Assembly (NCBI RefSeq): GCF_023556315.2 | Contig: NZ_CP116221.1 | Coordinates: 310,001-374,000, forward strand | Length of the DNA: 64,000 bases | DNA from: Psychroserpens ponticola | GTDB lineage: Bacteria > Bacteroidota > Bacteroidia > Flavobacteriales > Flavobacteriaceae | Direction of reading: 5' to 3' | Part shown: positions 1-64,000 of the stretch, piece by piece | Layout: every line of letters begins with the position of its first letter | How positions within the stretch are numbered: the stretch's first letter is position 1 | Position numbers and translations under genes: made by a program | Notes under the pieces: generated by a model | What the model was told of the DNA's origin: nothing | Databases searched by the model: none | What the model saw: the letters and a program-made list of their open reading frames with translations, nothing else

Positions 1-1
1 T

Positions 2-598
2 GCGACGAATGGACTAACCTTGGTAATTAATGGTAATTCTAATGATTATTTAGGAAAAGGCTTATCAGGAGCAAAGCTCGTTGTTAAAGTTCCTGATGAA
101 GCTACTATTGTTCCTGAAGAGAATATCATTATTGGAAATGTAGCATTATACGGAGCCACTTCTGGTGACGTTTATATTAATGGGAAAGCTGGAGAACGTT
201 TCTGTGTTAGGAACTCAGGAGCAAAAGCAGTAGTTGAAGGTATTGGAGATCATGGTTGTGAATATATGACTGGTGGAATTTCAGTCGTTTTAGGAGAAGT
301 AGGTCGAAATTTCGGAGCTGGAATGAGTGGAGGAATTGCTTATATATATAATTCAAAAGGAACATTTCATAAGCATTGTAATGCAGAAGGATTAAACCTT
401 GATCCTGTTACTATTCCTGAAGATATTTTTGAATTAAAAGATTTAATTGAAAATCATTACAATGCAACGCTGAGTCCATTAGCACAACGAATACTGGAAA
501 ATTGGCAAAACGAATTGCCGAAATTTGTAAAGGTTTTACCTGAAGAATACAAACAAGCATTAATTCGATTGGAACAAGAAAACACAATAAACGCATAA
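2..598 (+). CDS. gltB: Glutamate synthase large subunit, C-terminal part
   Basis: This is the 3' end of gltB; the gene enters the window already in frame at base 2 and 198 residues are visible. The piece is the C-terminal right-handed beta-helix (GXGXG) domain, which is structural and links the synthase domain to the rest of the enzyme. Diagnostic segments are GNSNDYLGKGLSGAKLVV, then NVALYGATSGDVYINGKAGERF, NSGAKAVVEGIGDHGCEYM and a final GEVGRNFGAGMSGGIAYIY. With GltD the enzyme makes two glutamates from glutamine and 2-oxoglutarate. gltD follows after 4 nt, so the two are one operon. The glutaminase and FMN domains lie outside the window and cannot be judged. Confidence 0.95.
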   Translation, partial: ATNGLTLVINGNSNDYLGKGLSGAKLVVKVPDEATIVPEENIIIGNVALYGATSGDVYINGKAGERFCVRNSGAKAVVEGIGDHGCEYMTGGISVVLGEVGRNFGAGMSGGIAYIYNSKGTFHKHCNAEGLNLDPVTIPEDIFELKDLIENHYNATLSPLAQRILENWQNELPKFVKVLPEEYKQALIRLEQENTINA

Positions 599-602
599 GA
601 CG

Positions 603-2069
603 ATGGGAAAAACTACAGGATTTTTAGAATTTGAAAGAGTTGATGAAACTTATGTAAAGGTTGAAAAACGACTGAAAAATTATAAAGAGTTTACCATTCC
701 GCTTGAGGAACGAAAACTTAAAGATCAAGGTGCAAGATGTATGGATTGTGGAATCCCATTTTGTCATAGTGGTTGTCCTTTAGGTAATCTCATACCTGAT
801 TTTAATGATAAAGTCTATCAAGGTCGATGGAAAGAAGCTGCTCAAATTTTGCATTCAACTAATAATTTTCCAGAATTTACAGGTCGATTATGTCCTGCGC
901 CTTGTGAGGAAGCGTGTGTGTTGGGAATAAATGAAGATCCAGTTTCAATTGAAAATATTGAAAAAAATATTGTAGAAACTGCTTTTGAAGAAGGCTGGAT
1001 TAAAGCAAATCCGCCAAAAACGAGAACTAATAAAAAAGTAGCAATTATTGGTTCTGGTCCTTCTGGATTGGCAGCTGCTCAACAATTAAATCGTGCTGGA
1101 CATAGTGTTACGGTTTTTGAGCGTGATGCTAAGGCTGGTGGTTTGTTGAGATATGGTATTCCCGATTTTAAGTTGGAAAAACATGTGATTGATAGGCGTT
1201 TAAGCATCTTAAAAGAAGAAGGTATTAATTTTAAAACCAATGCCAATGTTGGAAAAAATATTAGTGTTGAAACTATAAAAGCCGATTTTGATGCTGTTTT
1301 GCTTTCTGGAGGAGCAACCGTAAAACGCGAGATTCCTATTAAAGGGAATCATCTTAAAGGTGTGGTGCAAGCTATGGATTTTTTAAAATTGAATAATCAA
1401 TATGTTGATGGTTTAATTGGGTTTGAAGAAGTTATTTCAGCAAAAGATAAAAATGTCATTGTGATTGGAGGAGGTGATACTGGTTCAGATTGTATTGGTA
1501 CAAGTAATCGTCATGGTGCACATTCTGTAGTCAATTTTGAGATTTTAAGTAAGCCATCTAAAGGTCGACCAGCAAATCAACCATGGCCATATTGGCCAAT
1601 GAGATTGAAAACAACATCGTCTCATCAAGAAGGTGTTGAACGTTACTTTAGTATTTCCACTAAAGAGTTTTTAGGAGATAAAAACGGAAATTTAATCGGT
1701 TTAAAAACAGTTGAAGTGGAATGGGTTTTTAGAGAAGATGAACGGCCAGAGTTAAAAGAAATTCCAAATACAGAAAAAGAATGGAATTGTGATTTAGTCT
1801 TACTAGCACTTGGTTTTACTGGTGCTGAAAAAACACTTGCTGAGCAATTTGGATTAGAAATGGATTACCGAACCAATATCAAAGCTACAACTAAAAATTA
1901 TGCAACAAATATGAAAGGTATTTTTACAGCTGGAGATATGAGACGTGGACAATCATTAATTGTTTGGGCGATTTCTGAAGGTCGTCAGGCGGCTCATCAT
2001 ATGGATGTATTTTTAATGGGACATTCAAATTTGCCTTTAAAAGAAGATGGTGATTTACCTCGAGTATAA
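603..2069 (+). CDS. gltD: Glutamate synthase small subunit
   Basis: This 488-residue protein is the flavin/NADPH electron-input subunit of glutamate synthase. The N-terminal region carries two cysteine clusters (ARCMDCGIPFCHSGCPLGN and GRLCPAPCEEACVLG) that bind iron-sulfur clusters. A first nucleotide-binding motif GSGPSG (about residue 147) holds FAD, a second GGGDTGSDC (about 287) holds NADPH, and TAGDMRRGQSL (about 443) is the conserved C-terminal FAD segment. Length matches the family. It lies 4 nt after gltB and is followed by a strong intrinsic terminator, so it ends the operon. Electrons pass from NADPH through this subunit to the GltB active site. Confidence 0.96.
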   Translation: MGKTTGFLEFERVDETYVKVEKRLKNYKEFTIPLEERKLKDQGARCMDCGIPFCHSGCPLGNLIPDFNDKVYQGRWKEAAQILHSTNNFPEFTGRLCPAPCEEACVLGINEDPVSIENIEKNIVETAFEEGWIKANPPKTRTNKKVAIIGSGPSGLAAAQQLNRAGHSVTVFERDAKAGGLLRYGIPDFKLEKHVIDRRLSILKEEGINFKTNANVGKNISVETIKADFDAVLLSGGATVKREIPIKGNHLKGVVQAMDFLKLNNQYVDGLIGFEEVISAKDKNVIVIGGGDTGSDCIGTSNRHGAHSVVNFEILSKPSKGRPANQPWPYWPMRLKTTSSHQEGVERYFSISTKEFLGDKNGNLIGLKTVEVEWVFREDERPELKEIPNTEKEWNCDLVLLALGFTGAEKTLAEQFGLEMDYRTNIKATTKNYATNMKGIFTAGDMRRGQSLIVWAISEGRQAAHHMDVFLMGHSNLPLKEDGDLPRV

Positions 2070-2091
2070 ACTAAAATAGTCTTAACGTATT

Positions 2092-2120
2092 AAACCTTCC
2101 GTAATAGGAAGGTTTTTTTT
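2092..2120 (+). terminator. Intrinsic terminator after gltBD
   Basis: A perfect 9-bp stem (AAACCTTCC / GGAAGGTTT) with a 6-nt loop is followed by an unbroken run of T. It sits 23 nt past the gltD stop and separates gltBD from the ilv genes. Confidence 0.93.
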
Positions 2121-2295
2121 GTAAAAAATTATCACTTTTGAACATCATATAAACGTGATGGTAATTATCTAAAAGTCAAGTGTTTAAATGCGAGATATTG
2201 TTCTTGGGTTTAGCCTGTTTAAAGGTGTGTAAATTATCAAAGTCTGTCAATAAAGTAAATTAGACCAATCAAGTATACGTTTCCAAAATAAAATA

Positions 2296-3975
2296 ATGAA
2301 TCAACTAAATAAATACAGTAAAACAGTAACTCAAGACCCTACGCAACCAGCTGCTCAAGCGATGCTTCATGCTATCGGATTAACAAAAGAAGATTTTAAT
2401 AAACCCATCGTTGGAATTGCTAGTACTGGGTATGAAGGCAACCCTTGTAATATGCATCTTAATGATTTGGCGAAATTGGTCAAACAAGGCACAAAAAATG
2501 AAGATGTCATCGGATTGATTTTTAATACCATTGGAGTGAGTGATGGTATTTCTATGGGTACACCAGGAATGCGTTACTCTTTGCCTTCTCGTGATATTAT
2601 TGCCGATTCTATGGAGACTGTGGTACAAGCGATGAGTTATGATGGATTGATAACTGTTGTTGGTTGTGATAAAAATATGCCTGGTGCATTAATGGCTATG
2701 ATTCGATTAAATAGACCAAGTATTTTGGTCTATGGAGGTACCATTGATTCAGGCTGTCATAATGGGAAAAAACTGGATGTTGTTTCTGCTTTTGAAGCTT
2801 GGGGAAGTAAGGTTGCTGGCACAATTACCGAAAATGAATATCAAAGCATCGTTGAAAAAGCATGTCCTGGAGCTGGCGCTTGTGGCGGAATGTATACCGC
2901 AAATACAATGGCATCTGCAATTGAAGCTTTAGGTATGGCATTGCCATTTAATTCTTCAAATCCTGCATTGAGTGATGTCAAGAAACAAGAATCGGTTAAA
3001 GCTGGTGAAGCATTACATTTACTTTTAGAAAAAGATATTAAGCCTTCAGATATCATTACGCGTAAGTCATTAGAAAATGCTGTGCGATTAGTGACAATTT
3101 TAGGAGGTTCTACCAATGCGGTATTACATTTCTTAGCCATTGCAAGAGCGGCTCAAATAGATTTTACTTTAAAAGATTTTCAAGATATAAGTGATAATAC
3201 GCCATTCTTAGCCGATTTAAAGCCTAGTGGTAAATACCTGATGGAAGATGTCCATGCAGTTGGTGGTATTCCTGCAGTATTAAAATATCTTTTGAAAAAA
3301 GGACTCATTCATGGTGATTGTTTAACCGTTACAGGAAAAACAATAGCTGAAAATTTATTAGATGTCGATGATTTAAAAGATGGTCAAGATGTCATAAAAC
3401 CTATTGAAGAACCGATTAAAGTTTCTGGACATTTAAGAATGCTCTATGGAAATTTAGCAACGGAAGGAAGCGTGGCTAAAATTACTGGAAAAGAAGGATT
3501 AAGCTTTAAAGGAAAAGCAAAAGTCTTCGAAGGTGAGTATGCTGCAAATGATGGAATTAGAGATGGTGAAGTTGAAAAAGGAGATGTCATTGTTATTCGT
3601 TATGAAGGCCCAAAAGGAGGTCCTGGAATGCCAGAGATGTTAAAGCCTACTGCTGCTATTATGGGAGCAGGTTTAGGTAAGGATGTGGCTTTAATTACCG
3701 ATGGAAGATTTTCAGGTGGAACGCATGGTTTTGTTGTTGGTCATATCACTCCGGAAGCTCAAGAAGGTGGAACTATTGCGTTAATTAAAGATGGAGATAT
3801 AATTACTATTGACGCTGAAACAAATACTATTTCAGTAGAAGTTTCAAATGAAGAATTGAAAAAGAGAAGACGACATTGGAAAGCACCAGAATTGAAATTT
3901 GAACGTGGTGTATTATATAAATATGCAAAAACAGTATCATCTGCTTCTAAAGGCTGTGTTACTGATGAATTCTAA
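2296..3975 (+). CDS. ilvD: Dihydroxy-acid dehydratase
   Basis: IlvD removes water from 2,3-dihydroxy-isovalerate and 2,3-dihydroxy-3-methylvalerate, the step shared by valine and isoleucine synthesis. The 559-residue length is normal. The three cysteines that hold the iron-sulfur cluster are visible: GNPCNMH (about residue 52), GCDKNMPG (about 124) and [14 protein letters not shown] (about 196). C-terminal KGGPGMPEM and [11 protein letters not shown] segments are also typical. It is the first gene of a five-gene ilv cluster. About 175 nt of leader lie between the gltD terminator and this start; see the separate note on a possible mini-ORF there. Confidence 0.96.
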
Positions 3976-3997
3976 TAACAAATAATCAATAGAGAAA

Positions 3998-4027
3998 TGG
4001 CACCTTGAGCGTAGTTGAAAGGTTTCA
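3998..4027 (+). repeat. Short palindromic repeat (type B) between ilvD and ilvB
   Basis: The segment ACCTTGAGCGTAGTTGAAAGGT is an imperfect inverted repeat of the kind scattered between genes in this window (type B, typical form TCATTCNGAG...CNGAATCT). It sits just before ilvB and probably forms a small RNA hairpin between the two cistrons. Ends are approximate. Confidence 0.55.
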
Positions 4028-4040
4028 AAAATAATATGAG

Positions 4041-5777
4041 ATGAAAGAAACTCAAACCTTAAAAAATAAAGAAAAGTCAAAAAAAGTTACAGAACGTATT
4101 TCAGGTAGTGAAGCTGTTATAAAATGCTTATTAGCTGAAGGTGTAGATATACTTTATGGTTATCCTGGAGGCGCAATTATGCCTGTTTATGATGAATTAT
4201 ATAAATATCAAGATAAAATTCATCATGTCTTAACGCGACATGAACAAGGTGCAACACATTCAGCCCAAGGTTATGCTAGAATTTCTGGAAAAGTTGGTGT
4301 TGCAATAGCAACATCAGGACCTGGAGCAACTAATTTAATTACTGGTATTGCTGATGCACAAATAGATTCTACACCAATGGTTTGTATCACTGGCCAAGTA
4401 GGTTCTCATTTATTAGGAAGTGATGCGTTTCAGGAAACTGATATCGTCGGAATTTCTACTCCTGTTACCAAATGGAATCATCAAATTACAAAAGCTTCAG
4501 AGATTCCAGAGGTTTTCGCAAAAGCATTCTACATTGCTAAAAGTGGAAGACCTGGACCTGTTTTAATTGATATTACTAAAGATGCTCAGTTTGAAGAGTT
4601 TGATTTTTCTTATGAAAAATGTACAGGAATACGAAGTTATATTCCAGTACCAGATACTAACGAAAATGATTTAAATGCAGCAGCTGAATTAATCAATAAC
4701 GCTAAGAAGCCAATGATAGTTTGGGGACAAGGTGTTATTTTAGGCGAAGCTGAAGAAGAGTTTAAAGCCGTTATTGAGAAAGCTGGAATTCCTTCTGCTT
4801 GGACGATTTTAGGTGCTTCAGCGATTCCTACGTCTCATTCTTTAAATGTTGGGATGGTAGGAATGCATGGCAATTATGCACCTAATGTATTAACAAATCA
4901 ATGTGATGTGTTAATTGCAATCGGAATGCGTTTTGACGATCGTGTTACTGGAAATTTAGAAAGCTACGCTAAGCAAGCTAAAATAATTCATTTTGAGATT
5001 GATCCAGCCGAAGTTGATAAAAATGTAAAAACTGATGTTGCCGTTTTAGGTAATGCTAAAGCAAGTTTAAGAGCCTTATTACCATTATTAAATACAAATT
5101 CTCATAAGGAATGGCTTCAAAAGTTTAAAGATTTATACAACATAGAATATGAAAAAGTTATAAAAGATGACTTGCATCCTACAAAGGAAGGACTGACTAT
5201 GGGAGAAGTATTGAAAGAAATCAATATGCAAACTAAAGGTGAAGCTGCTATTGTGAGTGATGTTGGTCAGCATCAAATGATTGCTTGTCGTTATGCAGAT
5301 TTTAAGACAACTAAAAGTAATATTACATCTGGTGGTTTAGGAACAATGGGATTTGCACTTCCTGCTGCAATTGGAGCAAAAATGGCAGCGCCAGAAAGAG
5401 AAGTTGTTATGATTGCTGGTGATGGTGGATATCAAATGACTATTCAAGAGTTGGGTACTATTTTTCAACAAAAAGTTCCAGTGAAAATTGTGGTATTGAA
5501 TAATGAATTTCTCGGAATGGTGCGTCAATGGCAACAACTATTTTTTGATAAACGTTATGCATCTACAGAAATGACAAATCCAGATTTTGTAGCGATTGCA
5601 AAAGGTTATCATATAGATGCAAAAAAAGTTGTAGAACGAAAAGATTTAAAAGCTGCTGTTAAAGAAATGATAGATTGTGATGGTCCGTATTTTTTAGAGG
5701 TTTGTGTTGAAAAGGAAGGTAATGTATTTCCTATGATACCAACTGGAGCAAGTGTTTCAGATATAAGATTAGAATAA
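4041..5777 (+). CDS. ilvB: Acetolactate synthase, large (catalytic) subunit
   Basis: This ThDP enzyme condenses pyruvate with pyruvate or 2-oxobutyrate, the first committed step to valine and isoleucine. Domains run in the standard order: N-terminal pyrimidine-binding domain with the catalytic glutamate in RHEQGATHSAQGYAR (about residue 75), a central FAD/Rossmann-like domain, and a C-terminal pyrophosphate-binding domain with GDGGYQ (Gly460-Asp461-Gly462) and the Asn pair of LNNEFLGMVRQWQ. Length (578) is normal. The start chosen is the first ATG giving an open frame; an ATG 5 nt earlier is closed at once by a stop. The regulatory subunit ilvN follows after a 170-nt gap occupied by repeats. 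Confidence 0.95.
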   Translation: MKETQTLKNKEKSKKVTERISGSEAVIKCLLAEGVDILYGYPGGAIMPVYDELYKYQDKIHHVLTRHEQGATHSAQGYARISGKVGVAIATSGPGATNLITGIADAQIDSTPMVCITGQVGSHLLGSDAFQETDIVGISTPVTKWNHQITKASEIPEVFAKAFYIAKSGRPGPVLIDITKDAQFEEFDFSYEKCTGIRSYIPVPDTNENDLNAAAELINNAKKPMIVWGQGVILGEAEEEFKAVIEKAGIPSAWTILGASAIPTSHSLNVGMVGMHGNYAPNVLTNQCDVLIAIGMRFDDRVTGNLESYAKQAKIIHFEIDPAEVDKNVKTDVAVLGNAKASLRALLPLLNTNSHKEWLQKFKDLYNIEYEKVIKDDLHPTKEGLTMGEVLKEINMQTKGEAAIVSDVGQHQMIACRYADFKTTKSNITSGGLGTMGFALPAAIGAKMAAPEREVVMIAGDGGYQMTIQELGTIFQQKVPVKIVVLNNEFLGMVRQWQQLFFDKRYASTEMTNPDFVAIAKGYHIDAKKVVERKDLKAAVKEMIDCDGPYFLEVCVEKEGNVFPMIPTGASVSDIRLE

Positions 5778-5894
5778 CGTCAGTTCGAGTGAATTTCAAA
5801 GAAATATAACAGATTTAAAATTTGTATCGAGAACAGTTAGAGCAACTTCTCGATAAAATTTTATGTCGTTCTTCAACAAAATCACTAGAAGTGA
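5778..5894. repeat. Pair of inverted palindromic repeats (type A) between ilvB and ilvN
   Basis: A forward type-A element (5778-5834) begins CGTCAGTTCGAGTGA and ends GTATCGAGAAC. A second copy (5846-5894) lies in the opposite direction, beginning CTTCTCGATA and ending TCACTAGAAGTGAC. The two ends are complementary, so an ilvB-ilvN transcript would form a long stem-loop here. The same element occurs in the paa operon gaps at 60398, 60825, 61725, 62336 and 63273. Confidence 0.8.
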
Positions 5895-5947
5895 CAAATG
5901 AATAAGAATTTAAAGCTAATGGAAAAACAGCTAAAAGTTTAAATAGA

Positions 5948-6478
5948 ATGGATACAGAAATAAAACAATATACAGTTTCAGTTTATACAGAAAATAATAT
6001 CGGATTGTTGAATAGAATTTCTGCTATTTTTCAAAGACGACATATTAATATTGAAAGCTTAAACACTTCGCCTTCTGAAATTGAAGGAGTTTCAAGATTC
6101 ACAATTGTGATTAATATAACCGAATCTCAAATGAAGAAAATTCAAGGTCAGATTGAAAAACAAGTTGAAGTTATAAAGGCATATTATCATACTGAAGACG
6201 AAACAATTTATCAGGAATCTTGCTTGTTTAAAATCAAGTCCGATTTATTATTTGATGAGCGCCAAATTCAGAATATCATTAAAGAAAGCAACGCCAGAAT
6301 CGTCACTGTAAATAAAGAGTTTTTCGTTCTTGAGAAATCAGGAAGAACACAAGAAATAGAATTATTATACCGAGAATTAAGTGTCTTTGGAATTATGCAA
6401 TTTACACGTTCAGGACGTATTGCTGTTACTAAAGATGAAATGAAAATATCAACAATGCTAGAAGCATTTCAACATTAA
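5948..6478 (+). CDS. ilvN: Acetolactate synthase, small (regulatory) subunit
   Basis: This 176-residue protein has an N-terminal ACT domain ([20 protein letters not shown], then the turn [10 protein letters not shown], residues about 9-80). A C-terminal ALS_ss_C-type domain follows, with [19 protein letters not shown] near the end. It binds the catalytic subunit and normally gives valine feedback. Length fits the IlvH/IlvN family. The ATG used is the first after the repeat block and leaves the ACT domain intact. ilvC follows almost at once, so the two are co-transcribed. Confidence 0.93.
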
Positions 6479-6489
6479 AATTGAAAAAA

Positions 6490-7986
6490 ATGTCAAATTA
6501 TTTTAACACATTACCATTAAGAGAACAATTAGAGCAATTAGGAAAGTGTCGTTTTATGGATGCTTCAGAATTTGAAGATGGCGTAAAAGCGCTCAAGGGA
6601 AAGAAAATCGTTATTGTTGGTTGTGGCGCACAAGGTCTTAATCAAGGCCTAAATATGAGAGATTCTGGATTAAATATTTCTTATACACTACGTCAAATTG
6701 CAATAGATGAAAAGCGTGATTCCTATATGAATGCAACCTCTAACGGATTTAATGTTGGCACCTATGACGAATTAATTCCAACAGCAGATTTAGTGTTGAA
6801 CTTAACACCAGATAAACAGCATACTAATGTTGTAAAAACGATTATGCCTTTGATGAAAAAAGGAGCGACATTAAGTTATTCTCATGGTTTTAATATTGTT
6901 GAAGAAGGGCTGCAAATTCGTGAAGATTTAACGGTAATTATGGTTGCTCCAAAATGTCCTGGTAGTGAAGTTCGTGAAGAGTATAAACGCGGATTTGGAG
7001 TGCCAACTCTAACTGCTGTTCACCCAAATAATGATCCTGAAGGCAAAGGTTGGGTTCAAGCTAAAGCTTATGCAGTAGCAACTGGTGGACATAAAGCTGG
7101 TGTTTTAGAATCGTCTTTTGTCGCTGAAGTAAAATCAGATTTAATGGGAGAACAAACCATCTTATGTGGTTTATTACAAACAGGAGCAATTCTATCTTTT
7201 GATAAAATGGTTGAAGAAGGCATCGAGCCAGGATATGCTGCTAAGTTAATTCAGTTTGGTTGGGAAACAATTACTGAAGCTTTAAAACATGGTGGAATTA
7301 CCAATATGATGGATCGTTTATCAAATCCAGCAAAAATAAAAGCTTTTGAATTATCTGAAGAGTTAAAAGGAATTATGCGTCCATTATTTGAAAAACACAT
7401 GGATGATATCATCTCTGGTCATTTCTCAAAAACCATGATGGAAGATTGGGCAAATGATGATGTCAATCTTCTAAAATGGAGAGCTGCAACTGGTGAAACC
7501 GCTTTTGAAAAAACAGCGTTAACGTCAGAACATATCTCTGAACAAGAGTATTTTGATCATGGTGTGTTATTGGTAGCTTTTGTGAAATCTGGTGTTGAAT
7601 TGGCTTTCGAAACGATGGTAAGTGCAGGTATTATTGAAGATTCAGCTTATTATGAATCGTTGCATGAATTACCATTAATTGCAAATACAATTGCTAGAAA
7701 GAAATTATTTGAAATGAATAGAGTTATTTCTGATACAGCAGAATATGGCTGTTATTTATTTGATCATGCCTGTAAACCATTGTTGACTGATTTTATGAAA
7801 ACAGTAGATACATCTATTATCGGAACTCTATTTTCTAAAACAAATGGTGTTGATAATATTGAATTAATTGCTGTAAATGATGCGATAAGAAATCATCCAA
7901 TTGAATCCGTTGGACAACGTTTACGTGAAGCAATGACAGCAATGAAAGTGATTAAAACTACAACTGAAGATTCAGTATTAGCTTAA
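6490..7986 (+). CDS. ilvC: Ketol-acid reductoisomerase, class II (long form)
   Basis: IlvC isomerises and reduces 2-acetolactate and 2-aceto-2-hydroxybutyrate with NAD(P)H. The N-terminal Rossmann motif is [17 protein letters not shown] (about residues 40-55). The 498-residue length, with a doubled C-terminal knotted domain (E-rich helices around [13 protein letters not shown] and again around [14 protein letters not shown]), marks it as the class II, E. coli-like form rather than the roughly 330-residue class I form. The ATG at 6490 is preferred to an in-frame TTG at 6481, because the family starts close to [11 protein letters not shown]. Confidence 0.95.
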
Positions 7987-8027
7987 ATAAATCTTGGTAC
8001 TCTTAATTTGTTTCAGGATCTCATTAC

Positions 8028-9296
8028 ATGGAAAATACCACAACGACATATAGACCTACACTTAAAGCTGTTGAAGAAGCTGCTGAAAAATTAAAAGGGA
8101 TTGCATCTGTAACGCCTTTGATTAAAAATGCGCAATATTCGAAACAGTTTGGAGCTAATATTTTTTTTAAAAGAGAAGATTTACAGGAAGTTCGCTCTTA
8201 CAAAATTCGTGGTGCTTATAATAAAATTTCATCTTTAAGTTTGTCTCAAATTGAAAATGAAATTGTCTGCGCTAGTGCAGGAAATCACGCACAAGGTTTT
8301 GCGCTTTCGTGTAAATTATTAAAAATTAAAGGTACTATTTTTATGCCTTCACCTACGCCTAATCAAAAAATTGAACAGGTAAATATGTTCGGCGAAGAGT
8401 ATGTGAATGTTGTTTTAATTGGAGATACATTTGACGACGCATATCATGCAGCAATGCAAGAATGCGAACGTTTAAATAAAACATTTATTCATCCGTTTAA
8501 TGACGAGAAAGTTATAGAAGGTCAGGCAACCGTTGGTTTAGAAATTATAGCTCAGGCTGAATTACACCCAATTCATTATGTGTTCTTGCCTGTTGGTGGT
8601 GGTGGACTTGCTGCTGGTGTTTCATCAGTTTTTAAAATTTTATCACCGCAAACTAAAATTATTAGCGTAGAGCCAAAAGGAGCGTCTTCAATGTTAACGT
8701 CAATTAGAGCAAATAAAAATATTGAATTAAAAACGATAGATAATTTTGTAGATGGAGCTGCTGTTAAGCGTGTTGGTGATTTAAACTTTGCGATTTGTAA
8801 AGAGACACTGCATCGTGTTGTTGAAGTTGAAGAAGGAAAGGTTTGCCAGACCATTCTAGACTTATACAATAAAGAAGCAATCGTTGTTGAACCAGCAGGA
8901 GCTTTGAGTCTTTGTGCTCTAGAGCAATTTTCAGAAGAAATTAAAGGTAAAAATGTGGTTTGTATTATTAGTGGAAGTAATAATGACATTACAAGAACGG
9001 CTGAAATTAAAGAACGTGCATTACTTTATGCCAACCTTAAACATTACTTTATTATTAAGTTTCCACAACGAACAGGAGCTTTGAGAGATTTCGTTGTAGA
9101 TATATTAGGTCCAACAGATGATATTACTCATTTTGAATATACAAAAAAAGCAAACCGAGAAAATGATGTTGCTGTTGTTGGATTGGAATTAAAAGATCCG
9201 AATGACTTATCGCCTTTAATTACTAAAATGAAACTCCATAACTTTTATGGTGATTACCTTAACGACAAACCGGATTTGTTTCAGTTTTTGGTATAA
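8028..9296 (+). CDS. ilvA: Threonine dehydratase (biosynthetic)
   Basis: IlvA deaminates threonine to 2-oxobutyrate, which feeds isoleucine synthesis. The PLP lysine is in VRSYKIRGAYNK and the glycine loop for the PLP phosphate is VGGGGLAAG. After the catalytic domain (to about residue 330) there is one ACT-like regulatory domain (YFIIKFPQRTGALRDFVVDILG). The total of 422 residues therefore corresponds to the one-ACT-domain form, not the two-domain E. coli form of about 514. It ends the ilv cluster and is followed by a bidirectional terminator. Confidence 0.93.
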   Translation: MENTTTTYRPTLKAVEEAAEKLKGIASVTPLIKNAQYSKQFGANIFFKREDLQEVRSYKIRGAYNKISSLSLSQIENEIVCASAGNHAQGFALSCKLLKIKGTIFMPSPTPNQKIEQVNMFGEEYVNVVLIGDTFDDAYHAAMQECERLNKTFIHPFNDEKVIEGQATVGLEIIAQAELHPIHYVFLPVGGGGLAAGVSSVFKILSPQTKIISVEPKGASSMLTSIRANKNIELKTIDNFVDGAAVKRVGDLNFAICKETLHRVVEVEEGKVCQTILDLYNKEAIVVEPAGALSLCALEQFSEEIKGKNVVCIISGSNNDITRTAEIKERALLYANLKHYFIIKFPQRTGALRDFVVDILGPTDDITHFEYTKKANRENDVAVVGLELKDPNDLSPLITKMKLHNFYGDYLNDKPDLFQFLV

Positions 9297-9297
9297 T

Positions 9298-9325
9298 AAA
9301 AAAGCATCTGAAAACAGATGCTTTT
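9298..9325. terminator. Bidirectional terminator between ilvA and leuB
   Basis: AAAAAAGCATCTG, a 4-nt A loop, then CAGATGCTTTT forms a perfect stem with A and T tracts on the two sides. It can therefore stop both the ilv transcript (plus strand) and the leu transcript (minus strand), whose genes converge here. Confidence 0.92.
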
Positions 9326-9365
9326 ACAATTCCACTACAATTAATAGACTTTTACCCTTAAAATT

Positions 9366-10484
9366 TTAAATAATAGTAGATTGTCCAATGTGTATGTTTG
9401 AAAAATTCATAGTTGTATCTTTCGGATTGTTTATGAAATCCTCTATAAAATCACCAACTTTACTAGTCGAAATATGGTCGTATTTTGTGTTTAAGTCTGG
9501 AGTTGTGATATTTAGTTTTAATGATATTTCAACGCCTTCTCTGATTAATTCAGCTTCTTCAAATAATTCAAAATGGTCTAGTAACATGGCTGCTGATAAA
9601 ATAGAAGCAATTGGATTAGCAATGCCTAAATTAGTAGCTTGAGGATAAGAACCATGAATAGGTTCAAACATTGCATATTTTTCACCAACTGAAGCTGACG
9701 CTAATAAGCCAATTGAACCTCCAATAACACTTGCTTCATCACTGATGATGTCACCAAACATGTTTTCAGTTAGTATGACATCAAATTGTTTCGGGTTCAG
9801 AATCATTTGCATCGCAGCATTATCAACAAATAGAAAATCAAGTTTAACATCTGTGTAATTTTTAGATACTTCAGTAACAACACGTCTCCATAAACGTGAG
9901 CTTTCTAATACATTTGCTTTATCAACTAAAGTTACTTTGTTCTTTCGAGTTCTAGCCGCTTTAAAAGCTAAATGAGTAATGCGTTCAATTTCAAATCGTG
10001 AGTATTCACACAAATCTGACGCTGTGTTTTTATCTTCACTTAGTTCTTTTTTTCCAAAATAAATACCTCCTGTTAGCTCTCTATAAATACTAATATCTGT
10101 GCCTTTTATAATCTCGCGCTTTAAAGGTGATTTTGATAGTAAGTTATTATATGCTTTTACTGGTCTTATATTTGCAAACAATCCTAATTCTTTTCTCAAT
10201 TTTAATAAGCCTTGTTCAGGTCTCACTTTAGCTGAAGGGTTATTGTCATATTTAGGGTCACCAATAGCACCAAATAAAATGGCATCTGTTGACTTGCAAA
10301 GATCTAATGTTTTTTCTGGTAAAGACTCGCCAGTTTTGTCAATAGCAATTGCTCCAACTGGAGCTTCCTTAAACCTAAACGTGTGATCAAATTCTTGAGC
10401 TATCGCTTTTAATACTTTTATAGATTGTTTGGTGACTTCTGGTCCAATTCCATCACCTGGTAAAACAGCAATATTTAGTTTCAT
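9366..10484 (-). CDS. leuB: 3-isopropylmalate dehydrogenase
   Basis: LeuB oxidises and decarboxylates 3-isopropylmalate to 2-oxoisocaproate using NAD. The protein starts NIAVLPGDGIGPEVTKQS. It carries the substrate-binding RELTGGIYFG motif and the metal-binding segment LTENMFGDIISDEASVIGGSIGLL. The NAD-loop segment FEPIHGSYPQATNLGIANP is also present, and the discriminating residues resemble LeuB rather than isocitrate dehydrogenase. At 372 residues it has a tail of roughly 15 residues beyond the usual end. It is the last gene of the leuACDB unit. Confidence 0.95.
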   Translation of the reverse strand: MKLNIAVLPGDGIGPEVTKQSIKVLKAIAQEFDHTFRFKEAPVGAIAIDKTGESLPEKTLDLCKSTDAILFGAIGDPKYDNNPSAKVRPEQGLLKLRKELGLFANIRPVKAYNNLLSKSPLKREIIKGTDISIYRELTGGIYFGKKELSEDKNTASDLCEYSRFEIERITHLAFKAARTRKNKVTLVDKANVLESSRLWRRVVTEVSKNYTDVKLDFLFVDNAAMQMILNPKQFDVILTENMFGDIISDEASVIGGSIGLLASASVGEKYAMFEPIHGSYPQATNLGIANPIASILSAAMLLDHFELFEEAELIREGVEISLKLNITTPDLNTKYDHISTSKVGDFIEDFINNPKDTTMNFSNIHIGQSTII

Positions 10485-10531
10485 ATAGTTTCGACGTTAT
10501 GCGATTTTGTTAGTGTTTTAATTCTTTATTA

Positions 10532-11119
10532 TTAGTTGTAGGTGTTTTCGAAGATTTCAATAGTTTCCTTTTTGCTAATTAGATAATCAATATCATCATA
10601 CCCATTTATCATACATGTTTTTTTGTAAGCATCTATTTCGAAATCTTCAGATAGATTTATGTTTTCAGTAGCTATAGTTTGTTTTTCAAGATTTACAGTT
10701 AATTTTATATCTGGATTGTTTTTAATTTTCTTTAGTAAAATCTTTAGAAATTTTTCAGAAACTTGAACAGGTAATAAACCATTGTTTAAAGCATTTCCTT
10801 TAAAAATATCCGCAAAAAAACTCGATACAATCACTTTAAATCCGAAATCTGTTAAAGCCCAAGCTGCATGCTCGCGACTAGAGCCACAACCAAAATTGTT
10901 ACCTGCTACCAATATAGAACCTGAGAAATTTGGGTTATTCAATATGAAATTAGTGTTTTTTGTTCCATCTTTATTGTATCTCCAATCTCTAAAAGCATTT
11001 TCACCAAAACCTTTTCTGTCTGTCGCTTTTAAAAAACGCGCAGGAATTATTTGATCGGTGTCGACGTTTTCAATATCCAGAGGAATTACTGTTGAACTTA
11101 CTATTTTAAATTTCTCCAT
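10532..11119 (-). CDS. leuD: 3-isopropylmalate dehydratase, small subunit
   Basis: LeuD is the swivel-domain subunit that completes the aconitase-like active site of LeuC. The start is typical ([21 protein letters not shown]). The substrate-contacting loop [17 protein letters not shown] and the [12 protein letters not shown] segment are present. Length is 195 residues, as usual. It lies 1 nt after leuC, which points to translational coupling and 1:1 production. Confidence 0.95.
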
Positions 11120-11120
11120 A

Positions 11121-12503
11121 CTAATTCAACTGTTTAGTGATGTTAATTATCTTGCCTTCAACTGCAGTTGCAGCAGCCATTAACGGACTTGCTAATATGG
11201 TTCTTGAGCCTTGTCCTTGTCTGCCTTCAAAATTTCTATTGCTTGTAGAAACGCAATATTCACCTTGTGGAATTTTATCTTCATTCATTGCTAAACATGC
11301 ACTGCATCCAGGTTGGCGTAATTCAAAGCCAGCATTGTCAAAAATTGTTTTCAAACCTTCTTCAATAATTTGAGCTTCAACTTGCTTGCTTCCTGGAACT
11401 AACCAAGCGGTAACATTATCTGCTTTTTGTTTTCCTTTTATGTAATTGGCAGCAACTCTAAAATCTTCAATACGTGAATTTGTACAACTTCCGATAAAGA
11501 CAAAATTGATCGGTTTTCCTATTAAGGAATCTCCCTTTTTGAAATTCATATATTCTAATGATTTTTCAAATGAAACATCATTAGTTTTTGGAATATAGTC
11601 GGAAATTTTAATTCCCATTCCTGGATTTGTTCCATAAGTCAGCATTGGTTCTATGTCTTCTGCATCAAAATGATATTCTTTGTCAAAAACAGCGTCTGTA
11701 TCAGTAGGAAGAGTCTTCCAATAGGCTACTTTTTTTTCAAAGTCCTTTTCTTTTGGAGCAAATTCTTTGCCTTCAACGTAATCAAAAGTAGTTTGATCTG
11801 GTGCGATCATTCCGCCACGTGCTCCCATTTCAATACTCATATTGCAGACTGTCATTCTGCCTTCCATAGACATGTTTTTAAACACATCACCAGCATATTC
11901 ACAAAAATACCCAGTACCAGCATTAGTGCCAATTTTTGAAATGATATAGAGAATGACATCTTTAGGTAATACGCCATTTTTTAACGTACCATCGACTGTA
12001 ACTCGTAAACTTTTTGGTTTTGTGAGTAATAAACATTGACTTGCAAAAACTTGAGCAACTTGACTTGTGCCAATACCGAAGGCGATTGTTCCAAAAGCAC
12101 CATGTGTTGAGGTGTGACTATCTCCACATACGATTGTCATTCCTGGTTGTGTGATGCCCAATTCTGGAGCCATAACATGAACAATACCATTGTATTTGTG
12201 TCCGAGTTGGTATAGTCTAATGTTGTTTTTTTTGCAATTTTTAGAGAGTTGTTCTAACTGTTTTCTAGATAACTCATCTTTAATGGGCAAATGTTGGTTT
12301 GTTGTTGGTGTATTATGATCTGCAGTCGCTACAATTTGATCTGGACGAAAGATAGGAATGTTACGATCTTCAAGTTCATTAAATGCTTGCGGACTTGTAA
12401 CTTCATGAATTAAATGTTTGTCGATATATAAAATTTGTGGTCCATTTTCAATCGAATCAACCACATGCGAATCCCAAACTTTATCAAATAATGTTTTTCC
12501 CAT
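11121..12503 (-). CDS. leuC: 3-isopropylmalate dehydratase, large subunit
   Basis: LeuC holds the [4Fe-4S] cluster that isomerises 2-isopropylmalate to 3-isopropylmalate. It starts [12 protein letters not shown], and has [25 protein letters not shown] and the cluster cysteines in [13 protein letters not shown] and [11 protein letters not shown]. The substrate segment [12 protein letters not shown] is present, and the length of 460 is normal. It abuts leuA directly, with no gap, and leuD follows. Confidence 0.96.
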
Positions 12504-13679
12504 TTAAGCTGAAATTATTTGTCGATATACTTGACTTGTTTCAATGATTTGATGTATGTCAGTGTCATTGATTTCTTTTTTTTGATCTGCAAAAGTTAAG
12601 AAGTTTGCATATACATTATCAAGCTGAAGTTTGGTGAGTTCATAGCCAACATTTTTAGCGCGATAAGCTAGCGCTGCACGACCACTTCTAGCAGTTAATA
12701 CAATGGCACTTTCAGTAACACCAACGTCTTTAGGGTTTATGATTTCGTAAGTTTCTCTGTTTTTTATAACACCATCTTGGTGAATTCCTGAGCTATGAGC
12801 AAAAGCATTCGCGCCTACAATGGCTTTATTTGGCTGAGTGTATATTCCCATGCTGTCACTAACCAGTTGACTTATACCATATAAATTTTCTGTTTTAATA
12901 GTTGTATCTAAATTAAGATATGGATGTTGTTTTAAAATCATTACAACTTCCTCTAAAGCAGTATTCCCAGCACGTTCTCCTATGCCATTAATTGTACATT
13001 CAATTTGTCGAGCACCATTAATCACACCTTCAATAGAATTGGCTGTTGCTAAGCCTAAGTCGTTATGACAATGACAAGATAAAATTGCTTTTTCAATCCC
13101 TTTTACATTTTCTTTCAGGTAATTCATTTTTGCACCATATTCACTAGGTAAACAATAACCAGTTGTATCTGGAATATTTAATACTGTCGCTCCAGCTTTT
13201 ATTGCATTCTCACAAACACGAGCTAAAAACTCGTTATCAGTTCTACCAGCATCTTCAGCATAAAATTCTACATCTTCAACAAATGATTTTGCATAAGCTA
13301 CTGCATCGTAAGCGCGTTGTAAAATGGTGTCTTGATTAGAATTGAATTTGAATTTTATATGAGATTCTGAAGTTCCAATTCCTGTATGTATTCTTGGAAA
13401 TTTAGCATGTTTTAATGCTTCTGCAGCAACTTTGATATCATTTTTTACAGCACGAGTTAATCCACAAACTGTAGCATTTTTGATTAATTTAGAAATTTCT
13501 TCAACCGATTTGAAATCACCAGGACTAGAGACAGGAAAACCAGCTTCTATGACATTAACACCTAATTGGTCGAGCCGCTCAGCAATAACTAGCTTTTGGC
13601 TCGTATTGAGTTTACAACCTGGTACTTGCTCACCATCTCTTAAGGTTGTATCAAAGATTTGAACATTATTATCAGACAT
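12504..13679 (-). CDS. leuA: 2-isopropylmalate synthase, short form
   Basis: LeuA condenses acetyl-CoA with 2-oxoisovalerate, the first step to leucine. The HMGL-like TIM barrel is clear: [15 protein letters not shown] at the start, metal ligands in [15 protein letters not shown], and [16 protein letters not shown]. The subdomain after the barrel includes [20 protein letters not shown]. The protein stops at 391 residues, so the C-terminal leucine-binding dimerisation domain of the usual 500-520-residue enzyme is absent. It could belong to a related Claisen-condensing family such as homocitrate or citramalate synthase, but its place at the head of leuACDB argues for LeuA. Confidence 0.9.
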
Positions 13680-13760
13680 TTATCGGAATTTATTTTTCTG
13701 TTGTCTTACGAATTTATACTTTGCTTATTCATTACTGTTTTTATTTGAATTGAGATTACG

Positions 13761-13771
13761 ATGTTCAACAT
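13761..13771. promoter_or_regulatory. Short palindrome between leuA and the next gene
   Basis: ATGTTCAACAT is a perfect 5+1+5 inverted repeat in the 146-nt space between the divergent leuA and the gene at 13826. It could be a regulator site for leuA, but an 11-nt palindrome can arise by chance in AT-rich DNA. Confidence 0.2.
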
Positions 13772-13825
13772 TGTTTTTCGTCATAAAAAACCTGATATTC
13801 AATATTTTAAATCAAATTCTGTTTG

Positions 13826-15376
13826 ATGACTAAAGACCAAAAAGACAATTTATTTTTGTTGGTTAAATCCTTAACCAAATCTGAAAAACGACAATTCAAA
13901 TTATATGTTGGTCGATTGGATGTGAATCAGGATTCAAAATTTCTAAATCTTTTTAATTTTTTAGACAAATCTAAAACCTATGACGAGTTTTCTATTTTAA
14001 AAAAAGGGATTGTAAAAAAGCAGCAATTAGCTAATGTAAAAGCACATTTATATAAGCAAATATTGATTAGCCTAAAGTTGAATCCTTCGCATCAAAACAT
14101 AAGATCTCAAATTAGAGAACAATTAGATTTTGCTTCGATTCTGTATCATAAAGGATTGTACAAACAAAGCTTGAAAATATTAGATAAATCTAAGGAGGTT
14201 GCAATACAAAACGAAGAAAAAAATCTTGCTTACGAAATTGTTGAACTTGAAAAAATAATTGAATCACAATATATAACCAGAAGTATTAGCACAAGAGCTG
14301 ATGAGTTGACTCTTCAAGCTGAAGAGCTGAGTTCACTTAATTTATTGGCGAGTAAACTTTCAAACTTATCATTGCAATTGTATGGCATTATTCTGAAATC
14401 TGGTTATGTCAAAAATGAAACTGAGAGTAAAGAAATTAAAGATTATTTTAATGATAGACTTCCTGAATTCAACATTCAAGACTTAGGCTTTAGAGAGAAA
14501 TTGTGGTTGTATAATGCTTATTTATGGTATAGTTTCTTATTGCAAGATTTTAGAAGTTGTTATAGATATGCACTTAAGTGGGTGAACTTATTTTATGAGA
14601 ATCCACAGATGATTACAGTGAATCCAGTGTTTTTTTTAAAAGGTAATAACTATCTGCTTGAGGCACTCTTTTTTATTGGTAATAAAGAAAAATTTCAAGA
14701 TCACTTATTGAAATTTCAAGATGTAACTTCCGAAAAAAAGTTTCCTAACGATGAAAACGTTCAGGCATTAACATTTCTATATTTAAACCTCAATTCGATT
14801 AATTTATATTTTATTGATGGAACTTTTCAAGATGGCGTAAAGATTATTTCAAAAATCGAAAAGGAATTAGAGACCTTTAAAAACAGGTTAGACGAGCATC
14901 ATGTTATGATTTTCTATTATAAATTTGCAAGTATGCATTTTGGTAATGGAAATAATAAAGAATGTATTTTTTATCTAGACAAAATCATTAGCAATAAATC
15001 TTTATTAATGCGTGAAGATTTACAATGTTTTGCACGTGTCTTAAATCTTGTTGCACATTATGAAGCTGGTCTAGATTATCATATTGAAACCTTACTCAAA
15101 AGCACCTATAAATTTTTAATAAAGATTAATGATTTATATGAAGTACAAATAGAGATGATTAAATTTTTAAGAGGATTGCAAGATATTTATCCGCAAGATA
15201 TAAAACAGGCTTTTATGAATTTAAGAGACACACTTAAAACATATGAAAACCATCCATACGAACGCAGAGCATTTTTGTATTTAGATATTATTTCTTGGTT
15301 GGAAAGTAAAATTCAAAACAAACCAGTTGGAGATGTTATTCGTCAGAATTATTTAAAATCAATTAATGCTAAATAG
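13826..15376 (+). CDS. Conserved hypothetical helical protein
   Basis: I do not recognise a named family. The 516-residue product has no signal peptide and no membrane segment, so it is probably cytoplasmic. It starts TKDQKDNLFLLVKSLTKSEKRQFKLYVG. It is rich in Leu, Lys and Glu with repeated patterns that look like paired helices (for example HKGLYKQSLKILDKSKEVAI and later segments of similar shape), suggesting a TPR-like solenoid. The ATG at 13826 is used rather than the TTG just before it. It is divergent from leuA and precedes the methionine riboswitch, but nothing in its sequence ties it to either pathway. Confidence 0.8.
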   Translation: MTKDQKDNLFLLVKSLTKSEKRQFKLYVGRLDVNQDSKFLNLFNFLDKSKTYDEFSILKKGIVKKQQLANVKAHLYKQILISLKLNPSHQNIRSQIREQLDFASILYHKGLYKQSLKILDKSKEVAIQNEEKNLAYEIVELEKIIESQYITRSISTRADELTLQAEELSSLNLLASKLSNLSLQLYGIILKSGYVKNETESKEIKDYFNDRLPEFNIQDLGFREKLWLYNAYLWYSFLLQDFRSCYRYALKWVNLFYENPQMITVNPVFFLKGNNYLLEALFFIGNKEKFQDHLLKFQDVTSEKKFPNDENVQALTFLYLNLNSINLYFIDGTFQDGVKIISKIEKELETFKNRLDEHHVMIFYYKFASMHFGNGNNKECIFYLDKIISNKSLLMREDLQCFARVLNLVAHYEAGLDYHIETLLKSTYKFLIKINDLYEVQIEMIKFLRGLQDIYPQDIKQAFMNLRDTLKTYENHPYERRAFLYLDIISWLESKIQNKPVGDVIRQNYLKSINAK

Positions 15377-15483
15377 TAGATTTTCAATATTTTGAAGTTG
15401 TCTAAAAGCTGTATTAGTAATAATTGAATTAAAAAGCTTTAAAATAAGAATCTCATAAAAAAAGTTAAAAATTCAAAGATAAA

Positions 15484-15516
15484 TTTGGAATTGTAATTTT
15501 TCTGTTGCAATATTTG
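15484..15516 (+). promoter_or_regulatory. Probable promoter of the methionine operon
   Basis: TTTG (15484-15487) and AATATTTG (15509-15516) are 21 nt apart. They resemble the Bacteroidota -33 (TTTG) and -7 (TAnnTTTG) boxes with one mismatch, and they lie about 30 nt upstream of the SAM riboswitch. Confidence 0.4.
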
Positions 15517-15545
15517 TGTTCACAAAGTTCAAACACTTACTGAAA

Positions 15546-15699
15546 TGTTATCAAGAAAGGCGGAGGGATTAGACCCATTGAAGCCTTAGCAACCCTTAAG
15601 CAATTAAGAAGGTGCTAAATTCTACTTGAAGACGCGATTCATTTATCGCTTATTCGGATAGATAACCACACGTAATTACTCATCTGTAATCACGTTTTT
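15546..15699 (+). ncRNA. SAM-I riboswitch (S box) with terminator
   Basis: The conserved S-box core is readable: AAGAAAGGCGGAGGGATTAG, then GACCCATTGAAGCC, TTAGCAACCC, and GGTGCTAAATTCTAC. The closing P1 helix is formed by GTTATC (15547-15552) and GATAAC (15661-15666). The expression platform follows directly: ACGTAATTAC (15670-15679) pairs with GTAATCACGT (15686-15695) with one mismatch, and a T tract follows, so it is a terminator. With SAM bound, P1 forms and transcription should stop before metY. The 408-nt space from 15377 to 15784 holds only this element and its promoter. Confidence 0.93.
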
Positions 15700-15784
15700 C
15701 TTTATAATATTTTTCTATTAAGTATGCTTCTCATGAGGCTTATTTGGCTTTTGGTTTAATTTATTAACTCAAAAACTTAGAAAA

Positions 15785-17083
15785 ATGAGTACACAAAAAT
15801 TTGCAACAAAAGCGTTGCACGCAGGACATGACGTTACACAAAATGGAGGAACAAGAGCTGTTCCTATTTACCAATCTACTGCTTATGTTTTTAACGATTC
15901 AGATCATGCAGCAAATCTATTTGCTCTTACTGAACCTGGAAATATATATACCAGAATAAACAACCCAACAAATGGCGTTTTAGAAGAAAGACTAGCAGCT
16001 TTAGAAGGCGGAATAGCAGCAGTTGTTACTGCATCTGGAACATCAGCAATTTCAACTACATTGCTGACTTTGCTTAAATCTGGCGATCATATTGTTGCTT
16101 CAAGTAGTTTGTATGGAGGAACCTATAATTTGTTAAGTGTTACACTTCCAAGACATGGAATTACAACAACTTTTGTAGATCCTTCAAATCTAGAAAATTT
16201 TGAAAAAGCAGCTCAAGAAAACACACGTGCCTTTTTTATTGAATCTTTAGGAAATCCTAAACTAGATGTATTGGATATTAAAGCTATTTCTCAACAAGCT
16301 AAAACATTTAAAGTGCCTTTAATTGTTGATAATACGGTTGCTACACCTTATTTGTTAAATCCTATAGAGTATGGTGCTAATATTGTAATACACTCTTTAA
16401 CCAAATACATTAATGGTAATGGAACTGCGCTTGGAGGCGTCATTATTGATGCTGGAACTTTTGATTGGACTAACGGGAAATTCCCAGAATTCACAGAGCC
16501 TTCTGCTGGTTATCATGGTTTGGTCTATAGCGAAGCTCTAGAAGCAGCAGCATTTATTGCAAAAGTTAGAATTGAAGGGCTAAGAGATTATGGAGGTGCT
16601 TTAAGTCCATTTAATGCATTTCAAATTATTCAAGGCTTAGAAACACTAGAACTTCGAATAAAAAAACATAGTGAAAATGCACTTGAATTAGCAAAATGGC
16701 TGCAAAAACAACCTGAAGTTTCTTGGGTAAATTATCCTGGATTAGAATCTAGTAAGTATAAAAATTTAGCAGATAAGTATTTACCAAATGGTCAAAGTGG
16801 AATTGTAACGTTTGGTGCTGAAGGTGGTTTTGAATCTGCTAAGAAAATTGCAGATACAACTAAGCTTTTTTCTTTACTAGCTAATATTGGTGACACAAAA
16901 TCTTTGATTATTCATCCTGCTAGTACAACGCACCAACAATTGAGTGATGAAGCTCAACTAACTACAGGTGTTACAAATGATTTGATTCGTTTATCTGTCG
17001 GAATTGAAAATATAGATGACTTAAAGACTGATCTTAAGGAAGCTTTTGGAGTTCTTAAACAAACGGTTTTAGCATCATATTAA
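15785..17083 (+). CDS. metY: O-acetylhomoserine sulfhydrylase
   Basis: This 432-residue PLP enzyme of the Cys/Met metabolism family makes homocysteine directly from O-acetylhomoserine and sulfide. It starts KFATKALHAGHDVTQNGGTRAVPIYQST. The PLP lysine lies in the VIHSLTKYINGNGTALGG segment. The length is that of the MetY (OAH sulfhydrylase) subfamily rather than the shorter MetB/MetC enzymes. It is the first gene behind the SAM-I riboswitch, and the next gene makes its substrate, so the direct-sulfhydrylation route is supported. Confidence 0.94.
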   Translation: MSTQKFATKALHAGHDVTQNGGTRAVPIYQSTAYVFNDSDHAANLFALTEPGNIYTRINNPTNGVLEERLAALEGGIAAVVTASGTSAISTTLLTLLKSGDHIVASSSLYGGTYNLLSVTLPRHGITTTFVDPSNLENFEKAAQENTRAFFIESLGNPKLDVLDIKAISQQAKTFKVPLIVDNTVATPYLLNPIEYGANIVIHSLTKYINGNGTALGGVIIDAGTFDWTNGKFPEFTEPSAGYHGLVYSEALEAAAFIAKVRIEGLRDYGGALSPFNAFQIIQGLETLELRIKKHSENALELAKWLQKQPEVSWVNYPGLESSKYKNLADKYLPNGQSGIVTFGAEGGFESAKKIADTTKLFSLLANIGDTKSLIIHPASTTHQQLSDEAQLTTGVTNDLIRLSVGIENIDDLKTDLKEAFGVLKQTVLASY

Positions 17084-17084
17084 T

Positions 17085-17135
17085 TAGTGTTTAATAAGAT
17101 GCTGCGTAATGCCATAATACGTGGCATCTACACTA
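17085..17135 (+). other. Intercistronic RNA hairpin between metY and metX
   Basis: Nested complementary blocks TAGTGT/ACACTA, AGATGC/GCATCT and CGTA/TACG pair with only a 6-nt bulge on one side and a 2-nt internal loop. They give a hairpin of about 16 bp that fills most of the metY-metX gap. No T tract follows, so it is not a standard terminator. It may protect or expose mRNA ends. Confidence 0.6.
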
Positions 17136-17148
17136 TTAAAATTTTAAA

Positions 17149-18159
17149 ATGTCGTCATTAAAATATATAACGATTTCAAGTTTTGAGCTAAATTCAAAAA
17201 CAACTCAAGATATAATATTATCCTATCAGCTTTTTGGGAAGCCTCTAAATGAAGCACCAATTGTTTTGGTTAATCATGCTTTGACAGGGAATTCTAATGT
17301 CTGTGGAAAAGAGGGTTGGTGGAGTGATTTAATAGGTGAAAATAAATGTATTGATACCAATCAATTTGCAATTTTAGCGTTTAATATTCCTGGAAATGGA
17401 TATGATAATGTAGAAAAACATCTTATTGAAAATTATAAAGACTTTACTGCTAGAACTATTGCTGAAATTTTTTCAATCGGATTGAAGTCCTTACAAATTA
17501 ATAAGTTATTCGCTGTAATTGGAGGGTCTGTTGGTGGAGGAATTGCATGGGAACTTGCAGCTTTGGAGCCAAATTTAGCAACACATTTAATTCCTGTTGC
17601 TAGCGATTGGAAATCTACAGATTGGTTAATTGCTAATTGCCACATACAAGATTCAATTTTGAATAATTCAAGTTTACCATTAGTTGATGCTAGAATGCAC
17701 GCTATGACTTTATATAGAACTCCAGAATCGTTCACTAATAAGTTTCAACGAACAGAAGTTTCTAAAGAAAGATTTAATGTAGAGAGCTGGTTAGATTATC
17801 ATGGCAAAGTATTGAGTAAACGATTTAATTTATCGGCCTATAAGTTGATGAACCAGATTTTAAAAACCATTGATATAACTAAAAATAGAGGAACTTTTAA
17901 TGAAGTTGTTGGTGCAATAAATTCAACAATTCATATGGTGACTATTCCTAGTGATTTGTTTTTTAAATCTGATGATAATTGGAATGCATATGTCGATTTA
18001 AAACTAACTCGAGATAATGTCAATATTTCTGAAATTAAATCCATTCATGGTCATGATGCTTTTCTAATCGAGTACGAGCAACTTATAAAAATCCTTAAAC
18101 CAATTTTCGATTCAAGTTACCAATCTATTTATAACGAGACTTTAAAGAAATGCTTATGA
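17149..18159 (+). CDS. metX: Homoserine O-acetyltransferase (MetX family)
   Basis: An alpha/beta hydrolase-fold acyltransferase of 336 residues, shorter than typical MetX (about 350-380). The N-terminal oxyanion region is VLVNHALTGNSNVCGKEGWW. The nucleophile serine is in IGGSVGGGIAWELA, and the C-terminal histidine of the triad is in SIHGHDAFLIEYE. It would transfer an acetyl group to homoserine to supply MetY. Its position between metY and metH in a SAM-controlled operon fits. It overlaps the next start by 4 nt (ATGA). A succinyl rather than acetyl donor cannot be excluded from sequence alone. Confidence 0.88.
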   Translation: MSSLKYITISSFELNSKTTQDIILSYQLFGKPLNEAPIVLVNHALTGNSNVCGKEGWWSDLIGENKCIDTNQFAILAFNIPGNGYDNVEKHLIENYKDFTARTIAEIFSIGLKSLQINKLFAVIGGSVGGGIAWELAALEPNLATHLIPVASDWKSTDWLIANCHIQDSILNNSSLPLVDARMHAMTLYRTPESFTNKFQRTEVSKERFNVESWLDYHGKVLSKRFNLSAYKLMNQILKTIDITKNRGTFNEVVGAINSTIHMVTIPSDLFFKSDDNWNAYVDLKLTRDNVNISEIKSIHGHDAFLIEYEQLIKILKPIFDSSYQSIYNETLKKCL

Positions 18160-19169
18160 GTACTATTGTTGAAGAAATATCAAAACGAATTTTAGTGCTT
18201 GATGGCGCTATGGGAACTATGTTGCAACGTTATAATTTTTCCGAAGATGATTTTAGAGGCAAACGTTTCAAAAATTATCCAACCTCATTAAAAGGGAATA
18301 ATGATTTATTGTCACTAACACAGCCACAAGCAATTGCAGATGTTCATAAATTGTATTTTATAGCAGGAGCAGATATCGTAGAAACCAATACCTTTTCGGG
18401 AACAACCATTGCTATGGCAGATTACAATATGGAAGATTTGGTTTATGAACTAAATTACGAATCTGCAAAAATAGCTAAGAAAGTAGCTGATGAATTTTCT
18501 AAATCTAATCCTAAAAAACCTCGATTTGTAGCTGGAAGTATTGGGCCTACAAATAAGACTGCTAGTATGTCTCCAGATGTTAATAAACCAGAATATAGAG
18601 CCATCACTTTTGATGAATTAAGAGTTGCTTATAAGTTGCAAGTTGAAGCTTTAATTGATGGTGGAGTAGATGTCCTTTTAGTTGAAACCATTTTTGATAC
18701 ACTAAATGCCAAAGCCGCTTTATTTGCTATTGAAGAAGTTAAAGAAGAACGTCAATTTGATATTCCTATTATGGTGTCAGGTACAATCACTGATGCTTCA
18801 GGACGTACACTATCTGGTCAAACTGTTGAAGCATTTTTAACGTCTATTTCTCATATTCCTCTTTTAAGTGTCGGATTTAATTGTGCCTTAGGCGCAGAAC
18901 AACTCAAACCTTATTTACAACGTCTGTCACATGAAACGGACTTTTATACTTCTGCACATCCTAATGCAGGTTTACCTAATGCTTTTGGTGAGTACGATCA
19001 ATCTGCAAAACAAATGCAGGTATTGATTGAAGATTATCTTAAAGACGGATTAATAAATATTATAGGTGGTTGCTGCGGAACAAATCCTGAGCACATTAAA
19101 GCGATTGCTGAAGTTGCTGAAAATTATTTACCTAGAACAACTGTCTGTTCGAACATAGTCGAGAACTAA
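18156..19169 (+). CDS. metH: Methionine synthase part 1: homocysteine-binding domain
   Basis: This 337-residue protein is the zinc homocysteine methyltransferase domain that normally forms the N-terminus of MetH. It starts [22 protein letters not shown]. Zinc ligands are Cys243 (GFNCALG) and Cys306-Cys307 ([11 protein letters not shown]). The rest of MetH is encoded by the next gene, 8 nt on, so methionine synthase here is two polypeptides. The ATG at 18156 overlaps the metX stop (ATGA); an ATG at 18150 is in the same frame. The last codons (CSNIVEN) coincide with a short palindromic repeat, see 19142-19169. Confidence 0.93.
19142..19169 (+). repeat. Short repeat providing the end of the first metH gene
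   Basis: The segment CTGTTCGAACATAGTCGAGAAC is an imperfect inverted repeat related to the elements seen between other genes here. It supplies the last residues and the stop codon of the upstream metH part. Confidence 0.5.
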
Positions 19170-19177
19170 TTTATAAG

Positions 19178-21880
19178 ATGAAGAAACGAAATAAATATTT
19201 AACGCTATCTGGTCTTGAACCTCTAGTTGTATCTCCAGAAAGTAACTTTATTAATATTGGTGAGCGAACTAATGTTACTGGTTCTAGAAAGTTTCTAAGA
19301 TTAATTAAAGAAGATAACTATGATGAAGCACTAAGTGTTGCAAGAGATCAAGTTGAAGGTGGTGCTCAAATTCTAGATGTTAATATGGATGAAGGCATGT
19401 TAGATGGTGAATTTGCAATGACTAAATTTCTTAATCTTATTGCGTCAGAACCTGATATTGCTCGAATTCCATTAATGATTGATAGTTCTAAATGGGACAT
19501 TATAGAAGCTGGACTTCAAGTTGTTCAAGGAAAATGCGTCGTCAATTCTATAAGTTTAAAAGAAGGAGAAACCGAATTTATCCGACAAGCAAAACTCGTT
19601 ATGCGTTATGGAGCTGCTGTAATTGTTATGGCTTTTGACGAAGTTGGTCAAGCAGATACTTACAAGCGACGCATTGAAATTTGTAAACGTTCCTATGATA
19701 TTTTGGTGCATCAAGTTTACTTTCCGCCTCAAGACATTATTTTCGATCCTAATATTTTTCCTGTTGCTACAGGAATGGATGAACATCGTTTAAATGCCTT
19801 GGATTTTTTCAATGCTACAAAATGGATTTGCGAAAATTTACCATACGCTAATGTTTCAGGAGGTGTGAGTAATGTGTCATTTTCTTTTAGAGGAAATAAT
19901 GTGGTTCGTGAAGCTATTAACTCTGCGTTTTTATATCATGCCATTCAACACGGAATGAATTTAGGAATCGTTAATCCAACAATGCTTGAAGTTTATGATG
20001 AAATTCCGAAGGATTTATTAGAGCATGTTGAAAATGTTTTGTTTGATAAAAGTAATGATGCAACAGATCGATTACTTGATTTTGCCGAAACTGTTAAAGG
20101 CAATAAAAAGGAAGATGTAACCAAAATTTTAGAATGGAGAAACGAGCCATTACAAGACCGAATAACACATAGTCTCGTTAAAGGAATCGATGCCTTTATT
20201 ATTGAGGATGTTGAAGAAGCACGATTGGCTTCAGCGAAACCCATTGAAGTTATCGAAAGGCATTTAATGGTTGGAATGAATGTGGTTGGTGATCTCTTCG
20301 GAAGCGGGAAAATGTTCTTACCTCAAGTCGTGAAATCAGCACGTGTAATGAAAAAGGCTGTTGCTTATTTACAACCTTTTATTGAAGCTGAAAAAGATGG
20401 TAAACAAGAGTTTGCAGGTAAAATTTTAATGGCAACAGTAAAAGGTGATGTACATGATATAGGTAAAAATATTGTCAGTGTAGTTTTAGGCTGTAATAAC
20501 TATGAAATCATCGATTTGGGTGTCATGGTGCCTCCAGAAAAAATAATAGATGCAGCAATCAAAGAAAATGTTGATGTCATCGGACTAAGTGGATTGATAA
20601 CGCCATCACTTGATGAAATGGTATACCTTTCGAAAGCTATGAAAAAGGAAAATTTAACCATACCATTAATCATTGGTGGTGCAACCACATCTAAAGCACA
20701 TACATCAATAAAAATTGCTCCAAATTATGAGCATACTGTGGTTCATATAAATGATGCTTCAAGAGCAGTAACAGTTGTAGGCAATTTGTTGCAGAAAGAC
20801 AATCAAATCTATAAAGATCAAATACGAGTAGAATACGATAAATTTCGCGTGCAATTTTTGTCTAGAAGTAAACGTAAAGAATATATATCTATAGAAGATG
20901 CTCGAAAAAATAAATATCAAATCAATTGGAAAACAACTGAAATTGTAAAACCTAATCAGTTAGGAATTCAAATTATTGACGATTTTGATGTTAGAAAACT
21001 TGAAGCATTTATTGACTGGAGTCCGTTTTTTAGAAGCTGGGATTTACATGGAAAATATCCAGATATTTTAAAGGATGATATTGTTGGTACTCAAGCGCTA
21101 GAACTGTTTAAAGATGCTCAAAACCTTTTGAAGCGCATTTTTGAGGAACAACTGTTGAAAGCTAAAGCTGTTTTCGGTTTGTTTCCAGCGAACTCGGTTA
21201 ATGATGATGATATTGAAGTGACCATGTCACCTCGAGCGCAGTCAAGAGGTCACAATGATGAACAAACGTACACGTTCCTAACACTTCGGCAACAACTGAA
21301 GAAAAGAGAAGGAATTCCAAATCATGCTCTAGCAGATTTTATTGCTCCAAAAGATTTAGGGATTCAAGATTATATTGGCTCATTTTGTGTTACCACAGGT
21401 TTCGGTACTCAAGAATTGGCGCAACAATTTGAAGCTGATAATGATGATTATAATTCAATTATGATTAAAGCATTAGCAGACCGATTGGCTGAAGCTTTTG
21501 CAGAATATTTACACAAAGAAGTGAGAACGAAACATTGGTGTTATGCTCAAAATGAAGACTTAACTAATGATGAGCTAATTAAAGAAACTTACAAAGGAAT
21601 TCGTCCAGCTCCTGGTTATCCTGCATGTCCAGATCATTTAGAGAAAGCTACTATTTGGGCACTATTAGATGTAGAAAAAAATATTGGTGTAAAGCTAACT
21701 GAAAACTTAGCCATGTGGCCAGCTGCAAGTGTAAGTGGTTATTATTTTGGAAATTCTGAAGCAAAGTATTTCGGATTAGGAAAAATAGCAAAAGATCAAT
21801 TAAAAATGTATGCCAAAAGAAGAAAAATCTCTGAAGAAATAGCTAATAAATGGTTAAACCCAAACCTTGCAGAAACTTAA
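19178..21880 (+). CDS. metH: Methionine synthase part 2: folate, cobalamin and activation domains
   Basis: This 900-residue protein carries the rest of cobalamin-dependent methionine synthase. It has a pterin-binding barrel ([16 protein letters not shown] at about 25), a B12 cap and binding domain with DVHDIGKN (His426 is the lower cobalt ligand), and a C-terminal SAM-binding reactivation domain with [17 protein letters not shown] (about residue 815). It lacks the homocysteine domain, which is the gene just upstream. Together they regenerate methionine from homocysteine using methyl-THF from MetF. The complete B12 and activation domains indicate that the enzyme needs cobalamin; I see no metE in the window. 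Confidence 0.95.
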
Positions 21881-21957
21881 CAATTTCTTAGACTTAGGAG
21901 CACAGTAACATTTAAATTACGTTGTATTCTTGTGTATAAATTTTTAAAGTCAAGACG

Positions 21958-22044
21958 ATGAAAAAACATAAACTAGAAATAAGATTCGCCATACAGTTAT
22001 TACTATTAACAACAGTCTCATTGTTGATTGCTTTTCTAACGTGA
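21958..22044 (+). CDS. Candidate small membrane protein (28 residues)
   Basis: An ATG-started frame of 28 codons lies between the second metH gene and metF. It has a basic N-terminus (KKHKLEIR) and then a hydrophobic stretch of about 18 residues (FAIQLLLLTTVSLLIAFL) that could span the membrane once. It ends 10 nt before the metF ATG, consistent with co-translation. The 174-nt gap is otherwise empty and long for this operon. No family is recognised. It could be a chance frame in AT-rich DNA, so confidence is moderate. Confidence 0.45.
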   Translation: MKKHKLEIRFAIQLLLLTTVSLLIAFLT

Positions 22045-22054
22045 ACATTATAAA

Positions 22055-23011
22055 ATGAAAGTAACAGAACACATAAAAAAAGCAAATGGGAACACTCAGT
22101 TTTCATTTGAAATATTACCACCTTTAAAAGGGCAACATATTCAATCTATCTTTAATAATATTGATCCTTTAATGGAATTTAAACCACCTTTTATAGATGT
22201 TACTTATCATAGAGAAGAATATGTTTATAAAGAACTAGAAAACGGTCTTTTGAAAAAACAAGTTGTTAAAAAAAGACCAGGAACTGTTGGTATTTGTGCC
22301 GCAATTCAAAACAGATATAATGTAGATGCAATACCTCATATCTTATGTGGTGGATTTACAAAAGAAGACACAGAGAATTTCTTAATAGATCTTGATTTTT
22401 TAGGAATTGATAATGTTATGGCATTGCGAGGTGATGCCGTAAAAACGGAAACGTATTTCAAGCCAGAAAAAGAAGGACATGTGTATGCAAGCGAGTTAGT
22501 AAGTCAAATTACTGAATTAAATAAAGGTAGGTATTTAGATGAGGAATTAAAAAACACTTCTGAAACCAATTTTTGTGTTGGTGTTGGTGCTTATCCAGAA
22601 AAGCATATGGAAGCTCCAAGTTTAGATAGTGATATTCATTTTTTGAAAAAGAAAATTAAAAATGGAGCAGAATATATTGTGACGCAAATGTTTTTTGACA
22701 ATAAAAAGTATTTTGATTTTGTAGATAAATGTAGAAGTGAAGGTATTACTGTTCCTATTATTCCAGGTTTAAAACCTATTGCAACTAAAAAGCAACTCAA
22801 TTTAATTCCACATCGATTTCATGTAGATCTACCTGAAGATTTGATACTTGAAATTGTGAAATGTAAAAATAATGAGCAGGTCAAACAAGTCGGAATTGAA
22901 TGGTGTGTCACACAATCTTTAGAACTTCAAAAGGCAAAAATCCCTGTATTACATTATTATTCAATGGGTAAGAGTGATAATATAAAAACCATTGCGTCTA
23001 AGGTGTTTTAA
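22055..23011 (+). CDS. metF: Methylenetetrahydrofolate reductase
   Basis: MetF reduces 5,10-methylene-THF to 5-methyl-THF, the methyl donor of MetH, with FAD. It begins with the family's FSFEILPPLKGQ (the Glu is catalytic), and has DVTYHREEY, NVMALRGDAVKTE and a PIIPGLKPI motif late in the barrel. Length is 318 residues, slightly above the E. coli enzyme. It is the last gene of the riboswitch-controlled methionine set. Confidence 0.95.
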   Translation: MKVTEHIKKANGNTQFSFEILPPLKGQHIQSIFNNIDPLMEFKPPFIDVTYHREEYVYKELENGLLKKQVVKKRPGTVGICAAIQNRYNVDAIPHILCGGFTKEDTENFLIDLDFLGIDNVMALRGDAVKTETYFKPEKEGHVYASELVSQITELNKGRYLDEELKNTSETNFCVGVGAYPEKHMEAPSLDSDIHFLKKKIKNGAEYIVTQMFFDNKKYFDFVDKCRSEGITVPIIPGLKPIATKKQLNLIPHRFHVDLPEDLILEIVKCKNNEQVKQVGIEWCVTQSLELQKAKIPVLHYYSMGKSDNIKTIASKVF

Positions 23012-23048
23012 TTTGAAAACCACATTTCTAAAATCATTAATTAAGCCT

Positions 23049-23056
23049 TACTTTTG
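23049..23056 (+). promoter_or_regulatory. Probable -7 promoter box before the aminotransferase
   Basis: TACTTTTG matches the Bacteroidota -7 consensus TAnnTTTG exactly and lies 27 nt before the chosen ATG. It overlaps an in-frame TTG, which argues against that TTG being the start codon. Confidence 0.5.
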
Positions 23057-23083
23057 CACTACGAAAACGATTTAGTAAAAGTT

Positions 23084-24343
23084 ATGCAAACATCAAAATT
23101 AGCCGAAGGATTAAAAGGTTCAGAAATCATAAAAATTGCTGGAGAAGTCAGAGCTTTAAAAGCTAAAGGAGATATAATTTATAACCAAACTATTGGTGAT
23201 TTTGATGCGAGTATTTTTCCTATTCCAAATGAGTTAAAAGAAGAAATCGTTTCGGCTTACCATAACAATCAAACGAATTATCCTGCTGCAAATGGCATGG
23301 AAGCACTTCGTGAAAGCGTTTCCTCTTATTTGTCTAAGAACCTTGAACTTGAGTATTCTAAAAATGAAATCTTAATTTCTGGAGGAGCAAGACCATTAAT
23401 TTACGCAGTATATCAAACAATTTTAGACCTCGAAGATACTGTGTTATATCCTGTGCCTTCATGGAATAATGATGCCTATACCTATCTAGCTCGTAATAAT
23501 GCTGTTATTGTTGAAACCAAGCCTGAAAATAAATTTATGCCTACAGTTGGCGACATTCAACCACATATTCAACATGTGAATTTAATAGCACTCTGTTCGC
23601 CGTTAAATCCAACAGGAACAACTTTTGATAAACAAACTCTAACTGAAATTTCTCAATTAGTTGTTATCGAAAACAAACGTAGAGCCATCCAAAACATAAA
23701 ACCTTTGTATGTACTTTACGATCAAATCTATTGGCAATTAACTTATGGAACGACAAAGCATTATAATCCAGTTGAACTCGTGCCTGAAATGCGAGATTAT
23801 ACCATTTTTGTCGATGGAATTTCAAAAGCATTCGCTGCTACAGGAGTACGTGTAGGTTGGGCTTTTGGTCCTAGTCATGTTATTGATAAAATGAAGGCCA
23901 TGTTAAGTCATATTGGTGCTTGGGCTCCTAAAGCAGAGCAAATGGCTACTGCTTCATATTTAAATCAATCGGAAGCCGTGTCTAATTATTTAAAACATAT
24001 CAAAAGCGAATTAGATTTTAGATTAAATCACTTTTACGAAGGGTTTCAAGAACTTAAATCTAAAGGTTTGCCAGTAAATGCTATTGAACCAGAAGCGGCT
24101 TTGTACTTAACAGTTCAGTTTGATCTCATAGGCAAAAAAACTTCAAATGGAAAAATCTTAACTACAATTCAAGAAGTGACAAGTTATTTGCTTATTGAAG
24201 CCAAACTAGCAATTGTTCCATTTTATGCTTTTGGAACATCGATAGATTCTAATTGGTTTAGACTTTCTGTAGGTACCTCTAAGAAAGAAGATATCTCAAC
24301 GGTTTTTGAATTATTAAAGCAAGCACTTACAGATTTATCATAA
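23084..24343 (+). CDS. Class I/II PLP-dependent aminotransferase
   Basis: This 419-residue fold-type I aminotransferase has the PLP lysine in GISKAFAATGVRVGWAFGP, the PLP contact segment CSPLNPTGTTF and the YDQIYW segment. The amino-acid substrate is not obvious; it resembles aspartate/aromatic-type enzymes. It is separated from metF by a promoter box, so it is probably its own unit. The ATG at 23084 begins QTSKLAEGLKGSEI; an upstream in-frame TTG lies inside the promoter and is rejected. Confidence 0.85.
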   Translation: MQTSKLAEGLKGSEIIKIAGEVRALKAKGDIIYNQTIGDFDASIFPIPNELKEEIVSAYHNNQTNYPAANGMEALRESVSSYLSKNLELEYSKNEILISGGARPLIYAVYQTILDLEDTVLYPVPSWNNDAYTYLARNNAVIVETKPENKFMPTVGDIQPHIQHVNLIALCSPLNPTGTTFDKQTLTEISQLVVIENKRRAIQNIKPLYVLYDQIYWQLTYGTTKHYNPVELVPEMRDYTIFVDGISKAFAATGVRVGWAFGPSHVIDKMKAMLSHIGAWAPKAEQMATASYLNQSEAVSNYLKHIKSELDFRLNHFYEGFQELKSKGLPVNAIEPEAALYLTVQFDLIGKKTSNGKILTTIQEVTSYLLIEAKLAIVPFYAFGTSIDSNWFRLSVGTSKKEDISTVFELLKQALTDLS

Positions 24344-24364
24344 CTGTTATTTCAATTATTCTGT

Positions 24365-24372
24365 TACTTTTG
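24365..24372 (+). promoter_or_regulatory. Probable -7 promoter box before the PagL-like gene
   Basis: TACTTTTG is an exact match to TAnnTTTG and lies 16 nt before the ATG of the following gene. Confidence 0.5.
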
Positions 24373-24388
24373 CGTCAGAATAAAACTC

Positions 24389-25486
24389 ATGAAGTTTAAC
24401 CTTACTATCTTATTGACACTTTGTTGTGGATTCTTGTTTTCACAAGATGAAAAAGACAATATCTTTACTTTAGATGCGAACCTGTTTTCTGGTACTATTT
24501 TAGAACATAATCCAGACATTGCTCATCTAATTACAGACCATCCCAAAGGATTTATTTTAAGTTACAACAAAAAAACTTACGGTTTTAAAGATTGGGAAAG
24601 TCGATTTAATTATCCAGATTGGGGATTTTCTTTCATTTATCAGGATATGAAAAACCCTGTTTTAGGAGAGAATTATAGTTTGTATGCGCATTATAATTTT
24701 TACTTTCTAAAGCGAAATCTCAATTTAAGAATTGGTCAAGGGATTGCATATAATACTAACCCTTATGATAAAGAAACGAATTTTAAAAACAATGCTTACG
24801 GATCACATTTGTTGAGTACGACGTATGTGATGTTCAATTATAAGAAAGAAAATTTATTTAAAGGATTTGGTTTGCAAGCAGGTATTTCTGTTATACATTA
24901 TTCTAATGCTAATTTTAAAGCACCTAACACATCAACAAATACATTTGTTTTTAATGTAGGAACAAATTATATGTTCGATTACGAAAGCGAACCTGAATAT
25001 ATTCCTTCTACTGAAAACAAAAAATTCAAGGAGAAAATCAAATATAATTTAGCATTCAGAACAGGTGTTAACGAAAGTGATATTATTGATGTTGGTCAAT
25101 TTCCCTTTTATATAGTATCAGCTTATGCAGATAAGCGTTTAAATCGAAAAAGTGCCATTCAAGTGGGAACAGATGTGTTCTTTTCTAAGTTTTTAGAAGA
25201 GCTAATTTATTTCTATTCTGTAGCCTTTCCTGAGTTGGATGTTTCTGGTGACGAAGACTGGAAGCGTGTTGGTGTTTTTGTTGGTCACGAGTTATTTATT
25301 AATAAAATGTCTATCGTCACACAATTGGGTTATTATATTTATTATCCATATGATTTTGAAGGACGTGTTTATAACAGAGTTGGAATGAAACGTTATTTTG
25401 GAGATAGATTCTTTGGAGCAATTACTCTAAAGTCGCATGGAGCTAAAGCTGAAGCAGTAGAATTTGGAATAGGAGTCAGATTATGA
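24389..25486 (+). CDS. PagL-like acyloxyacyl hydrolase / outer-membrane protein
   Basis: The 365-residue product has a signal peptide (FNLTILLTLCCGFLFSQ) and alternating aromatic beta strands typical of an outer-membrane barrel. His170 and Ser172 in VIHYSNANFKAPN resemble the catalytic His-x-Ser-Asn of PagL lipid A 3-O-deacylases, so it may trim acyl chains from lipid A at the outer membrane. It is larger than classical PagL (about 185 residues). It overlaps the following lipoprotein gene by 4 nt (ATGA). The family assignment is by motif only. Confidence 0.65.
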   Translation: MKFNLTILLTLCCGFLFSQDEKDNIFTLDANLFSGTILEHNPDIAHLITDHPKGFILSYNKKTYGFKDWESRFNYPDWGFSFIYQDMKNPVLGENYSLYAHYNFYFLKRNLNLRIGQGIAYNTNPYDKETNFKNNAYGSHLLSTTYVMFNYKKENLFKGFGLQAGISVIHYSNANFKAPNTSTNTFVFNVGTNYMFDYESEPEYIPSTENKKFKEKIKYNLAFRTGVNESDIIDVGQFPFYIVSAYADKRLNRKSAIQVGTDVFFSKFLEELIYFYSVAFPELDVSGDEDWKRVGVFVGHELFINKMSIVTQLGYYIYYPYDFEGRVYNRVGMKRYFGDRFFGAITLKSHGAKAEAVEFGIGVRL

Positions 25487-26232
25487 AAAAATTACTTTAT
25501 ATAATTTTAGCACTTGTAGTGTTTTCATGTAATAATGAAAATACACCAGACTGTTTTCAAAATTCTGGTGATATTATTCAAGAAGAGTTTAATGTAAATG
25601 TATTTACCGAAATTACAGTTTTTCCTAGAATTGAGCTCATTGTAAAACAGGATCCAATACAGAAAGTTGTTGTTGAAACTGGTGCGTATTTATTGAATGA
25701 TATTGAAGTAAAAGTGGTCAATAACAGATTACTAATCACTAACAATAACGCCTGTAATATTAATAGAGATTATGGTATTACCAAAGTGTATGTAAGTGTT
25801 CCAAATTTAACCGAAATTAGAAACGGTTCAGGATTAACAGTGCGTAGCGATGGTGTTCTGGCTTTTGATGAGTTGAGATTGGTTTCAGAAGATTTTAATG
25901 CAGATGGAGATGTAAATAGCGATGGAGACTTTAATGTGAAAGTCGATTGTATTCAGTTAGATTGTGTGATTAATAATCTCTCTACGATTTTTATAAGAGG
26001 AGAAGTTGAAAATTTGTTTGTAGGTTATTATTCAGGTGATTCGCGTTTTGAAGGTCGAAATTTAATCGCTCAAAACATTCGAATTTTTCAACGAAGTAGT
26101 AACGATTTAGTCATAAATCCACAATTATCACTTACAGGAGAAATTAGAAGTACAGGTGATGTGATTGTTGTGAATACACCTCCAACAATAGATGTTGAAC
26201 GCTTCTACACAGGTAGATTAATTTTTGAATAA
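25483..26232 (+). CDS. Head-GIN-domain (DUF2807) lipoprotein
   Basis: This 249-residue product starts with a lipoprotein signal ending at a lipobox (LALVVFSC, Cys16). It continues with the repetitive short beta strands of a DUF2807/head-GIN beta-helix: VFTEITVFPRIELIVKQ, then PNLTEIRNGSGLTVRS and SGDSRFEGRNLIAQNI. The function of this domain is not established; it is common in secreted Bacteroidota proteins. Translation is coupled to the PagL-like gene by a 4-nt overlap. It converges on gldA with 3 nt between the stop codons and no terminator in between. Confidence 0.8.
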   Translation: MKKLLYIILALVVFSCNNENTPDCFQNSGDIIQEEFNVNVFTEITVFPRIELIVKQDPIQKVVVETGAYLLNDIEVKVVNNRLLITNNNACNINRDYGITKVYVSVPNLTEIRNGSGLTVRSDGVLAFDELRLVSEDFNADGDVNSDGDFNVKVDCIQLDCVINNLSTIFIRGEVENLFVGYYSGDSRFEGRNLIAQNIRIFQRSSNDLVINPQLSLTGEIRSTGDVIVVNTPPTIDVERFYTGRLIFE

Positions 26233-26235
26233 ATT

Positions 26236-27132
26236 TTATTCAGAAGTTAACTCTCTAAATAGATGTTCTAGACTTGCATTTTTTTGATTCAATTGTAGAA
26301 TTTTTAATTGATTATCATGAGCAAAATCAAAAACGTAAGATCGCATATCTTCAGTTGTAGAAAATGTAATTTCATAAACAAAGTCGTGCGTGTTTTTTAC
26401 TGTTTTTGCATTAGGTAATTTTAATAAAAACGCATCCTCTACACGATAATCAAATTCTACAATAACAGTTTGTTCTTTGGCATTTCTAAGCTCTTTTAGT
26501 TTTTTGTCGGCTACAATTTCACCTTTATTTATAATGATAACACGATCACAAATAGCTTCAACTTCTTGCATGATATGTGTCGATAAAAACACCGTTTTGT
26601 TTTTGCCAACGGTTGTTATTAAATGTCTAATGTCAACCAGTTGATTCGGATCTAAACCTGTTGTTGGTTCATCAAGGATTAAAACGTCAGGTTCATGTAA
26701 TAATGCATTTGCCAATCCAACACGTTGACGATAGCCTTTTGAAAGTTGACTGATTTTTTTATGTGCTTCAGGTGTCAATCCTGTGAGTTCTATAACATCA
26801 TTAACTCGAGTTTTAGAGGTTTTGTAGACGTTAGCGTTAAACATCAAATATTCTCTAACATACATTTCGAGATATAAAGGATTGTGCTCTGGAAGATAGC
26901 CAACGCTATTTTGAACGTTTTGTTTGCTCTCTATAACATCAAAATTATTAACTTTTGCTTTGCCTTCAGTAGCATTAATATATGTCGTTAATATTTTCAT
27001 AAGTGTTGATTTTCCAGCACCATTAGGACCTAAGAAACCAACAATTTCACCTTTATTAACCGAAAATGAAATGTTGTTTAGCGCTTTTTGTTCGCCATAG
27101 ATTTTAGAAATATTTTCAACTTCAATAGACAT
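26236..27132 (-). CDS. gldA: Gliding-motility ABC transporter ATPase GldA
   Basis: This 298-residue ABC ATPase closely follows GldA of flavobacteria. It has the Walker A GPNGAGKST, the signature LSKGYRQRVGLANALL, Walker B VLILDEPTTGLDP, and the switch histidine in STHIMQEVEAICDRV. A roughly 80-residue C-terminal extension follows (EQTVIVEFDYRVEDAFL onward). GldA works with the membrane proteins GldF and GldG, which are not in this window. The distinction from other ABC exporters of the same class is by overall resemblance, so the symbol is probable rather than proven. Confidence 0.85.
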   Translation of the reverse strand: MSIEVENISKIYGEQKALNNISFSVNKGEIVGFLGPNGAGKSTLMKILTTYINATEGKAKVNNFDVIESKQNVQNSVGYLPEHNPLYLEMYVREYLMFNANVYKTSKTRVNDVIELTGLTPEAHKKISQLSKGYRQRVGLANALLHEPDVLILDEPTTGLDPNQLVDIRHLITTVGKNKTVFLSTHIMQEVEAICDRVIIINKGEIVADKKLKELRNAKEQTVIVEFDYRVEDAFLLKLPNAKTVKNTHDFVYEITFSTTEDMRSYVFDFAHDNQLKILQLNQKNASLEHLFRELTSE

Positions 27133-27237
27133 ATATCAAATAGTTTATTCAAAAATAGTAATTATAACCAATGCCTACCTTTAAATTATGAATTCTTTAA
27201 AACGGTAACGCAAAACTCAAAAATAACGTATAACAAT

Positions 27238-27267
27238 TTTGATTTACTAAAATAATAATTACATTAG
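27238..27267 (+). promoter_or_regulatory. Probable promoter of the pheA leader
   Basis: TTTG (27238-27241), an 18-nt spacer, then TACATTAG (27260-27267) matches TTTG-N18-TAnnTTTG with one mismatch. The same spacing occurs in two other promoters in this window. It would start RNA near 27274, about 9 nt before the leader-peptide ATG. Confidence 0.5.
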
Positions 27268-27282
27268 CAACATATTAATAAC

Positions 27283-27336
27283 ATGAATACACTAAATTTT
27301 GCATATTATAACTGGTTTTATTTCTTTTTTAGCTAA
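27283..27336 (+). CDS. Aromatic-rich leader peptide of the pheA operon
   Basis: An ATG opens a 17-codon frame reading MNTLNFAYYNWFYFFFS, then TAA. Nine of 17 residues are aromatic: five Phe, three Tyr and one Trp, ending in a run W-F-Y-F-F-F. It lies upstream of genes for prephenate dehydratase, prephenate dehydrogenase and DAHP synthase, and upstream of a hairpin-plus-T terminator. This is the arrangement of ribosome-stalling attenuation known from pheL in E. coli. A shortage of charged tRNA-Phe or tRNA-Tyr would stall the ribosome here and could favour read-through. No family match is claimed; the call rests on composition and position. Confidence 0.75.
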   Translation: MNTLNFAYYNWFYFFFS

Positions 27337-27342
27337 AAGATA

Positions 27343-27389
27343 GAGGCGTTATATGTATAATTTACAACAATAAATTTAATATGAGTCTC
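27343..27389 (+). promoter_or_regulatory. Candidate antiterminator pairing
   Basis: GAGGC (27343-27347) can pair with GTCTC (27385-27389, one G-U), and ATAT (27351-27354) with ATAT (27379-27382). This would sequester the 5' arm of the terminator. The same 5' region (GTTATATG, 27348-27355) can instead pair with the leader codons CATATTATAAC (27302-27312). The pairings were found by eye and are weak, so this is a proposal only. Confidence 0.35.
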
Positions 27390-27411
27390 GATGAAAATCG
27401 AGACTTTTTTT
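27384..27411 (+). terminator. Attenuator terminator at the pheA start
   Basis: AGTCTCGAT (27384-27392), loop GAAA, ATCGAGACT (27397-27405), then seven T. This is a perfect 9-bp tetraloop hairpin with a T tract that ends exactly at the base before the pheA ATG at 27412. No gene ends nearby on the plus strand, so its natural role is premature termination of the leader RNA. Confidence 0.88.
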
Positions 27412-28239
27412 ATGATAAAAACTGTAGCCATACAAGGAGTTAAAGGATCATTTCATCACATTGTGTCACAGCAGTTTTTTGATAAGACGATTGATGTTTC
27501 AGAATATTTAACATTTGATGGTGTTGTAGATAGCATTATGAATGCTAAAAATGATGCTGCTATTATGGCGATTGAGAATTCTATTGCTGGTTCTATCATT
27601 CCTAATTACGCATTAATTGATAATTTTGGTTTGCATATAGTTGGTGAACATTATTTAGATATTCAGCATCATTTAATGGCCTTGCCAAATCAAACCATTG
27701 AGGACATTAAAGAAGTGTATTCTCATCCAATGGCATTGTTACAATGTAAAGCGTTTTTTAAGAAATTTCCACATATAAAATTAATTGAAGATAAAGATAC
27801 AGCTGAAGTAGCGCAACGCATTCAAGCTAACCAATTAAAAAATGTTGCTGCTATTGCATCAAGATTAGCTTCTGAGTTATTTCAACTTCAAATTTTGTCG
27901 GAAAGCATACAAACGATAAAGCATAATGAGACACGGTTTTTTATCGTAAAAACTAAAAATTCTGAAATACCAGAAATAGAAATTAATAAAGCGTCTATAA
28001 AATTTGAATTAGACCATAAAAGAGGAAGTTTAGCGACTATTTTGAATGTATTAAGTGATTGTAAGTTAAATTTAACCAAGATACAATCGCTTCCGAAAAT
28101 TGAAACACCTTGGAAATATGCTTTTTTTGTTGATGTCACTTTTGATGCATATAGCGATTATATTAAGGCGAAGTCTATCATGAAAATCATGGCACAAGAT
28201 TTTAAAGTACTAGGAGAATATAAAAATGCAAGACTATGA
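27412..28239 (+). CDS. pheA: Prephenate dehydratase
   Basis: This 275-residue enzyme converts prephenate to phenylpyruvate. The catalytic Thr-Arg-Phe is in NETRFFIV (about residue 174), and a C-terminal ACT domain follows (KRGSLATILNVLSDCKLNLTKI, then TPWKYAFFVDV). There is no fused chorismate mutase; that activity is on the last gene of the operon. The ACT ligand motifs usually written GALV and ESRP read GSLA and QSLP here. The ATG at 27412 starts IKTVAIQGVKGS. An in-frame ATG at 27391 lies inside the terminator hairpin and would add seven residues. The gene overlaps the next by 4 nt. Confidence 0.92.
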   Translation: MIKTVAIQGVKGSFHHIVSQQFFDKTIDVSEYLTFDGVVDSIMNAKNDAAIMAIENSIAGSIIPNYALIDNFGLHIVGEHYLDIQHHLMALPNQTIEDIKEVYSHPMALLQCKAFFKKFPHIKLIEDKDTAEVAQRIQANQLKNVAAIASRLASELFQLQILSESIQTIKHNETRFFIVKTKNSEIPEIEINKASIKFELDHKRGSLATILNVLSDCKLNLTKIQSLPKIETPWKYAFFVDVTFDAYSDYIKAKSIMKIMAQDFKVLGEYKNARL

Positions 28240-29381
28240 TACAGATTGCTGATCGATTAAAAAATGTTGAAGAATATTATTTCTCAAAGAAATTGAGAGA
28301 AGTAAATCTGCTCAAAGCTCAAGGGAAACCGATTATCAATTTAGGAATTGGAAGCCCAGATTTAAATCCGCCAGAACGTGTTCTCAATGCATTGGTTGAA
28401 ATCTTTAATGAAGATGGAGCTCATAAATATCAAAGTTATAAAGGCATTCCAGAATTTAGAGAAGCTATTACAGATTTTTATAAACGACATTTTAACGTGC
28501 CTCTAAGCCCGTTAACAGAAGTCTTGCCTTTAATGGGAAGTAAAGAAGGGATTTTACACATTTCTATGGCATTTTTAAATGAAGGTGATGAGGTGTTAAT
28601 TCCTAATCCAGGTTATCCAACATACAAATCAGTTACTAATTTAGTAGGCGCAAAACCTGTGTTTTACGATTTAACAGAAGAAAATAATTGGTCTCCAGAT
28701 TTTATAGCCTTAGAGAAAAAGGACCTTAAAAAAGTAAAATTAATGTGGATTAATTATCCGCACATGCCAACAGGAGCTCAAGCAACTAATAAATTATTTG
28801 AAGATTTAATAACTTTTGCTAAACGTCATAATATATTAATAGTAAATGACAATCCTTACAGTTTTATTTTAAATCGTTACCCAAGAAGTATTTTAAAATA
28901 TCGAGATGCTAAAGATGTGTGTCTAGAGTTAAATTCTTTAAGTAAAACATTCAATATGTCTGGCTGGAGAGTTGGAATGTTATTAGGTAAAACCGAATAT
29001 ATTGATGCCGTTTTACGTGTTAAAAGTAATATGGATTCTGGGATGTTTTTAGGAATTCAAAAAGGCGCAATTGAAGCTTTAAACTGTTCTGATATGTGGT
29101 ACCTTAGTCTCAATAGCGTATATGAACAACGTCGACAAATCGTATGGAAAATTGCAGAAGCACTTAAATGTACTTACGATACAAATGCAGCAGGATTATT
29201 TGTTTGGTGCAAACTTCCTGATTATATAGATGCTGAAGAATATATCGATTTGATACTGAAAGAAAAGTCAGTGTTTATTACTCCAGGAACAATTTTTGGA
29301 ACTAACGGAAAAGGCTACATAAGAATATCGCTTTGTGCACCTCAAGATCAATTAGAAGAAGCCTTAGCAAGATTGAAATAA
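28236..29381 (+). CDS. Aminotransferase of the Phe/Tyr operon
   Basis: A 381-residue class I aminotransferase whose ATG overlaps the pheA stop (ATGA). PLP lysine is in LNSLSKTFNMSGWRVGMLLG. Other family marks are NLGIGSPDLNPPERV near the N-terminus, NPGYPTY, and YPHMPTGAQ where most relatives have NPTG. Its place between prephenate dehydratase and prephenate dehydrogenase suggests it makes phenylalanine and tyrosine from phenylpyruvate and 4-hydroxyphenylpyruvate. By sequence alone it also resembles aspartate or LL-diaminopimelate aminotransferases. Confidence 0.85.
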   Translation: MIQIADRLKNVEEYYFSKKLREVNLLKAQGKPIINLGIGSPDLNPPERVLNALVEIFNEDGAHKYQSYKGIPEFREAITDFYKRHFNVPLSPLTEVLPLMGSKEGILHISMAFLNEGDEVLIPNPGYPTYKSVTNLVGAKPVFYDLTEENNWSPDFIALEKKDLKKVKLMWINYPHMPTGAQATNKLFEDLITFAKRHNILIVNDNPYSFILNRYPRSILKYRDAKDVCLELNSLSKTFNMSGWRVGMLLGKTEYIDAVLRVKSNMDSGMFLGIQKGAIEALNCSDMWYLSLNSVYEQRRQIVWKIAEALKCTYDTNAAGLFVWCKLPDYIDAEEYIDLILKEKSVFITPGTIFGTNGKGYIRISLCAPQDQLEEALARLK

Positions 29382-29383
29382 AA

Positions 29384-30235
29384 ATGAATAATATATATAT
29401 CATAGGAGTTGGGTTAATTGGAGGAAGTATGGCTTTAGATATCAAGTCTAAGAATAAACATGCTAAAATCTTCGGAATAGATACTAAAATGTCTCACTTA
29501 GAAGACGCCTTAGAACGCAATCTTATTGATGAAAAAGCAACATATGCAGATTTAAAATCAGCCGATTTAGTAGTGCTGTCTATTCCAGTTGATAAAGCAG
29601 TTTTAGAATTGCCAAAAGTGTTAGATGTAATTTCAGATTCAACCTTAGTTATAGACGTTGGTTCTACTAAAGGTCCAGTTTGCAAAGCTGTTGAAAATCA
29701 TAAAAAGCGTCGTAATTTTTTAGCAACGCATCCCATTGCTGGTACTGAATTTTCTGGTCCAAAAGCTGCTATTCATCAATTGTTTCAGAAGAAAACTAAT
29801 ATTATTTGTGAAGTAGAAAAAACAGCATTTAAGCTTCAAGAGAAAGCTTTGCAGTTGTTTTCAGACTTAGGAATGCGTATTCGGTATATGAATTCAGAAG
29901 CTCATGATAAACACATCGCTTACGTGTCACATTTATCACATATAAGTTCTTTTATGCTAGGAAAAACAGTCATTGAAAAAGAAAAAAATGAACGCGATAT
30001 TTTTGATATGGCTGGAAGTGGTTTTGAAAGTACAGTGCGTTTAGCAAAAAGTTCACCAGCTATGTGGACACCAATATTCAAACAGAATAGAGAGAATGTA
30101 ATTGAGACTCTTGATGAATATATCAATAATTTAAAACAGTTTAAATCATTGATGGAATCTGACGATTTCGAAGAGATATTTAAGGAAATGCAAAATACAA
30201 ATCATATAAAAGACATATTAAAAGGAATTGCTTAA
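29384..30235 (+). CDS. tyrA: Prephenate dehydrogenase
   Basis: A 283-residue enzyme that oxidatively decarboxylates prephenate to 4-hydroxyphenylpyruvate. The NAD-binding Rossmann loop is at the very start (NIYIIGVGLIGGSMALDIK). Catalytic-region segments include ATHPIAGTEFSGP and MNSEAHDKHIAYVSHLSHI, with both conserved histidines. The ATG at 29384 puts the Rossmann strand at the N-terminus; a start further upstream in the same frame would overlap the aminotransferase by about 50 nt and add an unrelated segment. There is no C-terminal ACT domain. Confidence 0.93.
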   Translation: MNNIYIIGVGLIGGSMALDIKSKNKHAKIFGIDTKMSHLEDALERNLIDEKATYADLKSADLVVLSIPVDKAVLELPKVLDVISDSTLVIDVGSTKGPVCKAVENHKKRRNFLATHPIAGTEFSGPKAAIHQLFQKKTNIICEVEKTAFKLQEKALQLFSDLGMRIRYMNSEAHDKHIAYVSHLSHISSFMLGKTVIEKEKNERDIFDMAGSGFESTVRLAKSSPAMWTPIFKQNRENVIETLDEYINNLKQFKSLMESDDFEEIFKEMQNTNHIKDILKGIA

Positions 30236-30243
30236 TAAAGATT

Positions 30244-31326
30244 ATGGAAAATAAAAAAGAAATGAGAACATGGTTAGATGATTTAGGATTAAATCATCCT
30301 CTAGTAATTGCTGGACCATGCAGTGCAGAAACCGAAGAACAAGTTTTAAAAATAGCGAACGAGCTTAAAAACACAGATGTAAATTATTACAGAGCTGGCA
30401 TTTGGAAACCTAGAACACGTCCAGGAAATTTTGAAGGTGTTGGTGCTTTAGGTTTAAAATGGTTGCAAAAAGTTAAAGCAGAAACAGGATTAAAAACAGC
30501 AACAGAAGTAGCCAATAGAAATCATGTTGAACTTGCTTTAGAACATGATATTGATCTATTATGGATTGGTGCAAGATCTACTGTGAGCCCATTTATAATG
30601 CAAGAAATTGCTGATGCTTTAAAAGGTACAGACAAGGTTGTACTCGTGAAAAATCCAGTAAATCCAGATTTGGCTTTATGGTTAGGCGGCATCGAAAGAT
30701 TGCATACAGCAGGAATAAAAAACTTAGGAGCCATACACAGAGGTTTTTCTACATATGAGAAATCTAAATATAGAAATATTCCTGAATGGCAACTTGCTAT
30801 TGAATTTCAAAATAGATTTCCAGATTTGCCATTAATTAATGATCCATCACATATAACTGGAAAACGTGATATGATTTTTGATGTATCTCAAACGGCATTG
30901 GATCTTAATTTTGACGGCTTAATGATTGAGACTCATACAACTCCAGAAAAAGCATGGAGTGATGCTGCTCAACAAGTCACACCAGAACATTTGGTGCAGA
31001 TTATGACGGATTTGAGAATTAGAAAAGAAACAGATCCTGAAGCAGAATATAATAGCGAACTTAATAATTTAAGAGCTCAAATTGATGTTGTAGATAATCA
31101 ACTTATTGAGTTATTAGGCAAACGAATGAAAGTAGCCGATGGCATTGGTCAGCTTAAAAAACAAAAGAACGTTGCTGTATTACAAAGCAAACGTTGGAAT
31201 GAGATTTTAGGAAAAATGGTTCTCGAAGGTGATGAAAAAGGACTCAGTGAAGAGTTTATTTTACGCATGTTTAAAGCCATTCACCAAGAATCGATTAATC
31301 ACCAAGAAAAGATTATTAATCATTAA
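30244..31326 (+). CDS. DAHP synthase / chorismate mutase fusion
   Basis: A bifunctional 360-residue protein. Residues about 1-255 form a DAHP synthase barrel (LVIAGPCSAETEEQV, YYRAGIWKPRTRPGNFEG, INDPSHITGKRD, LMIETHTTPEKAWSDA). Residues about 270-355 form an AroQ-type chorismate mutase (NNLRAQIDVVDNQLIELLGKR, then the Lys-rich helix and FKAIHQESINHQ). It provides the first step of the shikimate pathway and the chorismate-to-prephenate step feeding pheA and tyrA. It is the last gene of the operon and is followed by a terminator. The mutase domain may also serve as the allosteric sensor, as reported for similar fusions. Confidence 0.94.
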   Translation: MENKKEMRTWLDDLGLNHPLVIAGPCSAETEEQVLKIANELKNTDVNYYRAGIWKPRTRPGNFEGVGALGLKWLQKVKAETGLKTATEVANRNHVELALEHDIDLLWIGARSTVSPFIMQEIADALKGTDKVVLVKNPVNPDLALWLGGIERLHTAGIKNLGAIHRGFSTYEKSKYRNIPEWQLAIEFQNRFPDLPLINDPSHITGKRDMIFDVSQTALDLNFDGLMIETHTTPEKAWSDAAQQVTPEHLVQIMTDLRIRKETDPEAEYNSELNNLRAQIDVVDNQLIELLGKRMKVADGIGQLKKQKNVAVLQSKRWNEILGKMVLEGDEKGLSEEFILRMFKAIHQESINHQEKIINH

Positions 31327-31331
31327 AAAAC

Positions 31332-31358
31332 AAGCCTCGTTTATTCGAGGCTTTTTTT
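31332..31358 (+). terminator. Terminator after the Phe/Tyr operon
   Basis: AAGCCTCG, loop TTTATT, CGAGGCTT, then a T tract. The 8-bp perfect stem lies 6 nt after the stop of the DAHP synthase gene. Confidence 0.94.
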
Positions 31359-31431
31359 GTCTTCGCTAATATTTTGTTTTAATGGCATGCATGTTGCTTC
31401 TAGAAAAGCAATTAGATTATAGACTGTAACA

Positions 31432-31461
31432 TTTGTAAAGTCAATTAAAAGTCTATTTTTG
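31432..31461 (+). promoter_or_regulatory. Promoter of the secreted protein at 31503
   Basis: TTTG (31432-31435), 18 nt, then TATTTTTG (31454-31461). This is an exact match to the Bacteroidota TTTG-N18-TAnnTTTG pattern, and the ATG follows 41 nt later. Confidence 0.65.
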
Positions 31462-31502
31462 TTAACTAAAGAATTTTCAACAACAACAAGATTACTCAAC
31501 TT

Positions 31503-33146
31503 ATGATTAAAAAAATGATGTGCCTAATAATGATGGTTGGCCTCTCATTACTAGTAAACGCGCAAAATATTGGCCCAATTTCAATCACTCATGGAAAAGA
31601 AATAGAAGCTGATAAAGAAAAGATTGTCAGAATCGCTGGTGAAGCCAACGGTAAAATCTACACACTGGCTACAAAAGGTAAAAACTTCTATATTAAAGTA
31701 TTTAAATCTGATGACATGGCTTTGATTTCAACTAATGAAATCGAAATGTCAGATTTTAAAGACAAAGAGCCAGAATTTGAAGAAATTGCTGTTTTAGATG
31801 GCAAAGTTTTTATTCTTGGAAGTGTCTATGATAAAAAAGCTAAAATTGCAAATCTACTAGCAGTCGAGATTTCAGAAGATGGGAAATTAACATCAAATGC
31901 GAAGAAACTATTTTCTACTAAAGTGACCAAAAAACGAGAACGTGGTGCATTTTACATAAAAGAATCTCCTGATCGTGACCGACTTTTAATTTTGCATGCG
32001 GCTTTATTTGATAAAGAAGAAGTGATTCAGTATGAAATAAAACTGATTAATAATAACCTTGATATATTGATGGAACAAATAGAAAAAGTTCCTTTTAACG
32101 ATAGAAAAGGATTAGAGTTTGATATCGCTGATTTTGATGTGAACTTTAATGATGATGTTTTTATTGTAATTAACGAAAGTTTTAGAGATAGAAAAACAAA
32201 AACAAATCATGAGAAATTTCAACTTCATGCATTTAAATCTTCTAACGGATTTAAAAAAGAAGTTATAGATATCGCCTTTACTAATAAAGAAATTATCAAT
32301 TGTGAAATGTTAGCTGGTGAAGATGGTAAAGTACGATTAGTTGGATTTTATTCTAGTGTAAGAAAAAATGGTAAAGCAAATAAAGAGCTTAAAGGCGTGT
32401 ATGCTTCAGTAGTTGATGTTAATGCTAAAAGTGTAGATCAATTAAAGTTTAACGAGTTTGATTATGACACTAAAGTGAAATTATTAGGCGAGCGTAGAGC
32501 TAAAAAAGGAAAGGATGTTAAGCCTCTTTATGTTACACATAGTTTAGTTCAAAAGAGTGATGGTGGACTTATATTGCTTTCAGAATATCAACTAATTATT
32601 GTTGGAAGACCTTCTGGGATTGGACCTTTGCAAATTACACCAATCACACATATTAATAATGAAATTATTGTGACTTCTATTGCACCTGATGGTTCAGTAG
32701 ATTGGGCAAATGTGATCCCTAAAAAACAAAAAGCATCGTATTCATCATTAGCAATTGGTTTTGCTGCTTTTGCTGGAAATTCAAATTTTACAGTGAGTGC
32801 TAGTGTAAGTGTTCCAATTGGTGTTCTAGGAAAAGGTCCTGAATATTTAAGCGCAATGCCTATTTATGAAAACGGGCAATTAACTGTGTTATTCAATGAT
32901 AATAAGAAAAATTACGGAATTACTGACATCGAAGACATTAAATGGTTGGGGAATTACAATAAAGCAGTTCCTGCTGCAATCATGTTTGATGATAATGGTG
33001 TCATGACACGTGTAGATCAAGAAGATGTCGAAAAGCATCAATTAGTTTTAAGACCAAGAGTGCATTACAGAAGCACTCCTACAGAATATATTATTTATTC
33101 ATCTCGAAAGTCTGAAGATAAATTGGGTCGAATGAAAAAGGACTAA
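31503..33146 (+). CDS. Secreted protein of unknown function
   Basis: I do not recognise a named family. The 547-residue product has a signal peptide (MCLIMMVGLSLLVNAQ) ending in the VNAQ-type cleavage site common in flavobacteria. The mature part looks all-beta with repeated strands and a late glycine/serine-rich hydrophobic stretch (SSLAIGFAAFAGNSNFTVSA). There is no T9SS C-terminal domain and no lipobox, so it is probably periplasmic or outer-membrane associated. It stands alone between two terminators with its own promoter, so neighbours give no clue. Confidence 0.85.
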   Translation: MIKKMMCLIMMVGLSLLVNAQNIGPISITHGKEIEADKEKIVRIAGEANGKIYTLATKGKNFYIKVFKSDDMALISTNEIEMSDFKDKEPEFEEIAVLDGKVFILGSVYDKKAKIANLLAVEISEDGKLTSNAKKLFSTKVTKKRERGAFYIKESPDRDRLLILHAALFDKEEVIQYEIKLINNNLDILMEQIEKVPFNDRKGLEFDIADFDVNFNDDVFIVINESFRDRKTKTNHEKFQLHAFKSSNGFKKEVIDIAFTNKEIINCEMLAGEDGKVRLVGFYSSVRKNGKANKELKGVYASVVDVNAKSVDQLKFNEFDYDTKVKLLGERRAKKGKDVKPLYVTHSLVQKSDGGLILLSEYQLIIVGRPSGIGPLQITPITHINNEIIVTSIAPDGSVDWANVIPKKQKASYSSLAIGFAAFAGNSNFTVSASVSVPIGVLGKGPEYLSAMPIYENGQLTVLFNDNKKNYGITDIEDIKWLGNYNKAVPAAIMFDDNGVMTRVDQEDVEKHQLVLRPRVHYRSTPTEYIIYSSRKSEDKLGRMKKD

Positions 33147-33162
33147 TATAAATTCATAAACT

Positions 33163-33192
33163 AAAAAGGCTGTCAATTGACGGCCTTTTTTT
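33163..33192 (+). terminator. Terminator after the secreted protein
   Basis: AAAAAGGCTGTC and GACGGCCTTTTT pair around an AATT loop, with one G-U pair, followed by further T. It can act on the plus strand and lies just before rsgA. Confidence 0.92.
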
Positions 33193-33229
33193 ATTGGTAA
33201 ATGCTATAATAATTAGCATCTTTGTTGTA

Positions 33230-34177
33230 ATGACAGGAACCGTTTATAAATCTACAGGAAGTTGGTATACCATTAAGACAAATCTTGGTGCTGTTTATCA
33301 ATGTAGAATTAAAGGTAAATTCAGATTAAAAGGCATAAAAAGTACCAATCCTATTGCTGTTGGTGATGTTGTTGATTTTGAATTGGAAACGAATAATGAT
33401 ACAACTACAGGTGTCATTAATACCATTCATGATCGTAAAAATTATATTGTTCGTAAATCGGTAAATTTATCTAAACAGACTCATGTAATTGCTTCAAATA
33501 TTGATCAAGTGTTTTTGTTGATTACTATTGATAATCCTCCAACTTTCACCAGTTTTATTGATCGTTTTTTAGTGACTGCGGAAGCCTATTCTATAAAAAC
33601 AGTATTGCTATTTAATAAAATTGACACTTATAATAATACCACTTTAGATGAGGTGAAATATTTAGCGCATGTCTATCGAAAAATTGGTTACGAATGTATA
33701 GGTGTTTCAGCAGTAACAGGAAAGAATGTAGATAAAGTGAAAGCACTAATGACAGATAAGGTCAGCATGTTTGCTGGTCACTCTGGAGTTGGAAAATCAA
33801 CATTGGTAAATGCGATTGAGCCAGATTTAGATTTAAAAACAAAAGCAATTTCTACGCAGCATAGTCAAGGGCAACATACAACAACATTTGCAGAAATGTT
33901 TGATTTGAGTTTTGGAGCAAAAATTATTGATACACCTGGTATTAAAGGCTTTGGAATCGTTGATATGGATAAGGAAGAAATTGGTGATTATTTTCCAGAG
34001 TTTTTTGAACTCAAACAAGATTGTAAATTCAATAATTGTTTGCATAAAGAGGAGCCTAAATGCGCTGTTAAAGCAGCTTTAGATAATGATGAAGTTTCCT
34101 ATTCTAGATACAGAAGTTATCTTCAAATTTTAGAAGGTGAAGATGAACATTATAGAACTGATAATTGGGAAGATTAA
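33230..34177 (+). CDS. rsgA: Ribosome small-subunit GTPase RsgA
   Basis: RsgA is a circularly permuted GTPase that checks late 30S maturation. The 315-residue protein has an N-terminal OB fold (TGTVYKSTGSWYTIKTNLG), then G4 LLFNKID before G1 GHSGVGKST and G3 IDTPGIKGFG, the order that marks permutation. A C-terminal zinc knuckle follows (QDCKFNNCLHKEEPKCAV). The ATG at 33230 starts the OB fold; an in-frame TTG at 33194 lies next to the upstream terminator and is rejected. dtd and the membrane protein gene follow closely. Confidence 0.94.
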   Translation: MTGTVYKSTGSWYTIKTNLGAVYQCRIKGKFRLKGIKSTNPIAVGDVVDFELETNNDTTTGVINTIHDRKNYIVRKSVNLSKQTHVIASNIDQVFLLITIDNPPTFTSFIDRFLVTAEAYSIKTVLLFNKIDTYNNTTLDEVKYLAHVYRKIGYECIGVSAVTGKNVDKVKALMTDKVSMFAGHSGVGKSTLVNAIEPDLDLKTKAISTQHSQGQHTTTFAEMFDLSFGAKIIDTPGIKGFGIVDMDKEEIGDYFPEFFELKQDCKFNNCLHKEEPKCAVKAALDNDEVSYSRYRSYLQILEGEDEHYRTDNWED

Positions 34178-34190
34178 ATAGTTTCAATTT

Positions 34191-34643
34191 ATGAAAGCAG
34201 TCATCCAAAGAGTATCAAAAGCCAGCGTGACAATTGATTCTAAAATCGTTGCTTCCATAGCAAACGGATTGTTAATCCTTATTGGTGTTGTTGATGAAGA
34301 TACTTCAGAAGATATTAAATGGCTGTCTAATAAAATTACAAATCTTCGCATTTTTTCTGATGAAAATGGCGTCATGAATGAGTCTTTACTTCAGTCAAAA
34401 GGAGATGCAATTGTAGTAAGTCAATTCACGCTTCAGGCAAGTACTAAAAAAGGAAATAGACCAAGCTATATTAAAGCTGCAAAACCTGATATTGCAATTC
34501 CACTCTATGAATCATTTATTAAGCAATTAGAATCAGATTTAGGTAAATCGATTGGTACTGGGCAATTTGGTGCAGATATGAAAGTTGAATTGCTAAATGA
34601 TGGACCAGTAACTATTATTATGGATTCTAAAAATAAAGTATAA
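34191..34643 (+). CDS. dtd: D-aminoacyl-tRNA deacylase
   Basis: Dtd hydrolyses D-amino acids wrongly attached to tRNA. The 150-residue length is exact for the family. It begins MKAVIQRVSKASVTID and carries the active-site segments VSQFTLQAS and NDGPVTIIMDS (the Gly-Pro pair gives chiral selectivity). It sits 13 nt after rsgA, and its stop overlaps the next start (TAATGG). Confidence 0.96.
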   Translation: MKAVIQRVSKASVTIDSKIVASIANGLLILIGVVDEDTSEDIKWLSNKITNLRIFSDENGVMNESLLQSKGDAIVVSQFTLQASTKKGNRPSYIKAAKPDIAIPLYESFIKQLESDLGKSIGTGQFGADMKVELLNDGPVTIIMDSKNKV

Positions 34644-35161
34644 TGGCATCTCTTTTTGGTCATGGGATTTTAGCGTTCACCATTTCGAAAGTTATTGATA
34701 AGCAAGATTTAAAAATCTTAATGCTATTGGCCATACTATCGTCTATTCTTCCGGATGCAGATGTCTTAGCCTTTAGTTTTGGGATTCCATATGAACATAT
34801 GTTAGGTCATCGTGGTTTCACACATTCCATAGCTTTTGCATTACTATGGTCGTTAGTGTTAACCGTTCTGTTTTCAAAAACCAAAAGAATCATTTTCTTT
34901 ATCGTCTTATTTTTATCAACCTTATCTCATGGGATATTAGATGCCATGACTTCAGGTGGAAAAGGAGTTGGTTTTTTAATTCCATTTAATTCTGAACGGT
35001 ATTTTTTTTCATTTAGAGGCATAAAAGTCTCTCCAATTGGTATTGAAAAATTCTTATCAGAATGGGGCTTGCAAGTATTGTTAAGCGAGTTGAAATATAT
35101 TGTTACTCCTTGTATATTAGTATTATGTGTTATTTTTTTAAGAAATAAGTATAGAAAATAG
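34643..35161 (+). CDS. YdjM-family membrane-bound metal-dependent hydrolase
   Basis: A 172-residue inner-membrane protein with four or so hydrophobic segments. Family marks are an N-terminal GHGILAFTISK, SSILPDADVLAF, and the histidine motif GHRGFTHSIAFALLW (His-Arg-Gly-x-Thr-His). A later LSTLSHGILDAMTSGGKG also fits. These His and Asp residues are thought to bind metal. The substrate of this family is not known. It overlaps dtd by 1 nt. Confidence 0.85.
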   Translation: MASLFGHGILAFTISKVIDKQDLKILMLLAILSSILPDADVLAFSFGIPYEHMLGHRGFTHSIAFALLWSLVLTVLFSKTKRIIFFIVLFLSTLSHGILDAMTSGGKGVGFLIPFNSERYFFSFRGIKVSPIGIEKFLSEWGLQVLLSELKYIVTPCILVLCVIFLRNKYRK

Positions 35162-35170
35162 TCTTAAAGT

Positions 35171-35200
35171 TTTGTTCTGATTTAATTATTTATATTTTTG
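35171..35200 (+). promoter_or_regulatory. Promoter of the DUF3857 gene pair
   Basis: TTTG (35171-35174), 18 nt, TATTTTTG (35193-35200): an exact Bacteroidota promoter pattern 24 nt before the chosen ATG. Confidence 0.65.
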
Positions 35201-35224
35201 AATAAAGAACTATTTTTCTTAAGA

Positions 35225-37129
35225 ATGCTTAATAAACTACTGCTTCTTATTTGCTTTATGTTTACGTCTTTACCTTCAATGGCACAAGATGAACTTTTGC
35301 TACAATCACTTTCAATTCCTACAGAACTAAGAGAGAATGCTAATGCCATTATTAGATTGGAAAACACACTCATCGAGATTGAATCGTATAATAAAATGGT
35401 GTATACAAATAAGCGAATTGTAACAATTCTAAATTCTTCTGCTGATTCGAAACATGGTGCTTACATGGGCTATGATAAAAATACTAATATTAAAAAATTA
35501 GAAGCTAGAGTTTATAATGAACAAGGTAAGGAAATCAAGAAAATACGTAAAAGCGATTTTAAAGATCAATCCGCAGTGTCTGGTGGAACCTTGTATTCCG
35601 ATAATCGAGTTAAATACATGGATTATACACCCATAAATTATCCATATACTGTTGTTTTTGAGACTAAAGTTGAGTATCGTTCTACAGCTTTTATTCCTAT
35701 ATGGAGACCTGTAGATGGCTATTACACAAGTTCACAAAATGTGGATTATAAAATAACTAACAATTCTGGTGTTGATTTAAAAACAAAAGTATCCAATTTT
35801 GAAGATTACAGCATTGAAAAACACAGCGAAACACATTATTCTGCTAAGAATTTGAAGGCTTTAAAATACGAAACGTACAGTCCTCCATTTAACAGTTTTG
35901 CACCCATTTTTAAAGCGTCATTAACTCGATTTGACATGGAAGGTGTTGAGGGAGTAAATACCAATTGGAAGGATTTTGGTAAGTGGATGAGTGATGAATT
36001 AATTCAAGATACACAAGAATTACCTCAACATGTGATCGATGAAATAAAAGGTTTGACCGCAAATGCACAAACAGATTTAGAAAAAGCAAAAATAGTATAT
36101 CAATATATGCAGAGTCGTACGAGATATATAAGTGTACAGGTTGGTATTGGTGGATGGAAACCAATGCTGGCTAGTGACGTTGATAGATTGGGTTATGGAG
36201 ATTGCAAAGGTCTTACAAATTACACAAAAGCAATGTTAGATGAATTAGATGTAGAAAGTTTTTACACAGTTATTTATGGAGGTAGAGATATAAGGCATAT
36301 TGATGAAACGTTTTCATCTGTTCAAGGTAATCATGTTATTTTGTGCTTGCCAAATGAATCTGATTATGTTTGGTTAGAATGTACAAGTCAAACGGCTCCA
36401 TTTGCTTATAATGCTGGGTTTACAGACGATAGAAATGCTCTTATTATTACTCCAGAAGGCGGTGAAATTGTTCATACCAAAGTGTATAAAACTGAAGACA
36501 ATTTATTAGATACTAAAGCACTAATTAACGTAGATGTTACTGGAAATATAGAGGCTGAAATTGTTTCAAAATCTTATGGTACGCAATATGGCCAACACGA
36601 AGAGACTGAAGCGTTACCTGTCAAAGATCAAATGTTAGCTTATAAAGACTATTGGAATTATATCAATGGACTTAATGTTTCTGGCATGAACTACAGCAAC
36701 GATAAAGATAGTATTGTTTTTACTGAAACCCTTAAAGTTGCAGCAGAACGCTATGCAGCAAAAGCTGGAAATAGACTCTTATTGCAACCTAATGTTTTTA
36801 ACCGAATTGAATCTGCTCCAAAACGATATGTTACGCGTACACTTCCATTTGAAATGGATCGAGGGTTCACAGATACAGATGCTTATGAAATTAAAATCCC
36901 TAGCACGTTTGAAGTCGAGGCTTTGATGAATCCCGTTTTCATAGAAAACAAGTTTGGAATTTATAAAGCTTCAATTACACAAACTTCAGATGACACTTTA
37001 TTATATCAACGTGAATTGATTATGAATAAAGGCAAGTATACCAAAGAAGAATATGATGATTTTAGGCAATTTTGGCTCGAAATTGTTAAATATGATAAAT
37101 CAAAAATAGTACTAAAATCTAAAGCTTAA
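35225..37129 (+). CDS. DUF3857 / transglutaminase-like secreted protein (first copy)
   Basis: A 634-residue exported protein with signal peptide (LNKLLLLICFMFTSLPSMAQ). Residues about 40-260 form the DUF3857 beta region. A transglutaminase-like fold follows, with Cys327 (YGDCKGLTNYTKAML) and His370 (QGNHVILCLP). The third member of the triad reads Glu385 (VWLECTSQ) where Asp is usual. The C-terminal part is the beta-rich DUF3858-like region. It lies in tandem with a relative just downstream (3 nt gap). Substrate is unknown. The ATG at 35225 begins the signal peptide; a TTG at 35198 is part of the promoter. Confidence 0.85.
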   Translation: MLNKLLLLICFMFTSLPSMAQDELLLQSLSIPTELRENANAIIRLENTLIEIESYNKMVYTNKRIVTILNSSADSKHGAYMGYDKNTNIKKLEARVYNEQGKEIKKIRKSDFKDQSAVSGGTLYSDNRVKYMDYTPINYPYTVVFETKVEYRSTAFIPIWRPVDGYYTSSQNVDYKITNNSGVDLKTKVSNFEDYSIEKHSETHYSAKNLKALKYETYSPPFNSFAPIFKASLTRFDMEGVEGVNTNWKDFGKWMSDELIQDTQELPQHVIDEIKGLTANAQTDLEKAKIVYQYMQSRTRYISVQVGIGGWKPMLASDVDRLGYGDCKGLTNYTKAMLDELDVESFYTVIYGGRDIRHIDETFSSVQGNHVILCLPNESDYVWLECTSQTAPFAYNAGFTDDRNALIITPEGGEIVHTKVYKTEDNLLDTKALINVDVTGNIEAEIVSKSYGTQYGQHEETEALPVKDQMLAYKDYWNYINGLNVSGMNYSNDKDSIVFTETLKVAAERYAAKAGNRLLLQPNVFNRIESAPKRYVTRTLPFEMDRGFTDTDAYEIKIPSTFEVEALMNPVFIENKFGIYKASITQTSDDTLLYQRELIMNKGKYTKEEYDDFRQFWLEIVKYDKSKIVLKSKA

Positions 37130-37132
37130 ATA

Positions 37133-39154
37133 ATGAAAAAATTAGTAATAATTGCTGTTCTAATTATCGCTCAAACACTCACTGCGCAAAACTATAAATT
37201 TGGTAAAGTTAGTGAAGCAGAACTTTTAGAAAAATCACATCCAGAATACCCAGATGCTACTGCAGCAATATTGTATAAAAAGCAAAAGGTTAAATTTGAT
37301 TATCAACAAGGAAAGGGTTTTATTCAGAATAATGAGATTCATCAACGTATTAAAATTTATACAAAAGAAGGATTCGATTATGCTACAAAATCAATTAGTT
37401 TATATGTTGGAGGAAATAGTACTTCTAAGGAAGAAGTCTTGGGTTTAAAAGCTTATACCTATAATATTGAAGGCGGAAAAATAATTAAAGACAAGCTAAA
37501 GAATGATGGTGTTTTTGAAGAGGAAACAAATAAATATAGGAAAACTACTAAATTCACAATGCCAAACATCAAAGAAGGTTGCATTATTGAGTTTGAGTAT
37601 ACTGTTCAATCTCAGCTCTATGGAATTGATGATATCGATTTCCAGCAATTAATTCCAACTAAAAAACTGGATATTTCTTTAAATATGCCAGAATATTTAG
37701 TCTACAAAACATTTTTAAACCCTAGAGCTTCTTATCTTCCTGAGTTTGTAAATAGCAAGAAGAATAGAACTGTTACAATTACAAGTAAAGAGCGCTCAAA
37801 AGCTAGAGCAGGCGGAATAACTGAATATAATACATCTAAAATAACTTTTATGGATGTTGTTGTAGAAGCAGATTTATCTAATATTCCTCCCTTAAAAGAT
37901 GAAAACTATATTGATAACTTGAGAAACTATCAATCTAGGTTGATTGTAGAGTTAGAACGTTTAGAGTTTCCTGGAGATCCTATTCAATATTTTTCTAATA
38001 CATGGGAAAAAGTAACTAAAAGTATTTACGATAACTCAGATTTTGGTGATCAATTAAAGAAAAAGAACTATTATAAAGATGAACTTGACGCATTATTGTC
38101 TGGTGTTCCAGAAAGTGATGCACAGCAAAGAGCAGCTTTAATATTTAATCATGTAAAGTCAAAAGTAAAATGGAATGATTATTATGGTTACACCTCTGAT
38201 GAAGGAGTTGTTAAGGCCTATAAAACAGGCACTGGAAATAGTGGAGATATTAATTTAATGCTGACATCTATGCTGCGTTATGCAGGTTTAGATGCAAACC
38301 CAGTTTTAGTGAGCACTAAAAGTAATGGAATTCCATTAGTACCAACTCGTAAAGGTTTTAATTACTTGATTTCTACAATAAATATTGATGGTAATATTGT
38401 TCTCTTAGATGCAACACGTAAGTTTAATACAGCCAATATTTTGCCTACAAATACATTAAATTGGTTAGGTCGATTAATCAAAGAAGATGGTAGCTCAGAT
38501 TGGGTTGATTTGATTCCTAAAATGTCTTCAAAAGAATCTGTTTCCCTTAATGTGAAACTTAGCGAAGACCTATCTGCTAGTGGTAAAGTTAGACATCAGT
38601 ATACGGATTATCAAGCAAAAAATATCAGAAACAAGTTTGAAAATCACAATGATGATGAGATTATTGAAAGCTTAGAAAAAGATAAAGGTGAAATTGAAAT
38701 TTCAGAAGTGAAATTAGACCATATGAATGACGTCAATAAACCAATTAATGAATCTTACAGCTATGTTCTCAATAATGCAATGGAAGATATTGGAGGTAAT
38801 TTATACGTAACGCCTTTATTGTTCTTAGCTAATAATGAGAACCCTTTTAAAGATGATACACGAGTGTATCCAATTGATTTTGTATATCCTATTGCAGATA
38901 AGTTTATGGTTAATATGATGATTCCAGAAGGTTATGCAATAGAGTCTTTGCCTGAGAGTGTAAAGTATCAATTTAATGGAACTGATGGTGAGTTTACTTA
39001 CTTAGCAAAAGAGAATGGTAATTTTATTCAGTTTATTGTTTCATTAGACTTGAACAAAACCTTAATTTTGCCTTCAGAATATGAGCAATTTAAAGAGTTT
39101 TATCAATTAATGATTGAAAAACAGACAGAACAAGTTGTTCTCAAAAAAAAATAA
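37133..39154 (+). CDS. DUF3857 / transglutaminase-like secreted protein (second copy)
   Basis: A 673-residue relative of the preceding gene, with signal peptide (KKLVIIAVLIIAQTLTAQ) and a DUF3857 region (KQKVKFDYQQGKGFIQNNEIHQ). In the transglutaminase-like fold the expected Cys is Ser370 (GNSGDINLMLTSMLRYAG) and the expected His is Tyr411 (FNYLISTINI), while the Asp of LLDATRKFN is kept. It is therefore probably not a thiol enzyme but a binding or structural paralogue. The 3-nt spacing from the first copy suggests that they are made together and may form a complex. Confidence 0.85.
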   Translation: MKKLVIIAVLIIAQTLTAQNYKFGKVSEAELLEKSHPEYPDATAAILYKKQKVKFDYQQGKGFIQNNEIHQRIKIYTKEGFDYATKSISLYVGGNSTSKEEVLGLKAYTYNIEGGKIIKDKLKNDGVFEEETNKYRKTTKFTMPNIKEGCIIEFEYTVQSQLYGIDDIDFQQLIPTKKLDISLNMPEYLVYKTFLNPRASYLPEFVNSKKNRTVTITSKERSKARAGGITEYNTSKITFMDVVVEADLSNIPPLKDENYIDNLRNYQSRLIVELERLEFPGDPIQYFSNTWEKVTKSIYDNSDFGDQLKKKNYYKDELDALLSGVPESDAQQRAALIFNHVKSKVKWNDYYGYTSDEGVVKAYKTGTGNSGDINLMLTSMLRYAGLDANPVLVSTKSNGIPLVPTRKGFNYLISTINIDGNIVLLDATRKFNTANILPTNTLNWLGRLIKEDGSSDWVDLIPKMSSKESVSLNVKLSEDLSASGKVRHQYTDYQAKNIRNKFENHNDDEIIESLEKDKGEIEISEVKLDHMNDVNKPINESYSYVLNNAMEDIGGNLYVTPLLFLANNENPFKDDTRVYPIDFVYPIADKFMVNMMIPEGYAIESLPESVKYQFNGTDGEFTYLAKENGNFIQFIVSLDLNKTLILPSEYEQFKEFYQLMIEKQTEQVVLKKK

Positions 39155-39481
39155 ATGGATATCAAAAATGCTCAACTCGAGGTTGATAACTGGATTAAAA
39201 AACATGGTGTTCGTTATTTTAACGAATTGACTAATATGGCGCAACTTACAGAAGAAGTTGGTGAAGTAGCTCGTATTATTGCGCGTAGATATGGTGAGCA
39301 AAGTGAAAAGGAAAGCGATAAGAATAAAGATTTAGGTGAAGAACTAGCAGATGTTATGTTTGTGGTTTTATGTCTTGCTAATCAAACTGGTATTGATCTT
39401 CAGTCTGCTTTTGATAAAAAATTAGATATCAAAACAAAGCGTGACCACGACAGACACCATAATAATCAAAAATTGAAGTAA
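39155..39481 (+). CDS. MazG-like nucleotide pyrophosphohydrolase
   Basis: A 108-residue all-alpha protein with the MazG-type metal site: EEVGEVARIIARRYGE followed by LGEELADVMFVVLCLAN (EExxE and ExxD). It probably hydrolyses a nucleoside triphosphate to monophosphate and pyrophosphate as a house-cleaning enzyme. It starts at the base after the previous stop, and aroA follows after 2 nt. The single-domain size fits MazG-like rather than full MazG proteins. Confidence 0.88.
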   Translation: MDIKNAQLEVDNWIKKHGVRYFNELTNMAQLTEEVGEVARIIARRYGEQSEKESDKNKDLGEELADVMFVVLCLANQTGIDLQSAFDKKLDIKTKRDHDRHHNNQKLK

Positions 39482-39483
39482 CG

Positions 39484-40704
39484 ATGAACGTTATACTTCA
39501 AAAATCGTCAATAGCAAATCAATCATCAATCGTTATTACAGGTTCTAAAAGTGAATCTAATCGATTGTTATTGCTTCAGGCTTTATTCCCAGAAATCAAC
39601 ATTAAAAATCTTTCAAATAGTGATGATACTAAAGTCATGCAATACGCTTTGCAGACTTCAGAAGATCATATAGATATTCATCACGCAGGAACTGCAATGC
39701 GTTTTCTTACGGCGTATTTTGCAACTCAAGAACATAGAAAAGTTGTGTTAACGGGTTCGTCTCGTATGAAAGAACGACCAATAAAAATTTTAGTTGAGGC
39801 TTTAAATACTCTAGGCGCTGACATAGCATATTTAGAAAGTGAAGATTGTCCGCCTTTGAAAATTAACGGACAACAACTAATTAAAGATAAAGTAACTCTA
39901 AACGCAAATGTGAGTAGCCAATATATTTCAGCATTATTGCTTGTAGCTCCTAAACTTACTAACGGACTTGAGTTAACGCTTGAAGGTGAAATAACTTCTG
40001 TTCCATATATTAATATGACTTTAGATTTACTCCATCAAATTGGAGTTAAAACCGAGTTTGAAGCAAATGTTATTTCGGTAAGTCCTAAAACTACAAAAGC
40101 GGATTCGCAAACATTAATCGTAGAATCTGATTGGTCTTCTGCATCGTATTTTTATAGCATCTTGGCATTGAGTCCTGTTGGAACACAGATTACTCTGTCT
40201 TCTTATAAACAGAATAGTTTGCAAGGGGATTCCGCTTTAATTACTATTTATAAAGATTTTGGTGTTGAAACACGTTTTAATAAAAACGCAATTGTTTTGA
40301 AAAAGACAGCTGAAAACGTCACTCCTAAAATGTATAATCTTAATAATTCGCCAGACATTGCTCAAACAATAGCTGTGACTTGTCTCGGATTAGGAATAGA
40401 ATGTCAACTTTCGGGATTACATACCTTAAAGATTAAAGAAACAGACCGTTTAGAGGCCTTAAAAATTGAAATTGAGAAGTTAGGAGGACAAATTGATATT
40501 ACAGAAAATTCCCTTCATTTATTCTCAAATAAAAGTTTGAATTGTGACGTTTCAATTGACACCTATAATGATCACAGAATGGCTATGGCGTTTGCACCTT
40601 TAGCATTAAAAATATCAATTCAAATTAATGAAGCTAATGTCGTTTCAAAGTCATTTCCGTCGTTTTGGGAAGACCTTAAAACCCTCGGATTTAATATTTC
40701 TTAA
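39484..40704 (+). CDS. aroA: 3-phosphoshikimate 1-carboxyvinyltransferase (EPSP synthase)
   Basis: AroA joins PEP to shikimate-3-phosphate. The 406-residue protein has GSKSESNR at the N-terminus (Lys and Ser bind substrate), LTGSSRMKERP, SSQYISALLL, PDIAQT (catalytic Asp), KETDRLEAL and NDHRMAMAF, so it looks functional. It is about 20 residues shorter than E. coli AroA. The GNAGTAMRPL loop of E. coli reads HHAGTAMRFL here (Phe74 for the Pro linked to glyphosate binding). It lies apart from the other aromatic genes, behind the MazG-like gene. Confidence 0.92.
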   Translation: MNVILQKSSIANQSSIVITGSKSESNRLLLLQALFPEINIKNLSNSDDTKVMQYALQTSEDHIDIHHAGTAMRFLTAYFATQEHRKVVLTGSSRMKERPIKILVEALNTLGADIAYLESEDCPPLKINGQQLIKDKVTLNANVSSQYISALLLVAPKLTNGLELTLEGEITSVPYINMTLDLLHQIGVKTEFEANVISVSPKTTKADSQTLIVESDWSSASYFYSILALSPVGTQITLSSYKQNSLQGDSALITIYKDFGVETRFNKNAIVLKKTAENVTPKMYNLNNSPDIAQTIAVTCLGLGIECQLSGLHTLKIKETDRLEALKIEIEKLGGQIDITENSLHLFSNKSLNCDVSIDTYNDHRMAMAFAPLALKISIQINEANVVSKSFPSFWEDLKTLGFNIS

Positions 40705-40722
40705 TAAAATCAGTCGATTTAC

Positions 40723-40754
40723 TTGACAAGGCCTACTTTGAGATTGTATATTTG
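40723..40754 (+). promoter_or_regulatory. Probable promoter of queA
   Basis: TTG (40723-40725), 21 nt, TATATTTG (40747-40754). The -7 box is an exact match to TAnnTTTG and lies 25 nt before the queA ATG. Confidence 0.55.
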
Positions 40755-40779
40755 CAACTTGAAAAATAAAAAATAACAA

Positions 40780-41829
40780 ATGAAATTATCACACTTCAAT
40801 TTTGATTTACCAGAAGAATTATTAGCAGAACACCCTTCAGACATAAGAGATGAAGCTAGGTTAATGGTTTTAGATAGAAAAAATAAAACCATTGAACACA
40901 AGCTTTTTAAAGATATTATCGATTATTTTCAAGAGGATGATGTGATGATTTTAAATAATACAAAGGTGTTTCCTGCGCGTTTGTATGGAAATAAAGAAAA
41001 AACTGGTGCGAGAATCGAAGTGTTTTTACTGAGAGAACTTAACCAAGAACAACGTCTTTGGGATGTTTTAGTTGATCCAGCTAGAAAGATTAGAATTGGT
41101 AATAAACTCTATTTTGGTGATGATGATACTTTAGTAGCTGAAGTTATTGATAATACAACATCAAGAGGAAGAACATTACGTTTCCTCTATGATGGATCTT
41201 ACAGAGAATTTAGACGAAAATTAACCGAACTTGGCGAAACACCATTACCTAAGTACATTAAAAGAGAGGTTGAGCCAGAAGATGAAGAGCGCTACCAAAC
41301 TATTTTTGCTAAAAAAGAAGGCGCTGTCGCTGCTCCAACTGCAGGTTTACATTTTTCAAAACACTTGTTAAAGCGTTTAGAAATTAAAGGTGTTCACTTA
41401 CCAGAAGTGACACTTCATGTTGGTTTAGGAACTTTTAACCCTGTCGAAGTTGAAGATTTATCTAAGCATAAAATGGATAGCGAAGAAATCGAAATCCTAG
41501 AAGGTGCTGCAGATGTTATTAATAATGCCATTACTGAAAAAAGACGTATTTGTGCTGTAGGTACAACTGCAATGCGAACTGTTGAAAGTTCAGTGTCTTC
41601 AAGCGGAACATTAAATGATTATGCTGGATGGACAAATAAATTTATTTTTCCTCCTTATGATTTCAGTATCGCAAATAGCATGATTACTAATTTTCATACG
41701 CCAAAATCTACTTTGTTAATGATGGTGTCTGCTTTTGCTGGACACGATTTTATGAAGGAAGCTTATGAGATTGCAGTAAAAGAAAAATATCGTTTCTATA
41801 CGTATGGTGATGCGATGTTAATTATATAA
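40780..41829 (+). CDS. queA: S-adenosylmethionine:tRNA ribosyltransferase-isomerase
   Basis: QueA transfers the ribosyl part of SAM to 7-aminomethyl-7-deazaguanine in tRNA, giving epoxyqueuosine. The 349-residue protein begins [17 protein letters not shown]. It has the family segments [43 protein letters not shown] and [19 protein letters not shown]. Length is normal. It has its own promoter and terminator, so it is a single-gene unit. Confidence 0.96.
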
Positions 41830-41853
41830 GTAAATATTTTTTATACAATATTT

Positions 41854-41892
41854 AACAAAGCCTTGTCTTAAATGATAAGGCTTTGTTTTTTT
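41854..41892 (+). terminator. Terminator after queA
   Basis: AACAAAGCCTTGTC and GATAAGGCTTTGTT form a long stem around TTAAAT, with one G-U pair, followed by T. Confidence 0.93.
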
Positions 41893-41940
41893 GTTAAGTG
41901 TGAGATCCTTTAATTTCAATCAAATCAAAAAACCTTTGCT

Positions 41941-41948
41941 TACTTTTG
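41941..41948 (+). promoter_or_regulatory. Probable -7 promoter box of rlmN
   Basis: TACTTTTG is an exact TAnnTTTG match 19 nt before the rlmN ATG. Confidence 0.5.
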
Positions 41949-41967
41949 TAACATCATTTATGAACCA

Positions 41968-43008
41968 ATGGAAATAAAAAAGAAAGATATAAGAGCATTA
42001 ACTAAAGCACAATTGCGTGATTTTTTTGTGAGTCAAGGTGATAAAGCGTTTAGGGGAAATCAGGTTTATGAATGGTTATGGAGTAAGAGTGCTCATAGTT
42101 TTGAAGACATGACAAATGTTTCTTTAGAAACGAGAGAGATGCTAGAGACTAATTTTGCCATAAATCATATTAAGGTTGATCAAATGCAACGTAGTTCTGA
42201 TGGAACGATTAAAAATGCAGTTCGATTACATGATGGTTTAATAGTAGAGTCGGTTCTAATTCCTGCTAAAAATCGAACAACTGCTTGTGTGTCTAGTCAG
42301 GTAGGTTGTAGTTTAGATTGTAGATTCTGTGCTACATCGAGACTTAAGCGTATGCGAAACCTTAATCCAGATGAGATTTACGATCAAGTGGTGGCTATTG
42401 ATAGAGAAAGTAAATTATATCATAACAGACCATTAAGTAATATCGTTTTTATGGGAATGGGAGAACCGCTCATGAATTACAATAATGTGCTCAAGGCTAT
42501 TGATAAAATCACATCTTCTGAAGGTTTAGGAATGTCTCCAAAACGAATAGTTGTATCTACTTCAGGTGTGCCAAAAATGATTAAAAAAATGGCAGATGAT
42601 GAAGTGAAGTTTAAGCTTGCTGTATCGTTGCATTCTGCTATAGATGAGGTTCGGACATCAATCATGCCGTTTAATGCGACGTTTCCTCTTAAAGATCTCA
42701 GAGAAGCTCTAGTATATTGGTATGCTAAAACAAAAAATAGAATTACTTACGAATATGTGGTTTGGGATGGCATTAATGATACTAAAAGAGATGTTGAAGC
42801 TTTAATCGAATTCTGCAAATTTGCACCAAGTAAAGTGAATCTTATTGAGTATAATCCAATAGATGATGGTGAGTTTCAACAAGCCAATTCAAAAGCTTTA
42901 GATATGTATGTGTCCATGTTGGAGGCCAATCGCATTACTGTTACTGTGAGGCGATCTAGAGGTAAGGATATTGATGCTGCTTGCGGACAACTAGCAAATA
43001 AAGCATAA
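41968..43008 (+). CDS. rlmN: 23S rRNA/tRNA adenine-C2 methyltransferase RlmN
   Basis: A radical-SAM methyltransferase that modifies A2503 of 23S rRNA and A37 of some tRNAs. The [4Fe-4S] cysteines are in GCSLDCRFCATSRLKRMRNL (C-x3-C-x2-C). MGMGEPLMNYNNVLKA and LAVSLHSAIDE are family motifs. The C-terminal DAACGQLA holds the second methyl-accepting cysteine and an earlier TACVSSQVG the other conserved one. Length 346 is normal. An ATG at 41960 is closed after five codons, so 41968 is used. Confidence 0.96.
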   Translation: MEIKKKDIRALTKAQLRDFFVSQGDKAFRGNQVYEWLWSKSAHSFEDMTNVSLETREMLETNFAINHIKVDQMQRSSDGTIKNAVRLHDGLIVESVLIPAKNRTTACVSSQVGCSLDCRFCATSRLKRMRNLNPDEIYDQVVAIDRESKLYHNRPLSNIVFMGMGEPLMNYNNVLKAIDKITSSEGLGMSPKRIVVSTSGVPKMIKKMADDEVKFKLAVSLHSAIDEVRTSIMPFNATFPLKDLREALVYWYAKTKNRITYEYVVWDGINDTKRDVEALIEFCKFAPSKVNLIEYNPIDDGEFQQANSKALDMYVSMLEANRITVTVRRSRGKDIDAACGQLANKA

Positions 43009-43038
43009 AAAAAGAGCTACAATTTGTAGCTCTTTTTT
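43007..43038. terminator. Bidirectional terminator between rlmN and the T9SS cargo gene
   Basis: A tract, GAGCTAC, loop AATTT, GTAGCTC, T tract. It can stop both rlmN and the converging minus-strand gene. Confidence 0.92.
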
Positions 43039-43056
43039 AATACATTAAATAAGTTA

Positions 43057-44358
43057 TTATTGCTTGATAACTTTTATAGTTTGTTTTTTACCTTCAGCTG
43101 TAATATTTAAGAAATAAATACCATCAAGTAAAGATGTCATGTCTACTTTATTGTTTAACATAGAATTACCTGAAATGCTTTTCACTTGTTTTCCAAGGAT
43201 ATTGAAAATTTCAACAGTTTCAATTGATAATTCTGTTTTAATAGTCAATTGATCTTTTACTGGGTTAGGATACACAGAAAGTGATTGATTTTCAAATTGA
43301 GCAACACTTAATGCAGGATCTTCTTCTGTAGTAAAAGTAAATGTACTACAAGCAGCAGCTGCACCAAAGCAATTTGTAGGAGCTATAGACCAAGTATAAG
43401 AAGTATTGTAATCTAATCCAAAAATATCGATATCTGTTTCTGGAGTAGCACCAAGTACATTTCCATCAAATGTTATTTGATACGAGTCTGCACCAGCAAT
43501 CGCATTCCATGATAAATTAACCTCTCTTGACGTATCAGTTGCTTCAACTGTAGCGACATCCATTTGGTTGTCAGTAGGAGCAAGCATCATATTACAAGCA
43601 GGAGCAGCTACCTCTGGGCAGTCTATGGTGTTAAAGCTCCATACAGCACTTGTTGTTGTACCAAAACAGTTTATCGCATCAACTTTCCAGAAATAAGTGG
43701 TATTAGCAACTCCACCAAAATTAACACCATTACCACTTGTAGCATTTGTTAAGAAGCCAATTTCATCGGCTGCCATTGTTGTGCCAATGAATATCGTAAA
43801 GCTATCTGCAGCATCACCTGTCATACTCTCATCCCATGCGAATGTAGTTCCTCCTGTTAGAGTTAATACTACATCAGATAAATCAGCTGGTGTAGGATTT
43901 GATACTGCTTCTGGAGCAGCTGTTGCATCACATGTACACGTTGTACATTCAATTGCTGTTTCTGTGTTTAAGTCAGGCCCATCATTACATGCAGCATCCA
44001 GAGTCCAAAAAATTGTAATTCCAGCAGTTGTTGCAACAAAAGATACAGAATCAAAACCAGAAACTATTTCTGTTATACCATCAGATGATACCGTAATGTA
44101 AGTCATTGCGCCTGGTGTGTAATCTGGATCAGTTTGATCAGGAGTAGCAGTAACAGTATAGGACTCACCAATTACTAATCCATCAAGAACTGAAAATTCA
44201 TTTTGTGGCCAGTTATCTTCAGCTATCTCTTGTGGACCAGGTATAGCGCCTAAAGTAACTGTTGTTGGTGGATACTGGTAAACTGGGTCAAAACATTGGC
44301 TATAAGACCAAGACACAGCTGTTAAACAAAATAAAAGTAATAGAGTAATTTTTTTCAT
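43057..44358 (-). CDS. Secreted protein with T9SS C-terminal sorting domain
   Basis: The 433-residue protein has a signal peptide (KKITLLLLFCLTAVSWSYSQ) and beta-sandwich repeats with paired cysteines. One segment (WDESMTGDAADSFTIFIG, then TTYFWKVDAINCFG) is followed by a related one (WNAIAGADSYQITFDG, then TSYTWSIAPTNCFG), as in fibronectin type III-like modules. The last 75 residues form a type-A T9SS sorting domain: LSVYPNPVKDQLTIKTE, then VEIFNILGKQVKSI, and LLDGIYFLNITAEGKKQTIKVIKQ. It is therefore exported through the type IX system and probably anchored to or released from the cell surface. The binding target is unknown. Confidence 0.9.
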   Translation of the reverse strand: MKKITLLLLFCLTAVSWSYSQCFDPVYQYPPTTVTLGAIPGPQEIAEDNWPQNEFSVLDGLVIGESYTVTATPDQTDPDYTPGAMTYITVSSDGITEIVSGFDSVSFVATTAGITIFWTLDAACNDGPDLNTETAIECTTCTCDATAAPEAVSNPTPADLSDVVLTLTGGTTFAWDESMTGDAADSFTIFIGTTMAADEIGFLTNATSGNGVNFGGVANTTYFWKVDAINCFGTTTSAVWSFNTIDCPEVAAPACNMMLAPTDNQMDVATVEATDTSREVNLSWNAIAGADSYQITFDGNVLGATPETDIDIFGLDYNTSYTWSIAPTNCFGAAAACSTFTFTTEEDPALSVAQFENQSLSVYPNPVKDQLTIKTELSIETVEIFNILGKQVKSISGNSMLNNKVDMTSLLDGIYFLNITAEGKKQTIKVIKQ

Positions 44359-44418
44359 AATTTTCGTGTTTTAAATTGATTATTAAACAAATATAGTAAT
44401 TTTTAGCTTTGTGTGGTT

Positions 44419-45687
44419 TTATTGTAAATCTAAGAATGACAATGCGTTGTCATCTTGATAATAATTATAACCACGCCACATATTTGTGTTTTGACTATTA
44501 TATTTCCACGCAATAACACCATCTTGAGTTATTTCCCAGAAACCATAAGCGCCATCACAAATAAGCGTATTACCATTTTTTAGTCTTACGGCTCCTGAAA
44601 TAATACGAGAATACATCGTTGGGTCTGTGAATTCCCAAACAATGTTTGGTTCATTATTTGTGTTTGGAAGTAAATTAAAAGGGACTGGTAACTCTAATTC
44701 ATAAACAGCAGATTGTTCTAGATTATTATCCTTATTCACAAAAACAAGCATGTTATCTTTTCCTGGAACATCTTTTTCAATCAAATTTGGAAAATGATTA
44801 TTGTAGAATAAACGATTTCCAATACTATTATAAGCTTCAGGATTTCCAAAGCGGTATACCAAATCACCTCCTTTATTATAATTTCCTCCAGTATTTGAAG
44901 CAGCTTCAATTGTAGTTGTACTATGGTCTATGACCCAAATTTCACTGTAATTATTGACACTTAAGTAAATAATATCGTTTGTTTCATCATAATCAATACC
45001 ATTGGCATGCATGATATCTCCTCCATTGGCACTACTATTATAATTGATGTCAATGCGTTGTGGGTTTTCGTTTATCGATCCGAAATTTAAGTCGTTTGCA
45101 TCAAAATCTTGTATTATATGGTCAAAACTATTCCATTTCCAAACAATTTGATTTGTTGTAGGATTTACTTCTACTAAAGTTTCAGGAAAAATGTCATCAG
45201 CTACATTAACACCATTAGTTTGTGCTACTAATCCGTAAACACGTTCCCAAGCAATAAACAATACATTGCCATTTGGTAGTAACTCAACATCGTGATGAGC
45301 GATATAATTGTTTGAGGCATATGTGTATTGCCATTCTACACCAGAATTTGAATTTAATATTTTTATGGTTCCTCCAGATCCACCAAAACTAATGTCTGGA
45401 CCAAACACCTTAAACATACCTATTAAATTTCCATCAGGTAACAGTTCTAAATCATTACCTAAATTAGTATCAAAATCCCATTGATGTAAACGTTGCCCTT
45501 GTTTGTTTAATAAATATGAAGTGTTTCCGCCATTTTCAATAGCTAGAACTAAACTATTTTCTATCAGATTTTCTTCGTAAACTTCAATGTTTTCTGATAA
45601 ATGAAGTTGATTTATAGTTTCTGAATCATCATCATTGTTACAACTTATGAAACTGAAGATAAAAACAAACAATACTATTTTTTTCAT
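44419..45687 (-). CDS. Arylsulfotransferase (ASST)-like lipoprotein
   Basis: A 422-residue protein with a lipoprotein signal (KKIVLFVFIFSFISC, then NNDDDSE). The rest is a beta-propeller with repeated blade motifs such as NDLELLPDGNLIGMF, HHDVELLPNGNVLFIAWE, DIMHANGIDYDETNDIIYLS and RLKNGNTLICDG. These fit the ASST (aryl-sulfate sulfotransferase) family. Whether it has transferase activity is not clear; many flavobacterial members are uncharacterised. It is 60 nt upstream of the T9SS cargo gene on the same strand, so the two may be co-transcribed. Confidence 0.78.
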   Translation of the reverse strand: MKKIVLFVFIFSFISCNNDDDSETINQLHLSENIEVYEENLIENSLVLAIENGGNTSYLLNKQGQRLHQWDFDTNLGNDLELLPDGNLIGMFKVFGPDISFGGSGGTIKILNSNSGVEWQYTYASNNYIAHHDVELLPNGNVLFIAWERVYGLVAQTNGVNVADDIFPETLVEVNPTTNQIVWKWNSFDHIIQDFDANDLNFGSINENPQRIDINYNSSANGGDIMHANGIDYDETNDIIYLSVNNYSEIWVIDHSTTTIEAASNTGGNYNKGGDLVYRFGNPEAYNSIGNRLFYNNHFPNLIEKDVPGKDNMLVFVNKDNNLEQSAVYELELPVPFNLLPNTNNEPNIVWEFTDPTMYSRIISGAVRLKNGNTLICDGAYGFWEITQDGVIAWKYNSQNTNMWRGYNYYQDDNALSFLDLQ

Positions 45688-45754
45688 AAAAAAAATTTAA
45701 CTTAAATATATGCATTTTTTGCATTCTAAATCTAATGACTATTCTTTTTTTTAC

Positions 45755-45762
45755 TAGGTTTG
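45755..45762 (+). promoter_or_regulatory. Probable -7 promoter box of the polyprenyl synthetase gene
   Basis: TAGGTTTG is an exact TAnnTTTG match 17 nt before the start codon. No clear -33 box is seen. Confidence 0.4.
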
Positions 45763-45779
45763 TTAAAAGTTGACTTCAC

Positions 45780-46757
45780 TTGAAAATAACGGAACAAATA
45801 AAACAACCCATTGCCTATGAAATGGAACTTTTTGAACAAAAGTTCTTGTTGTCTATGTCAAGTAAGGTGGCCTTATTAAATCGAATCACACATTATATCG
45901 TAAATCGAAAAGGGAAACAAATGCGTCCTATGTTTGTGTTTCTGGTTGCTAAAATGGTTGATAATGGTCAGGTAAGCGAACGGACTTATAGAGGTGCTTC
46001 TGTAATTGAGTTGATTCATACAGCCACTTTAGTGCATGATGATGTTGTAGATGATAGCAACAGAAGACGTGGTTTTTTCTCAATAAATGCACTCTGGAAA
46101 AATAAAATTGCTGTTCTTATTGGTGATTATTTGTTGTCTAAAGGATTATTACTGTCTATTGATAATAACGATTTTGACTTGCTGAAGATTATTTCGGTTG
46201 CAGTTAAAGAAATGAGTGAAGGCGAATTGCTTCAAATTGAAAAAGCCAGACAACTTGATATTACTGAAGAAATTTATTATGATATTATCCGTCAAAAAAC
46301 GGCTACTTTAATTGCAGCTTGCTGTAGTCTTGGAGCAGCATCTGTTAAACCAAATTCTCAAGATGTTGATACTATGAGGAAGTTTGGTGAACTTATTGGT
46401 ATGGCATTTCAAATTAAGGATGATTTGTTCGATTATGGAGAAGAAGCTATTGGTAAACCTACTGGAATAGATATAAAAGAGCAAAAAATGACCTTGCCGT
46501 TAATTCATGTTTTGAATAACTGCTCTATAAAAGAAAAAAAGTGGTTGATTAATTCTATTAAAAACCATAATAAAAATAAAAAGAGAGTTAAAGAGGTTAT
46601 TGCATTTGTCAAACAAAACAACGGATTAGAATATGCTGTTACTAAGATGAAATCCTTTCAGCACGAAGCATTACAACTACTAAATACATACCCGGAATCT
46701 CAATATAAATCTGCTTTACAACTCATGGTAAATTACGTTATTGATCGTAAAAAATAA
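45780..46757 (+). CDS. Polyprenyl diphosphate synthase (octaprenyl-type)
   Basis: This 325-residue trans-isoprenyl diphosphate synthase extends farnesyl diphosphate with IPP units, probably for menaquinone side chains. The first aspartate-rich motif is in LVHDDVVDDSNRRRG and the second in FQIKDDLFDYGEEAIGKPTG; GKQMRPMFVFL is the arginine helix before the first motif. The start is TTG, giving KITEQIKQPIAYEMELFE. No nearer ATG would keep the first helix. Chain length cannot be fixed from sequence by eye. Confidence 0.9.
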   Translation: MKITEQIKQPIAYEMELFEQKFLLSMSSKVALLNRITHYIVNRKGKQMRPMFVFLVAKMVDNGQVSERTYRGASVIELIHTATLVHDDVVDDSNRRRGFFSINALWKNKIAVLIGDYLLSKGLLLSIDNNDFDLLKIISVAVKEMSEGELLQIEKARQLDITEEIYYDIIRQKTATLIAACCSLGAASVKPNSQDVDTMRKFGELIGMAFQIKDDLFDYGEEAIGKPTGIDIKEQKMTLPLIHVLNNCSIKEKKWLINSIKNHNKNKKRVKEVIAFVKQNNGLEYAVTKMKSFQHEALQLLNTYPESQYKSALQLMVNYVIDRKK

Positions 46758-46897
46758 AAGGTTGTTAAGTTGATTTAAATGTTATAGAAGTACATTTGAA
46801 ATTCAATAAAAACAGCTCAATAATTTTTTTTTAGCTACTAGGCAACCATTTGCACAATTCTTGCGTCTTTATAAATAGAAGACCTAAACTAGCACAT

Positions 46898-47461
46898 TTG
46901 AAAGTTATTCATTTACATAACAACAACACTGCACTTTTAAAAAAAGCAGCCAAAAACAATCGTGAAGCGCAACACGAATTGTATAAGGTTCATGCACCAA
47001 AAATGTTAAGTGTTTGTAGGTATTATATAAAGGATATTCAAAATGCAGAATCTGTAATGCTTAATGGTTTTTTAAAAGCGTTTACAAATTTGAAAAAGTT
47101 TAAGCATCAAGGAAGTTTTGAAGGATGGCTGCGGAAAATAATGGTAAGAGAATCTATTTCTTTTTTACGACAACTGAAAAAAATAGAATTTTCAATTGAA
47201 GAGGTATCCATTCCACAAAAATATTCTAATAATATCAACACTGAAATTGAAGTTGCGCAAATTCAACAATTAATTGACGAGCTTCCTGAAGGTTACAAAA
47301 TGGTATTTGTGATGTATGCAATTGAAGGCTACAAACATTTTGAAATAGCTCAAATGCTTAATATTTCTGAAGGAACTTCTAAATCACAATTATTTAAAGC
47401 ACGACAAATGCTTCAGAAAAAAATTAAAGAATTAAATAAAACGAGTTATGGCACCAATTAA
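46898..47461 (+). CDS. RNA polymerase sigma factor, sigma-70/ECF type
   Basis: A 187-residue sigma factor. Region 2 is LYKVHAPKMLSVCRYYIKD through KFKHQGSFEGWLRKIMVRE. Region 4 is LPEGYKMVFVMYAIEGYKHF followed by the helix-turn-helix EIAQMLNISEGTSKSQLFKA. The most likely start is TTG at 46898 (KVIHLHNNNTALLKKAA). An earlier TTG at 46850 would add 16 unrelated residues. It overlaps the next gene by 14 nt, and that gene looks like its membrane partner, so this is probably a surface-stress or signalling sigma factor. Confidence 0.88.
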   Translation: MKVIHLHNNNTALLKKAAKNNREAQHELYKVHAPKMLSVCRYYIKDIQNAESVMLNGFLKAFTNLKKFKHQGSFEGWLRKIMVRESISFLRQLKKIEFSIEEVSIPQKYSNNINTEIEVAQIQQLIDELPEGYKMVFVMYAIEGYKHFEIAQMLNISEGTSKSQLFKARQMLQKKIKELNKTSYGTN

Positions 47462-48236
47462 ATTTGAAGACAAACTAAAAGACAAGCTCGAAAATAGAAC
47501 CTTAGAGCCAACATTAGCTGCCTGGAATACTTTGGCAGACCGATTAGATAAAGAAGAAAAAACGAACAATAACACTAGATTCTGGTGGATTGGGATAGCT
47601 GCAAGTATTGTAGGTGTCATTCTTGTAACGACTCAGTTTTATAAAAGTTCTACTACTGAAGATGTACTACCAATTGTTGTTGAAACAAATACAGGTACTC
47701 AAAGTGAAACGGAATTAATCCCTGAACCTAATCCTGTCGAAAACATCGTAACAAATACAGCATTAGAGAATAAAAATACAGAGAAGATAAATGCAACTAA
47801 AGTCGCTTCAGCGTCAAATAATAAAACTCTAAATACACAGAAAGTAGTTAAAGAGAAAAAAAATCTACTCCAAGAAGAACCTGAAAATGTGATGGCTTCA
47901 GTACAGAATGATAAAACGAAAAGGAATGATAATAGTCCAGTAGAAGTCCTATCTAATGAAGACTTAAAAATTATTGAAGTTGTTAACGTAATAAAACAGC
48001 TTCAAACCAATGAATCATCAGTGACTGATAAAGAAATAGATTCACTTTTAAAACAAGCTCAAAGAGAAATTTTAAAGCAACGTATATACGATGAAACTAC
48101 GAGAACTGTTGATGCCGATGCATTACTTCAAGACGTTGAAGTAGAGTTGGAGCAATCGTTTAGAGACAAAGTATTTAAAGCCTTAAAATCTAGTTATACT
48201 TCGGTAAAGACTGCAGTTGCCGAACGTCGAAACTAA
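47448..48236 (+). CDS. Probable membrane anti-sigma factor-like protein
   Basis: A 262-residue protein with a cytoplasmic N-terminus (FEDKLKDKLENRTLEPTLAAW), one membrane segment (FWWIGIAASIVGVILVTTQF, about residues 43-62) and a long, low-complexity Asn/Lys/Glu-rich outer part. The last 80 residues are again helical. The layout and the 14-nt overlap with the sigma gene fit a membrane-bound anti-sigma factor, but no family motif for that is seen, so the role is inferred from context. Confidence 0.7.
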   Translation: MAPIKFEDKLKDKLENRTLEPTLAAWNTLADRLDKEEKTNNNTRFWWIGIAASIVGVILVTTQFYKSSTTEDVLPIVVETNTGTQSETELIPEPNPVENIVTNTALENKNTEKINATKVASASNNKTLNTQKVVKEKKNLLQEEPENVMASVQNDKTKRNDNSPVEVLSNEDLKIIEVVNVIKQLQTNESSVTDKEIDSLLKQAQREILKQRIYDETTRTVDADALLQDVEVELEQSFRDKVFKALKSSYTSVKTAVAERRN

Positions 48237-48296
48237 AAAAAAATCATCAATCAAAAACGAATAGTTAAACAAAACATCAATTAAATTACTAACATT

Positions 48297-49394
48297 ATGA
48301 ACACTATTACTAAACATGTAGTGCTGCTAGTCCTATGTCTAATTGCAAGCACAATTACTGCACAAGAACAACAAAAAGATTCCATCGCAAAAGAAACAAT
48401 TCCGTATGTAGAAAACGGTTTAAAAATTGATAGATTGGAAGAAACTAAAAAAACGATTGCTAATGAAGAACGTGATTTTTTAAAACAAGAAGTCGAAACG
48501 ATTAATCAGCGATTAGACAAAGGTGATATCACTAGTGAAGAAGCTGAAAATCTTAAAAAGGAAGCCGCTTTAAAACATGCAGCAAATATTGAAGATCGTA
48601 TTGCTATTATTGATGCAAAGATTAATCTTCTTAAACGAAATCCTGGAATTAAGCATATTGCAGATGAAGAAAACAACGCTATGTCTATTAATATTGGTTC
48701 TAGTGGATTTTTAATAGACTTTGCAAAAGGGAAAAGAAAACCACCTAAATATGATATTCGTACGTCTAACAAATTATTATTCTCAATAGGGTTTAATAAC
48801 GCTATTGGTGATGGTCAAGATTTGAGCAATACACCTTATGAGCTTGGTGGTTCTGGGTTTGTTGAGTTAGGATGGATTTGGGAAACACGTTTGTCTAAGA
48901 CTTCTAATTTTGCAAGAATCAACTATGGATTTGCCTTTCAATGGAATAAACTCAATGTAAAAGATGATTTGTATTTTGTTCAAAATGGAGACCAAACTAC
49001 ACTTGAGGAGTTTCCTGTTGAACTTAGGAAATCACAACTTAGAGTCACTAATTTGGTGTTCCCTGTTCATATTGAATTTGGACCTTCTAAATTTAAAGAT
49101 TATGGTAATAGAATCCGTTATTCAACATATAATAAATTTAAAGTTGGACTTGGAGGTTATGCTGGAGTGAGATTAGCCACACAAAGTAAATTGCGTTATA
49201 AAGAAGATGGAGATAAAGTAAAAGACAAATCAAGACGTAGTTTTAATGCCTCTACTTTTGTTTATGGATTGAGTGCTTATGTTGGTTATGGCCAAATATC
49301 ACTTTATGCAAAATATGATTTAAATCCATTGTTTAAAGACCAACTTGTTGAACAACATAATGTATCTTTAGGTCTAAGATTTGATTTACATTAG
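48297..49394 (+). CDS. Outer-membrane beta-barrel-like protein with coiled-coil N-terminus
   Basis: A 365-residue exported protein with signal peptide (VVLLVLCLIASTITAQ). Residues about 40-115 are strongly helical and charged (EERDFLKQEVETINQRLDKG, then IEDRIAIIDAKINLLKRN), likely a coiled coil. The remainder has alternating aromatic strands ending in Phe-Asp-Leu-His, as in outer-membrane barrels. No named family is recognised. It is the third gene of the sigma/anti-sigma cassette and is followed by a terminator. Confidence 0.78.
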   Translation: MNTITKHVVLLVLCLIASTITAQEQQKDSIAKETIPYVENGLKIDRLEETKKTIANEERDFLKQEVETINQRLDKGDITSEEAENLKKEAALKHAANIEDRIAIIDAKINLLKRNPGIKHIADEENNAMSINIGSSGFLIDFAKGKRKPPKYDIRTSNKLLFSIGFNNAIGDGQDLSNTPYELGGSGFVELGWIWETRLSKTSNFARINYGFAFQWNKLNVKDDLYFVQNGDQTTLEEFPVELRKSQLRVTNLVFPVHIEFGPSKFKDYGNRIRYSTYNKFKVGLGGYAGVRLATQSKLRYKEDGDKVKDKSRRSFNASTFVYGLSAYVGYGQISLYAKYDLNPLFKDQLVEQHNVSLGLRFDLH

Positions 49395-49413
49395 ATAGAA
49401 AACTAATTTTCTT

Positions 49414-49449
49414 AAAAAGCTTCATTACCATTAGTAATGAAGCTTTTTT
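49414..49449. terminator. Terminator after the sigma cassette
   Basis: AAAAAGCTTCATTAC and GTAATGAAGCTTTTTT form a perfect 15-bp stem around a CATTA loop, with a T tract. It separates the cassette from dnaG. Confidence 0.95.
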
Positions 49450-49496
49450 GTTAGCTAATAATATCCTAAATTTACCATTCAATTTTATTTAATCAT

Positions 49497-51464
49497 TTGA
49501 TTTCACAAAGAAGTATAGAACAAGTATTTGAAACCGCTCGAGTTGAGGAGGTTATTGGTGATTTTGTGCAATTAAAAAAATCAGGTAGTAACTTCAAAGG
49601 CTTAAGTCCATTTAGTGATGAACGTTCACCAAGCTTTATGGTGTCACCTGTTAAGCAAATCTGGAAAGATTTTTCTAGCGGAAAAGGAGGAAATGCAGTA
49701 ACGTTTTTAATGGAGCATGAACACTTCACTTATCCTGAAGCGATTAAATATTTAGCTAGAAAATATAACATTGAAATTGAAGAAACTGAACAAACAGACG
49801 AGCAAAAGTTAGAGGCTAATGAACGCGAAAGTTTGTACTTAGTTAACGAATTTGCGAATGAGTATTTTCAAAAAGTCATGCTTAAAACTGACCAAGGACA
49901 AGCCATTGGACTGAGTTATTTTAAAGAACGTGGCTTTACAAATGAAACGATTAAAACATTTAATTTAGGATATTCCCTTAACGAATGGCATGCATTTACT
50001 GATGCAGCATTAAAGAAAGGATATCAATTAGAGTTTTTAAATAAAACGGGACTTACTATTGTAAAAGAGGAAAAGAAATTTGATCGTTTTAAAGGTCGTG
50101 TAATGTTTCCTATTCATAGTATGAGTGGACGTATTTTAGGATTTGGTGGACGAATTTTAAAAACGGATAAAAAAGCAGCTAAATACCTAAATTCACCTGA
50201 AAGTGAAGTCTATCACAAAAGTAAAATTTTGTATGGTTTATTTCATGCAAAACAAAGTATTGCAAAGGAAGATAATTGCTATTTGGTTGAAGGGTATACA
50301 GATGTAATTCAGTTTCATCAAACCGGAATTAAAAATGTCGTAGCATCCTCTGGAACAGCATTAACACCAGAACAAATTAGACTTGTAAATCGATTAACAA
50401 AAAATATAACGGTTCTTTTTGATGGTGATGCTGCAGGAATTAGAGCGTCTATTAGAGGTATTGATCTCATTCTAGAACAAGGTATGAATGTTAAAGTCTG
50501 TACGTTTCCAGAAGGTGAAGATCCAGATAGTTTTGCAAAACAAAATACGCTAGAAGAGTTGGCATCATATCTAGATAATAATGCTAAAGATTTTATTCAG
50601 TTTAAGGCTTCTTTATTGGTTAAAGAAGCAAATAATGATCCTATTAAAAAGGCCGAAACGATTAGAGAAATTGTTAATAGTATCTCTAAAATTCCAGACC
50701 AAATAAAAAAGGAAATCTATATCCAAGAGTGTTCACGAATCATGGATATTAGTGAAGATGTGTTATTTAGCACCTTGGCTCAAATCAATAAAAAAGAAAA
50801 TCAGGAGGCAAACAAAGTATATAAAACGCAACAAAAAGCATTTCAAGTTGTAAAACCTGAGGTTAAAGCACCTAAAATAGATTTACAATACGAGTTAGAA
50901 CGCAAAATCATTGAAATATTATTGCTCTACGGAACTAAAACAGAAGATTTTGAAGATTTAGTTTTAAAGGAAGGTGATGATGGCGAATTACAATTAGAAC
51001 CTGTGGTTCATAATGCGCGCGTTTTTGAAAAAGTCTACTTGGATTTACAAGAAGATGAAATGCAATTTACAAATGCAATATTCAAAACATTGTATTATTC
51101 AATAATTGATACCTTACATCAAGAGTCTGAATTCTCTACACGAAACTTTGTAAATAAACTAGACCAAAGTTTAGCTGAGGAAGTGACCACTATTTTAATG
51201 AATGACGAACGTTATAATTTGCACGATTGGGAGCGCAATCATATCATTCCAAAAGAAAAACAACATAGTATTTCGCAATTGGTAAATCAGACTATTTTAA
51301 CATTAAGATGCTATTTAATTGATAAAAAAGTTGCTGAATATCAAAATGAGACATTAAAAGAAGATTCAAACTCAAGAAGTATTCTAGAAGATGTCAAAGA
51401 TTATCTAGGTCTTAAAATGTTGCTCTCAAGAAAGCTTGGAAAAGTCATTGGTGGAAAAGTTTAA
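49497..51464 (+). CDS. dnaG: DNA primase DnaG, zinc-finger residues lost
   Basis: A 655-residue primase that makes RNA primers for replication. The N-terminal CHC2-type domain keeps its fold pattern, but the four zinc ligands are replaced: Ser37, Ser40, Asp58 and Ser61 stand where Cys, His, Cys, Cys are usual. They are read from GLSPFSDERSPSF and KDFSSGKGGN, and the spacing of 2, 17 and 2 is exact. The Toprim core is intact (YLVEGYTDVIQFH with the catalytic Glu; LFDGDAAG with the metal Asp pair). The C-terminal helicase-binding region follows. The start is TTG; no closer ATG keeps the first helix. Confidence 0.93.
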   Translation: MISQRSIEQVFETARVEEVIGDFVQLKKSGSNFKGLSPFSDERSPSFMVSPVKQIWKDFSSGKGGNAVTFLMEHEHFTYPEAIKYLARKYNIEIEETEQTDEQKLEANERESLYLVNEFANEYFQKVMLKTDQGQAIGLSYFKERGFTNETIKTFNLGYSLNEWHAFTDAALKKGYQLEFLNKTGLTIVKEEKKFDRFKGRVMFPIHSMSGRILGFGGRILKTDKKAAKYLNSPESEVYHKSKILYGLFHAKQSIAKEDNCYLVEGYTDVIQFHQTGIKNVVASSGTALTPEQIRLVNRLTKNITVLFDGDAAGIRASIRGIDLILEQGMNVKVCTFPEGEDPDSFAKQNTLEELASYLDNNAKDFIQFKASLLVKEANNDPIKKAETIREIVNSISKIPDQIKKEIYIQECSRIMDISEDVLFSTLAQINKKENQEANKVYKTQQKAFQVVKPEVKAPKIDLQYELERKIIEILLLYGTKTEDFEDLVLKEGDDGELQLEPVVHNARVFEKVYLDLQEDEMQFTNAIFKTLYYSIIDTLHQESEFSTRNFVNKLDQSLAEEVTTILMNDERYNLHDWERNHIIPKEKQHSISQLVNQTILTLRCYLIDKKVAEYQNETLKEDSNSRSILEDVKDYLGLKMLLSRKLGKVIGGKV

Positions 51465-52090
51465 GTAATTTCCATATGCTTGCCTTGGTTGACAAGATCT
51501 ATTAAATTGGTAACATTCAATTTTTTGAATAATCTAGCTTTGTAGGTGCTAACGGTTTTTTCATTAATATCTAGTTCTAAAGCAATTTCCTTATTCTTTT
51601 TACCTGAAGACAATAGTTTTAAAACTTCTACTTCACGAGTTGATAGTCGCTTGTAAATTCTGCTTTTTGATTTTTTGGTATCATTATATTTAAGATGTTT
51701 TGACATTTTTTCACTTAAATACAAATCACCTCTATGAGCAAGTAGAATTGCTTTTTCGATAACTTCAGTAGATTCTGTTTTTGATACATATCCAGAAGCT
51801 CCAGCTTTTATAGTGCTAATCGCATATATTTCTTCAGGATGATAACTAAACATTATAATGTTAATGCTACTGTGCTCTTTCTTAATGGCTCTCAATGCAG
51901 TAATGCCATTAAGTTCAGGAAGATCAATTTCTGATATGATAACATCGACCTGATGACGTCTTACAAACTCAAATATTTCAACACCACTTCCAACTGTTCC
52001 AATAACTTCTATCTCATTGTGTTCCTTAAATAAGAGTTCTAAACCAGTCCTTATTATTGGATGGCTGTCTACTACTAATACCTTAATCAT
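51461..52090 (-). CDS. NarL/LuxR-family response regulator with Glu at the acceptor site
   Basis: A 209-residue protein with an N-terminal receiver (IKVLVVDSHPIIRTGLELLF) and a C-terminal LuxR helix-turn-helix (LSTREVEVLKLLSSGKKNKE, then NEKTVSTYKARLFKKL). The phospho-acceptor position, normally Asp in a D-I-x-x-P context, is Glu54 here (IISEIDLPELNG), and the acidic pair before it is reduced to VDSH. The conserved Lys remains in GYVSKTES. Glu can mimic phospho-Asp, so the protein may be always active or respond in another way. No sensor kinase is adjacent. Its stop overlaps that of dnaG, with which it converges. Confidence 0.9.
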   Translation of the reverse strand: MIKVLVVDSHPIIRTGLELLFKEHNEIEVIGTVGSGVEIFEFVRRHQVDVIISEIDLPELNGITALRAIKKEHSSINIIMFSYHPEEIYAISTIKAGASGYVSKTESTEVIEKAILLAHRGDLYLSEKMSKHLKYNDTKKSKSRIYKRLSTREVEVLKLLSSGKKNKEIALELDINEKTVSTYKARLFKKLNVTNLIDLVNQGKHMEIT

Positions 52091-52120
52091 GATATTTATT
52101 TTAGTTGGTTACTAAGTGCC

Positions 52121-52143
52121 AGAACCTAATTAGATTAAGTTCT
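52121..52143. promoter_or_regulatory. Palindrome upstream of the response regulator
   Basis: AGAAC-c-TAAT-tag-ATTA-a-GTTCT is an inverted repeat with one mismatched pair, 31-53 nt upstream of the response regulator start on the minus strand. It could be an operator, possibly for autoregulation. No other copy was noticed. Confidence 0.3.
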
Positions 52144-52217
52144 AGAATGTGGAGACAACAACGTAAAAATAGAAAAAAAATAATAAGTACGGCTTTTTAT
52201 AGTGATTAATTCATTGA

Positions 52218-53006
52218 TTATTTTAAATTCTTAGGAATTTCGCAAATTGGTATAGGCACCATTTTATGTTGATTATTACTATTATATCGCGAAAATATTT
52301 GAAAAGCGTCGCGTTGTCTTCCTTCAAAATCATCAGCGGTTTTGCCTTCATCTTTTTGCTGCATTGCCCATTCTAATTCTGGATATGTTGCTCCAATTTG
52401 ATCTTCATCACTTCTGGCATCACCAAAAAGACCATCGCTTGGTGCAGCTTTCATTATTGATTCTGGGACGTTTAAAAGTTTGCCAATGTCATAAACTTCA
52501 GATTTTAGTAAATCAGCAATCGGACTTAAATCAACGCCTCCATCACCATACTTTGTGTAAAATCCAACACCAAAATCCTCAACTTTATTGCCTGTTCCTG
52601 CTACTAATAGACCTAAAAGTCCAGCATGATAGTATAAAGTGGTCATTCGTAATCTTGCTCTAGTATTTGCTAATGCCATATCAACAGTACTCTGCTTACC
52701 TTCAAGTGAGACCTCTGTTTTAAATTCTTCAAATACTGGTGTTAGGTCAGTTTTAATGTCCTTAACATTTGGAAAACGTTGCTTTAATTGTGTAATGTGT
52801 TCTTGAGCTCTGCTAACATGACTTGCAGCTTGATGAATAGGCATTTCAATACATAAAAGGTCTAAACCTGTTTTTGCACAAAGAGTTGAAGTTACAGCAG
52901 AGTCAATTCCACCGGAAATACCAATCACAAAGCCATTTACTTTTGCGTTTGTAGCATAATCTTTAAGCCAGTTTACAATATAATCAACAACTTTTTCTGT
53001 TTGCAT
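52218..53006 (-). CDS. nadE: NAD synthetase, ammonia-dependent
   Basis: NadE amidates nicotinate adenine dinucleotide to NAD with ATP. The 262-residue protein has the PP-loop GFVIGISGGIDSAVTSTLC and later GTGNKVEDFGVGFYTKYGDGGVD and SPIADLLKSEVYDIG. There is no N-terminal glutaminase domain, so it should use free ammonia. The ATG whose complement ends at 53006 (QTEKVVDYIVNWL) is chosen; an 18-residue upstream extension in the same frame crosses the promoter zone of gldB. It is divergent from gldB, an arrangement I associate with flavobacteria. Confidence 0.95.
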   Translation of the reverse strand: MQTEKVVDYIVNWLKDYATNAKVNGFVIGISGGIDSAVTSTLCAKTGLDLLCIEMPIHQAASHVSRAQEHITQLKQRFPNVKDIKTDLTPVFEEFKTEVSLEGKQSTVDMALANTRARLRMTTLYYHAGLLGLLVAGTGNKVEDFGVGFYTKYGDGGVDLSPIADLLKSEVYDIGKLLNVPESIMKAAPSDGLFGDARSDEDQIGATYPELEWAMQQKDEGKTADDFEGRQRDAFQIFSRYNSNNQHKMVPIPICEIPKNLK

Positions 53007-53033
53007 TTTTATAGAATTTAAATGAAAGAATAG

Positions 53034-53041
53034 TACCTTTG
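53034..53041 (+). promoter_or_regulatory. Probable -7 promoter box of gldBC
   Basis: TACCTTTG is an exact TAnnTTTG match 69 nt before the gldB ATG, in the space between nadE and gldB. Confidence 0.45.
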
Positions 53042-53110
53042 CAAAACAAAAATAAAGCAATGACGTTAGTTATAAAAATTAATAATGCTTAAGTTTTTTT
53101 GAACATAGAT

Positions 53111-54070
53111 ATGAAAAACATTTGTTGTATTCTTTTCTTATTATTAACTGTTTATTCTTGTAAAAATGAAGATCAAGTGGAAACTGAAATTTCTAAAATT
53201 GATGTCAACCTTATGGTTGAACGTTTTGATCGTGCATTTTCAGAAGCTCGTCCTCAAGATTTAGAACAACTCAAGAAAGCATTTCCTTTTATGTTTTCTA
53301 AATACGTTCCTGATTCTGTTTTTATAGCTCGAATGAAAGATACTTTACAGAATGAATTATTGAATGAAGTACATGAAAAATTTAATGATTTTTCAACTAT
53401 TGAAAGTGAACTTACTGGGCTTTTTCAACACTTAAAGTATTACGACCTTACGTTTTCTGAACCACGTGTGATTACCTTAACCAATGATGTAAAGTATAGA
53501 GATAAAGTGATTGTTACAGATACAATTGTACTTATTCCTCTTGATAATTACCTAGGCTCAGAACATGAGTATTATGCTAATATTCCAAAATACATTACAC
53601 AAAACATGAAGCCTTCTCAGATTGTTTCTAATCTCACATCTGACTATGCTGAACGTTATATATTTCAGCCTCAAAAGAAAACTCTTTTGGATGATATGGT
53701 CTATTTTGGGAAGCAGTTATATTTTAAAGATAAAATGATTCCGTTTAAAACGGATGAGGAAAAAATAGGATATACTCAATTACAATTAGAATTTGCTAAG
53801 AACAATGAAGGTGAGATTTGGACCAACTTTATTGAGAATGAATATGTGTTTAGTACTGATAATACTTTACCTAGTCGCTTTATAGCAGATGCACCTTTTT
53901 CAAAGTTTTATTTGCAATTAGATAGAGAATCTCCAGGACGTCTTGGTCAATATATTGGCTGGCAAATTGTAAGAGCCTATATGAATAATAACAATGTGCC
54001 TTTTTTAGATATGTTGAAAAAAGATGCCGTTGAAATTTTTAATAATTCGAATTATAAACCACCAAAATAA
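53111..54070 (+). CDS. gldB: Gliding-motility lipoprotein GldB
   Basis: A 319-residue lipoprotein with lipobox LLTVYSC (Cys17). The sequence follows GldB: KIDVNLMVERFDRAFSEARP, then AFPFMFSKYVPDSVF, FQHLKYYDLTFSEPRVITL and PGRLGQYIGWQIVRAYMNNN. GldB is one of the original gliding proteins of Flavobacterium and is needed for gliding and T9SS function; its exact role is unresolved. gldC overlaps its stop by 1 nt. The ATG at 53111 opens the signal peptide; a TTG 12 nt earlier is in frame but less likely. Confidence 0.92.
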   Translation: MKNICCILFLLLTVYSCKNEDQVETEISKIDVNLMVERFDRAFSEARPQDLEQLKKAFPFMFSKYVPDSVFIARMKDTLQNELLNEVHEKFNDFSTIESELTGLFQHLKYYDLTFSEPRVITLTNDVKYRDKVIVTDTIVLIPLDNYLGSEHEYYANIPKYITQNMKPSQIVSNLTSDYAERYIFQPQKKTLLDDMVYFGKQLYFKDKMIPFKTDEEKIGYTQLQLEFAKNNEGEIWTNFIENEYVFSTDNTLPSRFIADAPFSKFYLQLDRESPGRLGQYIGWQIVRAYMNNNNVPFLDMLKKDAVEIFNNSNYKPPK

Positions 54071-54408
54071 TGGCAAAAAAACATACTTCTAAAATAGAAC
54101 TCAACGTTTCACTTGACGAAAACAGAGTGCCTGAGAAATTGCATTGGACTGCTCAAGATGGAGGGATTTCTAATGCTGAAGCGAAAGCGATGATGCTTGC
54201 TGTTTGGGACAGTAAAGCTCAAGAAACTCTTAGAATTGATCTTTGGACTAAAGACATGCCTGTTGATGAAATGAAATTATTTTTTCATCAAACCTTGGTT
54301 GAAATGAGTAAGACGTTTCATAGAGCTACTCAAGATGAAAAAATGTCGGCAACTATGATGGATTTCTGTGATTATTTTGCAGAAAAATTAGAGTTGAAAA
54401 AGAAATAA
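54070..54408 (+). CDS. gldC: Gliding-motility protein GldC
   Basis: A 112-residue soluble protein matching GldC: HTSKIELNVSLDENRVPEKL, then WTAQDGGISNAEAKAMMLAVW and FFHQTLVEMSKTFHRATQDE. GldC is reported to improve GldB-dependent gliding and not to be essential. It has no signal peptide. The order gldB-gldC with 1-nt overlap is as in other flavobacteria. Confidence 0.92.
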   Translation: MAKKHTSKIELNVSLDENRVPEKLHWTAQDGGISNAEAKAMMLAVWDSKAQETLRIDLWTKDMPVDEMKLFFHQTLVEMSKTFHRATQDEKMSATMMDFCDYFAEKLELKKK

Positions 54409-54460
54409 TAATTTAATCATAGATTAAAGCTTTGGTCATGTAGTAATGTGATAAACTTGT

Positions 54461-54538
54461 TATTTTTGTCTTGCTGTCAATTCAATTTGAAATTACATTA
54501 GTTAGACTTCATATGTCGAAGGAAACTAATGTTTTTTT
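54461..54538 (+). ncRNA. gldBC terminator; possible short RNA
   Basis: ACATTAGTT (54495-54503) and AACTAATGT (54524-54532) form a perfect 9-bp stem, followed by a seven-T tract. The loop contains a smaller CTTC/GAAG stem. This ends the gldBC transcript. A TATTTTTG box (54461-54468) just upstream matches the -7 consensus and could start an independent RNA of about 65 nt. There is no well-placed -33 box, so the terminator is solid but the RNA is speculative. Confidence 0.45.
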
Positions 54539-54604
54539 ATTAAATATATCTAGCAAAACAGCACTTTTAATATTTATGTTTAATTGCTTTACGAGTGTTA
54601 GCGT

Positions 54605-55405
54605 TTATGGATTGTAAGAGCTTGTTTCCATATTTGTTGAAGCATAAATAGGTATCACATTAAAGAAATTTGACTTATCTGTTTTATAATACACTGGATT
54701 TCTTAGTTGCTTAGGCATAAACTTTGAAGTGTTGTAAATCTCATAAATTATTAATTTATTATTTTTTCCGACGTTCGATTTTAATTCTAACTTGTTTTTA
54801 GAAATCAATTTGGCAATATCGTCTTTGTATTCCAGCCTCATAGATTTGCTCGATCCAAAACCAGAATTACTTTCAGATACAACCCAGTAATAATGTGAAC
54901 TGTTATTTGTTTTAGTGTTTTCTGGTGTTATATTAGATGCTAATCCTTTTTCCTCTAAATCATGTACATTTTGAACTGATGTTGTAATACCGTCAGACTT
55001 GTCCTTGGTTTCAATATCCTTGAAGTCACTAACTTTATAATCTATATTTTGTTCCTTTTGGTCTGAAGCTGTAATTTTTATAGCTTCACTTTTCTCTAAA
55101 TACATTATAATCCATTTTTTGTCTATTTTGGCTTGAATAACAAAATTTCCTATGGGTAAAAATTTAAGGTCAACTTTAGCCTTATTGCTATTAATAACTA
55201 TACTTTTTGAAAAGTTTTTGTTAAAAATATCTATGATGTGGATTTGCTGATTTTTACTTTCTAATATAAGGCTGTCCCTTTTCTTATTAAGGCTTTGATG
55301 TAAAGTACTCGCTTTGTAGTTTACATTTTTATGAAAAGTAATTTGCTGGCCATAGCTAAATAAAGTGTATAGCAAAGCTGCTACAATGTAGGTGTTTTTA
55401 GTCAT
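54605..55405 (-). CDS. Secreted protein of unknown function, paralogue 1
   Basis: A 266-residue exported protein with signal peptide (TYIVAALLYTLFSYGQ). No family is recognised. It shares long blocks with the next gene: ITFHKNVNYKASTLHQSLNK, then RDSLILESKNQQIHIIDIFN, and YYWVVSESNSGFGSSKSMRL. The middle part (about residues 115-165) is longer and has Lys/Asp/Glu-rich sequence missing from the other copy. The conserved C-terminal block (KNKLELKSNVGKNNKLIIYE) suggests a small beta domain. There is no sorting domain or lipobox. It lies 148 nt downstream of its paralogue on the same strand. Confidence 0.8.
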   Translation of the reverse strand: MTKNTYIVAALLYTLFSYGQQITFHKNVNYKASTLHQSLNKKRDSLILESKNQQIHIIDIFNKNFSKSIVINSNKAKVDLKFLPIGNFVIQAKIDKKWIIMYLEKSEAIKITASDQKEQNIDYKVSDFKDIETKDKSDGITTSVQNVHDLEEKGLASNITPENTKTNNSSHYYWVVSESNSGFGSSKSMRLEYKDDIAKLISKNKLELKSNVGKNNKLIIYEIYNTSKFMPKQLRNPVYYKTDKSNFFNVIPIYASTNMETSSYNP

Positions 55406-55552
55406 AGTTTGGGGCTATAATTAAATCTAATATAGTTAAAAATAATGAGATATGCCAATCTCAGTCTCGATTTGTATTCGATTAGGCTATGTGTGAAAGT
55501 AATTTAACCTTGATTTGAATGCAATTATTTGAAAGCTTCGTTTTAGAAGGTT

Positions 55553-56275
55553 TTAAGGCTTAGAGGTATCCTCTTTTTCATTATTTGATGCATAATAGGG
55601 TTCTGCATTGAAGAATTTTGATTCTTCAGCAGATTTATAATATTTAGGATTTCTAAACTGTTTATTCATGAATTTTGATTTATTATAAATCGTATAGACA
55701 AGTAGTTTATTATCTTTTCCTACGCCAGATTTTAATTCTAATTTATTTTTTGAAATTAATTTAGCTACATCTTCCCTGTATACTAACGTCATAGATTTAC
55801 TTGATCCAAAATTAGAATTACTCTCAGATACAACCCAGTAATAAAGGTGGTTTTCCTCTTTACCAATAATATTAGCATTGTGATTTGATGCTATTTCTTT
55901 ATCAACTATAATATTTCCCATTTGGTCAGAAGATGCAATCTTCATGGTTTTGTTTTTATGCAAATACATGATTATTAGGTTTTTGTCCACTATAGCTTGA
56001 ATAACAAAATCTCCTACTGGTAATGTTTTAAGGTCAATTTTAGTTTTATTACTGTAAACATCAATACTTTGCGAAAAGTTTTCGTTGAAAATATCAACTT
56101 GACTGATTTGCTTGTTTTTGCTTTCGAGTAAAAGACTATCTCTATTTTTGTTCAAATTTTGTAGTAATGTACTTGCCTTGTAGTTTACATTCTTTTGGAA
56201 AGTTATTTCCTGACCATAAGCCAAAAAGGTGGTAATCATTAAAATTAATATTGATAAAGACAATCTTTTGTTCAT
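55553..56275 (-). CDS. Secreted protein of unknown function, paralogue 2
   Basis: A 240-residue exported protein (signal SILILMITTFLAYGQ) and clear paralogue of the gene just downstream: ITFQKNVNYKASTLLQNLNK, then YYWVVSESNSNFGSSKSMTL and KNKLELKSGVGKDNKLLVYT. Its shorter middle region makes it the more compact copy. The pair arose by tandem duplication. Divergent orientation to the DUF4230 gene gives no functional hint. No family is recognised. Confidence 0.8.
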   Translation of the reverse strand: MNKRLSLSILILMITTFLAYGQEITFQKNVNYKASTLLQNLNKNRDSLLLESKNKQISQVDIFNENFSQSIDVYSNKTKIDLKTLPVGDFVIQAIVDKNLIIMYLHKNKTMKIASSDQMGNIIVDKEIASNHNANIIGKEENHLYYWVVSESNSNFGSSKSMTLVYREDVAKLISKNKLELKSGVGKDNKLLVYTIYNKSKFMNKQFRNPKYYKSAEESKFFNAEPYYASNNEKEDTSKP

Positions 56276-56435
56276 TTTGTTTGTGTTTGTTTTAAAAGAA
56301 TTATTTAATTCGGGTCATTCATAATTTAGACACTTACATTTCGAATTGGTCACAATTATTAGCTGTTTAGTTGAAGATTTTGTATAAATTTAATGTCCAT
56401 TAGTAATGATCATTTTTTAATAATTAAATTAGCAC

Positions 56436-57050
56436 ATGCGAAAAATATTTTTTGGTGTCTTTATTACTTTAGTTGTCTTGTTTACTTTTAAATATTGTGG
56501 AGATATAAAGGAAGATAAAATCACTTTGCGAGAGCATTCAGCTCTCATCAATAAACAAGTCAAAAACGTAGGTAAATTGGTAGTTACCGAAGGTCATTTT
56601 AGTGAGGTGTTTACTTATGAAAACTCAAAAACTGTTTTTGGAGATTGGTTAGAAGCTGAAAAAAGAGCTGTAGTCATCGTTAATGCAGATGTCACAATTG
56701 GATATGATCTAAGTTTGATTGATTATCAAATTGACGAACTAAACAAAACTTTACACATTAAAAGCATTCCTAAAGAAGAGATTAATATCAATCCCGATTT
56801 TGAATATTACGACATACAAGCAGATTTTTTTAATCAATTTGAAGCTAAAGATTATAATGAAATTAAAGAGATTGTAAAAACGTCATTAATGAAAAAAATT
56901 GAAGATTCAGAATTGAAATCTAATGCAAAAAATAGATTGATTAGTGAGTTGGCTAAATTTTATATATTGACCAATTCTTTAGGTTGGACATTAAAATTTA
57001 ATGATACACCAATTACTAATTTAGACAATATTAATGGTTTTAAACTATAG
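56436..57050 (+). CDS. DUF4230 protein
   Basis: A 204-residue protein with an N-terminal membrane anchor (IFFGVFITLVVLFTF). An extracytoplasmic DUF4230 domain follows: LINKQVKNVGKLVVTEGHFS, then KRAVVIVNADVTIGYDLSLI, and AKNRLISELAKFYILTNSLG. The function of the family is unknown. Its stop overlaps by 6 nt with the stop of the converging rhodanese gene. Confidence 0.85.
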   Translation: MRKIFFGVFITLVVLFTFKYCGDIKEDKITLREHSALINKQVKNVGKLVVTEGHFSEVFTYENSKTVFGDWLEAEKRAVVIVNADVTIGYDLSLIDYQIDELNKTLHIKSIPKEEININPDFEYYDIQADFFNQFEAKDYNEIKEIVKTSLMKKIEDSELKSNAKNRLISELAKFYILTNSLGWTLKFNDTPITNLDNINGFKL

Positions 57051-57350
57051 TTTTTTACTTAAACTAAGCCATCCTCCTCCATTCATTGCTTCAATACCTT
57101 GAGTTTTTAGAATACTAGCAGCACTGCCAGAACGCATACCACTTGCGCAACATGTAATCACTGGTTTGTTCAGTTTTTTAATATCACTTATTTTGCTTTT
57201 AATAATTTGCAAAGGAATGTTTTTAGACCCAGGAATTGCACCTTGATTATATTCACCTTCAGTTCTTACGTCTATTATTAAAGCATCTCTCGATTGAAAA
57301 TCTTTAATTTTATCACTCTTGTTTCCAAATAATGTGTCTAATAATCCCAT
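57045..57350 (-). CDS. Rhodanese-like protein
   Basis: A 101-residue single rhodanese domain. The active-site loop is CASGMRSGSAA with Cys as the persulfide carrier, preceded by DALIIDVRTEGEYNQGAIPG. It probably carries sulfane sulfur; small members of this kind are common in Bacteroidota. It is divergent from tetR, and a TetR-type inverted repeat lies between the two genes, so it could share that control. Confidence 0.9.
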   Translation of the reverse strand: MGLLDTLFGNKSDKIKDFQSRDALIIDVRTEGEYNQGAIPGSKNIPLQIIKSKISDIKKLNKPVITCCASGMRSGSAASILKTQGIEAMNGGGWLSLSKKL

Positions 57351-57395
57351 ATTTTTATTTTTTTACAAATTACATACAATTATTTCAAAAGGTTA

Positions 57396-57409
57396 GTAAC
57401 AATAGTTAC
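57396..57409. promoter_or_regulatory. Candidate TetR operator before tetR
   Basis: GTAAC-AATA-GTTAC is a perfect inverted repeat 30-43 nt upstream of the tetR ATG and 46-59 nt upstream of the rhodanese start. It shares the core TAAC-N4-GTTA with the longer repeat before paaE, which suggests autoregulation. Confidence 0.5.
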
Positions 57410-57438
57410 AACTTATTTTTTTTATCTTCCTCAACAAT

Positions 57439-58008
57439 ATGAAAACAGAAACTAGAAAAGATGAAATTATAAATACAGCCTCAAAACTTTTTAAAGAAAA
57501 AGGGTACAGTGCTGTTACAATGCGCGATTTGGCTACTGCTATGGGAATTAAAGCCGCTAGTCTTTATAATCATATCAATTCTAAACAAGACATTCTAAAG
57601 GCTATTATCATTTCTATAGCTGAAGAGTTCACTTCAGGAATGAATACCATTATCCATTCTGAAGTCACTAATATTGAAAAATTAAAGAAAATTGTTTCGC
57701 TTCATGTCTATATTACGTCTCATAATACAAATGGTATGGCATCTTTAAATAATGATTGGATGCATCTCGAAGATCAATTAGACTACTATCTTCAGCTTCG
57801 AAATGAATATGAAACGAACTTTCTTAACGTCATAAAAAATGGTATTTCAACTTCTGAAATTAAAAGTAGCAATCCCGAAATTATCATGTTTTCTATGCTA
57901 ACCACTTTGCGATCATTGTATTTATGGATTCCTAAAAAAGAAGAGCTTTACGCAAACGATTTAGCTCACAGCTTAAGCGAAGTCCTCATTGAAGGAATTA
58001 ATACCTAA
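57439..58008 (+). CDS. TetR-family regulator, probable repressor of the paa operon
   Basis: A 189-residue TetR protein. The N-terminal helix-turn-helix is IINTASKLFKEKGYSAVTMR, then DLATAMGIKAASLYNHINSK. The C-terminal ligand domain is all-helical with no named subfamily mark. It lies directly upstream of paaE on the same strand. Matching inverted repeats before both genes suggest that it represses paa and itself, with phenylacetyl-CoA as the likely inducer by analogy with PaaR-type regulators. The ligand is an inference. Confidence 0.88.
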   Translation: MKTETRKDEIINTASKLFKEKGYSAVTMRDLATAMGIKAASLYNHINSKQDILKAIIISIAEEFTSGMNTIIHSEVTNIEKLKKIVSLHVYITSHNTNGMASLNNDWMHLEDQLDYYLQLRNEYETNFLNVIKNGISTSEIKSSNPEIIMFSMLTTLRSLYLWIPKKEELYANDLAHSLSEVLIEGINT

Positions 58009-58016
58009 TTAAGAAT

Positions 58017-58032
58017 TATATTTGTATCTTTG
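58017..58032 (+). promoter_or_regulatory. Probable paa operon promoter (-7 boxes)
   Basis: Two consecutive exact TAnnTTTG boxes, TATATTTG (58017-58024) and TATCTTTG (58025-58032), lie just upstream of the operator palindrome. No well-placed -33 box is clear. Confidence 0.5.
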
Positions 58033-58036
58033 TTTC

Positions 58037-58060
58037 CTTAACTAACAAGTGTTAGTTAAG
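58037..58060. promoter_or_regulatory. Candidate TetR operator of the paa operon
   Basis: CTTAACTAAC (58037-58046), spacer AAGT, GTTAGTTAAG (58051-58060): a perfect 10-bp inverted repeat. It starts 4 nt after the -7 box, so a bound protein would cover the transcription start. Its TAAC-N4-GTTA core recurs before tetR. Confidence 0.7.
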
Positions 58061-58062
58061 TT

Positions 58063-58090
58063 TGTCATTCCTGAGAAATCAGGAATCTTA
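58063..58090 (+). repeat. Type B palindromic repeat in the paaE leader
   Basis: TCATTCCTGAGAAATCAGGAATCTT is an inverted repeat (ATTCCTGA / TCAGGAAT) immediately after the operator. The leader RNA of paaE would carry this hairpin. Confidence 0.7.
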
Positions 58091-58145
58091 TCAATGAAAA
58101 TTGAAAGTTTAATTTAAAGTTCGCACGTTCTATACGTGTCACAGT

Positions 58146-59219
58146 ATGGCAGAATTTTACAATTTAAAAGTTGCAGATATTTATAAGGAAACAGAGGATA
58201 CTTCAGTAGTAACTTTTACAATTCCTTCAGAATTACAAGACGCATTTAAATTTAGACAAGGACAGCATTTGACCTTAAAAGCTGATATTGATGGCGAAGA
58301 TGTTCGACGTTCATACTCCTTATGTTCAAGCCCATTGGATAAGCAATGGAAAGTCGCTGTAAAATTAATTCCTGGCGGAAAATTTTCAACTTACATCAAT
58401 GATAACGTTAACATTGGAGATCAACTTGAAGTCATGGCGCCAAGCGGAACGTTTGGAGTTCCCGTTAAGCCTGAAGAACAAAAAAATTATCTATTTTTCG
58501 CTGCAGGAAGCGGAATTACTCCTGTTTTGTCAATGGTGAAGGCGCACCTTAAAGCCGAACCAAATTCAACTTGTAAATTGTTTTATGTCAATAAAACAGC
58601 AAAATCCATTATCTTTAAAGAGGAACTCGAGCAATTGAGAAATACCTATTTCGGAAGATTTGAAATTTATTATTTCTTAACCAAAGAACGTAGAGATATC
58701 GATTTGTTTAATGGACGTTTTGATGACGAGAAAATGCAAGTCCTCACAAAAACATTTATCGATATTCCTGATACTAGCGAAGTGTTTCTTTGTGGTCCAG
58801 AAAACATGGTAAACTATGTAAGTGAGTATTTAATAAACAAAGGATTACCAAAAGAATTAGTGCATTTTGAATTGTTTGTAACAGGTCTGTCAGAAGAGGA
58901 TATAAAACGAGTAGAACGCCTAGCACAACAAAATGTCGAAGGCGTAGAAGTGACCATTGTCGATGGAGGAAAAGAATTTGAATTTACCATGACCAAAGAC
59001 TATGATAATATTCTCGATGCAGCTCTTGGTGCTGGAGCCGATTTGCCTTTCGCGTGTAAAGGTGGTGTTTGTAGTACCTGTAAGTGTGAAGTGATTGAAG
59101 GTGCTGTAGAAATGAAAATTAATTACGCGCTAGACGAAAAAGAAGTCTCGCAAAATTTGGTTTTAAGTTGTCAGGCTGTACCAACAACAGATAAAGTAGT
59201 CGTCGATTTCGATGTTTAA
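58146..59219 (+). CDS. paaE: Phenylacetyl-CoA epoxidase reductase subunit
   Basis: PaaE (also PaaK) passes electrons from NADPH to the PaaABC oxygenase. The 357-residue protein has an FAD domain with RRSYSLCSSP and an NAD(P) domain with FFAAGSGITPVLSM and VFLCGPENM. The C-terminal plant-type [2Fe-2S] ferredoxin domain has cysteines in CKGGVCSTCKCEVIEG and VLSCQ. Length fits the family. It is the first gene of the operon here, ahead of paaA, whereas in E. coli it follows paaD. Confidence 0.93.
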   Translation: MAEFYNLKVADIYKETEDTSVVTFTIPSELQDAFKFRQGQHLTLKADIDGEDVRRSYSLCSSPLDKQWKVAVKLIPGGKFSTYINDNVNIGDQLEVMAPSGTFGVPVKPEEQKNYLFFAAGSGITPVLSMVKAHLKAEPNSTCKLFYVNKTAKSIIFKEELEQLRNTYFGRFEIYYFLTKERRDIDLFNGRFDDEKMQVLTKTFIDIPDTSEVFLCGPENMVNYVSEYLINKGLPKELVHFELFVTGLSEEDIKRVERLAQQNVEGVEVTIVDGGKEFEFTMTKDYDNILDAALGAGADLPFACKGGVCSTCKCEVIEGAVEMKINYALDEKEVSQNLVLSCQAVPTTDKVVVDFDV

Positions 59220-59229
59220 AATAAGTATA

Positions 59230-59304
59230 GCGTTACCCAAAAGGGTCAGGCTCTCGCAAGTCGCTATCAAAGATGAGCTCCAACAATTGCTCCATCCTTA
59301 ACGC
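59230..59304. repeat. MITE-like element between paaE and paaA
   Basis: A 75-nt segment is bounded by GCGTTA (59230-59235) and TAACGC (59299-59304) as terminal inverted repeats. Just inside is an ACCC/GGGT hairpin, and a second imperfect palindrome (GATGAGC...GCTCCATC) lies towards the right end. There is no coding sequence. It looks like a short non-autonomous repeat; the GCGTTACCCAAAAGGGTC start resembles repeats I have seen in other flavobacteria. Confidence 0.6.
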
Positions 59305-59331
59305 AAAGCGAAAGTCTAATAAAAATAATAG

Positions 59332-59359
59332 GTCATTCCGAGTTTAGTCGAGGAATCTT
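59332..59359 (+). repeat. Type B palindromic repeat before paaA
   Basis: GTCATTCCGAGTTTAGTCGA followed by GGAATCTT is the canonical type B element (ATTCC / GGAAT arms with an inner CGA repeat). Confidence 0.75.
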
Positions 59360-59432
59360 AAATATATTTTGAAAAAGAAAGAAAAAGTTCAACTAGCTAA
59401 AGGCCAAAAGCTAATAGCGAATAGCTGTTAAG

Positions 59433-60389
59433 ATGAGTGAAGAACAAATAAAAAATCTAGAAGCACAATTCGATAAACGTATCGCAAGAGACGAAAAAAT
59501 CGAACCTAAAGACTGGATGCCAGAAAAGTATCGCAAAACACATATCAGACAAATGTCACAGCATGCACATTCTGAAATTGTCGGCATGCTTCCTGAAGGC
59601 AACTGGATTACAAGAGCGCCTTCTCTAAGACGTAAAGTGGCTTTGCTTGCTAAAGTTCAAGATGAAGCAGGACATGGATTGTACTTATATTCAGCTTGCG
59701 AAACTCTAGGAGTGTCAAGAGATGAATTGTATGAGCAATTGCACTCAGGTAAAGCCAAATACTCAAGTATTTTTAATTATCCAACCATCACTTGGGCAGA
59801 TATGGGAGCCATTGGCTGGTTGGTTGATGGTGCAGCTATTATTAATCAAGTACCTTTGTGTAATACGTCCTATGGTCCTTATGCTAGAGCAATGATTCGC
59901 GTGTGTAAGGAAGAAAGCTTTCATCAACGTCAAGGGTATGAAATCATGATAAAATTGGCTAACGGAACGCCTGAGCAAAAAGAATTGGCTCAAGATGCAC
60001 TTAATCGTTGGTGGTGGCCAAGTTTAATGATGTTAGGTCCTACAGATGCAGAGTCTATTCACACTGAACAATCCATGAAATGGAAATTAAAACGTAAGTC
60101 TAACGATGATTTACGTCAGCAATTTATAGATCAAACCGTTCCTCAAGCTGAATTAATCGGACTCACAATTCCAGATCCAGATTTAAAATGGAATGAAGAC
60201 AAAGGAAGTTATGATTTTGGTGAAATAGATTGGGATGAGTTTTGGCAAGTTGTAAAAGGTCATGGACCTTGCAATAAAGAGCGTATGAAAGCTAGAGTTG
60301 GAGCATGGGAAGAAGGCGAATGGGTTCGTGATGCAGCAATGGCTCATGCCAAAAAGAAACAAGAAAGAACACAAAAACAAGCAATTTAA
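59433..60389 (+). CDS. paaA: Phenylacetyl-CoA epoxidase catalytic subunit
   Basis: PaaA holds the di-iron centre that epoxidises phenylacetyl-CoA. The 318-residue protein shows the metal-ligand helices: [35 protein letters not shown] (ExxH), and [17 protein letters not shown] (ExxxH). GRARP-like end segments follow, with [20 protein letters not shown]. It is the key gene naming the pathway and it heads paaABCD in the usual order. Confidence 0.96.
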
Positions 60390-60397
60390 ATTTTTAT

Positions 60398-60463
60398 CGT
60401 CTGTTCGAGTGATTTTCTGTCAGATTGAGCGCAGTCGAAATCTAAGAAAATTGTATCGAGAAC
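60398..60463 (+). repeat. Composite A/B repeat between paaA and paaB
   Basis: A type A element (CGTCTGTTCGAGTGA ... TGTATCGAGAAC) whose centre holds a type B core (CAGATTGAGCGCAGTCGA, then AATCT). It appears that one element lies inside the other. Confidence 0.7.
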
Positions 60464-60488
60464 TATTTAATAGAAATAAAATAAAACT

Positions 60489-60776
60489 ATGTCAACAAAA
60501 AACTGGCCTCTTTGGGAAATCTTCGTAAGAAGTAAAAACGGATTAGAACACAGACACTTTGGTAGCCTTCACGCTACAGATGCAGAAATGGCACTAGAGA
60601 ATGCAAGAGATGTTTACACTAGACGAAACGAAGGTGTTAGTATTTGGGTTGTAGAATCTAAAAATATAACAGCATCTAATCCTGAGCATAATGGAGAAAT
60701 GTTTGAACCTGCTCAAGATAAAGTATATCGTCATCCAACATTTTATGATTTACCAGACGAAGTAAAACATATGTAA
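60489..60776 (+). CDS. paaB: Phenylacetyl-CoA epoxidase subunit PaaB
   Basis: A 95-residue structural subunit of the epoxidase. It begins WPLWEIFVRSKNGLEHRHFG, then LHATDAEMALENARDVYTRR and GVSIWVVESKNI, as in PaaB. It bridges PaaAC heterodimers. Size and position between paaA and paaC are standard. Confidence 0.95.
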   Translation: MSTKNWPLWEIFVRSKNGLEHRHFGSLHATDAEMALENARDVYTRRNEGVSIWVVESKNITASNPEHNGEMFEPAQDKVYRHPTFYDLPDEVKHM

Positions 60777-60784
60777 TGCTAACG

Positions 60785-60871
60785 TTATTCTGAACTTGTT
60801 TCAGAATCTCAATAATAAAAGAAACGTCACTTCGAGTGATTTGTGAGGAACGAGCAAATCGTATCGAGAAG
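60785..60871 (+). repeat. B+A repeat module between paaB and paaC
   Basis: Type B (60785-60811: TTATTCTGAACTTGTTTCAG, then AATCTCAA), 13 nt, then type A (60825-60871: CGTCACTTCGAGTGA ... GTATCGAGAAG). The type A copy differs from the one between paaC and paaD at only one base over 47. Confidence 0.8.
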
Positions 60872-60907
60872 TAATTAAAAAGACAGCCGCTTTTGTGGAA
60901 AATTTAT

Positions 60908-61663
60908 ATGAAAAACAAAAATCTATACAAATACATTCTTGGTATCGCAGATAACAGCCTTATCCTTGGTCAACGCCTAGGAGAACTCTGTGGTCATGGA
61001 CCAAGTTTAGAAACAGATATTGCTTGTACTAATATTTCATTGGATTTATTCGGACAAGTACGAAGTTATTTTCAGTATGCGGCAAAAATTGCAGGAGATA
61101 AAAGAACAGAGGATGATATTGCCATGCTTCGTAAAGAACGTGAGTATAAAAATGTTTTACTTGTAGAACAACCTAATACTAATTTTGCGTATTCGATTGG
61201 ACGTCAGTTTTTATTTGATGTCTATCATTTAGCATTTCTAGCTGAATTACAAAAGAGTACAGATTTAACGCTTTCTGCAATTGCAAATAAGTGTATTAAA
61301 GAAGTGAGTTATCATGAGCGTTTCTCTTCAGATTGGGTAAAGCGTTTAGGTGATGGTACTGAAACAAGTAATCAAAAAATGCAAGATGCTATTGATGCTT
61401 TATGGACGTATACTGATGAATTATTTCATCAAACTGAAGCTGATAAAACTATGGTAGCTGAAGGAATTGGTGTTGATGTAACCAAACTAAAAGAAAATTA
61501 TTATAAACAAGTAAGTCTTCTTTTAGAAGAAGCAAACCTTCAAATTCCTGAATCTAAATGGTTTCAAAAAGGAGGAAAAGAAGGCATTCATACAGAACAT
61601 TTAGGATATTTATTGAGCGATTTGCAATACATGCAACGTACATATCCAAATATGGAATGGTAA
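60908..61663 (+). CDS. paaC: Phenylacetyl-CoA epoxidase subunit PaaC
   Basis: A 251-residue ferritin-like partner of PaaA, structural rather than catalytic. Marks are ILGIADNSLILGQRLGELCG at the start, the EREYKNVLLVEQPNTNFAYS segment and KEVSYHERFSSDWVKRLGDG. The ATG at 60908 is used; a TTG at 60893 is in frame but reads through unrelated codons. Confidence 0.94.
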   Translation: MKNKNLYKYILGIADNSLILGQRLGELCGHGPSLETDIACTNISLDLFGQVRSYFQYAAKIAGDKRTEDDIAMLRKEREYKNVLLVEQPNTNFAYSIGRQFLFDVYHLAFLAELQKSTDLTLSAIANKCIKEVSYHERFSSDWVKRLGDGTETSNQKMQDAIDALWTYTDELFHQTEADKTMVAEGIGVDVTKLKENYYKQVSLLLEEANLQIPESKWFQKGGKEGIHTEHLGYLLSDLQYMQRTYPNMEW

Positions 61664-61677
61664 GAGATATTTGATTT

Positions 61678-61771
61678 GTCATCCTGAACTTGATTCAGGA
61701 TCTCATCATAAAACAAAAAAAATACGTCACTTCGAGTGATTTGTGAGGAACGAGAAAATCGTATCGAGAAG
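61678..61771 (+). repeat. B+A repeat module between paaC and paaD
   Basis: Type B (61678-61706: GTCATCCTGAACTTGATTCA, then GGATCTCA), 18 nt, then type A (61725-61771). Order, direction and spacing copy the module between paaB and paaC. Confidence 0.8.
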
Positions 61772-61785
61772 ATTGGAAAGCAAAA

Positions 61786-62286
61786 ATGATTACAACAGAA
61801 CAAAACATAGATGACATCTTAATTCCAATCTTGGAACAGGTTTCAGATCCTGAAATTCCAGTATTGTCTATAATGGATATGGGAGTTGTGCGTTCTGCTA
61901 TAATTATTAATGATATTGTGAAAGTCGAAATCACTCCAACTTATAGCGGTTGTCCAGCAATGGATGTGATTGGTGACGATATCAAAAAAGAATTAAAAGA
62001 TGCAGGTTATGAATCTGAAATTGATTTGATTTTGCATCCAGCTTGGACAACCGATTGGATTACGCCAAGAGGACGAAAAGCACTAGAAAATTATGGTATA
62101 GCAGCACCTTTAGAGGCTGAAGCAGATAAAGATGTATTGCTAAATGGAAAACGAATTGTAAAATGTCCACAATGTGGATCAACAAACACACGACTAGTAA
62201 GTCAGTTTGGTTCAACAGCATGTAAAGCACAATTTCAGTGTGAGGATTGCCAAGAACCTTTTGATTATTTTAAGTGTTTAAAGTGA
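61786..62286 (+). CDS. paaD: PaaD, iron-sulfur assembly protein for the epoxidase
   Basis: A 166-residue protein with an N-terminal MIP18/DUF59 domain (DPEIPVLSIMDMGVVRSAII, then TPTYSGCPAMDVI). A C-terminal zinc/iron ribbon follows with four cysteines (KCPQCGSTNTRLVS and QCEDCQEPFDYFKC). It is needed for PaaABCE maturation. Length fits the family. Confidence 0.94.
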   Translation: MITTEQNIDDILIPILEQVSDPEIPVLSIMDMGVVRSAIIINDIVKVEITPTYSGCPAMDVIGDDIKKELKDAGYESEIDLILHPAWTTDWITPRGRKALENYGIAAPLEAEADKDVLLNGKRIVKCPQCGSTNTRLVSQFGSTACKAQFQCEDCQEPFDYFKCLK

Positions 62287-62288
62287 AT

Positions 62289-62420
62289 GGTATTCTGAGC
62301 GTTAGTGAAGAATCTCATTAAGAATAAACAATTAACGTCAGTTCGAGTGAAATTGCTCTTTTTGCAATTTTGTATCGAGAACACACAAAGTTTTGTCATT
62401 CCTGCGAAAGCAGGAATCGA
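62289..62420 (+). repeat. B+A+B repeat module between paaD and paaG
   Basis: Type B (62289-62317: TATTCTGAGCGTTAGTGA, then AGAATCTCA), 18 nt, type A (62336-62382, inner GAAATTGC...GCAATTTT stem), then a second type B (62394-62420: TCATTCCTGCGAAAGCAGGA, then ATCG). Confidence 0.8.
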
Positions 62421-62436
62421 CTGTAAAAGAATAAAT

Positions 62437-63219
62437 ATGAATAAAAGTATTCAGCTAAAAATTGAAAACAAAATAGCGTACATCACGCTCAATAGACCAG
62501 AAGTGTTTAATAGTTTCAATCGTGAAATGGCATTTTTGCTTCACGACACGTTAGACGCTTGCGAAAAAAACGATGATGTAAGAGCAATCGTACTTACAGG
62601 AAACGGAAAAGCATTTTGTGCTGGTCAAGATTTAAAAGAAGTGACAGATCCTGACCTAAATCCTGGATTCAAAAAAATACTCGAAGAACATTACAATCCA
62701 ATTATTACAAGAATTAGAGCTATAAAGAAACCAATTATTGCTGCTGTAAATGGAGTAGCAGCTGGAGCAGGAGCTAACATTGCTTTAGCATGTGATATTG
62801 TGGTTGCTCATGAAAAAGTGAGTTTTATTCAAGCTTTTAGTTTAATTGGTTTGGTTCCTGATAGTGGCGGAACATTTTTTTTACCACGATTAATCGGATT
62901 TCAAAAAGCACTAGCTTTAGCAATGTTAGGCGATAAAATTTCAGCAGGTGACGCTGAAAAAATGGGAATGATTTACAAAATACTTCCGCTAGAAAATTTT
63001 GAAAAGGAAGTAAATAAGCTAGCTTTAAAATTAGCCAATATGCCAACTAAAGCTCTAGGTTTTATTAAAGAATTATTTAATCAATCAATGACTAACGATT
63101 TAGATGCCCAATTGGTATTAGAATCTAAATTGCAAATTGAAGCAGCACAAAGCGAAGATTACGCAGAAGGTGTTGCAGCATTTATTGAAAAACGTAAACC
63201 AGAATTCAAAGGAAGATAG
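62437..63219 (+). CDS. paaG: 1,2-epoxyphenylacetyl-CoA isomerase (enoyl-CoA hydratase family)
   Basis: A 260-residue crotonase-fold enzyme. The CoA oxyanion loops are GKAFCAGQDLKEV and NGVAAGAGANIALACDIVVA. The catalytic-region GLVPDSGGTFFLPRL has Asp where hydratases such as PaaF have Glu, which points to PaaG (isomerising the ring epoxide to the oxepin). The frame stays open upstream, but that part translates the palindromic repeat (a VIPAKAGI-type string), so the ATG at 62437 is the real start. Confidence 0.88.
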   Translation: MNKSIQLKIENKIAYITLNRPEVFNSFNREMAFLLHDTLDACEKNDDVRAIVLTGNGKAFCAGQDLKEVTDPDLNPGFKKILEEHYNPIITRIRAIKKPIIAAVNGVAAGAGANIALACDIVVAHEKVSFIQAFSLIGLVPDSGGTFFLPRLIGFQKALALAMLGDKISAGDAEKMGMIYKILPLENFEKEVNKLALKLANMPTKALGFIKELFNQSMTNDLDAQLVLESKLQIEAAQSEDYAEGVAAFIEKRKPEFKGR

Positions 63220-63220
63220 A

Positions 63221-63366
63221 TGTCATTAAGAGCAAAGCGAAGAATCTTATTAGGTCTTGATTACAAATAATACGTCAGTTCGAGTGAAATTGCTTTTTAG
63301 CAATTTTGTATCGAGAACAGATATAAAAAAGAAGAGTTTGTCATTCTGCATTTGATGCAGAATTCA
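63221..63366 (+). repeat. B+A+B repeat module between paaG and paaH
   Basis: Type B-like (63221-63250: TGTCATTAAGAGCAAAGCGA, then AGAATCTTA), 22 nt, type A (63273-63318, nearly the same as the one at 62336), then type B (63340-63366: GTCATTCTGCATTTGATGCA, then GAATTC). Confidence 0.78.
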
Positions 63367-63382
63367 CAATAAAAGAAAAAAT

Positions 63383-64000
63383 ATGAACATAGGAATAATC
63401 GGTTCAGGAACAATGGGAAGCGGTATCGCACAAGTTGCTGCTACTGCTGGTTGTAAAGTGAAATTATACGATACTAACCAAGCCGCTCTAGATAAAGCAA
63501 AAGCAAGTCTTGAGAAAATCTTAGCGCGATTAATTGAAAAAGGACGAATAGATACTGCTGAAAAAAAAAGAATTCAATCGAACATTAGTTACGTCGATTC
63601 TTTAAAATATTTAGCAGATTCAAACCTAACCATTGAAGCCATTATAGAAAACCTAGATATCAAGCAAAAAGTCTTTTCAGAATTAGAAAGCTATGTTGCT
63701 GAGGATTGTATCATCGCATCAAACACGTCAAGTTTATCTATAGCTTCCATTGCAGCATCATTACAAAAACCAGAGCGCTGTGTCGGAATTCATTTTTTCA
63801 ATCCTGCGCCTTTAATGAAATTAGTTGAGGTAATTCCTGCTATTCAAACCTCAAAAGCAGTTCTTGAAAAATCGATACAAACCATTTCCGATTGGAAAAA
63901 AGTAGTTGCTGTGGCTAAAGATACTCCAGGTTTTATCGTAAATAGAGTCGCTAGACCATTTTACGGAGAATCACTTCGTATTTATGAAGAAGGACTTGCT
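63383..64000 (+). CDS. paaH: 3-hydroxyacyl-CoA dehydrogenase (PaaH-type), N-terminal part
   Basis: An open frame of 206 codons runs off the window edge. The N-terminus is a Rossmann fold (NIGIIGSGTMGSGIAQVAATAG). Catalytic Ser/Asn and His segments are NTSSLSIASIA and VGIHFFNPAPLMKLVEVI, and VAKDTPGFIVNRVARPFYGE begins the second domain. It would oxidise a 3-hydroxyadipyl-CoA-type intermediate with NAD. Position after paaG fits PaaH. The C-terminal domain is outside the window. Confidence 0.9.
   Translation, partial: MNIGIIGSGTMGSGIAQVAATAGCKVKLYDTNQAALDKAKASLEKILARLIEKGRIDTAEKKRIQSNISYVDSLKYLADSNLTIEAIIENLDIKQKVFSELESYVAEDCIIASNTSSLSIASIAASLQKPERCVGIHFFNPAPLMKLVEVIPAIQTSKAVLEKSIQTISDWKKVVAVAKDTPGFIVNRVARPFYGESLRIYEEGLA

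Follow-up and report, generated by a model that had tools for sequence, protein, structure and literature searches.

Organization of the pheA Locus

The window, a 64,000-nucleotide stretch of the Psychroserpens ponticola genome, carries a Phe/Tyr operon on the forward strand in the order pheA, aminotransferase, tyrA, and a DAHP synthase/chorismate mutase fusion. The first gene, pheA (27412–28239), encodes prephenate dehydratase and matches NCBIfam NF008865 with an E of 3.5e-57, under that family's curated cut-off. The PLP aminotransferase (28236–29381) is matched by 69 families, below cut-off; the 25 matches listed are all to aminotransferases or related PLP enzymes. The prephenate dehydrogenase gene, tyrA (29381–30235), matches NF006307 above its cut-off and is the only one of the four operon genes to pass a curated NCBIfam cut-off, while the fusion gene (30244–31326) is matched by both DAHP synthase and chorismate mutase families, below their cut-offs. 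A genome search returned two PF00793 proteins, the DAHP synthase of the operon and a KDO8P synthase, and no PF01474 protein. With no other DAHP synthase found in the genome, this operon should be required for Trp synthesis as well. The neighboring gene, opposite in direction and starting at 27132, is presumably ABC-transporter-ATPase-like, judging by its motifs. Elsewhere in the window lies a SAM riboswitch (RF00162, 15545–15668, 71.8 bits), the only gathering-level Rfam match; it lies just ahead of a gene cluster that we take to serve methionine synthesis.

The region between the divergent gene and pheA had been described in a first-pass annotation of this DNA as a promoter-like pair, an aromatic leader peptide, and a terminator, and each of these is present to the base on the forward strand. 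The promoter-like pair (27238–27267) is of the Bacteroidota −33/−7 type, with TTTG at 27238–27241, 18 intervening nucleotides, and TACATTAG at 27260–27267, and in the window it amounts to a match to the consensus and no more. In an 80-locus set made up of the window's own locus and those of 79 relatives, 76 have a TAnnTT[AT]G box no more than 45 nt before the leader ATG, and in 75 of the 76 the distance is 9–19 nt. The looser box TAnnTTNG is found at 61 of 76 phylum-wide loci, as compared with 12% in mononucleotide shuffles. Judging from this box, the transcript probably starts a few nucleotides 5′ of the leader ATG.

The leader ORF (27283–27336; ATG at 27283, TAA at 27334–27336) encodes MNTLNFAYYNWFYFFFS, 17 codons that include nine aromatic residues (5 Phe, 3 Tyr, 1 Trp), and its stop lies 75 nt from pheA. 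It is eight codons shorter than the 25 usual in its relatives because the codon following FFFS is TAA, an early stop.

Terminator and Antiterminator Folds

The intrinsic terminator (27383–27411) consists of strand 3, a GAAA loop, strand 4, and seven T. Its hairpin, AGTCTCGAT-GAAA-ATCGAGACT (27384–27405), has a stem of nine perfect pairs (27384–27392 with 27397–27405), and the seven T (27405–27411) directly abut the pheA ATG (27412–27414). Folded alone, the terminator has a free energy of −13.9 kcal/mol (z −4.9), which none of 200 shuffles equals. A scan of 26500–28500 returned it as the sole terminator-like site; since the scan by itself would be expected to yield 0.7 sites, the weight lies with the fold and its conservation.

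A second fold competes for the same bases. Strand 2, GAGGC (27343–27347), pairs with GTCTC (27385–27389), which is part of the 5′ arm of the terminator itself (strand 3); the match of strands 2 and 3 exceeds permutation over 76 loci, as detailed below. The upper antiterminator (27349–27384), taken from the fold and from pair counts, adds the helices UUAUAU (27349–27354) with AUAUGA (27379–27384) and AAUUUA (27359–27364) with UAAAUU (27371–27376). With most of the terminator 3′ arm omitted, the antiterminator folds at −11.7 kcal/mol, and 4 of 200 shuffles equal it. The core formed by strands 2 and 3 in the window has five pairs only, one of them G-U. The two folds have strand 3 in common and are mutually exclusive. 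This antiterminator, together with the shortening of the ORF relative to its relatives, is an addition to the earlier description.

The first-pass annotation had called for a search for 1:2, 2:3, and 3:4 pairings. Both the 2:3 and the 3:4 pairings appear in the predicted folds; the 1:2 pairing stands on the minimum-free-energy fold of the window, in which a possible strand 1 within the aromatic codons (27316–27328) pairs with 27335–27345. Such a hairpin, the pause or protector hairpin of classical attenuators, would take up strand 2. Its pair counts across the alignment (80.3% paired) do not clearly exceed the 61.8–78.0% obtained with slid versions, and the leader minus its terminator is no stabler than shuffles (z −0.4, 63 of 200 as good). 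Phe codons in the close relatives are near-fixed at synonymous sites (TTTTATTTCTTTTTT), which would fit a 1:2 hairpin and would equally fit avoidance of a long T-run.

Conservation in the Flavobacteriaceae

The close set comprises the best 80 of 427 pheA relatives from a scan of genome contigs, drawn from Psychroserpens, Gelidibacter, Algibacter, Tamlana, and other Flavobacteriaceae; the element profile was built from 61 of these loci, picked by a pattern. The element lies 5′ of pheA at all 80 (at L030 from the contig edge only). It is also present in 23 of 23 genomes of the genus, the window's own included, and 16 of the 22 others share a stretch with one of the 80 loci. Homologues lacking the small ORF or its Phe/Tyr bias had been named beforehand as evidence that would count against an attenuator. 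In the aligned regions upstream of pheA, the ORF, the bias, and the hairpin are all kept. An ATG within 45 nt and a frame open through the aromatic run were found at 79 of the 79 loci tested, as compared with 0 of 79 for each of the other two frames; L028 (no ATG) and L030 (cut by the contig end) had been omitted from this test beforehand. The leader peptide in these close relatives is strongly conserved, non-aromatic residues included, and is of the type YTYxNWFYFFFSxKxETLYV.

At 68 of the 79 loci with both positions available, the leader stop falls 15 nt past the first base of strand 2; it falls 6–9 nt past that base at three and 3–9 nt before it at eight, the window among them. The ORF thus extends into strand 2 at 71 of 79 loci. 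A ribosome finishing the leader would, from these positions, sit on or next to strand 2.

Both folds were examined in an alignment of 86 sequences, 80 of them distinct. In the 80 distinct sequences, pairing of the terminator is complete (100% of cells). The 2:3 antiterminator is 92.7% paired over the 86 aligned sequences, as compared with 26–55% when the partners are slid, although the structure was taken from the window's own fold, a bias that favors it over the slid versions. It shows 22 further pair types as compared with 16.4 in shuffles, a number that none of 500 shuffles reaches. Changes on both sides of a pair number 5 pairs and 7 cells in the antiterminator and 4–6 pairs and 5–15 cells in slid versions, and 64 of 500 shuffles give as many cells. 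Co-variation inside the close set is therefore modest. The antiterminator closes in the folds of all 86 sequences, 84 by script and two (L061 and L081) once a surplus hit of the script's pattern further upstream was disregarded. On average over these sequences, the region inside the closing 2:3 helix folds only about 1 SD better than mononucleotide shuffles.

A DAHP synthase lies 3′ of pheA at 77 of the 80 loci. One of the other three is the window's own locus, represented by a short stretch (in the window itself the gene is present at 30244); the remaining two, L029 and L040, stop short of its expected start or close to it. At the Gelidibacter loci L019, L024, and L025, the gap between terminator and pheA contains repeated units of ∼80–130 nt (sizes by eye) that carry GC-rich hairpins such as ATCCCGC..GCGGGAT and differ in number from locus to locus.

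Distribution across the Phylum

A covariance model of the element, applied with an E limit of 1e-3, matches 176 of 299 genomes of the family, some of them close to the model's input sequences. Within the window, a second match to the element model (R1) at 31372–31477 is weak (21.5 bits, E 0.058). The pheA gene was sought in 40 genomes, 20 with model matches and 20 without. In 19 of the matched genomes the best E lies between 5e-7 and 4e-4; the other is G192, in which the second match is weak. The gene was present in 32 of the 40, comprising 19 of the 20 matched and 13 of the 20 unmatched genomes; in G296, which has a weak model match, no pheA was detected. In the 15 genomes with both positions, the model match lies 13–96 nt upstream of pheA. 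An aromatic leader and terminator were present in 28 of 30 upstream regions read, among them 9 of 11 from the "unmatched" genomes, so the figure of 176 is probably a lower bound.

To a wider sample of 107 chosen pheA upstream regions across order, class, and phylum, a simple rule was applied: at least five F/Y/W in 10 codons, with a terminator 20–120 nt on. The rule is satisfied by 76 regions and not by 31. Within the same family, 44 of 46 regions pass. Among other families of the order, the counts are 2/2 (f40), 1/1 (f41), 3/3 (f45), 2/3 (f51), 0/1 (f48), 0/4 (f52), and 0/7 (f2, in which PheA is only ∼30% identical); elsewhere in the class they are 5/5 (f3), 5/5 (f4), 5/5 (f5), 3/6 (f8), and 2/2 (f9). 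In other classes, one region passes in each of f27 (1/1), f33 (1/1), f15 (1/3), and f18 (1/2), and f29, f20, f22, f12, f16, and f11 together give 0/10. As controls, 550 further 462-nt stretches were taken from both strands of the window and 980 from parts of the relatives' loci away from pheA; the rule is satisfied by 0 of the 550 and by 4 of the 980. At least seven aromatics in 10 codons occur in 73 of the 76 rule-passing regions and in none of the control stretches. In the four f52 genomes of 0.6 Mb (L223, L176, L177, and L181), pheA is kept, and the leader and terminator were not found by the rule; L223 retains an ORF beginning MNRTPYYYYFFIELV..., which may be a relic.

Across this range, the dense F/Y run and its position before strand 2 are kept, and the flanking residues vary freely. 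The synonymous codons in the leaders are mixed (TTT 272, TTC 139, TAT 169, TAC 90; TGG 38).

Strands 2, 3, and 4 Change Together

The pairing strands differ in letters from one lineage to another, with strand 2 resembling strand 4 and both fitting strand 3. The variants include GAGAC/GTCTC, GGGAC/GTCCC, AGGAC/GTCCT, and GAGCGGTC/GACCGCTC. Over the 76 loci, the mean best-helix score of strand 3 is 18.1 with its own leader, as compared with 13.38 with the leaders of other loci; the permuted scores have an SD of 0.30 and a maximum of 14.47 in 2000 permutations. One of the 76 loci, L191, looks spurious (score 8). Because the loci are related, permuted partners fit better than unrelated ones would, which lowers the contrast, and the 76 loci correspond to fewer independent events. 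By this comparison of sequences, strands 2, 3, and 4 change together between lineages.

Amino Acids Presumably Read by the Leader

The first-pass annotation held that the leader senses Phe, Tyr, and perhaps Trp. Its Phe and Tyr part fits all of the diverse leaders, with codons for both in 76 of 76. Its Trp part fits many leaders rather than all, since Trp codons occur at 64 of the 80 close loci and in 37 of the 76 diverse leaders. The presence in the operon of the only DAHP synthase found makes Trp sensing sensible without proving it. With a DAHP synthase at 77 of the 80 close loci, there is no contrasting locus against which Trp codons can be set. We infer from the leaders which amino acids count for regulation.

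Two other leaders in the same genome follow a similar plan. One, MNTNLNITWWWISRNSNFVS (WWW; L226), lies ∼180 nt before a PF04715 match of the anthranilate-synthase type and, by eye, has a strong terminator downstream of it; it is probably a Trp attenuator. The other, MTFIQLHHHFHTSAQAR (HHHFH; L224), lies upstream of hisG, also with a terminator downstream of it by eye, and is probably a His attenuator. No Ile/Leu/Val leader was found among ATG-started ORFs of 8–45 codons in window positions 2070–2295, before ilvD (ORF start 2296), which we take to be the first gene of an Ile/Val/Leu cluster. Control of that cluster may differ from the leader-peptide type.

Proposed Mechanism and Alternatives

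The arrangement has the parts of an attenuator: an ORF rich in codons for the operon's products, a terminator between that ORF and the first gene (from sequence and fold), and an antiterminator that shares the terminator's 5′ arm and has its other arm near the sensing codons. The element is very probably a ribosome-mediated transcription attenuator of the pheA–aminotransferase–tyrA–DAHP synthase/chorismate mutase operon, and the comparative evidence strongly supports the aromatic-sensing attenuator originally proposed before this Phe/Tyr operon. Transcription would begin just 5′ of the leader ORF. Poor charging of the tRNAs for Phe, Tyr, or, in this leader, Trp would stall the ribosome in the aromatic run, leaving strand 2 (GAGGC) free to pair with strand 3 (GTCTC) and the upper helices to form. 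This 2:3 pairing would block the terminator, and the operon would be transcribed. With the tRNAs charged, the ribosome would reach the leader stop and cover strand 2; strands 3 and 4 would then pair, and transcription is predicted to terminate just before pheA.

The leader could instead encode a nascent arrest peptide, such as TnaC, that binds a free aromatic amino acid rather than responding to codon starvation. The strong conservation of the peptide in close relatives, which extends to its non-aromatic residues, speaks for such a peptide, but that conservation partly overlaps strand 2 and may reflect a constraint on the RNA. On the scale of the phylum, nothing of the leader is kept beyond the dense F/Y run and its location ahead of strand 2, synonymous codons are mixed, and we consider an arrest peptide improbable. 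It is less probable still that the short ORF mainly boosts pheA translation by reinitiation, with the hairpin a constitutive partial terminator. Reinitiation has been put forward for leader genes, and for Bacteroidetes a peak at 11–14 bp is given (PMC4833913), but the leader stop in the window is 75 nt from pheA, the gap between terminator and pheA is variable, and neither the bias to aromatic codons nor the fit among strands 2, 3, and 4 is predicted by reinitiation. A structured leader that ends in a terminator is also the usual layout of a riboswitch, and a ligand-binding riboswitch or tRNA-binding T-box with a fortuitous ORF would look similar in outline; however, the leader reading frame is conserved and no Rfam family matches the element at threshold, the matches being far below it, which makes this explanation extremely unlikely. 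The attenuator thus remains the preferred reading.

The first-pass annotation further suggested that the terminator may hide the pheA start codon from ribosomes. This property is not conserved. Counted from the T-run to where the PheA match begins, a base that at some loci is not the actual start codon, the gap spans 0 to 514 nt over the 80 loci and is no longer than 5 nt at 37 of them. Occlusion of the start codon was accordingly rejected as a general device.

A broader reading of the attenuator can be offered tentatively, and as a whole we lean somewhat against it. Ancient and phylum-wide, the attenuator would pool the supply of Phe, Tyr, and often Trp through one codon run and set an operon with the only DAHP synthase, on which all three aromatics draw. 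The ribosome would load without a Shine-Dalgarno sequence on an almost leaderless transcript, and a separate 1:2 hairpin would be absent, the ribosome itself covering strand 2. If this pooled-aromatic reading is correct, Bacteroidota couple transcription tightly to translation. It would be unusual for a single element to read all three of Phe, Tyr, and Trp. Conservation of such an attenuator in Bacteroidota, whose mRNAs are without Shine-Dalgarno sites, offers a simple test of transcription–translation coupling there, and the element predicts how aromatic amino acid synthesis is controlled in a large bacterial group.

Comparison with Known Systems

Leader-peptide attenuation is best known from Proteobacteria. 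The first-pass annotation knew of no description of this element in flavobacteria, a statement that does not hold: a 2021 study of Flavobacterium psychrophilum reports structured 5′ elements before pheA and hisG, conserved elsewhere in the Flavobacteriaceae, and sees strong clues that amino acid operons are subject to leader-peptide attenuation (PMC9723704). The section of that article on 5′ cis-regulatory RNAs gives no pheA peptide, alternative pairing, or range beyond the family. Leader-like sORFs are mentioned in Bacteroides thetaiotaomicron, with pheA unnamed in the relevant passages (PMC7366714), and attenuation of his genes is mentioned in general terms in a passage of PMC8305728. Our literature search, which covered mostly open-access papers, returned no account of a leader peptide at pheA, of alternative pairing there, or of the element's range across the phylum. 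It is well supported that the element is real, conserved, ordinary in its logic, and partly reported before.

Among the closest known systems is pheL of enterobacteria (RF01859), with which the element shares a Phe-rich leader peptide and an alternative antiterminator and terminator before pheA. The element is not a member of that family, scoring 13.7 bits in the window as compared with a gathering threshold of 55; sub-threshold matches of 30.8–31.8 bits occur at 3 of the 12 Flavobacteriaceae loci searched. It differs from pheL in that leaders of the window's type are also Tyr-rich and often Trp-rich, and the operon includes tyrA and a DAHP synthase. It differs further in that the leader ORF enters strand 2 at 71 of 79 loci and that the mRNAs of the phylum lack Shine-Dalgarno sequences, as stated in PMC6847099. 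The trp and his leader attenuators work by the same logic, but each is rich in one amino acid, whereas here Phe and Tyr, and in many species Trp, are combined in one run.
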